A stretch of DNA of 64,000 nucleotides from Toxoplasma gondii ME49 (Eukaryota > Apicomplexa > Conoidasida > Eucoccidiorida > Sarcocystidae): positions 3,001,189 through 3,065,188 of the forward strand of contig NC_031475.1 of assembly GCF_000006565.2 (NCBI RefSeq), read 5' to 3'. Shown here in pieces: positions 1 through 64,000 of this stretch. The notes under the pieces were generated by a model. The model did not search any database and was not told the DNA's origin. It was given only the letters and a program-made list of their open reading frames with translations. The position numbers were made by a program, and so were the translations under genes. How positions within the stretch are numbered: the stretch's first letter is position 1; each line of letters begins with the position of its first letter.

Positions 1-1227
1 GCGACCGACGAGAGCCTTCACCCAAAAATGTGCCGCCGCCTGGAGAAAGGTTTCGCATGTTCCGCGCCCCCACCAAAGCCTTTCTCTCTTTTTCCTGAAA
101 CGCCTCGTAAATCAGCCTCTCCGAAAGGCAACGTCCTCTGAAAACTCCAGGCACCCATCGCCGAGAAACGCGCGCTGTTGTCCGCCGCCACTGCGAGCGC
201 TCCCGCAAATGAAACGCGCGGGGGCAAGACTTGCGCTCGGCAGCCGACCTCGGAGAGACGCATTTTGCAAGGCTCTGCAATCCCCTGGCAAGACCTTGTG
301 GGCCGCGCGACCTCGTGGAGAAGAGACGGCTGCGATTTACGGCAGAGATCTGCTGGAGAAGAGAACGCGGAAAGCGGCGTTCGAGTCACTCCTCTGTGGA
401 GAGTCACATGCGCAACTCTTTCTACGAGACCCGCAAGGCTGCTCACTTGCGCGCCACAGCGGCGAGACGGGTGAGAGGTGAACAGAACGGCGAGAGACTG
501 AGGCGAGAAGTTGCAACGACTAAACTGCGCAGAAAAGCAAACTTCTCCTGGGGAAAGAGATCTTGATGCATGCTTTCAGCAGCCACCAGGCACCCGCGAC
601 TCTGAAGAAGCTGACGGTCTGTCCAGGATAAGAGAAAACTCTGTTCTTTGACTCACCAGTGCGCTGGAACTTCCCTGCGTTTTCTGTGTCCGGCTGGTGG
701 CGACCGTTCTTCTAGGCACACAAGAAAACGGCGGCAAGAGAGTCTTTGGAGACTTCTCTTCTGAAAACTCTCGACGGATCGCCACCGGGGCGAAACAAGA
801 AAACGGAGATGCGTCTTCCTACCTCGCCGCGGAGTAGCCGCCAGTCTTCTCCCTCGCCTTCTCTGCTGAGAGCAGACGACGAAACAAAAAAACAGCAGCA
901 AGACGAAGAGACAGAGCTCACTCTTCCAGCCTGCGCCTCCAACTCCCGAAAAACACCCACCTTGTGCGCCTCCTCGGTCTCCTTGTCACTTCCTCTTGGG
1001 CCTCGACTTCTCTGTGCAATCTGAAACTTGCCTTTGATCCCCTACGCGAAATCAAAGACGGAGAAAACAAGAATCCGAGATCTCTAAGGTGTCGAGAAAG
1101 CAGATACAGTTCTCCGCAGGCTGCCTCCAAAGTTTATGCTTGCTCTCTGTCCTCCGTCCTCGCGTTCCCCTCTTCCCCTCTTGGTTTCGCCTTCGCCTGT
1201 GCTTGTCTTTCTCTGGATCTTCTGAAC
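1..1227 (+). promoter_or_regulatory. 5' flank and putative promoter of the micro-exon gene
   Basis: No convincing coding exon is seen here; short open frames on both strands lack recognisable domains. The stretch lies directly upstream of the signal-peptide start codon at 1228. Two copies of AGAGACG (254-260 and 322-328) match the WGAGACG element known from Toxoplasma promoters, and TGCATGC at 567-573 matches the palindromic AP2-type/ribosomal-protein-promoter motif. From about 1130 the sequence is pyrimidine-rich, as usual in coccidian 5' untranslated regions. Promoter function is inferred from position and these short motifs, which also occur by chance. Confidence 0.4.
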
Positions 1228-3984
1228 ATGCATTTCTCTCGCTCGACGCGGGCAGGACTCGTCCTGGCCCTCCTCTGCCTCTTCTCCCCTAATTCTTTCT
1301 CTTCAGATTCTCGCCTCAGCGGAGAAAGAACGACTTTCGCGCGTCCCTCGTTCGCGGACGCCACAGCCGCTCTCGTCCGGACCAGTCCAACCAAGAGCCA
1401 AGCTGCACAGACACCTGAGAGGGACGGCAACGACGAAGAAGATGTACCTCTCACAAGACCGAAGAAGCGAACGTTCCGTTCGCTCTCGCTGCCGAACCAC
1501 CGACGCAAGTAAGTGAAAAAGAGAGAGAGAAAAGAGAAACTGCCAAAGAAGGCGAGGGACGAGGGGGCGACAAGCCGGTGCTCTGGGCTGCACCAGACTA
1601 GTCTGACGAGAACAGGACTCCTTGGATCTTGCGCTCTCGCAACGAAAATGCATCGCGCCATCGCATTTAACTGGAGCACGAATCCTCCCCTCGCAGCCAA
1701 AAAGTGGAGAGACAGAAGGGAGAGAAAAGAACGCGGAGAGCAGCGGCAGCAGAGCAGGAGACTTCAGTGAGAAGGAGCGAAATGTTCAACACACAGCATC
1801 GGTGAAGGAGTGCAGAGAGAGAGAACTTCGAAAGAAAATCCAGTCGCGTCTGCCTCCCCCCAAGGAGAACGAGCAGGAAATCAAACTCGCCCGTGGACTC
1901 GAACCTGACGTCGCGATTTATCCGTGAACGCCTCTGCTGCCGAAGGCCGAAGAAGCGGAAGAAAGTTCCTCGAGCAGTTAGGGAGAAGCGGCTACCGGGA
2001 GGAGCGCGAGGGAGGTAACAAAAAGGAGAGGAAACGAGAATGGAATCAAGAAGATGCTGAGAAAAAAGAAGAGCCGCCACGGAAGAAGCTGCGGTGACCC
2101 ATGCGGCCCAGAAAGAAACAGGACGGAACAAAGGTGACAAGAAACGAGGGGGAAAACTCGAGAGGCGGAGCGAAAGATGAATCCGAAGGGCCCTTGGTTT
2201 TTCGTTTCCAAGTCTCCATCTTCTCATTTTCCCCGAACGAGGCAGGGGAACGAAGTCCATAGTGTGTGTTCGTGTGCTCTCTGCGTTCTCTTCCCCATCG
2301 TTGCTTCTCTCCTTCTCTCCCTGCTCAACGTCTCTTCTCTGTTCTTGCTTCCTTGCCTCTTCGCGTTGTCCGCGAACTGGAGCTCTTCGCTTCGCCTCTC
2401 CTCTCGCCAGGTCTCCTCTGGTTCCGCCGCTCGCTTTGTCTCCGCCTTCCCTTGGCGCATGTCCAACAGGTCGACGGACCTGTGCGTCTTCCTTCTTCCG
2501 GCGCTGTTGTTCGCTTCCGTCCAACGTTCTCAGAGGGCTGCGCTTCCGCTTGCACTCCCGCTCTTCTCTCTCTCTGGCCGCTGTCTTGTCTCTTATCGTG
2601 TCTCTTATCTTGTCTCTTGTCTTGTCTCTTGTCTTGTCTTTCCGGCCTGAGAAGGCGACGCACTCACTCCCGTGCAGGGAACGACTATTCATTGACTTTT
2701 TGCGTTGTCTCCTTCAGCAAGAGAGTGAAGCAAGTTCTTCAGTGGGGCGCCTTGGGTCTCGCAGTGCTCGCCTTGGCCGCCTCAGCTGGATTCGCTGCGA
2801 GGCCCGAGGCGCCGAAGGCAGCGCTGGAGGTGCAGAGAGTTCGCAAGACCGCTGCGGAGACCAGGCGGAAAGGCGCGCAGCAAAAAGACAAGCAGGTGCA
2901 GACAGTCGAGCAGAAAGGCCTCTTTCGAAGCTTCGAGCGGTCGTTCATTGACACAGTCAAAAAGCCTGCGCTGAATGTCCGCCGCACCGTTGACGACACT
3001 GTAAGCGAGACCCAGTCCTCAGCAGCAGAGGGAGACTAAGAAGGAGAGGAGATTAAACAAGAGTAAAACACAAGGAGCAGCGACGGTCGAGAGAAGAAGA
3101 CGAGCAGAAACGAGCGGAGAAGAAAGGAGAAGAACGAAAGGAAAGGAGGAGGAAGACTGAAAGAGAAACACAAGGTGAAAAACACCGCAAGGGAGACACA
3201 CGCCAAGACCCAACATGCCAGAAACTCAGATGGAAAAGCAGAGAAAATGCAACACCAGTTACTGATCATTCAGGTGTAAAACAGCAGTTGTGCCGGCCTG
3301 TTCTGGTTCACAAAGAAAACGCGATTTCAGTCTTTCACTCGGCCTCACTTCCCTTGCCCCCCCGGCGTTTTTTCTCTTCTTCATCCAGAAACAGTTCCTT
3401 TCCTTCCAATTCGTCTCTTGCTTGTTCGTCTACATATCTTCTTTGTCTCGTTCTCCCTCGACGTTTTCTTCGCGCGTCTGTTTCTTTCTTCCTCTGGCTC
3501 TTTGTCGTCCCCCTCGCTGCGCTATCAGCATGTTCAGAGCAAAAGGCAGATCCTGGAGGCCGCGTGAGAACGTCTTCTTCGTCCTCTCTCCCTTTCCGAT
3601 CTGAAGGAATGAACAAGGTAGACAGAAGAAAAATTACTCTGAAGAAGCGCGTCGTCGACGAGACGCCCACGCTGTTCTCAGCAAGAACGATGTGCCTGTT
3701 CTTGTCTCTTTTCTTTTATCCTCAGGTCTACGTGAGAAATAACGCCGCACACACAGATGGTCTGTGCTCTTCTCCGATGTCCTTCTCAGACCCAATACTT
3801 CCCCTTCTCGATTCAGAGAGAAGCATACACAAATTGATTTCGTAACATAGATATATATACACATATATATGTATATATATATATATATTCCTTACACACT
3901 ATCTTGGCAGATATCTATATCTATAACTATATCTGTCTCCTTATATAAATATATATGTATATAAATATATATATATATATATAA

Positions 3985-4017
<33 letters not shown>

Positions 4018-7000
4018 ATTAGGAGGTGACGGTGCCGCTGTTCTTCTGCTGTGTCTCAACACCACCTCTTGTAGCTGCATACACAAAGGTGCACAAGTCG
4101 CCTTGAGGCTTCCGTTTGCATTTTCATTAAGAACGTTGAAGGCGGCAGAGGACTGATGAGACAATCGAGGACTTGAGATTAAGTCTTTGCGTGGAAGGGG
4201 ATGTAGCACAGCAGGAGATGCAGCCTGGAGAAAAGGAGAAGAGAAGAAGAAGCGGCAAGGGAAAGCAGAGAAAGAGACACAGCGACTGGAAGTCAGACAC
4301 GAGGGCAGTTGCTCAGCTTTCGGTGCCCGACGCGCAACGATGAGAAAACTCTTCTCGCTCTCTCAGCGCAACTGCGGCCTGTGCATCTTCGTTTCTTTGC
4401 ATGCAGCAAGTAGGTAGTGGAGTAGAGAAAATCCAGAAGAAGAGACAGGAGGGAGAGGTGATCCAGACGGACAGAGGAAGCACCTGACTTGTGACGACCT
4501 GGCTCTGTTGACAGGCAGAAGTCAAGTAACAGAGGAAGGGAGGAAGCGCGTCTGCAGTGGCGAGGAAGAGTCTCTGAAACGCGGAAGACTTGCGCGCGCC
4601 TGCGTCGACTGTCGCTCCATGTTTCCTTCTTTCGCGAGCGCCTCTTCTCGCGGCTCCCAGGTCGTAGGTCAAGGCGTAGCTTCGTCGTTGCGCGACGGCG
4701 AGAGAAGAGTGACGCGAGAGGAAGAGAACGGCAGACGCTGTTCGTGTCAACGATGAAGGCGGGGGCTGTCGGAGAGAGCAGGGGAGGCGACAGAGGATTG
4801 GGGAAGGAAGATGCAGCTGTCTTCGAGACGTCGACCGAGAGGACATGCTGCTGGAAAAGCGAGAGACAAGAGGCACCGGTAGCACAGCCAGCAAGAGGGG
4901 GGGACAGAGGCACCCGCGGTTGTACGCACACCTGAAGGAACGCGTCGGGAGACAGGAGACAGGAACAGAATCTCTGAAGAACTGGAGAGTGTACCGACAC
5001 TGGCGAGAGTCGCCTTCAGATGCAGGGGACGTCTGAGCCCAAAGACATTAAAGATGGCACTCTAGGGGAGTTTCGCAGGACTCCTTCTACTGTCTCTTTC
5101 GAAGTCCTGTGAGCATGTCTTCATCTGTTCTCCCCACCTGCTTCTCTTTCTTCGGCAGCTGTGGAGCGTCCACGTCACGGCGCGTATCTCATGCCTTGTC
5201 TCCTTCGACTTTCCTGTCTCTCCTCTTCAGTCCAAGACGATCGTGAGTTTCTCGGCTTCTGTTACAATAGCGAAGGCGCAGGAAACCGTTCTCCAGGTGC
5301 ATCCTTTCTTTCTTCTACGTTTTTGTTTCGAGTGTGAAGAGGGAAAAACGCCGGCTGGCGCTGCATCGCTGCCACAGAGAGGGCGAGTGAAAACAAGCGA
5401 CTTTTCATTCGTTCATGTCTTTGTTTCCAGCATGTAAGCCTCCACCTTCGCATTGCTGTGAGCTTCTCGCTTGGTGCGCTTCAGCTCTCTCAAAACGTTT
5501 TCGTTTTCAGCGTTCCCCTTTCCTTTCTGGGACAGACACAAAGATGTTCGCCCGCGCTCTGTGTCTTCGCTGCGGGATTTCTTTCTCTTTCCCTGCTGTC
5601 AGATGTCCCTTACCTTGTTCCATTTGTTTTCTCTTTCTCTTCGCTCTCGCGGTATCAGAACGTAGGCGAGTGCGAAGAAACAAAGTGGACAGCGGAAGCT
5701 GTTCTTCAAAAGACAGTGCTGTTCCAGAAACAGCTTCGTTGAGCTGGAAGAAAAAACGTGTAACAGTGGGTTGACAAGACAGGCTACAGATCTCTGAAGA
5801 AGTGGAGACAGCATGTGATGCCCTTATCTTTGGAGATATCCGTGCATCGATATCTACGCACAGAAACAGACACGATGAATCAACTAGACTCCTGTGGAGC
5901 CCGGCAGACATTTACATCTCTCTGTCTCTCTATATCCACATACCTGTCTACATCTGAAAGTAGAAGTGTACACTTGCTACATATACATATATATATATAT
6001 ATATATATGTGGACGTTTGTGTGGAGATGTTCACAAGTCTTGAGAAAAAAAGCCTCGTCTTTCAACTGAGGAGTGCGAAGGAAGGGCGTCTGCTGTTCGG
6101 CGTTCTCGTTCAGCTGGTGAGTTCCAACGGTCTTGTCAGACTTCTCACTTTATGTTTCTTTGCGTCGTTCTCGAGCGAGTTCCGCTCTGTCCCAGCACCA
6201 TGCCACCGTACCGTTTTCGTTCTGTTTTCTTCGAATTTTTCACTGTGATGCTCTCGCGCCTCGAACAAGGAATCCGTCTCCCCCCGGCGTTGTGTGCCCT
6301 TCTCCTCTCTTCTCGCCTCTTACCGCTCCCACTAGTGCGGCGAGTTTCAGCTGTGGCGGTTGTCGAAACGGTTGTTTTTGATCGATTTTCCATCTGTTTG
6401 CCGGTTCGGTCTCCTCCGTTCGACAGCTGTGTTTTGTTTCTCGAGGTTCTCCGTCCGTCCTCCCCCTTTGCGAAGCGTTCTTCAGCTACGGTCAGCGCTT
6501 TCTCTCTTTCGCCCCCGTGAGAAATGTATCTTTTTTTCTACGTCTTCCTCTTTTTCGGGGACGTTTCCCCGACCAGCCTCTTGGGTGGTTCTGAGCGTCG
6601 CGCTGATTAACCTTGTGTAGTGCAGGAGATGAAACGTTAAATGAAGTCTACATGCCTTCCTTCGTTCCCGGTCTCCCTCTTGTTTCTCTCCAACCCAGTC
6701 CGTCTTGTCGTCTCACCTCATTCTGTTCTCTCCCTAATTTCTCGCGAGTCCTCTTCGACTTCTTGTCTCGACTGTCCACCGTTTTTCGCCTGCCTTTCTT
6801 CTGTCATTTTTCAGAGAACGGTGAGTTCCCGAAGAAGCCGGGTCAACGCCTGAGGCGTTCTCGGCATTTCCGATTTAAACACGGAACGCCTCTTGCGACC
6901 TGCCGCAGCCTTTCAGGAGGCTCCCACCCCTCGACGTCGTCGCTCGCTGGTTTCCTCTGAATGTTTCGAGGGACAGCTGCTACAAGAATTAGGAACAGGC

Positions 7001-10000
7001 CTCAAGAGAGTGCCGTTCGAAGGGGGCGAAGAGGCGGGAGCGCGAGCAAGGAGGCGAGGGGAGAGAGAGGTTCTCGAGGGAAGACCGGGAGAAGTGACTC
7101 GAAGCCTGGGAGGAAAACGCGCGAAGAAAGCCGACATTCAGTCAGGAAGACTGAAAGCGCCGGCTTCTCTCGCAGCGCTGCAACAAAGACCGCGAGAGGC
7201 TTCGAAACAGACGCACGCCGAGCAACTCGTTACAGAAACTCTCCATAGAACGGGATATAGAAAAAAAAACTGCAGGAAAAAAGAGAAGAGAAAACGACGA
7301 ACGAAAGACGAGGCAAGCGACTACGATGAGTTCTCAAGGCTGAAGGCAATCGTTTCTCCGTGGCGGTTTTTCTTTCGCATGCTCTCGGAAAAGAACGCTC
7401 AGAGCAAAGCGAAAGGAAGACCGTTTCCACAGCTTTTGTGCATTTCCGCAAGCTCGAAACACACAAGCGCTGGACTCGGACTCTCTCCAGTGGCGTTCTC
7501 GCTTCCGACGGACATCCGACAGTGGAAGGAACTGGCGAAAAAGCTCCAGCCGTGCTTGAGGCTGCTGCGGCCTTCATGTCTTTCTGTAAACGACGACTGC
7601 ATGAGTCCGAGGCGAGGCGTCGTCGCACTTGAAGCGTTCCTGTTTGCCGATTTACTGGGTTCCCTCAGGCTCCCGAAGCGGTAGGTGGAAAAGGCGCTAA
7701 AAGGAGTTTGGAAGAGACAGAGCTCTGAACAGACGCGCAACGCTTCATCGGAGAGGAGATTCACGAGAGAGTCTGAGGAAGAGTTGGAAGGTTCGGGGGC
7801 GATGACAAAGCGTTCGAAGGACGCGAAGGGAAGAAGACCAGGAGGAAATGAGAAGAACAAAGAGAAACAGACAGGGACGGTGGAATCGGGAAGCAGTAGT
7901 ATATATCAAACGTTGAGGAATTCAAGTGAGAGTCAGGGAATCGAAAGTTTGCGAGAGAAGGAAATCGTAAGGTGACAAGACACGAAAGACAGGTTTGAGG
8001 GGTCCAGAGAGGCAACATGCCAACGGTGCAGGTTTTGAGATCATTTGCCTCGACTTGGTCTTCTCTCAGGAAGTAAGAATCTCACATGCATCTACCTTTT
8101 CCTGAAAATATGTTTCTTTCTCACTCGGTTTCACGTTGGGAGTTCTCACGTTTTCTCTTCGACTTCTCCCTTTGCTTTTTTAAGTTCGCGACCTGCAGCA
8201 CTTAGACGCGTGGAAGTCGGAAGACTGGACGGTGCTTTCGAGCCTTCTTTCATGCAGATTCAACTCGCAAATTTCGTTTTTTCATTTCTCAGATTCAGTC
8301 GCTGGTAAGGCCTCTCTCTCGACGTATGCTCTGCCGCGCTTCAGGATACCTTGAAACGTCTTTCGGGTTTCGTCGGTTCAATGCAAAGAGACCCGCGTAT
8401 CACCTAAAGTGAATGCATCTGAGTATATCATTCAAGACAAAGAACAACCTCTGGGCTAGAGAGTGCTTCGAGGTTTTGAACGTCATTTCTCATTCACGGA
8501 GGTGTGCGTTTCGTTTGTCGACTTTTTCTTGTTTGATTGTGCCTTTTTTCAGCTGATTAAGTTGGTACGGGTCTCCATTTCCAGCTTTCTGCCCAGTGAG
8601 AGTGTTAAAGAGAATCCTTATTTTCATGAGTAGAAGAAGGCTTCCTCATTTATCGAGTAACCTTACCAAGAACGCGATTCTGTCCGCTGAGTCCTTTTCT
8701 TCTCTCTCTCTCCTGCATGTGTCGAGCTCTCTATTGTATCTTTGCCTCTGTGTGGTGACAAACAACCTGGAGGTCACGAAGCTGTCGCCAGATGTATCAC
8801 CTCGATGATTTCAGAATCCTTATGTACTTGCGTACTTTCTCGAAACTGTCGACGTGCGAATGCCTGAAACAACCACCATTCAATTTGACATGCGCCGTTT
8901 CTTCAACTCTTTTCAATTTCGATGGCTTCTGCGTACGTTTTTTCAGCGAGAGAAAGTAAGATTTCCAGACTAAAAGAGACTGGCGGCCGTGTATCTCCAC
9001 CGGACCGAAGCGAAGCCCGCTCACCTCTTTGCAAGCGTACAAAAGACATTTCGAGACATCCAAAAGTAACCATTTCTTCCCCGGAGAAGCGTTTGAAAAG
9101 ACGAATGACTTGCAGAGGCTCAGATGCTGTTCGTAGCAAACGTTCCTATCCAAAAAGCGAAAGAATGATCTGCCGGCAAATATATATATATATATATATA
9201 TTTGTATGTGCATATATGTATTTATGATATGGTATACTTATCTATCTGTACATATCTAAATGTCTATAAATTTCTATGTAAGTCAGTTTATACGTTTGTA
9301 GCAGTGTTTTCATCTCTGTAAAAATTCCGCACTTATTTGTTCATTTATACCCTGTATAACAGTGTGCAAATGCATATATATATATATATATATATATACA
9401 TTTGTGTAGATGTATGCATATGCATGTACACGCACATGTATTAACATGTAAAGCCACTGAGATGTGCCTGTATAACCTGTTCTGCCGGTTTTTCGTGGAT
9501 TCTCTGTTAATGCCGCATTTTCATTTGCTGCGCATGAACTCAAAATTTGCAAACTAAGTTCAAAGGTGAAACTGGATGTACCTGCCACCGTACTGCGAAA
9601 CCAGTGAGGACTTATCGATCATCGTCGCTGGAATTTCCTGCCCGAACTGTTTTCTTTTCTCTCCCCGGAATTTCTTCTTCAGCTTCCCTCAGCCGTGAGA
9701 TCCCGATGTCCTCGCTTTGGTCGGTCGGATTCCAGAGTAAAACCATCTTTTCTTATTTCAACCGAAAGGGCGGACGGATCCTGTGCACCTTAAAGGCTTT
9801 CCTTTGACTTTTGTTTTCTCCTTGTCTCTCCCCATGCCGTCGACCTTAACGACAGCGAACGCCTGTCGCTCCCTCTCTCCTCTGCCTCTCACGTCTGATG
9901 CTCTGTGAGCTCAGACGTCCGTCGCCTCGCGAACGCTTCGCTCGGAACCGGCGGCGAGAATAGGCGGCGGCAATACGCGTCGATCAGTCTCGGACACTCT

Positions 10001-12465
10001 GGACATCTGACGCAGAATCGTGCAGCGAGTGAATCTGTCGCAAACGCGTTGCCGGGGGGTTTCCTGGCTTTCCTACGCACTCCTTCAAGGCCTGACATCG
10101 TACAAACTTCCACACTTCCTGTACGTTTCGCACTCAAGTTTTCTTCCATGCAATCGAATTTCTGGTCGTTACCTGATCGTCTTTTCTCGACCGAACCTTC
10201 GTCAGTGGCTGCTGTAGAGTTTACGCGAACATTACCGTTTTCCAAGGCACAGCCATCTCTCGTCTCGCTCTCGAGTCTTCCTGGCGGTTTAAAAGCCAGG
10301 AGAAAGAGGGGAAAATGACTCGAATCGTTGTCTGCGAGACACAGAGCCTCCCACAGAGACTCGAGCGCTCTTGTTCGGCGTTGCACGTCACCTATGTTTG
10401 AAAAAAGACAGCGAGGGAAAACTCTCCACACGGCCGCTCTCGTTGGGCGCCTCTAACAGAAACAAAGCGCTTGCATGACCAGCTTTTTTCCAACACTGAG
10501 GAACATTACTGTGTTGATTGTTCCAGAAGAGATGTGAATCGCGTCAGCAAAACGATGTTGCCTTGTCGCTTGCCTTCCATCTCGTGCTTGATCGTCCTTT
10601 GGATTTCTTCTCATCTTTCCGCGCGCTTGGTGACGGTGGACTTCAACGAAGAATGTAAGGTGAAAGAAGGCGAGGCTGCCTCTCTTTTGCTTCCACCACC
10701 TCGCGATAGCCGTACGGCATATCGAGTCGGTCTTTCTTCTCCTTCCCCAACAGACGGCACATCGATTTCTGACTGCCTAAAGAGCCTTTCAGCTCGCGTG
10801 CGCCAAGCCACAGACACACATGGTTTTATAGACGCCTAGGTATTGATGTATACAAATGTATGTAGAGTTGTTTCTGGGTGTTGGCGGCTCTCCGAAGGAG
10901 AGTGGATGTGCACAGACTGTCGAATGCAAATGTTTCTTGGGCGCCTGCGTAGAGAGGTTTGCTTCGCGCCATATTCAGGAGCGCATCTGCTTCGACTCCC
11001 GTACTCCGTTACCTGTTGGTGGTTGTATATTCACACAAAATTCACATAGACGTCTTTGTAAACAGGTCCGTCTGTACACTGACCTGGTCCTGTGTCTAGG
11101 GTATCGGTGGAAACTTGAAAAACAGAGGAGCGAGTGTTTACATCTGCCTGTCTTTTTTCTGCAGCCTGTAAGATGGGGATAGAGCTGCTGTGAAAGGTGA
11201 GGAAGCGCGGGATATGCGCTCGCAATGCGGAGAGACTTGCAGAGACTTGGGAGAATCGCGGCATGGTCTGAGAATGTAAACCCGCAACATGCCCATATTT
11301 AGGGTGAAAAATGGCGACATACGAAGTTCAATGTTTTCTCCACCAGCAGGCAGCAACGCTGCGTCTGGTCTCTCTTTGGTGTTTTGCACTTCAAAGGAAG
11401 AAGTTTGAGAGCTCCTAGATCGTATCAGAGAGGAGCGAAGAGTTTGGCCCTGACCCCTGTGCTGTCACAGGTTCCGTCTGTCCTTTCCTGTTCCTTCTCG
11501 TCCTCCTCTCAGATGGTGAGGCCTGTGAAAAGGCGACGCTTCTGTTTGTCTCGGTTGCTTCGGCCTAGATTCGACAGAATTTCCAGATCGTTCACAGCAC
11601 AAAAGTAATCTTTTTTCGCCGGAATCGCATTTCGTTCTCTCCCCAGACTGTAAGATACCCATTTAGGCTCAGCCGATTTCTTCACTTCCAAAAAATTCTT
11701 GTTTTCTTGGTGGGAGTCGGCAGCCAAGACGAGCGAGAACGAAGCGCAACAGGTTGAAGGAAGCAGAGACTTTCTCGCCTTTTGTCTCCCCATTTCTTTC
11801 CCATTTCTTTCCTCTTTCGTCCGATTCTGCCGCCTCGTGGCTCCACTCCTGCTTGTGGGTCCCTTTTTTTATTCTTTTCTTGCTCTCTCTTCCACCTCAC
11901 TCTCATGTCCCCTCTTTCTCTGCAGCTGGTGAGGCGCCCACACACAGGAGACTAGACTTTTCAGAGAAAAAACACAAAGAAGCTGCGCTGCCTGCACATC
12001 TTTCGAGAAACAGCGAGACTGTGGCGAAACAGAGAGAAGGAGGCGACACAGCATTTAGCCCGCGAAAATAACCGAGAGAAAAAAGGCGAAAGAGATGATC
12101 TCTCGACGGTCAGAGCCCAAGCATCTTGCGGCGCGTCGACCAGAATTCTCGTTTATTTGCTGACCGCTCCTGGCATGTTTCAACCGAGAGAAAGATTTTG
12201 AAATCAACCCCTCGCTATGGGGAACGTGACATCCATCTCCTCTTTTGACTCACTCGCTTCTAGCCAGTGGTGTGTCTCCTAAACAGGCAGTACGTCTCTG
12301 CGCTCTTTCTTTCGATTTTGTCTTCGTCCCCATCGAGAATTCTCTACTCGCAGCAGCGACCCTCGAACAAATCACACACACGTACACATGTGTGTACATA
12401 TTTAAATATATAAACTTATATGTGTGCGTTTATTTATATGCATCTATATAACATGATATAAGCGA

Positions 12466-12500
<35 letters not shown>

Positions 12501-13741
12501 TTCAGCATTCAAGAAACAGTTGTTGAAGACGGGAGACCATCGTCGATTGGTTTTCCGTGCGAGCCCCGAGGCCTTTTCTTTCACTTCTTTCATCTGAAAA
12601 TCGTTCCCGCTTCTCACCCTGAATATGCCGGTTTATTGCTGTGGTGTACCTGTCCTCTTCAGCAAGTACGTACTATCTCACCGAAACTGTCTCACACTGT
12701 GTAGGCTTGTCCATATGTGTTTTTGTGTCAGTCTCTTTCCTGTTTCGTCCTCTTTCCACTCGTTGATTCGCATCATAAATAAGTGAAGAAAGACGTATTT
12801 TCATGTATGTATATGTATATCTATATGTATGCACATCTATGTATGGATGCATGTGGATTTGGTGTAAGAATTGTGTATACAGTTCCAAATTTTTTTCTTA
12901 CCTCTGGCCGTCTTCTTGACGCGTCTTGGATATTTTCTCTTTTCAGCTGCGGCGTTTGATTGCCTTCTTTTTCTCTTCAGAATGTAGGTTGGCCAGAGAG
13001 CCCATCGCACCGGCACAGCTACTCGGTAGCACCACGAAACTTTTCGATTTTTCTCAATCTTCTTCTTCCTCGCTTTCTCGCTCCGTTTCAGGCAGTAAGC
13101 TTCCGATTTTCAGGCTCTGGAAAATGGAAGCTCCAGCGCATGCAGAGAAAGACAGAAATGTGTTTGCCGGAACGACGTGCCTCTCTGTAATCGAACGAGA
13201 CAGTTCTGCTCGTTCGACTGTTTCTCCCGCGCTCTTTGTGACGGTCGCGAGAGATTCGTGGGTTTCCAAACAACACGGATTTCTAGAAACTTGCACTCCA
13301 GGATGGATTGCGCCGTTCCAGGTTCTCGCGTCGTTGGACCTGAAAAGCGTCTTCGAAAGAAAAGTATGAGAGTGCGGGGGGAGACACTTGAGGGAGAAGA
13401 GAGACGTCAAACTGCTTTGCAGCTGCGGTGGGCTGCAAGCGCTGTATCGCGTCCTTCTTCGCTCGAGATTCGGCGTCGTGTGGACGCGTTCCATCTGCGA
13501 AAGTGTCAAACCTCACCCGGACTCAGCTTCGAGGGAAAGAGCTAAAATAAACGTTGAAGGAACTTCACCCAGTCTGTCCGCTGTGTTATCTGCTGCATCT
13601 GCAGCTGGTAAGTTGAAGAGCGCTTCGCAGAGGCAGAGAAAGCAAGACAGAATGCGATCAAGGGAGGTAGAAGAAATCGGCGGCACAAAGAGGATGAGGA
13701 GCAACAGGTGATGGGGGAAGAAAGTGAAAAGGGTGATAGAG

Positions 13742-13772
<31 letters not shown>

Positions 13773-14788
13773 GAGAAAGTTCAGAAAAGGGATGAAAGGC
13801 AGACAGGAGAGGGGAAGAAAAGGAGCAGAGAGAGGAAAGAAAAACAGAGAAAGGAAGTGGAGTCTCGCGGGAGTCCGGTGAGGATGAGAGTGCAGCTGTT
13901 AACAGAGAGGATGAAAAAGGAACGTATCAACGGACAGACTTGCACTCGTTCTTCCCTGCCGTTTGCTTCAGGATTGTAGTCACGCTCTGTGCCTGTCTCT
14001 CTGCAGGCTCTCGCAGGCTTAGGCTTTGCGGCAGTAAGTCACTCGGGGAGCGAACCTCGTCGCGGGTCGTCTCGTCCACCCTTCTCAAGGAACGCCGAAA
14101 AAGAAGCTCAGACAGAGTCGTACTCGGGAACATCTCACGCATCCAGCGTTTTCGGGGGAGCGATCGATATCTCCAGAGACAAGCAGTTCGAAAACAGCAG
14201 CAGAGGAGATGAGGAAAGTGACCTGCCGGCAAATCTAGCCGCTTGTTCTTGTGCCATCGCAACAGACGGACGAAGCCTCAACGGAAGGAGCGACACTAGA
14301 GTATTCGTTTTCCTCGTTCGCAGTTGATTGGAGTCGTTTGCCTTCGCTCTGTACGGAGAAACACGCACTTGCGAAAGGCGACAGACAATGGGCGAAAAGA
14401 AATGTTTTCCTCTAAGTCGGAATGCGAAACGAAAGAGCAGAAAGAGCGCTTCGCTGTGTCAACGTCTGGCGCCCTGCCCTCGAGCGTCTGTACAATTCAG
14501 TACGTAAGATCAAAAAAAAGAAGACTTTTCTGGTTTTCGACTTTCTTTCTGCGCATTTGGAGACAGCTTCCGGGAACGGGGTCCTGGGCAAGGTGCAAAC
14601 AAAACACACATGCTTGCGTTTTCGTAAATCCCAGTAAGGTCTATCGTGGCAATGGCATCCCACTCAAGTTCAGCGTACCACGAGCGTAGTTTATAAGTGT
14701 ATTCTTTGGTTTCCCCTCGAAATACATCTAGAAAGCACTGCAAAAGTAGTGGAGCCTCCCCATGTGCACCCGTAACCAACTATTCCAT

Positions 14789-14824
<36 letters not shown>

Positions 14825-14903
14825 GAATACATATATATGTATATCGGAATATATGCATGGACAAATATATAGAGACACACACAAATTTATACGTGTACAA
14901 CCA

Positions 14904-14941
<38 letters not shown>

Positions 14942-17900
14942 CAAGCAGGTTCATGTACCCATATATACGTGTCGAGGGCGAGGGTTGCAGATGTTTCTGT
15001 ATATGTGAATGTAAGTTTGTGAATGCAGACTATGTATGGATTTGTCTCTGTGTGTTAGAGGCACAAGTGCGTGTGAAGTTTACGCGGGATAAATGTAATC
15101 GTTTTGCTGTGGCTGGGCTTCTCTCGGCTCTGGGTTCATCAGGCAGTGAGATTTGTTGCGGCTTTCGGAGAATCCGACTAAGCAAAGCAGATAGCATATA
15201 CATGCCCGGTATTACGCATTCATATATATATATATATATATATAAATATGTATGTAAATATATTTACATATAGATGTATATATACCTATTTTCACACTTG
15301 TTTATTTTTATCCATATACATGTATATATTTGTCTGTTTGTCATTTTTACTTTTGTCTATCCAAAACGATTTCTGCTTCAGTGTTTGAAGTTCTTCGGGA
15401 TTCTGGCTTATATTCAAAATGACATTTTTCATGTTTTTCTGTCTCTTCTTTTGTGCGCACACTGCCCAGCTTGTAAGCCTTCTGCTCACTCACCTCGGAC
15501 TTTTACTCTTTTTCTCGGGTGTTGTTCAACTTCCGCGGACTTTGAGTCTCGTTGTCTTCTTTTCACCGCTGTTTCGTTGTTTCCTCCGCCTTGTCCTCTT
15601 GTTTCTTTTATCCTTTCCCTTTTTCTGCTCGATGTTTCCACCTCAGGTTTCTTGTCTCCTCCCCTTCGCTTGCTTCTTTTCTTACTTTCGAGCCTCTCCC
15701 TTTTCCTGTTTTTGCTTCCCTTTTTTTCGCCTTTTCGCTTCCACACCTCGGCAGCAATTCCTCCAACACAGTTGAGGACCGAGTCTAGTTATTCTTGTTC
15801 ATGACATTTCCCTATATAGATGGACAAGGTTGTCTCTCTTTTTCTCTCTTCCTATCTATTTATATGTATACAGACAGATGCACGTACTGTTGCATACACC
15901 ATTCATGATTCATGATACCTGGAGGCAAGACCTTCGCTAGAGGGTTGCCAGCTCAAGCTGTTCTTCTCTCCGCATCGAGCTGTTTGTGAGAAAAGCCGCT
16001 GAATCCCCGGCTGTTAAGCGTGAGTGTTCCTGTCTGCAGTATGTAGGTTTCTTTGCTTTCTTATTTCTATTCAGGGTTCATGGAATGTGACCCAACAGCG
16101 AGGGAAATGGGTTGTCTCTGGGTTGTTTTCTGCGGGAAGCGGTTGCATTCTCTATCACTTTTCGGCGTGTTTTCGCTTCTTTCTTTCTCTTCGACAGACG
16201 TTTTTTCTTTTTATATTCTAGAATTCCTCTCTGCTTGTTTTCTTCCTGCTTCTGTTTCTGGAAGTTCTGTTCCCAACGCTTGAAGTGGATGGCTGCATCG
16301 CCTTAAGTGTTCCATGTTTTAGTCATCTCGACTCGTCGTCTCAGTCCACTGCTCTTTCTTTCCTATCTCTTCTCTTTCTCCGTCTCGCAGGCCAACAAAC
16401 ACTCAGTAAGAATATCCACTTTTTCGCGTTTCTCGAAAATTTCTGCATGGGGACTCTCCACTCGTCTAGCCTTCAAACAGAGGCTCCCAACCACCAAGCA
16501 GGCAACACATGAAGTATTCTGCTTTTCGAAATCTTTCGCTCCTTCTCTAAAGGAGTTACAATCTCCCAAGTCTCTTCCTACCTCTCGCTTTGTAAGCTTG
16601 TATACCGATATATTCACAAATAAATATAATATATATATATATATATCAATATATATATATATACATGCATATGTATTGATCTAGCAGTCATGAATGTATA
16701 TTCATATATATATATATATATGGATATACGTGCATATGGAAATATACCATCTTTACTTCTACAAAGGTTTGCCGCATATAAACATATGAATATATATATA
16801 TATATATATATATAGCGAGGGAGAGAGACATATATACATATATAGACATATACATATATATATATATATATATATGTATCCACCATAGATTCGTAGTTAT
16901 GTGTTTTGAGGCTAGGAGTATGTGCGATACGTGGACGGGATGAGTCTGTTGAGTTTTTCACTTTTTTCGTGCGTTATCTCAGTGGTGTTTTGTCGATCAT
17001 GTTTTCTCAACGCAGTGTTCTGCTCTTTCGCTTTCGTCTGTTTTCAGTGGGTGAGTCTCCTTTGAGTTAGCGGCGAACACGAAAGCGTTTGCCTTTTTTG
17101 GTCGCCGTTTCATATCGGTGGCGTTTCTCAAAGATCCTCGTCCTGCTGCATGCTGGACCTTTTTAATTTTTCAGAACGTGAGGGCCTCCACGGTTCACTC
17201 CCTTTTCTCGCGTCTCCCAGCGCAAGAAAGAAACATCAGGAACTCGATGCTGGCAAACAGACGACGCAGGCACCACTGCTTCTGCGACAAACATTACTTT
17301 GTTCCACGGGCGAGAACGAAACGTCGTATTGCCGCAGAAGGAATACCTCATTTGTCGATAGATGCTGTCCTGTGAATAACGGAAAGCGTTGTGTCTTTAC
17401 TCCAGTTCTGTCTCTGTTCGTCCTCGGTGTTCTTGCAGCCTGTAAGAATGGGGTGTTTGTGATACTGTTTCGATGCGACAGAAACATGCGGGGAAACAAA
17501 GAGAACAGACTCCTTTCAGTCTCGGGATGCTTTTCGACACACTTGAATCTCTGGATCAACTTCGGAAAGGAATTGAGTTTGGGGACGGGGACGGCGCAGA
17601 TATCAGGCTGAATTTCCTCAAAAGTCGAACCTAAACGTTCAACTGCCACGTTACTGCAGGCTGAGTTTCACCTGATTGGGTTGCAAATTTTTTCTTTATT
17701 TGCGGCTTGTTTTGTTTCCTTGATTCCGCGGTTCCACTTGTTTCTTTTCCCCGTATTCAAACTGTTTCCGTATGTTTGCATTCCGAGGGAACTGTCTACG
17801 AGTCTCGTTGTGTTTTTTCTTGACAGCCGTCGGTGAGTTTTTGACCCAAGAACGCGAGAGAGAGGAACATGACACGAGAGGACGGAGGGGACAGACGCAC

Positions 17901-20900
17901 ATGTCGTGGAAGAAAAGTAAATCGGTCTCACTGTCGCTGGCCTGTTGCGACGCACCGCCAAGAGAAACTCTTCTTCTCTTGAACGAATTTGGATGGCGTG
18001 TCTGCCCTGCTTTCTCAAACCGCGACTGGGGTCTCTTCCAGGCGCATGTTGCTTTCGAGAAAAACTGCAAACTTTTCTCTCACAAACAGAGGAAGGACTT
18101 GGCGCGTGGCTGAGAGAGATGAACCCCACAAAGGGCACAAAACGAAAAAACAAGAGATGGTCGCAGGAGCTCTCGTTTTCTGACTTCTTCTCCAGCTTGT
18201 AAGGCGTATACGACGTCTTGGCTCTGCCTCCGTCCTTTGTGCTGTTGGCTGCGCTCCCTCTGCGCTTTTCCTTTCTCGGCTGTCGTTGTGAGTTTTTGAT
18301 ATAATGCGCTACCGTGGTCCCCACACTTTGCTCCTTGACGTATTCTAGGCTGAATCTTCTTTAAAGTTTTCCTGTCTTGGTTTTTCTTCTCATTGGTTTG
18401 CGAATCGGCGGAAGAGGCTAAGAAAGGTGATAGAGTGTCGGAGCACTGTTTCGTTTGTTTCTTTCGCTCGCTTTCTCTCTCGAACGTTCCTCTCTGCTTC
18501 TTTTTCTCCATCCTATTTCCACGTCTTTCCTTGGCGCGCCCCTGTAGGAAGTAAGGAGCTGAGTGACTTCAACTCTGCACTAAACTCAAAACTGAACGGC
18601 GAAGCAAGACTTTTGGGAGAGGAGAAAGACACAAACGTCGCAGAGAAGCAGAAACAAACACTCCTAGTTCCAAACAGTCGAGCGTGTCAATGTTTCAGGT
18701 GCTGCCCTGAGTGTTTTGACAAACAAGGCAAATAGACCCCCGAAACTTCCCCGCATTTGCCTTGTTCCTGGCGTTTTTGCTGCGGTCAACGAACAATTCT
18801 GAAGGAAGTAGGAGTCTTGGAAACGAAGGCGACGAAACGGAATTTACGTAGATTTTGGACTCCTCGGGATGCGTCGTTTTCTCAGCTCCACTGCCGAACG
18901 TCGTGAACTAAGCGTCGACATGCGACACAACGAATACACGGATTGTTTTCAGCGCAGTTGCCCGTATACAGTTATATAGATACACCGGCGGAAGGACAGA
19001 GCCGTGTCTCGCTGCGGCCGACAAGACTAGAGAAAGAATCGTTTCTCAAACGTTTCGCTCGATGGACCTCCAAGGCGTTTTCGGGCAACAGAGCAACGTA
19101 ACCTCGCTGGAAAAGATTCGCTTCCACTTCCCTATGTATGGTAAATGTCTTGCAAAGATGGATTTAGATAGGCACATGAACGGGAGCACATCACGCATGC
19201 ACTTAAGTCGCTTCCAACTATCAGGCGCGCGGCCAGGTGTAAAAACAGGCCCTTCCACGGGTCTGTGTTCTTCTCAAGCTTGACGGCGGAGTGCTTCGTT
19301 CCGTGTGAATCTGCGCCAGATCGTACGTTTTCCTTCTCCGAGAAAGGCAAAGACTACACAGCAACACGGACGCAGTTTACTGCAGGTTGCTGTACATGAG
19401 TCATCGCGCCTCGGTGGGGGTGAAGACCCTCGAGTAGAAAACAAAGAAACTGTCGAGTCAACACCTTCTGGGATTCCACTCCTTCACATTGCCCTTTGGT
19501 GTACCTACGGAGAAACGTGGATCCGCCGCTTCTGGTTTGAACTCAGCGCAAAGACGAAGGTCGCATCCGTCGACTTTTGTGGAACTCCTTGCGTCTTTTA
19601 CCGCGCAACCATTTGCCCTTTTCCTCTTCTGCAGAAAGTAAGTGCAGAAAAAGCGTAGGACGGAAGGCCGTGACGACGTCAACGGTTTCTGCTCTGTCAC
19701 AGCAAAGAGGCAGTGTGATCCCTTTGTGTTGCTCGCGAAATCGGCTCATGTTTGAAAACAGCTTCCGTCGTCCTCTAGGTCTGTGAATACACACATGCAC
19801 AGACAATGCAGTGCCCAACGATCAGCAACGTGGAAGGGATGCATCAACGAAACTTACGTATCTCCACAAGTACTTGTCTGGTTTCGCTCTCAACAGAAAA
19901 GTCACTCTCTACGCATTCAAAATTCAGAAGTAGTTTCACATATATATATATGTATATATATATGTATATATGTATATATATATATGTATATTTGTACATA
20001 TGTAAGGGGGAAACGTGACACGCGTGTAGCTCTGTTGGTTTCACTGCTCCAGTTGGATATTTTTTATATCCAACTTGTGTCGCTGAACGCGCCGTCACAC
20101 ATACGGGCGTTTTTCCGCATATTCCAGGCGATTTCTGGCCTCTCAAAACGATCCGCAGATTCCAGGTAGCTGCATGCAGCTAACGAATTCCATCCCACAT
20201 GGAGGAACGAAACACGACCGAGAAGTTCACTCTCAAGAAGCCGGATCTCCTCAGCGAAATATGCGGCCCTTTGTTGTGTTTCCTCAACTCACTGGAGACA
20301 AACGGTGTGTGCATAATTCTTTCCTTTTCTCTGATGTTGTCCTTCTGTGGTTCTCAGCAAGTACGTCGTGTCTCCCACCGTCTGACAAGCGTTTCCGTTG
20401 CTCCTCAGGTCCCGCGAACCAAGACCGACGTATTGATTGCATGTGTGTCTGTGCACCTTCGCTGTTTTTGCCTGTGCCTCATCTCCAGAATGTACGAAGA
20501 CGCATGTGTCTCACAAGTAGACAACCTGAGTTTTATAAATAATCCAGCGGTGTTGATAAAGAAAAAGGATAGGTCGCGGAACAGACACAGCAACGACAGG
20601 TGTGATGGGGGTAAAAGAACAGCACCGGTTGGGTTTCACCACACAAGCAGATTGGATTTTTCTCATTCTGCGCGTCTTTCGTCTTCTCCCGTTTTCACAT
20701 CATCTCTTCTCAGTTGGTAGGTTCCACTCCAGTTCAGCGCCATGCGGTGTGATTAAAAGGAAGCCCAGTTCGTAGGGAAAAAGCATATTCGCGAGAAAGC
20801 ATGAACTGAGGATAAACTGTCTATCTGCGTGCACCCTAAAACGATGTGCAGATTTCGTTCGATACGCCTCTGCTTCCACCTGGTTACGTTTGGTGAGGAA

Positions 20901-21262
20901 CAGACGGACCGCATAAAAAGCGTTTTGCCCCGTGACAGTTCTGGCTGTACATCAGGGACAGGCATGAGTAAAACCGAAGCACACAACCCGGTGTTGGCGA
21001 CGCAGTTCGTTCCACGCTGTTCGTGGTCCTGTGTGCTCCGACAAACGATTTGCGATGTGGAGAGATTCCCGTTCTTTCGGAAGACAAATGGATACTTTAG
21101 AAAGATTTCAAAGATGTGTCTTCTCTTCGCTGACTGCGAGTACGCACTTGCGACCCAGGAACAAGACCGTGCCTCCTGGCCTGAGGGATTTTTCTTGGGT
21201 GTTTGTCACGGTTGTCCGATGACGCTTTTCCCTCTGCTTTCTTGATTCAGGACAAAATATAA
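1228..21262 (+). CDS. Micro-exon gene: secreted/membrane protein of about 282 aa in about 43 exons, 27 of them a single codon
   Basis: No family is recognised. Exon 1 (1228-1508) starts at the ATG of MHFSRSTRAG and encodes a signal peptide (hydrophobic about residues 9-20) and a basic, Ser/Thr-rich stretch. Exon 2 (2718-3000) joins it in phase 2 and carries a membrane segment (about residues 100-120, LQWGALGLAVLALAASAGF) and a charged, Lys/Gln/Arg-rich region. From the GTAAGC donor at 3001 every further exon is phase 0. About 41 exons of 3-42 nt follow (see the three block entries), ending in GAC AAA ATA TAA at 21251-21262. Together they add about 94 residues: an amphipathic, Leu/Lys/Glu-rich part, a second membrane helix (about residues 242-256) and a polar tail. 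Signal peptide plus basic region could be an apicoplast bipartite leader or a secretory protein; this is inference. Introns are about 50-1470 nt. A few micro-exons are uncertain, and one or two may be missing. Confidence 0.72.
2583..2640 (+). repeat. 12-bp tandem repeat TGTCTCTTRTCT in intron 1
   Basis: About five near-perfect copies of a pyrimidine-rich 12-mer lie about 80 nt before the acceptor of exon 2 of the micro-exon gene. It may add to the polypyrimidine signal. It appears on the opposite strand as a KRQD-type repeat in spurious open frames. Confidence 0.8.
3529..3563 (+). other. Unresolved candidate exon of the micro-exon gene (35 nt as bounded by visible splice sites)
   Basis: A pyrimidine-rich tract and CTATCAG precede CAT at 3529, and a GTGAGA donor follows at 3564. 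In phase 0 the segment reads HVQSKRQILEA, which fits the helical character of the neighbouring exons. However, 35 nt (or 26 or 14 with inner CAG acceptors) would shift the frame and create an early stop in the downstream micro-exons. Either it is a decoy, a 33-nt exon with a non-GT donor, or part of an alternative transcript. Confidence 0.3.
3848..4018. repeat. (TA)n microsatellite cluster in a micro-exon gene intron
   Basis: Two long TA/TATG-type tracts (about 3848-3888 and 3942-4018) lie in the intron between the VY and Q exons. They are simple-sequence DNA with no coding or RNA-gene signal. Confidence 0.9.
9180..9400. repeat. Two (TA)n tracts in a micro-exon gene intron
   Basis: TA tracts at about 9180-9204 and 9374-9399, with AT-rich sequence between them, sit between the REK and LPSA exons. 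Confidence 0.85.
12467..12498. repeat. (TA)n microsatellite in a micro-exon gene intron
   Basis: Uninterrupted TA tract between the single-codon exons at 12287 and 12663. Confidence 0.9.
13748..13772. repeat. (GA)n tract
   Basis: Purine dinucleotide run in the intron after the single-codon exon at 13605; the surrounding 200 nt are also purine-rich. Confidence 0.85.
14780..14938. repeat. (TA)n tracts in a micro-exon gene intron
   Basis: TA tracts at about 14790-14840 and 14908-14936 lie between the Y exon (14501) and the A exon (15143). Confidence 0.85.
16625..16880. repeat. Cluster of five (TA)n tracts
   Basis: Repeated TA/TATACA tracts fill about 250 nt of the intron between the ANKHS exon and the W exon. 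Confidence 0.85.
19938..20004. repeat. (TATG/TATA)n microsatellite
   Basis: Imperfect TA/TG-rich tract in the intron between the K exon (19635) and the Q exon (20358). Confidence 0.85.
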
Positions 21263-22333
21263 GCCAGCTACACATAGGAAGGGGAATCGTCAGCTCACAA
21301 TGACCCTGCTACCAATCGCCTCCTGCCAAAACAACGAAGCGAATGCGCGGTTGTTCCCTATCCGCGAAGGAAACAGCAACGCCACGCAGAAATTTGCCTT
21401 CTACGTACAACGTTGCACTGTTGCCACCCACCTCTGCGCGCCTATTGTTCACGTGTCACAAAGAAATACCCGACCAACGCAGTGCACAGAGATGGTAGTA
21501 AAGACCGAGTCCAGAACGAGCACTCGCTTTTATTACAGAAACGAGGTAGTGTTTCCGTCCGTCCTTGTCATGTGAACGTGTATCCAAACAGTCGCCCGTG
21601 GATCAACAATCACAAGAAAACGTGGGCAACTGAATGAGATACACAATGATTCGCTAAACCGCATCCGTCTCCCTTCAGGAATACCCTGAACCGTTAACAC
21701 CAACAGCTACCTACTGACCGAATGAACCAGGCGACGTCTTTGGGGACAACACCGGCCACACCCATACCTTTCTCGTGGAACGTCTACGTTCAGTTCAGTG
21801 AAGCCTGGTGGTTGCAGTGTTGTTCTAGGATTTCCGCTTTCTTCTTTTGGAAGAACGGCTGATCTCGACTTTCCGTCCTTCCAAGAACTGTGCTTATGTA
21901 CTGAAACAAGGGGCGCTGGCTGCGAATTTGAAACCTCACGTTGCTTTGTTTTTCTGTTGTCGTCAGGGGCCATGCGGCTCCTCCGGAACAGTCGCCTCTA
22001 TTTCATGCCGAAGGGTTATAACACACCTATTCAACTCTAATTCGCTTACGGTCTTGAACCGTTGAACGCTAGGTTTCTGGATACGCGCTGCGACGATAAA
22101 CCGCAGACACGCGATACGCACTACCTCGACGGACAAGTCCTCTAAAGAAAAACCGTCACGCATGAGGCTGCCCATCAACCAGGTTTTCTCGGCTGGCGCC
22201 AGCAAACGGGAGGTCTTCTTTGCAATCCTACTCGTACTATTTATTATCTTGCACTGTCAACAGTTCTCCCACACCTTTACATTTTCATGAGGTTCCTCCG
22301 TGTTCCCCTGCCCCACGAACGGCATCGCTGCCT
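21263..22333. other. Convergent intergenic region (3' flanks)
   Basis: The micro-exon gene ends at 21262 on the + strand and the small heat-shock gene ends at 22334 on the - strand, so this stretch should hold two 3' untranslated regions. An open frame at about 21252-21575 would continue the last micro-exon if it were read in phase 2, but that phase gives a stop in the upstream exons. No other feature is supported. Confidence 0.6.
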
Positions 22334-23483
22334 CTACTTCACGCTGATTTGTTGCTTTGCGCCCCCTGAATCCTCGACCTTGATCGTGACACGTAGAACG
22401 CCGTTGTCCATTGCCGCACTGATTCCGTCGGGCTTGTAATTACTCGGGAGCTGGAACCGGCGCGCAAAATAACCGGACACTCGCTCAGTCAAAATGTTCT
22501 TTGTTTTGCCATCGTCCACTTTCTCCGCTTCTTTCGAGGTCTTCTCTCCTGCCAGGGCAGCACGGAGCAACGCGATTCCGTCGTCATGCACGAAAAAAAT
22601 CACCTGGTTAAAGCGGAATCTTCAGCGCTGCCTGCTGTCCCCAGTTCTATCAGAGAAAGCTTACGTGCCATCTTCATTCGGCTAAGCTTCTTGTGCCTTT
22701 TTTGTAACATCTACAACTGGGGCTACAAGTTTGCACTGCAAGATTCCTTTCCTTCCAGATCCATTTTCTACTACCACAGTTTATTACGATAGCCACAGGT
22801 GCCGAGACAGTCAACGAGCTTTTGTCCTCAGTGCAACATGTCCACTGAACTCAAATACGTTTACGTCCCCGATACTCGTGTACAGTGGTGTATGTCTTCT
22901 GTGCCGGCGCCTCGTCAGCAAGCACGTTCCGATAACGCATGCACGTTGTGCATCTGACGGATACACCGTCGACAGACGATTTACCTTTGATAACGATGGC
23001 TCCGTTGTCGACTTCTATGGTTACGTCATCTTTCTGAAGACCTGGCAAGTCAGCCAAAATAATCATTTCCTTCTTTTTGCTGTCGAACTCCACGTCGACT
23101 CTGGGTCTCCACGTGATGTCCTCCATCATTTCGTTTGCGGTGAGGGCCGTCTCGAACAACATATCGTCGATGGGATTAAGACCGACTCCACCCCAAAACT
23201 GCACAGATGCACACATCTGTGGCACGACCATCCCTCCTACTCAAGGCGTAACACAAAGGGAAACCAGTATTACATCCAAGCTCCTATTTTTCGGTTGTAG
23301 CATGCGCCTCTCGTCACGGCTACACTCCGGTACACCGAACTTGCCGCTATCGCCGCCCGTGAGCTTTTCCTCTTCGAAAATCCCAACTTTTCCCTTCAGG
23401 TCCACCATCGCTGTCAGTCTTACCGGGGGAGGGTAGTACGCCAGAGCAAACGGGCTTACTTCATCCAAATAGTCTAGCTGCAT
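22334..23483 (-). CDS. Small heat-shock protein (HSP20/alpha-crystallin family), 3 exons
   Basis: ATP-independent chaperone of the sHSP family, predicted 212 aa. Exons on the - strand: 23483-23274, 23198-22985 and 22548-22334; joins are phase 0 and phase 1. The start is the ATG of MQLDYLDEVSPFALAYYPPP; an in-frame TGA lies just upstream. The N-terminal arm is unusual, with a YYPPPV motif. The alpha-crystallin domain runs from about residue 97 (ITWRPRVDVEFD) through ILADLPGLQKDDVTIEV and the second splice (VIKG|EKTSKE) to the signature GVLRVTI near the C-terminus, followed by a short tail. Toxoplasma has several sHSPs, including a pellicle-associated Hsp20 and bradyzoite BAG1; the N-terminal arm suggests the Hsp20-type member, but this was not checked. 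The first intron is only 75 nt. Confidence 0.85.
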
Positions 23484-26400
23484 ATCCACGCATCAAATCG
23501 CAATTTCCATCGCTGTTTACCGCAAGAAGGCGTCCCCGCTGTCGTTTGAGAGGTAGTCCAACATCTTCGGAACCTTCCTTGTCTTCGTCACTGTTGCGAG
23601 ACTCTCATTCCCGGTCTGAGTATAGTTGCTCGTATCCAGACTCCCTCTCGTGTGACAACACTCCAGTTGAAATCGTGTCGGGGGTGACCAACCTCTCTCT
23701 CATCACCGACAATGGCGCAGTTCCGTCTCTTCAACATGATCCACGCTTTCCTCCGCAGGGAGAAAATGTACTTCACCCCGAATACCATTCCTGCTCACAC
23801 TGTCGAGTGTGATGGAACAAACGCACCTCTGCACCTCGCGAGTCACTTCTCAGTCTCAGTTTTAGTCGGAGACCACTCTATCGCTCCCCCATGTAAGTGT
23901 TTACGCCTGTACCTTCTGTGCTACACACACACATCTCGTTTCCTTTCTTTTCGTAACTCCCTGCACCGCTCTTTCTAGTCGAACCCCAGACTCCCGGTTG
24001 ATGCAGATGCCCTCTGTTTCAACTGTACCTGTTGAGAGGCGACCGGTCGAACATTTTTGTCGTGACTCAGCCTATTTCTGAGATCATCGTAACATGAGAA
24101 ATGTGAGTGAGGCCCCGCGGGATGGAACGCACGCATGGGACACACTCCACTCGGGGAAATGGCTGTCGCAGTAGCAGGATGCTTGGTACATCCCGGTGGA
24201 CAAGCTCCCGGCGGATGCGATGCTGACGGCGCCATCTTTTTTGAATATCATACGGGACCTGGGCTTTGCAGATAATTTTCCGAACGCTCTGGCCCGCCCC
24301 TTCTCCCTAGTTTGACGCTCTCACAGACGACGACGTCCAGTCGCGAACGACGCAAGACCGAGTCCCGAAATGCCACTGAGCTACACACGCCGCGCACTCT
24401 TCTGCTTTTTAGCAGCGAAGTCCTCTGCACACAGGTCTCCTTTGGCAAAAGCACAGCTGAACGCACGGAAGATCGCAGAAGACAAAGAGTAGCACATCTG
24501 AGAAAACGCTCCGGCCTTCTGCCTTTCTCTAGTAGACAGAGGTCGCTGCGTAGACAAAAGGCCTCGCCAGACAGGGGCATCTCGCCGACCTCAGGATCGT
24601 GAAACCGTGCGGCCAGTACCGTCGCCAGTGAGCAGGCGAAGCCGCTACGCTGTAGCCAGTGCAGGAAAAACGGGAACTCGTCGACAGGCCGGCAATCTCG
24701 CGACTCGCTGCGACACAGCACGCCCAGGTTTCCACCCAAACATGGAGTTCAGGACTGATGATAGTGCATCTCGTAGAGTGCACTGATCAGTAGAAGGCGA
24801 AGAAGAGCTTCTGTAGAGCGCAGTGAACCGAGTAGATACAGGGAACGTGACAAGAATAAGACGGGCGACCTTCTTGCACAAAACTGGCAAAGGCCGGGGA
24901 GCGTGAAGGCGGATCGCCGTCCGTGCGAGAACCGGAGGCAGTCATGGGGAACTGGAGGAAGATCCAGGGGAGGAGGACTTCTCGTGATGAGAATTGTGGC
25001 TGTTCGTGGACAGAGAGGACGCCGACGCGGGCACCCCTCTGCACTGTCACGCGTTCACTGCTACTCGGTTTCAGATCCTTTGTTTGCTTTGGCAGACTTC
25101 CGGCACAAACGAGAGCCAGAAACGCGAACTTTTAATGGCTTTCGACTGGCGAGTGAGGCTTGACTAACGAGCAGAACGCTTGTGCGGTTAAGTGAATGGA
25201 AAGCTGGATGGTGACGTCGTTGCCCCTCTGCCATGAACTGTTAAGAAGTGAGTCTGTCGGCTTATTCCCTCCATCACCAGAAGGAAGCAAACGAGGTGAC
25301 GGTGAATCCCTCCTGTTCTGTCTTCCACCGGCTGTCCCCGCTCTGGCGAAAACTGTTCGACTCCACGAGGCTGGTGCGTGGACTCGCTCTAAGGAACACA
25401 GAACGCCGCCGCTACATCGAGAAGAAGGTAGACAGAGCCGGGCAACTGGATAAAGTCGCAAATTCATTTCTTGCTACGCTATCGCACGTCATAGCTGAGT
25501 GTATCACGAATCTGTTCTGTCCGGCATAAGACTAGTCGCATCGATGCGTTGCAGGGAATTGGAGAACGAGGCCAAAGGCGCATCTGCGCAGCAACTACTG
25601 CGTTTGGCGGTAGAACTTCAGAATGGATGCTCTCTGGTGTTTCAGATCTCAACGGGGGTCGAAGAAAGTGGACCGAGTCCAAAGGCCTCCACACCACATG
25701 CACACAGTTTCGACTTCCACTCTTCGCTGCGCGGAACTACGGAGCAGCTCCTCCTTGCTCGCGGGGATGAGCAGACAGACATTCGGGTGAATTAAGCCGT
25801 CGTGACACGACCTAGAAAAGGGAAGTGAACGAAACTGAGCACTCTGGAAGCACAAAACTCCTTTTTGAATGTGCCCTGTCCCCTCGAACAGATCGATGGA
25901 CGCCCGTCAGCGCCGCTGTCAATGCCGGCCTCGAAACTCGGACTTGCCGGTTTCTAACGAGCCTACAGCGAACCTTGGGCCAGCAAGGTTCCAATTCCTG
26001 TAAATCTAAATGCCTGCCGAGCAAATGCCGATTCTCTGTGTGAGTATGTGTGTCGTCAAAGAGACTGCCTCTCCTGCCTAGTTCCTCTCTCGTACACGCT
26101 CTGTTCGTCTGGGGTGTATGGCTGGAACGGCGAATCTCTTTAGTCTCTGCGTTCCGGCCACAATTTGCAGGACTTCACCACACAACACTCTGAACTTCTC
26201 AGATAACAGCGACGACTCCTTCCCCATGTTCGCCTGCGAGAGCCGTTGCTCTCGAACTTTGAAAAGAGCGAGGAAGCGATCGAGGATGACAGAGGGCAGG
26301 ACAGCGGGAAGGCAGAAACAGGCATAACGTGGACGAAAGCAAATGACCGCGGACAAGGAAAGTGAAAAAACAAGATCGAGGACAAACGCGAACGAGACGG

Positions 26401-26785
26401 CAGCCGCATGCGACAGCATCCACGGTCTTCACACCCGAGGAGGGAAGAGAGGAACAATCTGGTCGGAAATGTACTCCTTTCTCTTCATCAAAATCTGAAG
26501 AAAACACAAAGGCAACAAGATGTCCACATGCATTTTTTACGAAACAACACAAATTACTGACTGACGGCACAGTAACGCATTTCGAAACCCACACACAATA
26601 ACACAATATTCTCCATGCTTGCTGTACATGTATTAAAACGGTGTTTCGACATCCTACTTTGCTAGTTCACATGATTCCTCTAGGTACAAATGCGCACACA
26701 ATCTTCCACTACGCCACTTACTACTGTTACACGGTCGACAAATCTATTCATATATATTAAATACGTTCACATATATATACATATT

Positions 26786-26804
<19 letters not shown>
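23484..26804. other. Gene-free stretch upstream of the sHSP gene and downstream of V-ATPase subunit d
   Basis: About 3.3 kb without a recognisable exon. It must contain the promoter of the - strand sHSP gene near 23.5 kb and the 3' end of the - strand V-ATPase gene near 26.8 kb. The longest open frame (- strand, 24739-24248, 163 codons) shows no domain, no splice partner and mixed composition, so it is not called. A (TA)n tract lies at about 26774-26822. A small unrecognised gene cannot be excluded. Confidence 0.5.
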
Positions 26805-26818
<14 letters not shown>

Positions 26819-26822
26819 ATAC
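26774..26822. repeat. (TA)n microsatellite at the 3' end of the V-ATPase subunit d frame
   Basis: TA-rich tract that overlaps the last codons of the predicted C-terminal extension (translated as YIYI) of the V-ATPase gene. Confidence 0.85.
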
Positions 26823-27717
26823 GCACCCTTCAGTATCTATATATCTCCACATACAAGTATGCGTATGCATATACAATGAGCAAGAAAATCGTCGTAACCT
26901 TGTGTCTCTCCCTTGGTTTTTTCGCACATTCCCTCTGAACTCCGAAGGTGTGAGAGAAAACACTGGGAAGTACTCCGTGAAGAACAGCTCTCTCCGCGCG
27001 GCGTTTTTACGTACCATGTCGGCAATCCAAACGATGTTGCGGATTTCCTGTTCTTTCAGCTTCACCCACGCATAGTAAATTCCTGGAAGTCAAAGAAGAA
27101 CGATAAACACAGGTGCCATCCAAAACGTCTGTCTGACTCCCGTCTCGTCGCCCTCTGGGCTCTCCTGCCCCTCCCGCTTCCGATCCCCGGTCCTTCCTCT
27201 GCACCATCGTTGCATGCACTCTTTGTCCACCTCCTTTCTTCCCCCTCGATCCTCCATTTTTTTCACTCCTTTTCTCATTTCTCCTCCGCTTACCGTAGTG
27301 GAACTGCTGCTCAAACGCAAGTTCGCACATTGTCGCCGTTTCGCTGTAGAGCAAGTCTTCCAGGGATTTGAATTTGCTCGTGCTCGCCATGTTGATTGCG
27401 GCCTCATTGCCCTGGCCCTCCTATCAAGACAAAACATAACATGCCCTGAATTTGTCAGAATGGATATCGAACAAATACAGTGTAATATATATCTTTATAC
27501 ATACGTATATTTATATATATATATTTGTGTTTTTACTTGTGTGCACAGTTGTCTGTGTGTGCAGAGATGGAGGCACAAATGCAGGAGACACTGAACTCTC
27601 AAAAGCCTGGCCCTCGTCTTGTCTTTCGTGGGCATGTCTGTTTAGGGAGATTCAGAAACATGACACACACCTGACGAAATATTTACACCTTTATACACAC
27701 ACGAATACATACATATA

Positions 27718-27768
<51 letters not shown>

Positions 27769-30700
27769 GTGCATGTATTTCCATCGCTCGATAGCTCGAC
27801 TAGACACAGGCAGATGTCTACCCGTGACGATAAGGGAACGGGGAATGGCGACATCAAATGCCTCATAAATCAGAAACTACCTGAGAGTAGAAGAGAGAAC
27901 ATCGAAAAAATGAGGTGTCTTCTTACCTGTCCAACGTAGAACGATTTGCATTGCTCATAAAGGTTCAGGTAGCTCTGAAAAAACATGCATTTTCAAGTAA
28001 GAACCGCACCGAAACAAGCAGTCCGATACATCTAGGGGCCTCAATCTCTGTAACTTTGGAAAAAAACTTCACAGATTTTTACGTTTTCGCCCACACAAAG
28101 GATCCAGGAGTTATCTTTATGGAACATACTTCCTAAAAAAACAATATTCTCGAAATAAATGGACGACAACGTGTACGTCTCTGTATCTCTCTGTATACTC
28201 CTATCCATTTTGAATGTCCCAGCTATCAATCTATCTTTCTGTCTCCCTCAACGTATCTTATCTTTCTCTATCAGGTCGTATCTATTTCTAGCGATCTGCT
28301 CCTTTCGAGCTTTGATTCAGATGCCTAGTCGCGCTTTCACCTCTGCTTGTGTGTCTACGTCCTGCTTTCTATGCACTCGCGCGGATGCAAGAGCAGCTGC
28401 TCCGCCCTGTGTCTGTTGATCTACCATACTGCCGCCGGAGAAACATCTCTGGCAAAGCCGAGACAGATTTTTTTTCTCTTGCTTGTCCTACAGAGAAAGG
28501 CGCCAGAGCTGCGCGGACAGTCGTGTCATTCCACGCCTTTCGCAGGCCATCCGTTCCTGTAGTGAAACGCACACCAAATCAACAAAAAGAACCTAAAGCA
28601 AGACAATGGGTACATATATACACGCACATATATGTAAATATATATATATATATATATCTACATATATAAATCGACAGAAAGGACGGATTGAAGAGCAGAC
28701 TGAGAAGTGTGAGGACAGGTCGACAGTGACAGAGATGGATTCAGGTTAAAAGAGACAACGATTCACATGCTTAGACGAGGAACGCCTTCACAAGACTACG
28801 CATGTGAGAGCAGATGGACACCCGCAATCTGCATCTTTAGATGGCGGAGGAGGCCGAGGTTTCTGCGGCGCTCTTCGCTTCCTCTTTTCTGTCCCCCGGT
28901 GGCCTCAGCTTCGCCTTTTCATTTCCTTGAGAAGAGACGTTCGTAGTCAGGAGCGACCCGCGAAGTCTCTCTCTCTTCTCGTCTTCTCTTTGCTTCTGCG
29001 GAAGAAGTAAGAGCAGACGAGATTGCAACTTTTCATCTGCGGCACCGGACGGGAGGAGAACTTCCGAAAAGAAGACCGCCACTGAAACCCAGACAAGAGA
29101 CACTGAGGATCCACGCCTTTGAGAAGAGACATGCCAGATGAATGGAGAAGAGACGACGCAGAGAGATGAGCAGGTACCGACAGGTGGCGGGGAAGGACTG
29201 CTCGTAGTTAGGAGACACCGGGCGCAGAGAGACGCAACTCAGCTCTTGTTCCTGACCTTCGGGATAGAGATAACCGAATGACGGATACAGAGCCTGGCGA
29301 TCCATTTGCTGTTGCTGATTCGAAGAGAGCGAGTTGACGACCAAGCGGAGGACACGGTAGTCCGCTTCCCTCTGCAGACAAAGACAAGAAAAGAAGTCTC
29401 TTCCGAAGGGGCGAACAGCGAAAACAGACGACAGCGAAGGAGGAAAGCGAATCCGCAGAGAGCAAGAGCTGCCCAGAGCAACAGGAAACGCAGAGACGTC
29501 CACATGCGAGAGGAAAGAAAGGAACAGATGCGCGGTTCTGAGAGCGGGATACGAGGACGCGGTGTTGAAGGAGGAAAAGAAAACGAAAAACTAATGGAGA
29601 ACTGCTTCTGACGGAACACGAACCTTGAGAATGTGCGTCATAACTTCCTTGGTTGTGCCTCCAAGAGACTGGACGAAGGCGTAGAAATCCTCCAGCCAGC
29701 CTTTCTTGAGGCTGTTCCTCATCAGCTCTGGAAAAAAAATCACATGCACAAACATGCCCTCCCAGTTCTCTCGTTTTCCATAAAAAGGAATGTTCCTCTT
29801 TGCCCACTTTCTTCCTGTCTTTGCCAGTATCTGAGTCTCCGATGAGGCACTGTTCTCTCAAATCTCCTCTGCCATCTCTCTTCCTCTCATTCCATCGTCG
29901 TCTCCCTCTGTTCGTTCTCTTTTCGCTCATCCTCTGTGCCTCCCGTCTCTTAGCTCTCGGCACCGCGCTAGTCCTCTCTCTTTCCTTCCTCTCTTTATGT
30001 CATACCTCTTCTTTCTATCTCATCTCTCTTCTCCTCCCTTGACCTCTCTTCTTCTTCTCCTCACCGATATCTGTTTCGGAGACGATGCTGGCGACTTCTG
30101 CGAGGCTGCGGCCACCGTGTTCAGCGGAGTGAGCCGCGGCTTGCGATCCAGACTCTGTGAGAAAAGCTTGGAAATATTTCCCCACCGGTGTGTCGATCAA
30201 CAGTGCGCGATACAGTTCCTCGTAGCTCGTCGTCAAATCCATGTTCGCAATCGCAGCCATTTCCTGAGTGACGGTTCACGGAAGCAGGCCCTCTTCAACG
30301 AATGAAAGAAAGATCTCCCTGGCCTATCGTCCTCGTCACGGCTGCCGCGCGAGCGCACCCCTGCGACTTTCGCTAATTCAAAATCAATTCTTGGAAAACG
30401 CAAAGTCGCATCCCGACTCCAAACCACATATCTCCCCAGCTCCACACTTCGCCACGCACGCACGCTGTCTATACAGCTGCGGACTCGCGTCTTTACCGGC
30501 TCGCGCAACTCGACTGTTCAACCTCACCCAATCTCTCCGAGACACTACTGAGCACCTCTCTGTCTTGTGCGTCTCTCGCGTTGTCGTATACATTTAAAAT
30601 GCGCGAACACAAGCATATACACTTATGTATGTGACGTACGTCTCTATGCAAATGCACAGTCAGTTCTCTCTAGCATTTCGACGTCGCCTTGCCATACAGA

Positions 30701-31284
30701 TCCCTGCGCGGTACGGAGGCGAGGAGGGACGGCGGCAGAGAAAAGACACAAGAGACAATTTCTTGCAGACAGTTCGTCTTTCGTCTCTCCGTCTACCTGG
30801 AAGTACCCCATTGGGTCGACGCGCGCCAGAAGCTCGTGAGAAGACTTTCTGTTCAGGGCGCCCTGAATCAGACCGACGACGTTGTCAATCATCTTCTCCG
30901 TTCTGCGAGGAAACCGGAGAAAAACGGAGAGTCTCGGACTCAAAAAGAGATGAAAAAGACCTATGGGGGATGGGGGGGGGGGGGGCGCGACACGCGACTC
31001 GGGAAACTACCTGAAAAAATGCTGAAGTCCACCGCTTCCCCCTCTTGTCAGAAAAGCGCCCAGCCCATAGGTCACGCTGGAGCTGAACCTCAGAAACGCT
31101 GCAGGAAGTTACAATAAAGAAAGGAAGCACAGCATGCACTCTGACACTCACACGCCAGCATTCCAGAGCACTACAGAGACGCTTAGATTCTAGAAAAATA
31201 TTCTCCCTCTCTTTACCCATAAATACATATACCAATATACATATACATATATGTACAAGTATATATACATATATGTACAAATAT

Positions 31285-31322
<38 letters not shown>

Positions 31323-32588
31323 GCAAGAACAAAGCAGGGTAAGCGTGGCTGAGAATTTCCGTATCAATCGCTGGCGTCGGCTTATGAACGGCGCCGGGCC
31401 GGGCCATCAAGAGCAGCTCATGCGAATTCGTTTTTCACTCTTGCATGCGACAAGGTGGACGGGAGTGAATGCGGAGTGATGTCCAGGCGGGCGAGGAGCA
31501 AGAACACAGAGGCCAGGGAAGACGCATGTGATTTTGAAAAGAGAAGACTCGTGAAGAAGAGGGAGACCAGAGAAAGAGAGTCGAAGAGCAGACAGAAAAG
31601 CCAAGCGTCTTTCGCTTACGCGATGAAGTCCATGAACTTGCCAAGAGGCCCTGAAGCCTGTGACCGCATGTACCTGGAACACCACGGAAAAAGAATCACG
31701 GGGAGACGGGATGAACGAAGAAACTCGGCAAGACGGAGAAGAATCTCTTCGAGGTGTCTGAGTCGCAGAAAGCGAAGCAGGAAGCGTGAGCTGGAGAGCC
31801 TTCCACTTTTTTCCTCCGCCTCAGAGAAGAAGCGAAAAGGGAGAGCGTTGCAGGAGGCAGTGCCAAGCGTGGAGCAACGCGGAAGGGCAGCTCGCGTAGC
31901 AAAATGTCTTCCTACGCGGAAGGTGTATCGCTGCCGTTCTGCGGTGCCACAAGGGTGCCGGGCGAGTGGACGCGACCGAAGAAAAGTGTGAAGAGCGACA
32001 GAGGAAGAGATGACAGCACGACAGTCACAAAAAACTTGGTTGTCTGTGCGTCTCATGCGGCTGGAGTTCCGTTATTTAGTCTCCTAGGTGCAGCAGTGTG
32101 GTTTTCTGGCTTCGCTTTGCGATTCTGCGTTGCGGTCTGCGGAAGCGAGAAAGGCGAGCACAGTCGAGAGCGAAACGGAATTACCGGAACTCGGAAGCCA
32201 TCTTCTCTCGACACTTCTGGGATAAAGTCGGTACCGCCAGGGGCAGAGGCTCGTCCTGCATGAACGGACCGTAATCCGTCTCCTCGAGGGCCGACCGCAG
32301 ATCTGAGAAGAAAACACCGGAAAAAACGTCTCGATCTACACCACAGCAGACGGCAAACGCTCGACGCAGAGAAAAAAGGGCACCCGCGCGCTGAGGAGCA
32401 GCGAGAAAAACCACGCAAGACCGCGCGGATCCCCTCAGAAAGAGAACGTGGAAGTCGAGAAACCTACCCTCGAGCGAATCCGCGGCGGACAACTTTTTAT
32501 AATCTTCCTCCGTCAAGAAGGCCGAGCGCAACCCTCGGCAGATGCCTTCCAGGTAGCCGTCGTCGACGTTGAAGAACGAGAGCTCCAT
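26805..32588 (-). CDS. ATP6V0D: V-type proton ATPase V0 subunit d (AC39 family), 10 exons
   Basis: Subunit d caps the membrane c-ring of the V-ATPase and couples it to the V1 stalk in acidic compartments. - strand exons: 32588-32468, 32302-32185, 31673-31620, 30902-30797, 30263-30065, 29727-29624, 29371-29178, 27972-27927, 27420-27294, 27082-26805; all joins keep frame. It opens with MELSFFNVDDGYLEGICRGL and shows family hallmarks in order: SLED|LRSALEETDYG, EKMIDNVVGLI, ALLIDTPVGKYFQ, FYAFVQSLGGTTKEVM, LYPEGQ, FEQQFHYG and YYAWVKLKEQEIRNIVWIAD. Exon 8 uses the second AG of CAGAG to keep phase. The usual end, PIF, corresponds to EYFPVF; the frame then runs about 50 residues further into a TA repeat, so the true C-terminus is doubtful. 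Predicted length is about 448 aa, or about 395 to the conserved end. Confidence 0.93.
27483..27521. repeat. (TA)n-rich tract in a V-ATPase intron
   Basis: AT dinucleotide-rich tract between exons 8 and 9 of the V-ATPase subunit d gene. Confidence 0.8.
27720..27770. repeat. Compound (CT)n(TA)n microsatellite
   Basis: A clean CT run passes directly into a TA run in the intron between exons 8 and 9 of the V-ATPase subunit d gene. Confidence 0.9.
28624..28672. repeat. (TA)n microsatellite
   Basis: TA tract in the roughly 1.2-kb intron between exons 7 and 8 of the V-ATPase subunit d gene. Confidence 0.85.
30972..30985 (+). repeat. Poly-G run of 14
   Basis: Uninterrupted G homopolymer preceded by GGGGGA within the intron between exons 3 and 4 of the V-ATPase gene. 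On the transcribed RNA (- strand gene) it is a C run. Confidence 0.9.
31212..31324. repeat. (TA)n/(TACA)n microsatellite
   Basis: About 110 nt of TA and TACATA repeats in the intron between exons 3 and 4 of the V-ATPase subunit d gene. Confidence 0.85.
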
Positions 32589-32862
32589 TTTGCGGGGACA
32601 AAGAAAAACTTTCCCGAGAGGTGCGGTGTACAGACAGCGGAAGTGGAGGCGCTGGGGGACGGCGCGTCGCGCACACCTGTGAAGAGAAGGCGAGCGACGA
32701 GGATGCGAAACGACGGAACAGAAGAACGCACAAAAGAAAGGATGGACAGAGGGGAGTGGAGAAGCAGAGAAGCAGGGAGAAAAACCGCTGCTTGCGACAG
32801 CCTCAAGAAAACGAGGTGCACACAGGAAAAGATGAGGGATTCCCCGTGTGCCCGGTGACACC

Positions 32863-32879
32863 GGGTGTACATACACCCC
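32863..32879. repeat. Palindromic element GGGTGTACATACACCC
   Basis: Near-perfect palindrome about 275 nt upstream of the V-ATPase subunit d start codon; one of seven related copies in the window. Confidence 0.7.
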
Positions 32880-34443
32880 AAATCGTCGTGAAGACAGCAG
32901 AAAGGAACGAAGATCCCCTCGAGGGAGACGAGAGGAGGCCAGCAGAACTCAAAGAAGCGGCGATCCGAGAGGTATCTCCTTCGCTTTCTTGCTCTCGCTT
33001 CTCGCCCTCCTTCTCTGAGTCGAGTGTTACAAAAGAAACAGTGCCCGAGACTCAAAAAGAACGGTGCGCGAGTGCACAGTTGTCAACAGGACGTTGGTGA
33101 GAGTGAAGAACAGACAGCAAGAGAGCGATCAGGTGAACGGCGGGGGAGAGGCGGAAAAAGAAAGCAAGGAACGAGGGAGAGCAGAAGAACTGCACGTTGC
33201 AGTTGCGCTTTCGCGATAGTTGACTTTGTTCAGAAACAAGAGCGCAAGTTCCGACCGACGAGGCGTGAGAAGACTAAGACGACGCTCGAGGAAGAAGAAA
33301 TACGGAAGGAGAACATCGAGCAGGAGGGCGAAGGAAGAGAAACGAGAAGAGAGAAAGCGAGAATAACGTGTGAACGGGACTGTGAAATGCCTAGATAAAG
33401 AAGGCCTGAGGACGAAACGACGCAGGAATGATCTCTCGACAAAAGGGAGGAAACGACGATACTACAAAGCGGCTCTCTCAGTCCGGGGAAGGGGAAGAGC
33501 GGTGGCGAAAGATAACCGCATGCGAGAGAGAAGACAGAGAGGAACTTGGAAAGAATAAAAGAACTTTAACAAGAGAAACGCGCGACCTTGACAGGTAATT
33601 GCAACGACACTGTTGGCGGCAGCGTCTTAGTCGGCAGATGGCACGAGATTCAGGTGTACGTACAGCCGAAGAACGCGCCTGGCAACTCGCAACAGAACGT
33701 TTCTGCCCGTCACTTTCTTCTCGTTTTCTTCTCGCGGCCAATCAACAATTCCATTTTCACTTGCAGCTGCGTGACGGCGTTTCTCGCCTTTTCCCTCTAA
33801 TGTACCGGTGAGGCGCGTAGCTGTCTCTCCCTTTTCAGAAAACTCCGCATATACGCCGACCCTGGGCGCTCGACATGTGCAGGAGGAGAAGGCACAAAGT
33901 GTGCGTTGAACATGCGAGAAACGCGTCTCACTGTGAAGCATGTCTCTCATCGGATTTTCGCATTCCGTGTGTGTCTGTCTTTTTTCTTTCTCTTTCTGTT
34001 TCCCCCTCCTCATCGTTTGATCTCGCCTTGCGAATTGGGAAGCTTCCTCGCACTTCATTCTCGCGATTCACCGTCTTCTCGACACACTCTTCGTTGCTGC
34101 TCGCCTTCTTTTCTCGCTCGCCTCTTCCAGCTGCTCTCAGTTCAGACAAATCGTCGCTCCTCTCGCGTCCCTCCTGACTTTCTTCTTTCAAAGGCTTCTG
34201 ACTAATGCACAAAGTCGGCAGCAAACGTTCGTCAAGAGCATGAAACTTCGAACAGGGAGGCCCAGCGCCCGAGCGTAAGTGAAGGCCTCTCCAGAGTCCG
34301 AGGAAGAACATTTCCAATTTTAAAACCTTTTGACGGGCAAGGACGCAGACAGAAAGGCGAGAAGAGACTCAGCGTACACACTCCTTCACGAGTCCTTTCT
34401 CCTGCCCTCGCTGCCGTCTATTCCTGCTTCCACGGTTTTCTCA

Positions 34444-34521
34444 GGGGTACATACACCTCACTCAGGCTTGCCTGGTCGAGGCACCTCCGCTGAAAAGACC
34501 CTCTTGAGGTGTATGTACACC
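34444..34521. repeat. Inverted pair of the palindromic element upstream of EMC4
   Basis: GGTACATACACCTC at about 34446-34459 and its near reverse complement GAGGTGTATGTACACC at 34506-34521 are separated by about 46 nt. Each arm is itself palindromic, so the DNA could form either two small hairpins or one larger one. The pair lies about 250 nt before the EMC4 start codon. Confidence 0.75.
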
Positions 34522-34764
34522 GGGTGCCAGCGTTTTCGACATCCGTGATCAAGAAAGCCCCGCATTTCTTCACATCCTCTCTCTCGTTTGTCTGGGAAAC
34601 CCATTTCCCCCTTTCTCTCTTCTGCAGCGTCGAAACCATTCGAGTTCTCTCCTCGAAACTTTTTTTTCCTCACCCGCGCTGCTCTCTTTCTCTCCCTGCT
34701 CATCGACCCCGCAAGCTTCTCCGCTTTTGGTCGCCGGATTTCCGCGAGTCTCCGCCTTCAGAAA

Positions 34765-35454
34765 ATGGAGAAGCATCCGGCGGACTCGGCAGATTTCGCT
34801 CGTTCCTGCTGGACCTTTCCGCTGGACGCGGGCGTCTCGTCAGCGCGTTCGCGGGGCAACCTTCCGCCGCCGGCTTCGCTGCCTTCGCCTCCGGGATTCG
34901 CCTTCACAGAGTCTGCCGCGAGTGCCGCTCCTGCCGCTGCTTCGCAGAGTCTGCCCGCCACCTCGCGCGTCGACGCAGTCCGGCGCCAGCACCTCCTTGC
35001 CAAGAAAGGCTGGGAGATCGCGATTTCTCCCGCCAAGAATTTGGCCATGAACTTCTTCATGATTTACATGGGCGGTGTGAACTCGAGCGGCATCTTTGGC
35101 ATCCTCATCCTCTTCTACGTCCTCCACAGCTGCTTCTCCTCCGCTCTCAGCGTCCGACGCGTTTTCGGTGGGATCGAACAAGAACGAGAGGCGCTCCGTG
35201 CGTCTTCCTCCTCTCCCTCACCCTCTTCTTCCTCCTCGGGGGACCGCAGACGCGAGGCTGCGCAAGAGGCGAACTGGAGTCTGGGCGCCGTCTTCTTTCT
35301 GCAGAAAACGGTGTATCTCCTCATCAGCCTCGGCGGATGCCTGTACGTCTTGAATCACTGCGCGAAGGCTGGCCTCTTGCCTCTCAACAGCGGAGACTTC
35401 ATCGCGTTGATTCCAGAGAAACGATTCTCCGTTGTCGCCGTGGGGGGGCTGTAG
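34765..35454 (+). CDS. EMC4: ER membrane protein complex subunit 4 (EMC4/TMEM85), single exon
   Basis: EMC4 is a core subunit of the ER membrane complex, which inserts transmembrane segments of client proteins. The start is ATG at 34765 (MEKHPADSADFARS); the open frame upstream of it is pyrimidine-rich and begins without an ATG. Predicted 229 aa, longer than the usual length of about 180. Residues 1-70 are Ser/Ala/Pro-rich and not conserved. The family core follows: KKGWEIAISPAKNLAMNFFM (about residues 80-99), a first hydrophobic segment to about residue 128, a Ser-rich insert (about 147-158), a second hydrophobic segment (about 172-197), and the conserved GLLPLNSGDFIALIPEK before a hydrophobic C-terminus (VVAVGGL). 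The gene is intronless, unlike its neighbours. Confidence 0.88.
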   Translation: MEKHPADSADFARSCWTFPLDAGVSSARSRGNLPPPASLPSPPGFAFTESAASAAPAAASQSLPATSRVDAVRRQHLLAKKGWEIAISPAKNLAMNFFMIYMGGVNSSGIFGILILFYVLHSCFSSALSVRRVFGGIEQEREALRASSSSPSPSSSSSGDRRREAAQEANWSLGAVFFLQKTVYLLISLGGCLYVLNHCAKAGLLPLNSGDFIALIPEKRFSVVAVGGL

Positions 35455-37732
35455 GTCAACTGGGGAGGAGGAGCATGTGTTTCTGAGGACTGGAGAAAAC
35501 TGTTTTCCAAAGAAGAGCGACAAAAAAGAGGGACGTCTAAACGGCGTCCGCCTGGTTCGCCTGCTGAGTGTCCGGTCCAAAATTCTTTCTCTGCGTCTTC
35601 GTCTTTCACCCTGTTTTCTCGGCTCGCCTATCTTTCTTTACTCTTCTGCGGCAAAGCGCAAAAGGACAAAATGTACTTTTTCAATCGAATGCGAAACAAT
35701 GCTGGGTTTCGTCTCGGAGACACGCCGAGACACTCCAAGGAAGCAAGCCGGGGTAGTACTCTGGCCCTCTCGCGAGGAGGAGGTCAATGCTGTTTGCTTC
35801 AAAGCCTCTGAATCAAAGAGTCTCTCTTACTCTCTTTGTCAACTTTGCTCGTTCCTTACTTCGATCTGAACCCTCGCTTTCGGAGTTCACTCATGTCGCT
35901 TCTCTCTCCTTTCCTTTCTCTTTTCATACCTACAGTTCTCTCTCTCTTCCATTCTTTCTTCGTGCCTAGTCTTCTTATATACCCTTCTCTCTCTCTCTCT
36001 GCGTCTCTTTCCTTACCTCGCCCTCTCCACTTCGCTTCTTCTCCCGTTCTCTCTCTCTCTTTAACGTCTTTTTTCTCTTCTCTGCTGTCTTACCGCTTCC
36101 TAACGATAAAGGAAAACACTGTTACCACGTCCGCAATGATGCCTACATAAATATACAAATATCATCTCTCTATGCATCTCTTTATCTATATATACATAGA
36201 TCGGTAGATAGAGACTTCATTCTCGCTCTGTATAGGCACTCAGAGATTTGGTTTGTGTTTCAGAATTGCAAGAGAAACTTCAGAATTCAGAGCTGATAGC
36301 CTGATCGGTAACACTCCTCACGCCCCGTTGCGCCTTTCTTCTTTAGTGGCAACGAGTTTCTCTCCTCGCTGCTGAATAGTCTGATGAGCACAGCGTATCC
36401 GCGTATAGAGACACAGCTCCGCAGAAATCGAGTTTCGCAGTTTCAACTTCGCTTTCGAGTTACGTTGTTCCTTTCGATGTTCTCCTCTGAAGGAACATTT
36501 TAACTTGTGCTGATTCTAGTCAGAGACCGTGAGGAGATAAAGAGAGCGACGAAGCAGACGGGAGAAAAGCGGTCACCCAGATGAAAAAGAAAGAAACCAA
36601 CGTAGGTCGAAAGAGCAGGAAAAACACAACAGCGAAAGGCAGAAGACACGAAGAAAAGTAAGAGAAGACTGCGTAGCAAACGAGAAAAACAACTTGAAAA
36701 GCGGATGACGGTATGACGACAGTCAGTGTGTTTCCGACAAGAAACCAACCTTTAATGGACAAGACAGAAGCCGTGTATAGGCAAATATATACGCACCGCT
36801 GCAACAGAAAACATATATATATATATATATATATATGCCCTTGGACACAACACGAGGACTGTATCGAAAGAACGCCTTTGGCATTTCCGACAGTCGAAGG
36901 AGCGTCTCTGTTTCGTCGGGCCTTTGCTGACGATGTTGCTCTCTCCTCGTCCTGCACTTTCTTTCGCCTTGGCTTCCGCTGTTTTTTCACAACCCTGTTC
37001 AGCTGCGCGGTCTCGCGACGGTTTCTTCGTCCTCCATGAGCTCGTCGCCTCTCTTTACGCTCTTGCATTTGCAGCTGTCGCGTCCGTCTCCTCAGAGCAC
37101 AGCTGCTGCGGTGTACATACACCCGAGTTTTGAACGTCGTGTCTCTCGCCCCGAGGTGTCGCTCTGCTGCGGCCTCTGCTCGGAGGCATCGACTTTGCAT
37201 CAGAACGCCAGTGTCTAACGACTGCGAGCAAGCACCAGCTTAGACAGACTTTAATTTTGTGCGGTGTGTACTAGACTTTTTAGATGGACTTGAAGGGAGC
37301 TATCTTGACAGCTTGTTCTCCCCCGCGTTCGCGGCAGGAGAGCGACGGAGAGAGGAAGCGGAAGAGCCGCGGGGGGACTGTCTCCTCCTTCGCTCTCCTC
37401 CTCCCCCTGGTGTCTAGACACCTGAGCGCGGAAGGGACTTGCCGGGAGAGACTCGAAGACGCTGAAGGTGAGAGACGAAAGAGGCGACTGGGAGAAATGA
37501 AGAAGATGGACAGAAAGCACCTGAAGCTGCAGGTGACCCATGAAAGGAAATGAGTGCGTTGTGACGGCGTATCGCCACAGAACGCATGAAGCCTGAGACA
37601 CAGCCACCGAACAACAAAAAAAACGATTTCTGCAGTCTTCTTCTCTCTCTGCGACCTAACGCGACGCTCGTTTGCCGTCGATCTGTGTCAAGACACAGAG
37701 CCACAAAAACGCATACAGTCACAAAGGCACAT
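35455..37732. other. Convergent intergenic region between EMC4 (+) and the bromodomain gene (-)
   Basis: Should contain two 3' untranslated regions. It is pyrimidine-rich at 35.8-36.1 kb and purine-rich at 36.5-36.7 kb, with a TA tract at about 36808-36836 and one palindromic element at 37110-37124. A - strand open frame at about 37607-37251 follows possible acceptors (CTTCAG, CTCAG) and could be a further 3' exon of the bromodomain gene, but no frame-consistent donor was established. Confidence 0.5.
37110..37124. repeat. Palindromic element GGTGTACATACACCC
   Basis: Copy in the convergent intergenic region downstream of the bromodomain gene stop codon. Confidence 0.7.
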
Positions 37733-40700
37733 CTACATGTAAAACGCGACCGAGACACACGTATGCCGGGAGAAATAAGTCCCTATTTCTCTGTCGATAG
37801 AGAGATGATATGTGCATCTGAACTGAGACGCCTGTGTTCTTCTCTCGACCGAAGAGAACAACAGACACTCCTTGTCGCGTTCCCCTCCCAGCGGTGTCTG
37901 GATCGGTATCCTTCGCAAACCAGCGGTGTTGTCCAGTGAGGGGCAGGTGAATGTACACTGTAGACCGGCAAGACTCGTCTCAGACACGAAGCGCCTCTCT
38001 CCAGCCTGCGTAGAGTGACATTTAGACCAAGGTGTACAGTTGCGAGGCATGTCGCTCGACAGGACGCACACCGTGACGAACGCCTTCCGAGGCAGAACCT
38101 TTTCGACTGGAGACGGCTCTGAACAGCCTTCTGGAAACGCAAGACGGCTTACATCGTGGAGATGGAATTGTCGGGGAGGAAAGATCATCAATCCGTTTGC
38201 TGTCTGACTTAAGCTGCTTTCGCGCACAGTGGCAGCAGCCGCGCTTCTCTCTCCCCTGTCTCTGTCGCACCGGCTCGACTCTGAGGTCTCCCCGCCATCG
38301 CTGCATGCGCCCCCTCCAGGCCTTTCTTCTCGCACTGCGTCCGATGCGAGCTGTCCCCTCGCCGTCTCCGCTTCCTCTTGATCTGAAAGAAGCGCGGCGT
38401 CTAAACAAACAGCTGGACACCGCCATTCGGCGTCTCCACAGAGGCGCGCAGACCCTCGACTCTCCTGAGAGGACAACGAGAGTTCTCTTCCCTCGCCTGT
38501 CTCTACCAGCTGGCGCAGACGCGCAAGGAATCTGAGGCGCTTCTCCGCGAGCTCTCCGTGGACGGGAGAAGGAAGAAAAGAAAAAGATGCCTCAGACGAA
38601 GAAGAAACTGGGAGGAAAGGCGAGGCGTCTGAGATCGCTGCGGCGAGTGTCCTGAACATAAAAACGACAGAACAGAAAAGCATCCGCAGGCAAAGAGACA
38701 ACAGAGAAAATGAAATGTGGACTCACAAAGAGGACGGAAAAAGAGAAGTCATGCAGAACGGACAGGGCTGAAGACGCGACACAGCAGGCATGGAAGGAAC
38801 CGGGAACGAGAAAGTGGAGGTCGACGGTAGTCAGACAAAGAAAGGAAGAAGAAAGACATTGGATGACAGGAACCGGAGGAAAAAGAGGAAGAGAGATGCA
38901 GCAGGGAAGCGAAAACACACGGCAGACGAGGGCGAAGAGAAGACGAGGGAGGACAGAAGAGAGAGCAACGGGAGATCAGGAACAAACTCCGACAGAGAAG
39001 AGAAAATTACACGATGGCCAAGGTTTCACCAAGACGACGAAAAGGAAGACAGCAAAGAATGGCAAAGCGAGTGCAGAGAGAGAAACATGCAGGTGACACA
39101 AATACGAAGATCAGCAGAGGCCAGCACACAGCGAAAGGAGAAGAAAACAGACCCCAAACGAGAGAAAATCCAAAAGGGCAAAGCCCACACGAAGGGGCTG
39201 CTTCGCCGCGAGAAAAGAAAACGCAAAGTATAGGCGTCTGTGTACATACACCCCGAAGACAAACTCCCTTCGTGGGGAAACCAAAGAGCAGGCACCCCAG
39301 TCCGCAGGAAGAAGGTCGTTCTGATGACACGGAGATTTCGCGTTGTGTCTGCGTTTTTGAGTTTACGGCAACAACTCACGAAAGAGCCTTTCGCTCCTCT
39401 TCCGCCATCGCAAGCAGGCCACCCGCCTCTCCCCACAGTTCTTCGGCATCTCCTTCTCGCTCTTCCAGGTCTGTCTCTGCCTCTCTCGGGACTGGACCGC
39501 CGGATTCACCGCCGCAGCGCTCTCCTCCCTCCCGGTTTTCTCGCCTTCTCTCCTCCTGCGTCATGCGGCGAACGCAGCCGAGAAGCTCCGACAACCCAGC
39601 GCCCGCGGCCGCCGCCTTCAGAGAGGCCACCGGCAAGCTTGGCTGACGAAGATGGAAAGCGAGGAAGATGTCTAAAGCATGTTCGTCCTCGCTGCTTTCC
39701 GCGCAATGTCTTCTCGCCTCGCTCTCGCTGTGTCGCACCAGCGAATCGCGAAACGCGAGGAACGCAAGCCGCGTGAGACACACGGGTCTCCCGCAGGCGA
39801 CAGACTCCACACCCCCCAGTTCGAACGTCTCCTCTTGACACCACAAACTTCCTCCAACTGAAGACAAAGAAGACGAAAGCGACGGAGCGAAAGGAGAAGA
39901 AGACGGAGAAGGCGAGGGAGAAGAAAGAAGAGAAGGAGAAGACGCTGCGAGTTTTGGAGGAAGAGGAGATCTAGGGAGAAGCGAGAACGACGACGCTCGG
40001 AGTCTGCGGGAGAACAGATGGAGAAAAAACACAAAGGAACCTTCGTCTCTACATCCAGACATGGAGCGCGACAGGTGATGTCTTTCTATGTACGCAAAAA
40101 CAGGCCGCACCGAGGAAGTCGAGTGCTCCGCTGTGTTGGTCGACAAAGAAGAGAGAAAAGAACTTTCTGCTGCATTAATTGGTATTTCTACAACCCACGG
40201 TATACCACGGTTTCGTGGATGTCGAGTAACTCGGTGCTAAATCCCTTTTTTCATGTCGTTTTTGAAGTTCAATTCTGCATCCAAATTTTCAAAGCAATGT
40301 TGAATATACTCGAGACTCGAAAACGCAAGCATCTCACCTCAACGAAAGGCCTGCTCGCTCCGAGGGAGAGAAGTTTGAGAGGTCAGAGCTGTACGGGATG
40401 CGGAGACGCAGAAGGCCCCGGGCCGTGGCGCATGCAGATTTCCGATGTGAGGCTCTCTCTCCGTTTTGGGGAAACTTCCTTTTTCTCCCCGTCCCGCTGC
40501 AGCCATCCATTCCAGAAAGGCCTTCTCTCTCCTCGCTCTTCCTTTCTGTGTCTTCCACTTCGCTGTTGCGCTCGTCTGCCAGCGCAAACCAGCAGGAGAG
40601 CGCCGACCGTCTCGCCGACATGTCACTCTCTCCCTGTCTCCCACAGCCTTGTTCACACTTGCTTTCGAAGGCAGATGAAGAAAGAGCTGAAGCAGACGCT

Positions 40701-43700
40701 GCGTCGCGAGAGCGAGCTTCAGAGGGAGGTTTCACAGAGAAGCGGATTTTTGGAAAGACAACAGAAGACTCGCTTCCAGGTGCCGAAACTGCCTGAGAGA
40801 CCGGTTTCGGATCTGGATGAGGCGCAGAAGAGGGAGGAGAAGAGGAGGAGACGGAAGCAGAAGACTTGTGCGCGGCCTCCCTTTCTCGCTCTGTCTTCAT
40901 GAAAGTATTCCTCGTCACGAGATACTGAAGCATGTCACTGCCGTCTCCCAGAGAGGTTTTCTTCCTCTGCAAAGAAAAGACACCAGGGCAATGCTCTCGC
41001 TGCAAGGAGGATCGGCGATCCAGACCTTTCTCACTCAAATCGGAGGCACCAGGATCCTAGCGCTGAAGAAACTATTGGCGAGGGCAAGCAAACTTGACGA
41101 GACCCACAGAACCAAGCTCTCTACAAATCTACAAAATGCATGCCAATGCCCGGGGAAGTCCATTCTGCAGAAACATCGCATGCAGACGCGAAAACTGTGA
41201 CATAAAAATGCAGCTTGGACTCCAACGTGCATCTCTACATGCCATGCACACACACACACACATTCTCAAAAAACAACTCGTACAGCAAAAGTAAATCTCG
41301 AAAGAGAGACATAACTGTGCCGGACGCGTGAGATGGTTGCAGTGTCTGTCCACTGTGGGCGTTTCTCGCGGTCTGCGTGTCTCTGCCTCAACGTTTGACT
41401 CGAGGAGCGTCGTGTATCTGCATCTGCGCTCTTTCTTCCACCACCAAGAAGGAACCGATGCTCTGAAAAGCCTCAACAACTCGAGAAAGCGTCGGAATCT
41501 CAGCTCTGCTCTTTCCCTCCTGTCTGTTCTGTCGCTTGGCAGCCCAGTTAAGTTTGCGTCCATTTCCAGGTTCAAAGAAGACATGAAAAGCGAGTGTTTC
41601 TCCCTCGCCGTCTCTCCTCGCCTTTACCTCGTCTCGCGGGCCAAAGACTTTGTCGCCCTCTGTCGGCCGCCAGCCGAGGAGGAGAACCTGCTGGCCAGGC
41701 GCCTCCTCAGGTGTCTGTACAGCCGGCGCAGCGCATGTCGAAGCCGCAGAGACTGCCGCGAGAGAAATTCTGAGGGAGGAGGGAGAAGGCGGAAAGCGAA
41801 CGGTGGAGTTCGGGACCGAGGCAGCGACTTTCTGATCGTCTCGCACATCGAGCGGACCGACTTTGTCTGGCGGAACTTGTTTTTGATCGAGGAGCTCAGA
41901 GACGCCCTTGTCGCCTGCGGAGAGACCCGATGAAACGCCACCGTCTTCAGAGACCGACGACGAGTTTCCTCCCAGTGGAGACAGAGGAAACGGAGGACCC
42001 GACGGATGCAGGGATGCTTGTGGCTCCCCTGAAGCAGAAAGAGAAGAAGAAAGAGAAGAAGACACAGCAGAAGAGAGAGTAGAAGAGAGAGTAGAAGAGA
42101 GAGTACAAGAGAGAGCCGGCGCAGAGGCTGTAGGTTGAGGAATCGGAATGACGTCTGCAGGCAGTTGAATGGCTTGGTCGTTCTCAGGACAAGCGGGAGG
42201 GTGACCTGGAAAGGGTTGCAGAGACGGCGGGAAGAACGCGCCGTCGTCGCCTCCATCTGAACTGCCTCGACGTCTCGCTTTGCGGTCTGAGTGTCTTTTC
42301 TCCTTCTTCTCTTTCTTCTCTTTCTTCTCCTTCTTCTCCTTCTTCTCTTTCTTCTTCTCCTTCGACCGCATGTGAGCGCGTGCTTCAGCCTCGGGGGCAA
42401 AGTGAGGACTGCCCGTCTCCGCGTCGCCTCCCTGGGAGGAGAAGGAAGAAGACAGAGGTTCCGAAACGTTCTCTTCTCTCCGCCCTGCAGACTCGTCGAG
42501 CGCAACAGCCACGGAACCTCTCACTCCGCTCCCAAGCGCTGCCTTCTCCAGCTCGTTCTGCCCTTCCGCTGCGACTGAAAAGCCTTCGTTCGTCGCTGGA
42601 CCTACGCCTTGTGCGCCTTCCTCCGCGCCGCCGACAGACGCACTCCGCTGGTCCGTCGCAAGAAGTCCGACGACGTTCGCCACACAAGGCGCTCCTCTCG
42701 CTTCAGGCAGAGAAGAAGACGAGGACGACAGACAAGAAGAAGACGAAACAAAAGAAGAAGACGAAACAAAAGAAGAAGACGAAACAGAAGAAGAGAGAGA
42801 AGAAGAAGACGAAGACGAGAGAGAAGAAGACGAAGACGAGAGAGAAGAAGACGAAGACGAGAGAGAAGACGAAGACGAAGACGAGAGAGAAGACGAAGAC
42901 GAAGACGAGAGAGAAGAAGAAGAAGACGAGGGAGGAGGAAGAGGTGAGGACATCTGTTCCTCACGTTCTTGAGTTGGAGCGGCGGGAGAGGACAGAGAAA
43001 TGCTTTCACAAGCAGGAAGAGACGAGGCGAGGGGAAGAGCCAGAGAAACGTCTGGAGTCACTGGAGAAGGCGACGGAAGCGAGGCGTCGGCAGGGACCTC
43101 CTCATTCCGGGAAGACACCTCATCATCTAACGCTTCTTCTCCAAAGATGTCCGTGACAAGCGTCCTACAAAGAAAACAAAAGAGAAACTGAATTTCACAA
43201 ACTAAAACCGGGGAGTGCATCTGATGGCGACGTGCCAACGGCCCCCTCCAGAGTTGTCTCTACGTACGCATGCATCCTGAAACATCCATACATATACATA
43301 TATACAACAATACATCCACATATATATATATATATATAGATAGATAGATAGATAGATATAGATATGTATACGACCACTGTCAAAGGCTTGGCATTTTTCG
43401 ATGAAAAGAAGCTGTACGTACACAGACTGGTGAGCCATTCATGCATTCCTGACGTCGATATATCTGCATCTCAATCGACGTCTGTTAACTACTTTTCGTA
43501 TCAAACCAAACGCATTCACCGCATCTCCAAGAGTACAGAGAAATATGCATATTTCGATGCATCGCTGGAATTCCTGTAGACATGCCGATCCACTCGAGTT
43601 GTTCCCTCACCTGTACGTCGAGCTGTCGACAATTCCTCGCGGTCTTTCTCCTTTGCCCGTCTCTCGTTTTCCCCCTCCTTCCGGTGTCTCTGGACGCTCC

Positions 43701-46700
43701 GCTGCCTTCGGCTTCTCCCCGCTTCCTTCCTGTTGAGGCACTTGACCTTCTTTCACCCTCTGCAGAGAAGAAGAGGAAGAGGAAGACGAAGAAGAGGAAG
43801 ACGCGGAAGGAGAAGAGGACGAAACAGAAGAAGAAGAGAAGGAAGTCTGCGGCTGGATCAGAGGGGAGCGAAGAACAGATTCAGCCTGCTTTTGTTGCTT
43901 GAACGCGGCAAAGACTTTCGGGGACCAGCGCCTCCACTTCTCCAAGAACTTCTCTTTCTGCCGCAAAGCGACTTCATGCAGCCAGCCGCATTCTTCGTCG
44001 TGTCGCGGATTGAACGTCATGCAATTATCAAAGACCTGAAAAACATATCCGCCTCCACCAATGTTTCTTACACCAAAAGAAACACCAGTACAAGCGTATA
44101 TATATATATATATATATGCATGAATGCACGCATATATATACATATATACATATATATATGAATATATTTGATCTGAGCACACAGAAACGAACAGCTAGGT
44201 AGTACTTTACAGAGAGGGGCAACGAGTACGTTACTACCTACGCACAGACGAATGTACTGACGTACAATCTGACACAGCATGTGACGTTGTTTCCAAATAG
44301 GCAGCAATGCATGGAGACGAATCTAAATGCCTACCATCTGTTCACAGTTACATGTATATATATATATATATATAATGTCGACTTAAGCATGCAAGAATGA
44401 TGCGTCTACACGCATGACAAGCGGATGAATTCGATCTTTTTGTGTCAGGCTGTTGAGGAGCAGCATGTCTGAGGGAAGAGAGAGGGCAAGCAGTTGCTCA
44501 CTAGAAGAACGTCGTCACGGAACTCGTCAGGGTGCTCGTAGCAGCGAGAGCTGAGCTTTGTCTGAATGAGAGAAGCAACAAACGCGTGGACTTCCAGATG
44601 AGCGACTGGAGCGGCTTCTGTCTTTTTGCGCAGAACGTGAGACGCTGGACGCTGTATTCCGGCTTTTAAACGGAGAGGATCCGAGGCGGAAAGAAAAAAC
44701 AGAAGGACGCGAGAAGAAGCGAAAAAGGGAGAAAAGGCGACGCATCCGCAGAAAGAGAGAAGCGAAGAGAAAAGGAACGGAGGGGGTGTAGAAAGACGAA
44801 GACGAGTGACAGCGTCTCCCTAGTTTTTTCGCTTTCCTCCCTAATTTTCTCTTTTTTTTGCCTGTTGGCGCGCGATGCAAGACTGAAACGCCCACCCAGA
44901 TTGTGCCGTAGTCCATCGGTCGAGAAATGATTTTGGAGTAGTTCTCCTTGACGGCTTGCGGAAGCTCGGCAGAAGACATCACAGGAGTTCCGAAGAGGTA
45001 CCCATACCGGTCGCTCTTCAGAGGTCGGACCATCTGAACAAGAAAAGAAAAAGCACAGACGAGAGGCATGACACGATCGCGACTGAGTTGCGAAGGAAGG
45101 AACCGCGACGAAAAGAGGGTGTGGTGAGAAGAAACGCGCTTTCTGGGCAGGGAGGGAGGGAGCCAGCGGCGAGAGAAATCGAGGAAACCCAGGAAAAGTG
45201 AAGCAACGAGCTTCGCGTCCAAATTAACAACGGCATGACACAGAGGAAAAGGAGACAAAGAGGCGAGGAAATGCTTGACGTCGAAACTGACAAGGAAAAT
45301 GCAAAAACGATTGGGAGAAGTGAAGGGTGCATCTTCATCTCTCTGAATCGAACGACACCCGGAGAGAAGACGCGACCATCTCTCGAGAAGCGCTTGCGTA
45401 CATAATCTTTGCAGTAGACCTGCCAGGTTTTCGCGCAGCCTGAGAGGAACGGATTTCCTTTCAAAGAGGCATGTAAACCTCTTTCTCCCGCTTTTCCGCT
45501 GTCACTGGTCCAAGTCTCCAACTTGGTGCCTTGGTCCCGAACAGACGCCTTCGAGTCTCCGACTGTCTCTCTTCCCCCCAAGGAAACTGCAGAAGAAGGA
45601 AAGGCAGGAAAAGCGGGTGAAGGGGATTCGGAAGGAGCAGAAGGAGAAGAGAGAGATGCGTGAAGGAGAGAAGAGGAATCCGTCGTGTGGGGAAGAGGTG
45701 AAGAGAGGGCGTGCGATTCCACTGTCAGAGGGGAGACGTTGGAAGAAAGCGAAGGGTGGGATGTCGAAACCGCAGCGGAGAAAGCAGACGGAGATGCGTC
45801 CAGAGCAGACTTTGAATCCTTCTTCGCTGGGTCAGCAGAAGAAGGTAGAGACGCGGATCCGGAGGACAGAGAATCTTGTGCTGAAGAAGACTGCTGAGAC
45901 ACTGCTGCTTCTGTCGGAGAGCAGGAGCTCGAGCCTGTCTCTGCTTGAGAGGAAGTTGCGCTCGGCTCTGTCGCATTCCTTTCCCCGACCTTCTCTTGCT
46001 TCTTCTCGCTCTGAGAGACCTCGGCTGGACAGACACTCGGCAGAGCATGCGTTCTGCTCTGTCTGCCTTTCTTCTCTTTTCCAGGGGCTGCGTCTGGGGG
46101 CTCTTTCGCCTCCTTGCATGGATCTCTTTCTTCCTGAGGAACTTCTGTTGGCTTTTCCCCCACTTGTGCTTTGAAGAAGTCGACGAAAGCTCGAATCGCC
46201 TTTGCAGACTTGTTTCCATCCTTCAAGAACTTGCACCACTCCTCGACGAACTTGTCTGCAGACTTCGCGCACAGTGACAAGACAAAGTCCCCTGCGGGGT
46301 TCCCCGGCCGATTGAAGCTGCGAACAAAGAAAAAGCAGAGAAAAGAGAGAGAACAAACGAGGAGATGGAGAGGCGTATGACGGAGATGGACGACAAAGGT
46401 GAGCGGAGAACAGGCGAGGGCAAGACAACAGCTGAGAAGCTTTACGGAGTACTAGAGAGAGACGGCGAGAGCGCGCGATGGAGAGAAGAAGGGAGAGACA
46501 GAAGGCAGGAGAGGTGGAGAAGAAGAGGCAGAAGATGCTCGACAGCGCGACATGGAGAGAAATACACAGAGAGACCGGAAAAACTAGAGCGGACAAGAGA
46601 AAGCGACAGAGAGAGATGTGAAGCAGAGAGAGCATCGAGAAGAACGAAATGAGGAACGAAGTATGTTCAAGCAAACTGGAGACACGGGGAGAGTTTGAAG

Positions 46701-47649
46701 AGGGGACCAGCGAGAAAACAGCAAGCACCGCGAGATGGGGAAACAAGGAAAGAAAGAGAAATTGTGATGAGGAAGGACGTCCCGACAGAGCAAAAACGCG
46801 AAGACACCAGATCACCCGTTCCTCCCTCTACAAGAGAAACCGTTTTTTCTTTTTCTCCGAGAGTCTCTTTGCCAAGCATGTCTTCCAATATCCTCGGGAA
46901 TTCACGAATGCAGAGTCTCACAGCTCAAATAGAGTTCTACATGTCTTTAGTTCACTCAGAGCAAAGCAACGATATCGACTAGCCTGAATCGCATGTTTTG
47001 CAGGATCCACCACTCTCAGCTGTCTTGTAGGCGTTCCAGCGCGGCGTTGACGGTGTGAACAGGTGCAGACAGCAACAATGGGAAAGGTAAAAGTCTGTGT
47101 CTCGTGACTGGAGTTCGGCCCATGTCCGTCCCTAGTCCCTGTACCGCGAGAAATCAGAGAGAACTTTGGAGTCTGAATCTCGTCGCTGAACAGTTCTACT
47201 CCGGTGTCTGTCTGTGTGTGCCTCGTTTCTTCTCTCTCCCGTTGCATGCGTTTCTTCTGCTCGCTGTTCCTCATATCGGTTTCTTCCGTTATCCCCGTCC
47301 CTCTCGGGTGAACGTACAGCCTGCAGTTCGTGAAGATGAGAATCATATCTCGGAGGAAGTCGTCCTCAGTGCTGTAAGCGTTGTTTCTGAGTTTTTCCTC
47401 CATCGTCGTCAGGTCCATTGGATGTTTTATTAGATCGTAGTAGGTTGGACATTCCATCGCGACGACGTCAACGGGCTCGAGGAAGAGATGGAAATCTTTG
47501 CAGCGTCTGCATGCGTCGATTATCCCTGCAAACTTCCGCTTCAAGTGGCGAGGCAGCGACCCAGTGGAGCCAGAGGAGGAAGCGAAAGAAGCAGAGGAGT
47601 CCGGATCGCGTACCCCCTGCGAGAGAGGGGGAAGAGGAGGAGGCTCCAT
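37733..47649 (-). CDS. Large double-bromodomain protein, 9 exons, about 1859 aa
   Basis: Putative chromatin reader of acetyl-lysine. - strand exons: 47649-47318, 46317-45402, 45033-44896, 44561-44502, 44035-43611, 43164-41628, 40966-40338, 40003-39380, 38651-37733; every join is phase-consistent. Bromodomain 1 spans exons 1-2: CPTYYDLIKHPMDLTTMEEK, then IFTNCRLFNRPGN, then an alpha-C helix. Bromodomain 2 spans exons 3-5: ENYSKIISRPMDYGTIW, SSRCYEHPDEFRDDVLL, VFDNCMTFNPRHDE. Both keep the acetyl-lysine-binding Asn (FN in place of the common YN). Between and after them lie long Ser/Ala/Glu-rich segments, including pure Ser/Leu runs and a KEKKEKK tract in exon 6. The C-terminal half (exons 6-9) has no recognised domain. 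Not assigned to a named BDP. The last exon's 3' end is the first in-frame stop and could be shorter if another intron exists. Confidence 0.85.
39240..39254. repeat. Palindromic element GTGTACATACACCCC
   Basis: Copy inside the intron between exons 8 and 9 of the bromodomain gene, showing that the element is not confined to promoters. Confidence 0.65.
42297..42362 (-). repeat. Coding tandem repeat (Lys/Glu tract)
   Basis: Repeats of TTCTCCTTC/TTCTCTTTC on the + strand encode a KEKKEKK tract in exon 6 of the bromodomain gene. Confidence 0.85.
42715..42945 (-). repeat. Coding tandem repeat (Ser/Leu-Ser tract)
   Basis: GAAGAC/GAGAGA-type repeats on the + strand encode long Ser runs broken by Leu at regular spacing in exon 6 of the bromodomain gene. 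The repeat stays open in three frames on both strands and so creates several spurious open frames. Confidence 0.85.
43317..43368. repeat. (TA)n(GATA)n compound microsatellite
   Basis: A TA tract is followed by about four to five GATA units in the intron between exons 5 and 6 of the bromodomain gene. Confidence 0.9.
44096..44168. repeat. (TA)n tracts
   Basis: Two TA tracts separated by a short unique stretch, in the intron just upstream (in the - strand sense) of bromodomain-gene exon 5. A further tract lies at about 44351-44375. Confidence 0.85.
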
Positions 47650-48471
47650 GGTGCCGGAGGCGCGGAGAGCATGCGCCAGAGAGAGAAGAATGGAGATCGG
47701 AAGGTGGATTTGAGGGAGAGAAAAGGGTGGATGAAGGACGCGAGAAGCCTCTTAAAGAGAGAGAAGAGTGGGGAACAGGACGCGAAGCATCTTGGAACGA
47801 CGAGGGAGGCGAACAGAAAAGGCGAGATACTGAGGTTGCGCGTTGCGAGTGCACGTGGATGTCGAAAGGAAGAAGAAAGGGAACGCCGAAACGGCGCGAG
47901 AAAAAGAGAGAGGACGCAGGAGTTGGAGAAAACAAAAGAGAAACTGAGAACGAGACGAAAGAGGCCAAGAAGATAGTCGGGCGCTCCGAAAAAGCAAACA
48001 GCGCCTTCCTAGCCAGCCAATGGCCAGACAGCTGAGAATTTGTGGTGCACGAGCCGGCCAGAGAGATCAACGCGTTCATGCGACAAGGAGAGGCGAGAAG
48101 AAGCCGCGAGGAAGCAAGAGAAGAAAGGACCTGCCCGAGAAAGACTGAACCGGGGAGGAAAACGCCAGAGGCAAAAACGCCTCCCGTCAACTCTGTGCCT
48201 GGGATACACACTGCATGCCGACAGAAAGGGAGAAAGTGAGATCAGCCGCTCTTCTCCAGGAGTCACATGTTCGGACAGTTCGGAGGAATTCCTCAAACGT
48301 ACAGGAAGACGGGAGAGCCAGAGCGTCACCGGAAAGGACTCACAAGAAAAAAGAAAAGGATCTCCAGAAAAAAAAAACAAATTCCTCAACTGCTGCATGC
48401 GCGGCAAGCTGGAGCGCGAACCCCCGTGGAAACCATGAAAATGCCCTCCCAACAAAAAAAAGGAAGCACGC

Positions 48472-48486
48472 GGGTGTATGTACACC
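48472..48486. repeat. Palindromic element GGGTGTATGTACACC
   Basis: Copy about 820 nt upstream of the bromodomain gene start codon. Confidence 0.7.
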
Positions 48487-48685
48487 GCAAAAGTCACCGG
48501 AAAACAAGAGAGAAGACACAAGCAGCGACGCATCAGGTTGACGGAAAAAAAGTCTTCACAAATTCCCCGAAAAAACTTATTTTGCATTTTTTTTCTACAT
48601 ACACCTGTTGACATGCATCTGTCTACGTGTGGCGACAGACGTATGTGTGTAGAATTGCATGTACTAATGTATGCATATATCTTCA

Positions 48686-48738
48686 TATAAATAAAAATAT
48701 AATATATTTATATATATATATATATATTTATATATATC
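48686..48738. repeat. (TA)n microsatellite
   Basis: AT-only tract in the intergenic region upstream of the bromodomain gene. Confidence 0.85.
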
Positions 48739-49117
48739 GGGGGAGTGTGCACGTTTTTGTATACGCGCGTTGCTCTAGCGCTTCTGTGCGGATATATAAG
48801 GCGGCCGTCGCAGATGGGGTCGGCTGTCGAGCGGGTCCGGCACCGAGCCTGCCTCCAGCATGCCCTTGTTGCTTTTTCTCTTCCTTCTCTCTGCTCTTTT
48901 TCTCTCCCTCTCGCGCCTTCTCCACTCTGCGCCAGAGCGAAGAGTAGCTCCTTCTGCAGCACGACCCACAAAAGCGTCTCTGCAGACTCCGAAGGCTCTT
49001 TTGTCAGTTCAGAGCTCATTCAGCAAACAACTGCGCACATGTAGACATATACACTTTCGTCCCAACTCACCTACACTGGTCCTATCAACGCATCCTGAAA
49101 ATACTTATTTTATTATG

Positions 49118-49150
<33 letters not shown>

Positions 49151-49604
49151 GGAAATCGAAGTGAACGTAGAGACACCTGTACACACGCGGTGATATAGAG
49201 ATCGATAAATATGTATATATATATATATATATATGCATATGTATTTCGGATGCGGCGTATGAAACGGACGCGTTCAGGGTGTCGCTTGTGTATTTGAGGA
49301 GTCGATTGTCAGCGCGTATAGTCTTCCGCTGAGGCATTTTTGGTATCTGTTGAGACGCAGAGGCGAACATGTTCTTGGCCGCTGTCGACGTGCCTCTCCC
49401 TTCTTTCCAGATGCGAAATCCATTTGAAACAGCGACGTTCTGAGATTTTCTTATCCTTTGTGTGCGAAGAATCCTCTCTTCCAGAACACAAAGAGAGTCG
49501 TCTCTACCATGCCGCACCACCCTGGTACCCTTTTGCTTTCAATGAAAAAAAAATTTTCTGGCATGTCTTTGCATATGCATGCCTTTCTACCTTCGATAAA
49601 GCTA

Positions 49605-49684
49605 CAAGGCTACACCTATATATATCTCCACGTATATTCATACATAAATATATACATAGACATAAATATATGCACATACGTAAA

Positions 49685-49720
<36 letters not shown>
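49605..49720. repeat. (TA)n-rich tract
   Basis: Imperfect TATACATA and TA repeats in the intergenic region; smaller TA tracts lie at about 49112-49140 and 49212-49236. Confidence 0.8.
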
Positions 49721-50084
49721 TTTTCTATCAGTATACAGCACAAGTCAACGAGACATCAACAGCTATCTCGACATCCGTGTACGACTACCTTTGTTGACAT
49801 GGATCGATACATGTGTGAATAATATATGCTTGTGAAGACATATATGCATAAAAACTCTAATTTCAGCACAGAGAGAGACCCCAAGACAAGGTGCACAGTG
49901 TGTGCCGACAGTCTTCGCGTACCACAGGGCGGGACTGTCTAATTATGACAGTCTCAAATTCTATCGCCAGCCATTGCCTCTGTTTTTAGACGCATGGCGT
50001 TCAGTGGGGGGTCTATTTCTCTACAACGTATCATTTTCACAAATATATTTAAACATGTGTAGTATACAGAAACAACTCAGACTT

Positions 50085-50222
50085 TAGAATATATATATGT
50101 ATATATCTTCTAAAGATATATATATATATATATATCTATATGTGTATATATCTTCTAAATATATATATATATATATGTATATATCTTCTAAATATATATA
50201 TATATATATATATGTATATATC
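50085..50222. repeat. AT-rich minisatellite with a TCTTCTAAA core
   Basis: Three copies of a unit of about 35-50 nt, each containing TATATCTTCTAAA followed by a TA run, form a tandem array ending at TATATCGTTGG. It differs from the plain TA tracts by its conserved non-TA core. Confidence 0.85.
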
Positions 50223-50671
50223 GTTGGTGTTTGGAGGAGATAGCTTGGACTTGAGCAGAGACCGTGCAAATGAGGTTCCTTCCTTACTGCGTTTCTTCTG
50301 GAGCGCGAGACGCGTGTGAGAGAACAGCGATGTCTTCAGAAGGAGCAGGAAGCGAAACAGGAGGAGCAGGTGTGATGTGTCTATTGCGCAAAAGGCGCGA
50401 AAAAATCGTTACACTGCCGTCGGGGAACGCTGGAAATCGATCCCAACGCACTTGTGTCTCTAGGCAAGGACCGAGACAAGGGCGCCTCGCCTATCGCTAC
50501 CGAGCTTCGATTTCCCCACCGTTTCACAAACAAGAAGGACTTTCTTTTCCTTTCCTGTTTCACGATAGGGCTGTTAAGACCGCAATCCACCCAGACGAGA
50601 AAGTCTGCCGTTCTGCATGTTCTTCGCGTCAACGCGGTTGAGGTGACTCTCCACCCGCCACCGCGAAATTC

Positions 50672-50686
50672 GGGTATATATACACC
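50672..50686. repeat. Variant palindromic element GGGTATATATACACC
   Basis: Diverged copy of the GGTGTAYRTACACC palindrome about 1.2 kb upstream of the CNOT9 start codon; it also resembles a TATA-like sequence. Confidence 0.5.
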
Positions 50687-51898
50687 GCAGCTTCCCGTTT
50701 TTCCTTGCGACTCACCGGTCAGAAAAACGAGAAAATGAGATTTACGAAATGGCCGAGTCTCTTCTCGTTCCCCGTTTTCCGCATGTTACTGGGGTCCGTC
50801 GCGCGACTTCTCTGCGCCGCACTGCACTCTGCATGCACGGTTCTTTTCTCCCCTTTCATCCCGTTCCGGCGCAGAGCCTTCTTTGCTTCTTCCGTTGTCT
50901 TTCTCTGCCCTCCACTCGCGCCACATGCCTCTCTTATTCTTTGCCTCGCGGTCTTGGCTTTCGCTCTTCTCTGCTGAGCGCTCCGGTGAAGAAAATCTCT
51001 CCGTTCTCTTCTGTGTCTCCTGACCGGTCGGCCTCATCCCCTCACAGCACGAGCGACTTCTGCGCTCACCATCGACGGCACTTTCTTGATTTTACGCTTC
51101 TCTCTTTGTTCTCGCGGCTTTCCCTCACGTCTCTCCTCTTGTCAGCCTCTCGTTTCCTTCGCTGCTGCTTTCCGTCGCGCGCTTCTGCAGGTTGTGGCGT
51201 CCCTTGCTCGGCCTGCTTCTGCCGTGCACATGCCTCTCTTGTTTTCAACAGCCTCTTTTCTTTTCTCGCCTTTCTCTGTTTCGCCGACACTGCGTCTCCG
51301 TCAACTCTTCGCGCTTTCCTCCTCTCTCGCGCGCGCGCGCCTCGAGACTCGGAGCTCGACCACTCAGCTTCGTCGGCACGCCTGTCTCCCGCCTCTCCCG
51401 CCTCTCGTTCGCGGCACATGCATCTGCATAGAGAGCAATAAATAAATGCATGTATAAATGTAAACGCGGATATATGTGAACTTCTTTGTTTGATTACATG
51501 CAAGTCTCGTAAGGGAGTCCTAGGTACTGACGCGGCGGTGCGTCCTTTTTTTCGCCTGCATTTCACCCTTCTTCTCCCTCGCCAGCGACGCGCGCGTTTT
51601 TCCAGAAAGAAAAGTCGAAGACGCCTGGACGCTTGCTTCTTCACACAAAGAAGATAACCTACACGTTCTATTCCTCTTTTCTCACTCTTCTTTGTCTACT
51701 TCCCTCTGTACTCCCTGTTCTCTTTCGCCATTCTTTCTCCCTGCTCGTTTTTCTCTCGCTGTTTCTCTCTTCCCCTTCGCATCTCTCTGTGTGAATCCTC
51801 CTCTTCCTCTTCCACTCTTTGCTTTTCTTCACCCTCTACCTTCTCCCCCTCTCCGCGGTCTTCTTCACTACAGGTCCACTTCTTCTTCGCATGCGAGG

Positions 51899-54672
51899 AT
51901 GATGGGCGTTCCTCCGGCGACAGGCGGCAGCCTGGCCTCTGGCGAAGCGCGAAGTTTGCCGAGTCCATCCAGCTCTTCGTTTTCTTCGTCCTTCGCTTCT
52001 TCGGCCTCAGCTTCAGAGCCTGCTGCTGCTTCGAGCGCCGCGAGTGCGTCTGGCCAGCAGGGCGCTGCCGCTGCGCAGACCACCGGAGGCCAGTCTTCAC
52101 TGTCGGCCTCCGTCGCCTCTTCGCTTCCCGACAAAGATCATGTTTGCCAGCTTCTCCTCGACCTCTGCGTCCTGGAGAAACGCGAAGCGGCTCTTGCAGA
52201 CCTCTCGAAAAGACGCGAGCAGTACCCCGACCTCGCTCCCCTGTTGTGGCACAGCTTCGGCACCATTGCCGCGATTCTGCAGGAAATCATCGCCATCTAG
52301 TAAGCGTGCGGCCACCGCCATACTCACATCCACCTGACTCTCCATATATATATCTCTATATCTATCTATATATGTATATATATATATATATATATATAAT
52401 CTTGCGGTTATTTACTCTCTCTACGCAGCTTACCGTATATACATATATATATATATATATATATTCAGAGAGAGAGCTATATCTATATGCATATATATAT
52501 ATATATATATATGCGTGCAGGATATCTATGCATATCCACTGTGTACGATTGAGTGTATGTATACGGGGAGATACACCTATAGTTAGACGTTAAATGCCGG
52601 TGTCGTTTGAAAGGATCTGCAGGGGGGAAAGCAGTGATGGTCGCACGAGACCGGCGAGTATGAAACGAAGAAGAGAGCGCGGATGAGCTCTCGCATTTGA
52701 TTTGGCATGTAAGTTCACCTGTTTTTGTTTTCATGTGATCTGTTGGTTTTTCAGTCCGTGTCTCTCGCCTCCCACCTTGACTGCTGCGGCCTCGAACCGC
52801 GTCTGCAACTCCCTCGCGCTTCTGCAGTGTGTCGCGTCTCATCCAGATACGCGACAGGCGTTTCTCAACGGTAGGGAGCCTGCGGGAAGACGCGAGGGAG
52901 AGAACAGCAAAGAGCGAGTCCGAGCAGAACGGAGAGGACAAGAAAGCGACAAGGGAGAGAAAGAGAATCCGCGACGGAGGCGGAGAGAGCGGAAGGTCAA
53001 GGGGAGGAAGCAAACCAGCAGAGGGAGAAGAAGAACGAGAAGATGCGCGGTGCAAGAACCCAGGAAGGGGAAGAGGGAGAAGAGAGAGGAGGTAGCGGAG
53101 GAGCCTGGTGAGGCAAATGAGACGATGGAAATGAGGGATGAAGCTCAAAAAGAAGCGAAGGAGGAGGGCAGAGGAAATGAAATGGAACATGAAGACTGCG
53201 AATCTTGTTTTTATTTTCAGCGCACATTCCGCTGTTCCTCTACCCGTTTCTGAATACTGTCTCCAAGACCCGGCCTCTCGAGTATCTTCGGCTGACATCG
53301 CTCGGGGTCGTCGGAGCTTTGGTTAAGATCGACGACGCAGAAGTTATCAACTTTCTTCTCCAGACTGAAATCATTCCGCTGTGTCTGCGAATCATGGAGA
53401 CAGGCTCGGAGCTCTCCAAAACGGTGAGTCTGCGTAACGGCAGGTCTGCTCGTCTGTCTCCCCTCATCGTCCAGAGCCTTCCTGACTTGTCTGTCAATGC
53501 CTCTGGGTCTTGACCGCTCTATATCACATTGTCTCTGACGAGCTCCGAGTCATCTTTGCTTTCCGTGCATCTCGGCTTCTGTTGTTTTCACACTGACTTC
53601 CCCGTCCGTTTCCTCGCTGCGACCTTTGTCTGTTTCGTCTCCCATCTCATCATTGACGTCTGCTCCGTCTTTCTCGTCTTCTTCGTCTCCCCTTCTCCTG
53701 GTCCGTTCCCTCCGTGGTTTGGTTCTTCTTCTTCGTCTCCCCTTCTTCGTCGGCTTCTCGCTGCATCGGTCATCGTACCTTCCCCGTTTCGCCTGCGCGC
53801 TCTGCAGGTCGCGACGTTCATCGTCCAAAAGGTTTTGCTCGACGACGTCGGTCTGTCGTACATTTGCGCGACGGCGGAGCGGTTCTACGCCGTCAGCACT
53901 GTGCTGTGCAACATGGTCTCTTCGCTCGCAGAGTGCCCGCCTGCCCGACTGTTGAAACACGTCATTCGCTGCTACCTCAGATTGACCGACAACGACCGGG
54001 CGCGGGAAGCTCTCAAACAATGCTTGCCAGACGCTCTCAAGTACGCCGGAAGAACAAAGGAAGTCACCGCCTGGAGCGAAGGCGAGAGGCCGAGAGACAA
54101 GCGAAGCTATCGGCAGAGGAGGCGCGGAATAAGAAAGCAGAAAGAAGGAGAGAGAGAGGAACGAGAGGGAGAGAGAGAGGAACGAGAGGGAGAGAGAGAG
54201 AGGAACGAGAGGGAGAGAGAGAGGAACGAGAGGGAGAGAGGGTGATGGGGCGGGAAGGAGCTGGAGCTGAACTGGCAGAGACCTGTGACGCTTTCGTGAA
54301 TGCGAGCGGAGGAGTATGGCCACAACAAACGAGAGAGAAAAACGGATGCGAAACAAGCTCGAGATGGAGGTGAAGAAGGCAGACGAAGCGAGAGGAAGCG
54401 AGAGAGGCGAACGGAAGGCGAAAGGCAGAGAAGGCAGAATCGCGGGAGAGAAGCGAGCTGTTCTGGGGACATGGCGTGGATGAGAGAGGGAAGGTAATTA
54501 CGGTTGGTGATCTTTCCTCGGACTTCTCTGTGCGTCTGTCTGCCGTTTCTTCAGAGACGCGACGTTTCACGCAGCGTTGCAAGACGAGCCTCTGACGAAA
54601 AAATGGCTGCTCCAGCTTCTCCAGGCAGTTGCCCCGAGCGAGGTCCACAACGCCGCAGCTGTGCAGTCTTGA
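51899..54672 (+). CDS. CNOT9: CCR4-NOT complex subunit 9 (CNOT9/CAF40/RQCD1), 5 exons
   Basis: Armadillo-repeat subunit of the CCR4-NOT deadenylase complex, a peptide-binding platform in mRNA decay. Exons: 51899-52299, 52755-52870, 53221-53423, 53808-54040, 54555-54672; all joins keep frame, giving 356 aa. The start [10 protein letters not shown] is followed by a Ser/Ala-rich extension of about 75 residues not typical of the family. The core then matches CNOT9 closely: [121 protein letters not shown] and TKKWLLQLL before the stop. This is one of the most conserved proteins in the window and fixes the intron boundaries firmly. Confidence 0.96.
52345..52515. repeat. (TA)n tracts in CNOT9 intron 1
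   Basis: TA tracts at about 52345-52400, 52436-52464 and 52486-52513, separated by short unique sequence, between CNOT9 exons 1 and 2. Confidence 0.85.
54150..54241 (+). repeat. Purine tandem repeat in CNOT9 intron 4
   Basis: About four copies of GAGGAACGAGAGGGAGAGA and variants lie a little over 100 nt after the donor of CNOT9 exon 4. The array is open in several frames on both strands, which explains long spurious frames here. Confidence 0.9.
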
Positions 54673-54770
54673 ACGAGCTGGTGCTGAACGAGCTGGTGCA
54701 GAAAAAGCAGGGAAGTACGAGACGCGAGAGGCGGAAGCGGAGGAAGTACGAGACGCGAGAAGCAAGAGCG
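54671..54770 (+). repeat. Two small tandem duplications in the CNOT9 3' UTR
   Basis: GAACGAGCTGGTGCT/A is duplicated right after the CNOT9 stop codon, and a GGAAGTACGAGACGCGAGA unit is duplicated at about 54711-54765. Confidence 0.8.
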
Positions 54771-55142
54771 ACCAAGGAGGTGCAGAACGAGAGGAGACAG
54801 ACAGAGACAGAGAGACAGAGAGGGAGCCAATCAGCTACGCAGAAGGTGTGCCTGTCGAAGAGAAAAGAATGCGTACTTCTTTCAGGTGAACTATGCCGAA
54901 GTGAAGGGGTTTTCGTGGAGGCGCGAACTGCCTTTTCAACATCTGAGTTTGTGTAGTGTGAAGCCCAAGGAGTGTGTCGTGCGGACTTGTATGGAAGCGT
55001 GGAGGGAGAGCGGAAAGAAGGTTGTGCAATTGAAGCTTTTCAAAGGGCGTTTCTAGATGGAAAAACGGAGAAAACGGTCTCCAGTGTCGCAGGGCACCCA
55101 CACCTGTGAGAGACTCTCGGTGCTTTCGCCTGTCGGGAACTT

Positions 55143-55157
55143 CCCCCCCCCCCCCCC
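55143..55157. repeat. Poly-C run of 15
   Basis: C homopolymer followed by ACCCC in the CNOT9 3' flank. Confidence 0.9.
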
Positions 55158-55639
55158 ACCCCGACAGTCTCACCAGTGCGCCAGACACCTGCTGATGAAC
55201 TGTCAACGAATTTACAAGACGCGAAAGGTTCGACTGGGTGTACGTTTTCGCGATTCCTTCTTCCACGGCCGAAACAGCCGCTGCGGTGGGGGGGGAGACA
55301 CCAGTTTGTTTTCGCGTGTATCCGAATCGTCGCGGCCTTCAAACAGCCGTGGCTCAAATCAGGATCCTGCGGGCGGACGCTACGGCGTCTTGCAAGTAGC
55401 GGGAAGCTTCTCTCTTTTAATACCTCGAAGCATCACTTTTTGTCGCGCTTCTGGAGACAGGCTTTTTTTGTCTGCAACTGCAGCGCTCAGATATCCTTTC
55501 CAGATTCACATCGCTTCTCTCCTCCGTAGTGAGCTCCTCACTTCCATCTCTCCGCAACGCCCGTTTCCAGTCAGGTCTCGTAAAACGTCGGCACACTTAG
55601 CCCCACAAAGAAATATGCACATACAGATATCCTTCATAC

Positions 55640-55668
55640 ATACATTCATATATATACGCATATGCATA

Positions 55669-55701
<33 letters not shown>

Positions 55702-55716
55702 GTATATATGTATTGG
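55640..55716. repeat. (TA)n-rich microsatellite
   Basis: TATACGCATATGC-type start passing into two TA runs in the convergent intergenic region. Confidence 0.85.
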
Positions 55717-56674
55717 TCTGGAGGTCGATCAGGTGTATGGAGACATGGATCTGCCAATATGCAGGAGGTGGACGAGTTGGAAGGATTCGCCTGTGGAGAG
55801 CCTTTTGAGGTTCCTGTGAACGAGGTTGTTGAGTCTTTTGCAGATTCTGGGGCATCTGGAAGTTGCGTCTTCGCGTCGACGCGTGCTTTGTACGGGAGAC
55901 ACTGTTCGCAGGTCTCTCCGGCTCGCTCGCGTTTTGTTTATTCCCTTTGGAGAGCGGAGCCACGAGCGTCTGCGCTTCGTCACGCAGTTTCAAAATGTCT
56001 TCCCGATTCGAGTCCCCCCGCCTTCGGAGTGTCTCGACGGGAGGCGAAAGACGCAACTCAAGACGCAGAAACCGATCACTAGGTCCCGAGGAAATACTTT
56101 GAAAAAGGCGAGAAAGCAAAGGAAACAGAGACGAGAAATATGTCGCCGAAAGTCCAAGAGACGATTGTGTTCCCGAGAAACCGCGAAAGGTGTGACCTGG
56201 CCAGAAGCGAGAAGCACAGAGGCCTTCTGCAGGTGCACACGAAGACCAGGAGAGTGAGCAAATGCGACAGAGAAAATAAAGGAAAATGAAGGCCAACAGT
56301 GAAGAAAACAGGAGGCCCACGGTGCAGCCGCTCCTCCGGACGTGAGTCGTGGCGAGACAGTTGAAGAAGGCGCAACTCGGGCGCAGCCAAGAAAAAGACA
56401 GAGAGGAACGACAGAGAGAAGAAAGACGCAAAACCGCGCTTGACGGGGATTCCGTCGATGCCAATTCACTTTTAAGGACAATACACTCTAAAATCCGATA
56501 AGAACAACCTGCCGAGTCTCCTTTACCTTCACAGATAAAACGCAAACCAAACTGATTCACACATCTACATCCCGCTCAAACCAACACACATATGCGCATA
56601 TATATATATATATTTCCATATCCTTCCGTATGCCTTTGACTGCACGCGAGTAGGCCTCTTTTTGTGAAGCGCTT

Positions 56675-59600
56675 TCAGCTGTCTATGGGTTGTTGAAGAG
56701 CAGATGCGTAGAGCGACAATTTGCTTTGGAAAGTGTCAAGTGCGAGGCAGGCGCTGCGATACATTTCGAGTTGTTTTAGTTGAGGGACATCCGCAGCAAC
56801 AGCAGCCAAGGCCGCGCCGATGGTCAACACCATGCGCGTCAGCTTGCGACATGCGTCCGCCGCGCCTTCTTGTTCTTCTCGACTCAACTGAAAACCGCAA
56901 AAAGTTAAAAAAACAGAGTGCAGACAAGATACTCTCTTCGTCTCAACATACCCACATACACACAGATACACACGCATATATATATATATATATATATATA
57001 TAAAGGTTTACGTATACATGCAACTATCTATATGTAAATGTATGTGTATATATGTATTTACGGCGATGCTGAAGATGCCTCGAAGATTCCACCCCAGGAC
57101 TCTTTTGTTTCCGTCCTTCCCTCAGCATCGCCGACGGTGTTCGAACGCCGACTCCGCGAAACAGAGCTTGGCGTCCTGCGAAGAACTCCACTTTGTGCAC
57201 CAGCACAGACTGAGGCTGCACTGTCTCAGTTCCGTGTGTTGCTTTCTCCCCACTGTCTCACCTGCGCTTGAAGACAGTCGTTGGGCGTTTCGAAAAAAGG
57301 GAGTTTTCCCTCGCTCAAGTAGAAGGAAAACGTCTTGATGAAGGTTTGTCCAGAAGTTGAGTTCTCTTCGTTCATCAACCAGGCGTCGAACAGCCAAGCG
57401 AAAATCGTCGCCTGCACCTGGGGCGTGAGACTGATGTGAAGCGTCATGCCCGGAGACCGAGTCTACAAGGAAAGGAAAAAAACTACAGAAGAGCATGCCC
57501 TCCGTGGACGTTGTATGAGGAAGTGTAAACTCACTAACGAACGTCGCAACACCCAGTGGGAAGAGAAAGACTCATCTCTCTTTCGTTAAGCTCCGTGACG
57601 GATCTCACTTCACCTTACGAGCGCTTTCAGCGTTTCTCTTCCTTCGTTTCCTTCACTTGTTCCCCTCTCTCTCTTCCCTCTTTCTCCTCTTTCTCGCTCT
57701 ATCGATTTCCTCTGGCGGCCTCCACGCGGGACCTCTAGAGGCGCAACACTCTCTGAGGTGAACAACATGGAGCAGCCGCGAGGGAGTTTTTCTGATTTTT
57801 CTTGGCTCACTCGCACGAGGTGGAGATACGCGTCGACCAGCGTCTCAGGGGGGACGCGTCGGTGCAGAATCATCCACGCTGGCCACAGCGCAGGAGGAAG
57901 GAGCAGGCACTCTGTGCATGCGTCGTCGCCTCCGAGCCGTCGAGAAGGATGAAGAAGCAGTTCCTCGACAAAGCGACTCTGCTCTCCAGAGAAGTCGTTC
58001 CTGTCACGAGTCAAAAGCGGAGAAAGCGACAACTCTCGCTCCTGAACGAACTTGTGCAGAAGCAGAAGATACTCCGGCATCAGGCGTCGCTGTACACGCC
58101 GCAAACCTACGTCCGGATAAGAAAGCAGATCGTCGAGCTGAAAAGGAAAAGAGAGGTTCACAGCCGCATTCTGAACGAATTAACACCAGAAAAGAATATA
58201 GAATATAAATAAATATATGCGTCCATCCTCGTGTACATATATAGATAAATCTATAATACTATGGTATTATATATGTATGTATATGTATTGTGGAGTGTAC
58301 AGAAACGGTGTACACGTTGACAGTATGGCATGTGGAGAGGAGAGAGAACTCCTATGTTGATACACCCGCAGTCGACAGGAAGGGATACACACAACATACG
58401 GATGGACTTCAGTCAAAAAACGAAGAGAGACGGAAACGCCACAAAAGAGCATGTACACACGGTCTGCAGATCATTACCCCGGAAGACGCCCACCCCAACA
58501 AAAAGAACCTTCAATCTAGACACTGATACATGTTTTATACATACATATATATATATATATATATACATAGATCAATCGATAGAGGTAGACAGATAAGTCG
58601 AGAGATCCTTGTGGCATTGGCTAGAAGAGAACGGGTGCGTCGCTGCACAGAACCTGACTGCGTTTGTCAAAGGGAACATTCGCATTGGTTTCTCACCGCG
58701 CTGTGCAGAATTTTTTCGTTTTCCAGAGCTCTCGAGGCAGCCGCGGCGAAGGCTAAGTAGCAACCGCAAGCTGCAGCAATTTTGCCTTCTCCCGCGTCGA
58801 GTTCCGAGACTCTTTCCTCTGCATCTGCTCTGTACTCTCCAGCGTCTCTCCTGGCGCCGCCGCTTGCGGTTCTCTCCGTGTCTCCGTCACGAGAACGCCG
58901 ACCGTCCGGTGGCGAGGCGCGAGCGAGGAGCTGGAGAGCGGTGATCGAGGGGAAAATTGACGAAAACGACTCGTCTTGGACGAAACGGTTTGCCCGCCAG
59001 AAGACGTCCGCCAACGTGAGCAGCTCCGAACGCGAGTACACCGTCGTCTGCAGTGCCTTCATCAGGTCCAGCAGACTGTCGAAAATCTCCTGAAGAGAAC
59101 GCAAGCACGACGCAAATCGGAAATGGAAAAAAGGAGCAAAAGAGAGCAGACGAGAAACGAGAAGAGGAACGCACAGGAACGCGAGAAGACCGGAAGCGAC
59201 AGAAGCGCAGGAAAAGAAGAGTTGCGATGCTAAACCCAGCCACTGCTCGCTCAATACCTAAGCTGCAATGATCAGTCAGCAGAAACATAAATATGTAAAT
59301 ACATAAAGAAATTTAAAGATAGATATATAATATACAAATATATATATATATATATATACATCTGAATACATATATGCGTACAAATACACGTGAAAGTGTG
59401 TACGCACTCGAATGCCCTTGTGCTGAGTAACAGACCTAGAAATATACATAGACCATCCTACTCAGACGACATCCACATGCATACTATATACTCATATATA
59501 TATATATATATTTGTACATATATATACATATACATTTGTATGTATCGGGAAGCGTTTGTTCGACTGAAAGACTGTGACTCACCCATTGTTCCGCGTTTTG

Positions 59601-60310
59601 CTGATGTTGCGGACTGGTTGGAGTTCGCTCGTGACAGCCGGCAGCGGAGCTCCTGTCGATCTCTTCTCTGTGTGCAAAGAAGTCTCGAAGGAAATCTTCG
59701 ACAGCTTCCCGAAGGAGTTGTTCCCTCTCTCCTTTTTCTCTCTCTGCTGCAGCCGTTTTCTCGCCAGAGGAGCACCCTTCGCCTGTCTCTGCTGAACGGC
59801 CGCACAACGAAGCGCCTCTCCGACTGCAAGCGAGCTCGCTCTTCACACGCGCCGCAGCAGCAGCGAACTCCAACGCCAAGAAGCAAAATACGCGCAAACA
59901 GTCTCGCAAAAGACCTTGCTGGCATCCCACCTGCACGCAAAAGAACACAAACCCTCTGCATTTAGAAGCATGTAAACATACTTACATGCGCAAAAACTAT
60001 ATACATATACAAATATATATATAAACACCATATGGGTCTATTGTATACATAAATATACATAATTGAGTAAATGTTTCTATGTATATATAAGCATGCATAA
60101 TGCATAGATTATATGTATACATATATAAGCATATATACAAATCTGTATATACATATGCGCTTTTGGCGGTGCAGTGCTTCCAACTGAACTGTGAATGGTG
60201 CCTTGCATTCATGCGCCACAATGTAGAAAGCGGTGCTCAGAGAGAACCAGAGAACGCGAACGTGAAGGAAAAAAAGACGCAGGTCTGCATCGATCCAAAT
60301 ACACCTTAAG

Positions 60311-60349
<39 letters not shown>

Positions 60350-63300
60350 TACGGAGAGGAAGCGTTAGAGGACGAGAGACCTTCCAACAGCAATACCTCT
60401 GTAGAGATGCATCTGCACGGAGAGGCCGAGAGAAAACACAAATACACGGTAATTTCCTCTAGTAGTGGACAGACGCGCCACTCAGACCGCTACACATCTG
60501 TGCGTCGTTGCCTACTGCCCCGCGCATGCGCTCATATAAGCCTATACATATACATATGTATAAATGTACAGAGGAAAATCTCGAGAATTGAGCATCAATG
60601 TTGGCAGATGGTTCCGGCGTTTCCGTGGAAGTGTGTGAAGATTCACCATCTGAATGCTTTCCGATATTTGTTCGATTGAGACGCATCCAACGAGGAGAGA
60701 CGAAAACGGATTTTGCATGCAGTCGCTGACGGCCTGCGCGCTAAGCCAGGCCGCTCTCGCGTTGCCAAGTGAAGGAGAGGCGAACTGTCTCCGTTCTACG
60801 GGTGTGTCTCCGGAGGCCCTCTGGAGTCCTGAAAACCCCACACAAAATACGAACCAGCAGAGTCGTGAAGACGAGGAGACACCCAAACGGGAACTAAGCA
60901 AACGCGTTTGTACACAGAAGAAAGAGACGGAGAAAGGCGTCAAGGTCTGGAGACACACAGACACAGAATATGCAACTCTACGCAGTGTGGACGTCTGTGA
61001 GTCGGTTTGTTTGTCTATGGCCAGACAAGCATTTGTGAATGCACCGGCAGAGGAGAAGCAGTTCGACGCCTGCACGAGCTTTTGTAACTGGCAGGATGTC
61101 GGGGACAGGAGACTCCGGGACTCGAGAGGAAATCATAGCAGCACAGACATGTCCAGAAACAGCGAAGAAAATGAAGGCAGAAAGAAGAGGGGACCTCCTG
61201 GGCTGCCCAGTGCCAACAAGAAGAAATTAAATCCCGACGCGAGACTACCAACGAGCAAGAGAAAAGACAAACCCACCTGGAAAGACTTCTTTCTCTGCAT
61301 GCAGCTCCTGCGCCTGCTGCTGAAGAGCGTCCTTCGCCTGTGCAAGAAGAAATAACCGCCTCTGCAGCGACGGCGCGCGAGCCTGCTCGCTAACATACGC
61401 GGCTGTGCGCCGCCAAATCTGCCGGAAAGTAAAGCGAAAAACGCCAAACACACCTGAAAATCTGTCCGGACGCACAGACCCTCTCGTCATACATACAGAT
61501 GCATCTGCATAGATCCACATCTCAACGTCTACTCGTATACATATGCATATTCATATCTATAAATGTATAGACGAGCTGCGAGCGTGAAGGTACTGAAGCG
61601 GATATCTTACGAGAGAGGTTTTTTCAACGCAGAATGCGTCTCGCTCTGCGTCGAAGGCGAGGAGTTGTGCCGTTTGTTCCCTGGCGACTCCGTCTTCTGA
61701 GTCTCCATCGCGAGTTGGGGGAGCGCCTTGATTCTCGGCGTTCGTCCTCTCCCTGTCTGTGGCGTTTGGAGGGTTCGGCGGCCGTCTCGCTCCATCGAGA
61801 GGTCGAGGAGGAAGAGGCGAATCTGCAACGGCAGGGCAGTCCTCTTCGCGCCATGGACGCAGACCCTGGGCGAGGTACTCGGCTGCTGCCTGAGACGCAA
61901 GCCGCGCATGGGATTCGAGCGAAAAACGGAGAAAAACGCGTGCGAGAACAGACGAGAAAAAGATGGTCTCTGTGGGATGGTAAGCGGCTCGAGGAGAAAA
62001 CAAGAGTCAGACTATGGAACCGCAGACACTCTGCCGAGAGAAAAAGAGGGAGAAAGGATTCACGATCGAAAGCGCCACAAGCAAACAGAAAACAGAGTGC
62101 CAAGCCTCAACAACATACGAACATAAACAAGCAGAAAGATGCAAATACGCTGTGAGGCAACTCTCATGTACTTCGACCGATATAAACTCTCTACCGCCTG
62201 CTTCGCTTGACCCAGCATTCATGCATCTACATATTATATATATATATATATATATATGCAATATGTATATTATATATATATATATAATATAACAATACAC
62301 ATATCAATAGATATATCAATAATATGTGTATCAATGGATATGTAAAAGTGCGTATGAATATTCATATAAGCAAATGTATAGTAGATACATCGATATCTAT
62401 ATATATACCAGTTTATGCTTAGTAGGTTGACATACACACGTGTACAGGAGCTGCAGGTGAGCCGCGACAGAGAGGCTGTGTCTCTGCATGCTGCGGCCCT
62501 GCGAGAGAGGATGTGGAAGTCTGCATGCAATGGAAGTAAAGAAGAAAAAAGGATCTCCGACTGCGCCTTACCCTGGAGGAGAGACCTGCCGCCGCATAGA
62601 AGGCACCCACATCGAGAGCGAAATGTCGAAAGTGTCTTTGCAGCCAGGGCAAAAGGTATGGGCTGTTCAACGTGAGAAGCGACTCTGGAAAAGTTTCTGG
62701 AACAAAGCCAAGCAGCACAAAAAAAGATCATGTGAAAGATCCATCGGCCCTCGAGAAAGGCCTCAGCAAACGGGTGTCGCCCTCACACTCTCCCTGTGCC
62801 ACAGAAGCAACGGACCTCCGTCGAGAGAGGAACTGTCGTGAGCACCGACTCGGAGATCTTTCGTCTTTCCAAAGATCGAAGAAACGGAGAGAAGGACCGA
62901 AAGAAGAAGATCGAGAGAGGCAGGCGGAGGAAGAAGAAGACAGGGGCAATGGCGAAGGCAGGAAAAGCGGTCAGCACTGAGACGCACAGAGAGAGAAAGG
63001 CATCGTTGCATGGAGTCTTTCGTCGTGAATCGAGAGAAGAAACAACACAGGATCTTTTTTTCCAAAGTTCGCAGACGCCCTACTCTGGCCAGCCTGAGCG
63101 ATCCAGGAGAACACTGAAGATTGCAAATTTTCATCGTCGCAGCTGAGCACGGCAGACACGAGCGCCGCGGCCTGCATGCGCCAGAAGAGCGCCTCTGCGT
63201 CTCCGTCGCCTGTTGGACAACGAGAAGAAAGAAAACAATCCTTAAAAATCCCCGGAAAGAACAGCGAATGGATCGCACTGTTGCAGGTGAAAGACGACGA

Positions 63301-63479
63301 ACACACCCTGGCATGCACTCTGAACTGCAGAACGCCTCTTCTCGAATTCCTTTCTCTCACCCTGAGGCGAGGAAGAGACGGGGACTGCTTGTGAGGCGCG
63401 TTGACGCTGGCGCGCATCAAGGTGAAGGTCGAGGAACCTCTGAAGCCAGGAGGTCACGAGGCTGTAGCAGGTCTCTTCT
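56675..63479 (-). CDS. Nup155/Nup170-family nucleoporin, C-terminal part (11 exons seen, 5' end beyond window)
   Basis: Inner-ring scaffold nucleoporin; partial, about 795 residues. - strand exons: 63479-63361, 63209-63084, 62684-62572, 61889-61611, 61361-61277, 60828-60647, 59930-59583, 59089-58697, 58137-57811, 57462-57262, 56887-56675 (stop). All eleven join in consistent phase. Resemblance to the alpha-helical C-terminal domain of Nup155 is seen in order: CYSLVTSWLQRFLDLH, LSCDDENLQSSVFSWIAQAG, SLLTLNSPYLLPWLQRHFRH, AAAEYLAQGL and TSL|RRLFLLAQAKDALQQQ (the region of Nup155 reading SLQQRLEYIARAILSAK). Later exons are Leu/Ala-rich helices with low identity and inserted Glu/Arg/Ser-rich stretches. 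The protein ends ALQQPIDS. Family assignment is from remembered motif order and is less certain than for CNOT9. Confidence 0.65.
56974..57003. repeat. (TA)n microsatellite
   Basis: TA run in the intron before the last exon of the nucleoporin gene. Confidence 0.85.
59281..59545. repeat. AT-rich microsatellite cluster
   Basis: TA and TATACA tracts at about 59320-59360 and 59490-59540 within the intron between the nucleoporin exons at 59583 and 59089. Confidence 0.8.
60001..60347. repeat. (TA)n-rich tracts
   Basis: TATACATA-rich sequence at about 60001-60150 and a clean TA run at about 60314-60346, in the intron between the nucleoporin exons at 60647 and 59930. Confidence 0.8.
62228..62415. 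repeat. (TA)n and ATCAATA-rich tracts
   Basis: TA runs followed by degenerate ATATCAATA repeats in the intron between the nucleoporin exons at 62572 and 61889. Confidence 0.8.
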
Positions 63480-64000
63480 CTGGAGAAAAATGCAGGAAAT
63501 AAACAATGAAAAACACGATGGAGAGTCTGGAGTTCACGAGAGTCGCTGAAAGGTCCATGAACGTCTGTGCGACAGATGCACCAGTAGAACAACAAGCAAA
63601 AAGAGATGCAGAGACCGAGACGGTCGGCCGGGAGGCATCGCCGCAACGCGCAGCGACTCAGAGATCACGAAACCGACCGTGAGGCAACGCGACCACAGTA
63701 AGAACGCGATGATTTCCTTTGTTCTGCTTGGCATGTTCGCCATGCGCGCTCACGCAGAGGCGGAAGCCGAGGCGACCCCCGCGTTCGGCGGTGTCCGTTC
63801 GATTTTCGATCTCAGTCTGTCCTTTTTGTGCCGTCACCTCTTCTTCTCCACTCTTCCCCGGATTGTTCGTTTTCCTTCTCTTTTCGAGTTCGTTTGCTTT
63901 TGGTTTTGCACTTCCTTCTTTTCTTCTCTGGGTGCTCTGCTCCACGCTTTTCTTCTCTGTTCCTACATTTCCTTCTCTTGCTCGGCGGGAGAAGGCAGCC
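63480..64000. other. Right edge: probable intron of the nucleoporin gene
   Basis: On the - strand the far end of this stretch is purine-rich and the part next to the 63479 acceptor is mixed to pyrimidine-rich, as in other introns here. The open frame 63945-63658 (-) is very basic and low-complexity and has no clear donor, so it is not called an exon. Confidence 0.45.

Follow-up and report, generated by a model that had tools for sequence, protein, structure and literature searches.

A Toxoplasma gondii gene with a predicted run of single-codon micro-exons, and at least five similar loci elsewhere in the genome

Results

Exons and predicted units of the window gene

The window, the whole 64,000-nucleotide stretch of Toxoplasma gondii DNA analysed here, contains on its forward strand a gene that begins with two ordinary exons. 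Exon 1 (281 nt) ends in phase 2 with the donor CAA/GTAAGT, and exon 2 (283 nt) ends in phase 0 with the donor GTAAGC. Beyond exon 2 we list 38 predicted units, all in frame and 219 nt in total, leading up to a stop at 21262; 37 of the 38 are, as predicted from the sequence, internal exons. Single codons dominate: 26 units measure 3 nt, three 6 nt and six 12 nt, and the remaining three are 9, 15 and 27 nt long. Each unit has YAG before it, mostly with a pyrimidine tract upstream, and a GT donor after it; 37 acceptors are CAG and one (at 18548) is TAG. The 38 introns of the run measure 108–1470 nt, with a median of 382. Joined in order, the listed units, all multiples of 3 in length, stay in phase 0 with exon 2 and yield a predicted protein of 260 aa with a tail of 72 residues followed by the stop; the micro-exon share is thus 72/260 residues, not most of the coding sequence.

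The features are given below; all lie on the forward (+) strand, and every micro-exon belongs to the in-frame list and passes the site cut unless marked otherwise.

1228–1508 (+), exon 1, hydrophobic N-terminus (signal peptide by eye), matched by P0001
2718–3000 (+), exon 2, coil and membrane helix (by eye), matched by P0001 and Neospora P0002
3529–3567 (+), terminal exon of the public T. gondii model, HVQSKRQILEAA then stop, the end of P0001
3726–3731 (+), micro-exon VY
4407–4409 (+), micro-exon Q, weak, below the site cut
4661–4663 (+), micro-exon V, weak, passes with a low score
5231–5242 (+), micro-exon SKTI
5431–5433 (+), micro-exon H
6114–6116 (+), micro-exon L
6815–6820 (+), micro-exon RT
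7669–7680 (+), micro-exon APEA, weak, below the site cut
8070–8072 (+), micro-exon E
8293–8304 (+), micro-exon IQSL
8553–8564 (+), micro-exon LIKL
8947–8955 (+), micro-exon REK
9683–9694 (+), micro-exon LPSA
11165–11167 (+), micro-exon P
11513–11515 (+), micro-exon M
11647–11649 (+), micro-exon T
11926–11928 (+), micro-exon L
12287–12289 (+), micro-exon A, weak, passes with a low score
12663–12665 (+), micro-exon Q
12981–12983 (+), micro-exon N
13092–13094 (+), micro-exon A
13605–13607 (+), micro-exon L
14007–14033 (+), micro-exon ALAGLGFAA
14324–14350 (+), candidate LIGVVCLRS (27 nt), outside the joined tail; in frame, score 18.3, in the search chain
15143–15145 (+), micro-exon A
15470–15472 (+), micro-exon L
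16040–16042 (+), micro-exon Y, weak, below the site cut
16391–16405 (+), micro-exon ANKHS
17048–17050 (+), micro-exon W
17175–17177 (+), micro-exon N
17439–17441 (+), micro-exon P
17827–17832 (+), micro-exon PS
18196–18198 (+), micro-exon L
18548–18550 (+), micro-exon E, sole TAG acceptor
19635–19637 (+), micro-exon K
20358–20360 (+), micro-exon Q
20489–20491 (+), micro-exon N
20714–20716 (+), micro-exon L, weaker donor GTAGGT, passes with a low score
21251–21262 (+), final coding exon, GAC AAA ATA TAA (DKI and stop), in-frame list

This list represents a choice. Among the 37 units that carry a donor, those at 4407, 7669 and 16040 fall below the site cut; the other 34 are above it, although the scores of 4661, 12287 and 20714 are low, which makes about six weak units altogether. 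Several in-frame units above the cut are off the list (14324, which is strong, 14501 (Y), 19320 (I) and alternatives overlapping listed units), and 5659 is a further weak candidate. Given these weak inclusions and good omissions, the true tail may differ from the listed one by a few units.

The original prediction, of about 40 micro-exons that are mostly one codon long, agrees well with these 38 units and is strengthened by the additional loci and the public models described below. The predicted CAG acceptors with a single TAG, and the end at GAC AAA ATA TAA in a phase-0 chain, were likewise recovered. The pattern itself stood while its details shifted: 27 single-codon units became 26, and a 94-residue tail became one of 72. 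A proposed 21-nt exon is lost, its candidate at 6496 scoring below the site cut, and there is no 42-nt exon among the candidate units scored in the window.

Further loci in the genome

Genome-wide patterns led us to at least five other loci like it in the same genome, here called C3, C10, C14, C4 and the second C14 locus. When a pooled model with a cutoff of score ≥14 is applied to all loci alike, the sense strand has 84 single-codon units at C3, 34 at C14, 31 at C10, 20 in the window gene, 10 at C4 and 6 at the second C14 locus, and the same rule finds none on the opposite strand of any of the six loci except C4 (1), with one per strand elsewhere in the window. Two single-codon patterns gave more hits than their reversed-pattern controls (111 vs 45 and 22 vs 8), whereas six gave numbers near or below them (25 vs 27, 30 vs 53, 23 vs 20, 16 vs 14, 35 vs 32 and 75 vs 129); overall there is therefore little genome-wide excess, and it is the clusters that stand out. 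The census is incomplete and six loci is a lower bound (for the pattern with 111 hits, places were taken from the matches listed). A 12-nt pattern, with 18 hits genome-wide vs 21 in the reversed control, led to a locus (L019) with small exons but one single-codon unit at score ≥14, which was left out of the six. A weak protein match at C11 (E 0.08) was also dropped; it lies in what we take to be an unrelated coiled-coil gene, and the 6 kb analysed there contain no run of micro-exons.

Tandem multiplication of an exon-plus-intron cassette could produce runs of similar units, and tandem copies do occur: at C3 the spacing is 381 nt and the four units concerned read VAPTP, and L021 also has such copies (319 nt, 97%). 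Inside the window locus, however, blastn (E 1e-6, plus strand, low complexity masked) detected no similarity between introns, and between loci it returned a single 60-nt match only. On this comparison of introns a repeat origin for the window units was rejected, and we regard cassette copying as very unlikely.

Controls against chance

The motif YAG-NNN-GT is short, and for six of the eight genome-wide single-codon patterns the excess over the reversed control is slight or absent, as might be expected of a chance pattern picked by eye in pyrimidine-rich introns. Against this, the hits are clustered on one strand at few loci. With a window-trained model and a score of ≥16, the interval 3001–21300 contains 22 single-codon units on the sense strand vs 0 on the antisense strand, each of 20 window shuffles (first-order Markov) contains 0, and the other 42 kb of the window contain 1 on the plus and 0 on the minus strand. 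The same model gives sense/antisense counts of 39/0, 19/0 and 19/0 at C3, C10 and C14, and shuffle means across ten sequence sets range from 0.00 to 0.25 single-codon units. A model built from 136 units of three other loci only finds 17 sense and 0 antisense single-codon units at the window locus, 1 and 1 in the other 42 kb, and recovers 27 of the 37 window units.

A chain search run without a frame rule (internal exons ≤60 nt) returned 34 exons at the window locus, 70 at C14, 118 at C3 and 40 at C10, of which 31, 67, 105 and 35, respectively, are multiples of 3 and 22, 34, 89 and 30 are single codons. The antisense strands gave 4, 8, 7 and 3 exons (window, C14, C3, C10), with no single codon among them. 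Fewer of these short exons are in phase 0 (28/34, 38/70, 32/118 and 22/40 for window, C14, C3 and C10), as the frame-free chain drifts out of phase 0 by also taking exons that are not multiples of 3. The joined frame-free reading meets 1 stop at C14 and 6 at C3, in junction-split codons, which the search does not check. Larger exons that it proposed in the window (e.g. 3389–3563, 10527–10654, 14324–14503 and 19897–20001) were rejected, since its score has no coding term.

Composition points the same way. Among 164 single-codon units at four loci, collected without a stop filter, there are no stops vs 11 of 305 weak background YAG-NNN-GT triplets (chance of none, 0.0024), no Cys (background 5.9%) and 34 Leu (background 8.5%). 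The earlier in-frame chain search had dropped candidates with a phase-0 stop beforehand, and phase-0 stop counts from it are no evidence. The density of units by locus, the frame bias and the avoidance of stops all speak against chance; that reading, to which we give practically no weight, is refuted by the strand and shuffle controls.

Public proteins and gene models

At C14, short units of this type already appear in public models. The T. gondii gene there, TGME49_217720, and its Hammondia and RH88 relatives belong to the same class as the window gene, with ordinary exons and some 6–25 nt units in the public models. Hammondia HHA_217720 aligned through exons of 104, 16, 25, 18, 6, 12, 12 and 57 nt, and from exon 2 to the 57-nt exon 75 of 83 residues are the same in Hammondia and T. 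gondii. The pieces joined in T. gondii TGRH88_059680 include AMRF, TLSV, PQF, LQTM, PTV and VQGL (9 or 12 nt each); this protein matches at E 0.81 only, starts within the unit run and reads into introns. The short units of both models were already in our predicted chain before the models were viewed, with the sole exception of EKKV (12 nt at 16200), and none of 40 shuffles gives as good an alignment as the real stretch, for which 35 residues were used from the Hammondia model and 25 from RH88. Up to 43249 the C14 chain comprises 65 units, of which 10 in full and 2 in part are found in any of three public models, the others being unannotated there.

For the window gene itself, the public T. gondii protein P0001 (200 aa; it represents 10 sequences and is known by this representative alone) ends in exon 3529–3567, which is possibly an alternative short isoform. 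Neospora P0002 also stops early, with an unrelated end. Conserved micro-exons in the P0002 end were considered and rejected, as 55 of 100 shuffles fit the window units equally well. The joined protein retrieved T. gondii and Neospora proteins only from the protein database (7996 candidates sharing most words were scored), Pfam yielded no family above the cut-off with the joined peptides, and in the PDB, searched with the window protein and the tail from C14, nothing scored better than E 0.09. A search with the joined tail found no homologue in the protein database.

The gene could also end early, at 3529–3567 or by read-through to a stop near 3039; transcripts that terminate early had been named in the original prediction as speaking against it. 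The downstream units would then serve as splicing stepping stones or decoys within an extended 3′ region and never enter protein, which would agree with where the public T. gondii model stops and with the lack of a database homologue of the tail. Stepping stones need no frame, however, and most of the units have lengths divisible by 3, with stops and Cys avoided and Leu and Ala abundant; moreover, other models carry such units into protein at C14, and the public ends of the window gene differ between T. gondii and Neospora. We therefore consider the early-end explanation improbable: the public protein does end where it predicts, but the units beyond are still best read as exons.

Joined tails as protein

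The original prediction also pointed to a membrane helix in a sensible joined protein, but this helix does not count as evidence: when the order of the window units was shuffled, 583 of 5000 shuffles were as hydrophobic over 15 residues and 1180 of 5000 over 19 residues. Out of 3000 shuffles per locus, the mean helical moment was reached in 2305 (window), 129 (C14), 2725 (C3) and 314 (C10). By these helix and moment tests, residue order in the joined tails of the four loci gives no clear protein-like signal, and a designed membrane helix, expected from the helix-order test, was not borne out.

Discussion

We consider it very likely that the window gene is one of at least six similar loci and that its approximately 37 frame-neutral units, 26 of them single codons, are spliced serially into a C-terminal tail, codon by codon. 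Together the loci most likely form a new class of micro-exon genes with tails read out in this way; among the matches listed from the open-access literature there was no paper on genes of such kind in Apicomplexa. With only 3 nt between them, the acceptor and donor of an exon could not be engaged simultaneously, so each intron would be removed in its own round. Once a codon had been joined to the growing exon, the following donor would lie at the exon end and could start the next round, in a process that would resemble recursive splicing with one codon left behind per step. The product would be a membrane protein of the secretory route, judging by eye and by simple hydropathy from its hydrophobic N-terminus, the exon 2 helix and a possible second helix in the tail.

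Since all of the listed units are frame-neutral, the frame would be kept whichever is skipped, and products may differ by single residues. The units could therefore be spliced combinatorially, a different subset per transcript, yielding many tails that differ in single residues, much as schistosome genes do by skipping; we hold this to be possible but rather doubtful. It fits the Hammondia and RH88 models at C14, which leave out the strong predicted units KLKK and LIQA while joining their neighbours, and the lack of a clear signal in residue order is what one would see if neither a fixed order nor full inclusion mattered. On the other side, 34 of the 37 donor-bearing window units pass the site cut, and a unit missing from a gene model need not have been skipped, as short-read aligners lose exons under about 8–10 nt (PMC7821500). 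Serial splicing of the units stays our preferred reading. Only tentatively do we extend it to a picture in which at least six membrane-protein genes with one-codon-per-exon tails use serial splicing as a per-residue assembly line, with inclusion and skipping generating a vast repertoire of tails.

Several known systems invite comparison. At the ratchet points of recursive splicing, an acceptor is followed directly by a new donor, and a long region is removed stepwise with no residue left; in the window units 3–27 nt separate acceptor and donor, one to nine codons would be left, and there is a coding bias. Vertebrate neuronal microexons are often frame-preserving and are isolated cassette exons among normal exons, unlike the dozens of consecutive micro-exons of the window gene. 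They range from 3 nt upwards and are lost by ordinary RNA-seq aligners (PMC7821500). The micro-exon genes (MEGs) of Schistosoma mansoni (PMC4015677) belong to another phylum, and we found no sequence relation to them. The window gene shares with the schistosome type a run of very small, frame-neutral internal exons, here as predicted exons, but its micro-exons supply 72 of 260 residues rather than most of the coding sequence, and single-codon exons predominate in it (26/38). Exon skipping has been shown in the S. mansoni MEGs (PMC4015677) and may occur in the window gene.

Should transcripts confirm these predictions, a whole class of genes would have proteins built almost residue by residue through splicing. 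Dozens of consecutive single-codon exons would then be, to our knowledge, an extreme among spliceosomal introns, and the genes would offer a natural system for studying the recognition and ordering of exons that fall below the length needed for exon definition. The public models at the window and C14 truncate the protein or read into introns; if the other loci are alike, tagging, knock-out and proteomics work on this class has relied on wrong protein ends.

The genes of the class probably share one ancestor, as four of them (window, C14, C3 and C4) have a predicted phase-2 exon 1 followed by a helix-coding exon (helices by eye; exons 1 and 2 of C3 and C4 predicted). These four also have frame-neutral micro-exons on one strand; the helix exon ends in phase 1 at C14, C3 and C4 and in phase 0 in the window gene. 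Protein similarity is marginal between the window gene and C14 over the helix and coil region (E 0.023; P0001 vs P0004, E 0.016), while Neospora P0002 vs P0004 gives E 14, i.e. no homology. With low-complexity filtering switched off, the C14 and C3 proteins match at E 0.002 in an acidic stretch.

Genes of the schistosome type have a 5′ exon that encodes a signal peptide. At the loci described here, a hydropathy rule flags the first exon of C3 and, with other settings, that of C4, but not those of C14 and C10. By eye alone, the first exons of C14 and C10 and the N-terminus of the window gene look signal-peptide-like.

Predicted tail of the window gene

Both ordinary exons of the window gene match P0001, the public T. 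gondii protein for this gene (a "putative transmembrane protein" of 200 aa that differs from the window exons at 6 of 188 residues), as well as a Neospora protein, P0002 (47%).

Features of the window gene
1228-1508, + strand: exon 1, matches P0001 and P0002
2718-3000, + strand: exon 2, matches P0001 and P0002
3529-3567, + strand: terminal exon of P0001, the end of the public T. gondii protein
14324, + strand: strongest candidate left out of the unit list and of the joined tail

The original prediction of a run of micro-exons, mostly single codons, in phase 0 with exon 2 held up: downstream of exon 2, as far as the stop at 21262, we predict 38 units (micro-exon-like stretches between a YAG acceptor and a GT donor, the last one running to the stop instead), 26 of them 3 nt long. 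Every unit length in this list, which includes about six weak members and leaves out a few comparably strong candidates, is a multiple of 3, and the joined units are in phase 0 with exon 2. Their splicing into a protein tail is predicted from sequence and likely. The tail is missing from both public proteins, and a database search with the joined tail found no homologue. Reading the end of the Neospora model as window units does not fit and was rejected. Several introns between units contain long TA-rich simple repeats (e.g. 3840-4020, 9180-9420 and 16620-16880).

The clustering of single-codon units is not due to chance. A weight-matrix site model trained on the window's own units found 22 of them on the sense strand of 18.3 kb, none on the antisense strand and none in 20 shuffles; the two strands of the window's other 42 kb gave 1 and 0. 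When trained only on the C3, C10 and C14 loci described below, the model found 17 (sense) versus 0 in the window.

Convergent with the micro-exon gene, on the minus strand at 22337-23240, lies an HSP20/alpha-crystallin gene, which we take to resemble the bradyzoite antigen BAG1. Its domain (Pfam PF00011) is encoded in two pieces.

Related loci in the genome

A pattern search of the whole 65.28-Mb T. gondii genome found loci on contigs C3, C10 and C14, the last matched by exons of the TGME49_217720 protein; further patterns and small local extracts added one on C4 and a second on C14. The census is incomplete, making the number of loci a lower bound, and away from clusters the genome-wide patterns mostly gave no more hits than the control. 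The window-trained model, carried over unchanged to C3, C10 and C14, found 39, 19 and 19 single-codon units, respectively, with none on the opposite strand of any of the three.

Single-codon units on the sense strand under one common rule
C3: 84
C14: 34
C10: 31
Window: 20
C4: 10
Second C14 locus: 6

Under the same rule the opposite strands gave 0 at every locus but C4 (1), and the rest of the window gave 1 per strand. On the minus strand of a separate stretch of C4 (2261001-2269000), exon-like units of 9, 12, 15 and 24 nt follow one another with just one single-codon unit; this stretch may belong to the class in a milder form.

Four loci (window, C14, C3 and C4) begin with an exon that ends in phase 2 and encodes a hydrophobic N-terminus, followed by an exon for a membrane helix; signal peptides and helices were judged by eye, with a hydropathy aid at C3 and C4 only. 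The end phase of the helix exon is 0 at the window and 1 at the other three loci. In sequence, the ordinary exons of the window gene and C14 are only marginally similar (E 0.016-0.023).

A blastn comparison at E 1e-6 (plus strand, low complexity masked) gave no sign that the window introns are copies of one another; of the loci compared, C3 and the second C14 locus alone showed tandem copies. On the minus strand at C3, a 15-nt unit reading VAPTP occurs in a tandem repeat as four copies at 381-nt spacing, a recent multiplication of a micro-exon-like unit together with its intron. On the minus strand of the second C14 locus, a 319-nt stretch that includes a unit of 6 nt (CGGGAA) occurs twice, the two copies being 97% identical and about 1.6 kb from each other.

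Coding signal

With the chain search applied without any frame rule, multiples of three made up 31/34 of the short internal exons at the window, 67/70 at C14, 105/118 at C3 and 35/40 at C10; the antisense figures were 0/4, 2/8, 2/7 and 1/3. Counting against coding, this chain drops out of phase 0 at each exon included that is not a multiple of three, and when its exons are joined, codons split by a junction read as stops, once at C14 and six times at C3. Neither stops nor Cys occur among 164 single-codon units from four loci (background triplets flanked by weak YAG and GT sites: 3.6% stops, 5.9% Cys), and Leu accounts for 21% of them versus 8.5% of the background. A test of residue order in the joined tails gave no clear signal.

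Public models at the C14 locus already take micro-exons into protein. Hammondia HHA_217720 has exons of 16, 25, 18, 6, 12, 12 and 57 nt there, and T. gondii TGRH88_059680 (RH88) includes AMRF, TLSV, PQF, LQTM, PTV and VQGL plus intron-derived stretches; all of their 6-12 nt units except EKKV had been predicted in our earlier chain. Prior to spliced alignment the RH88 protein matched only at E 0.81; for the tested stretches of the two models, 0 of 40 shuffles aligned equally well. The RH88 model begins partway through the run of micro-exons and in places continues into introns, and the public ME49 model has a few small exons and then reads into an intron. The annotation of this locus (P0003, P0005) needs redoing.

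Proposed mechanism and comparison with known systems

Because a 3-nt exon would be too small to carry both splice-site complexes simultaneously, each intron would need a separate round of removal, each round adding one codon and moving the next donor to the exon end. Since all units are frame-neutral, skipping any of them would be tolerated. Strong predicted units are missing from two public C14 models, but short-read aligners are less sensitive to exons below about 8-10 nt (PMC7821500), and this may also account for the early ends of the public models.

In its predicted way of working the window gene resembles the micro-exon genes of schistosomes (PMC4015677); no sequence relation between the two was found. 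Unlike those genes, it would consist mainly of single-codon exons, all of them lying in the part that encodes the protein tail. An open-access literature search found no comparable apicomplexan gene. Strict recursive splicing leaves no residues; the T. gondii units would, which sets the proposed process apart from it.
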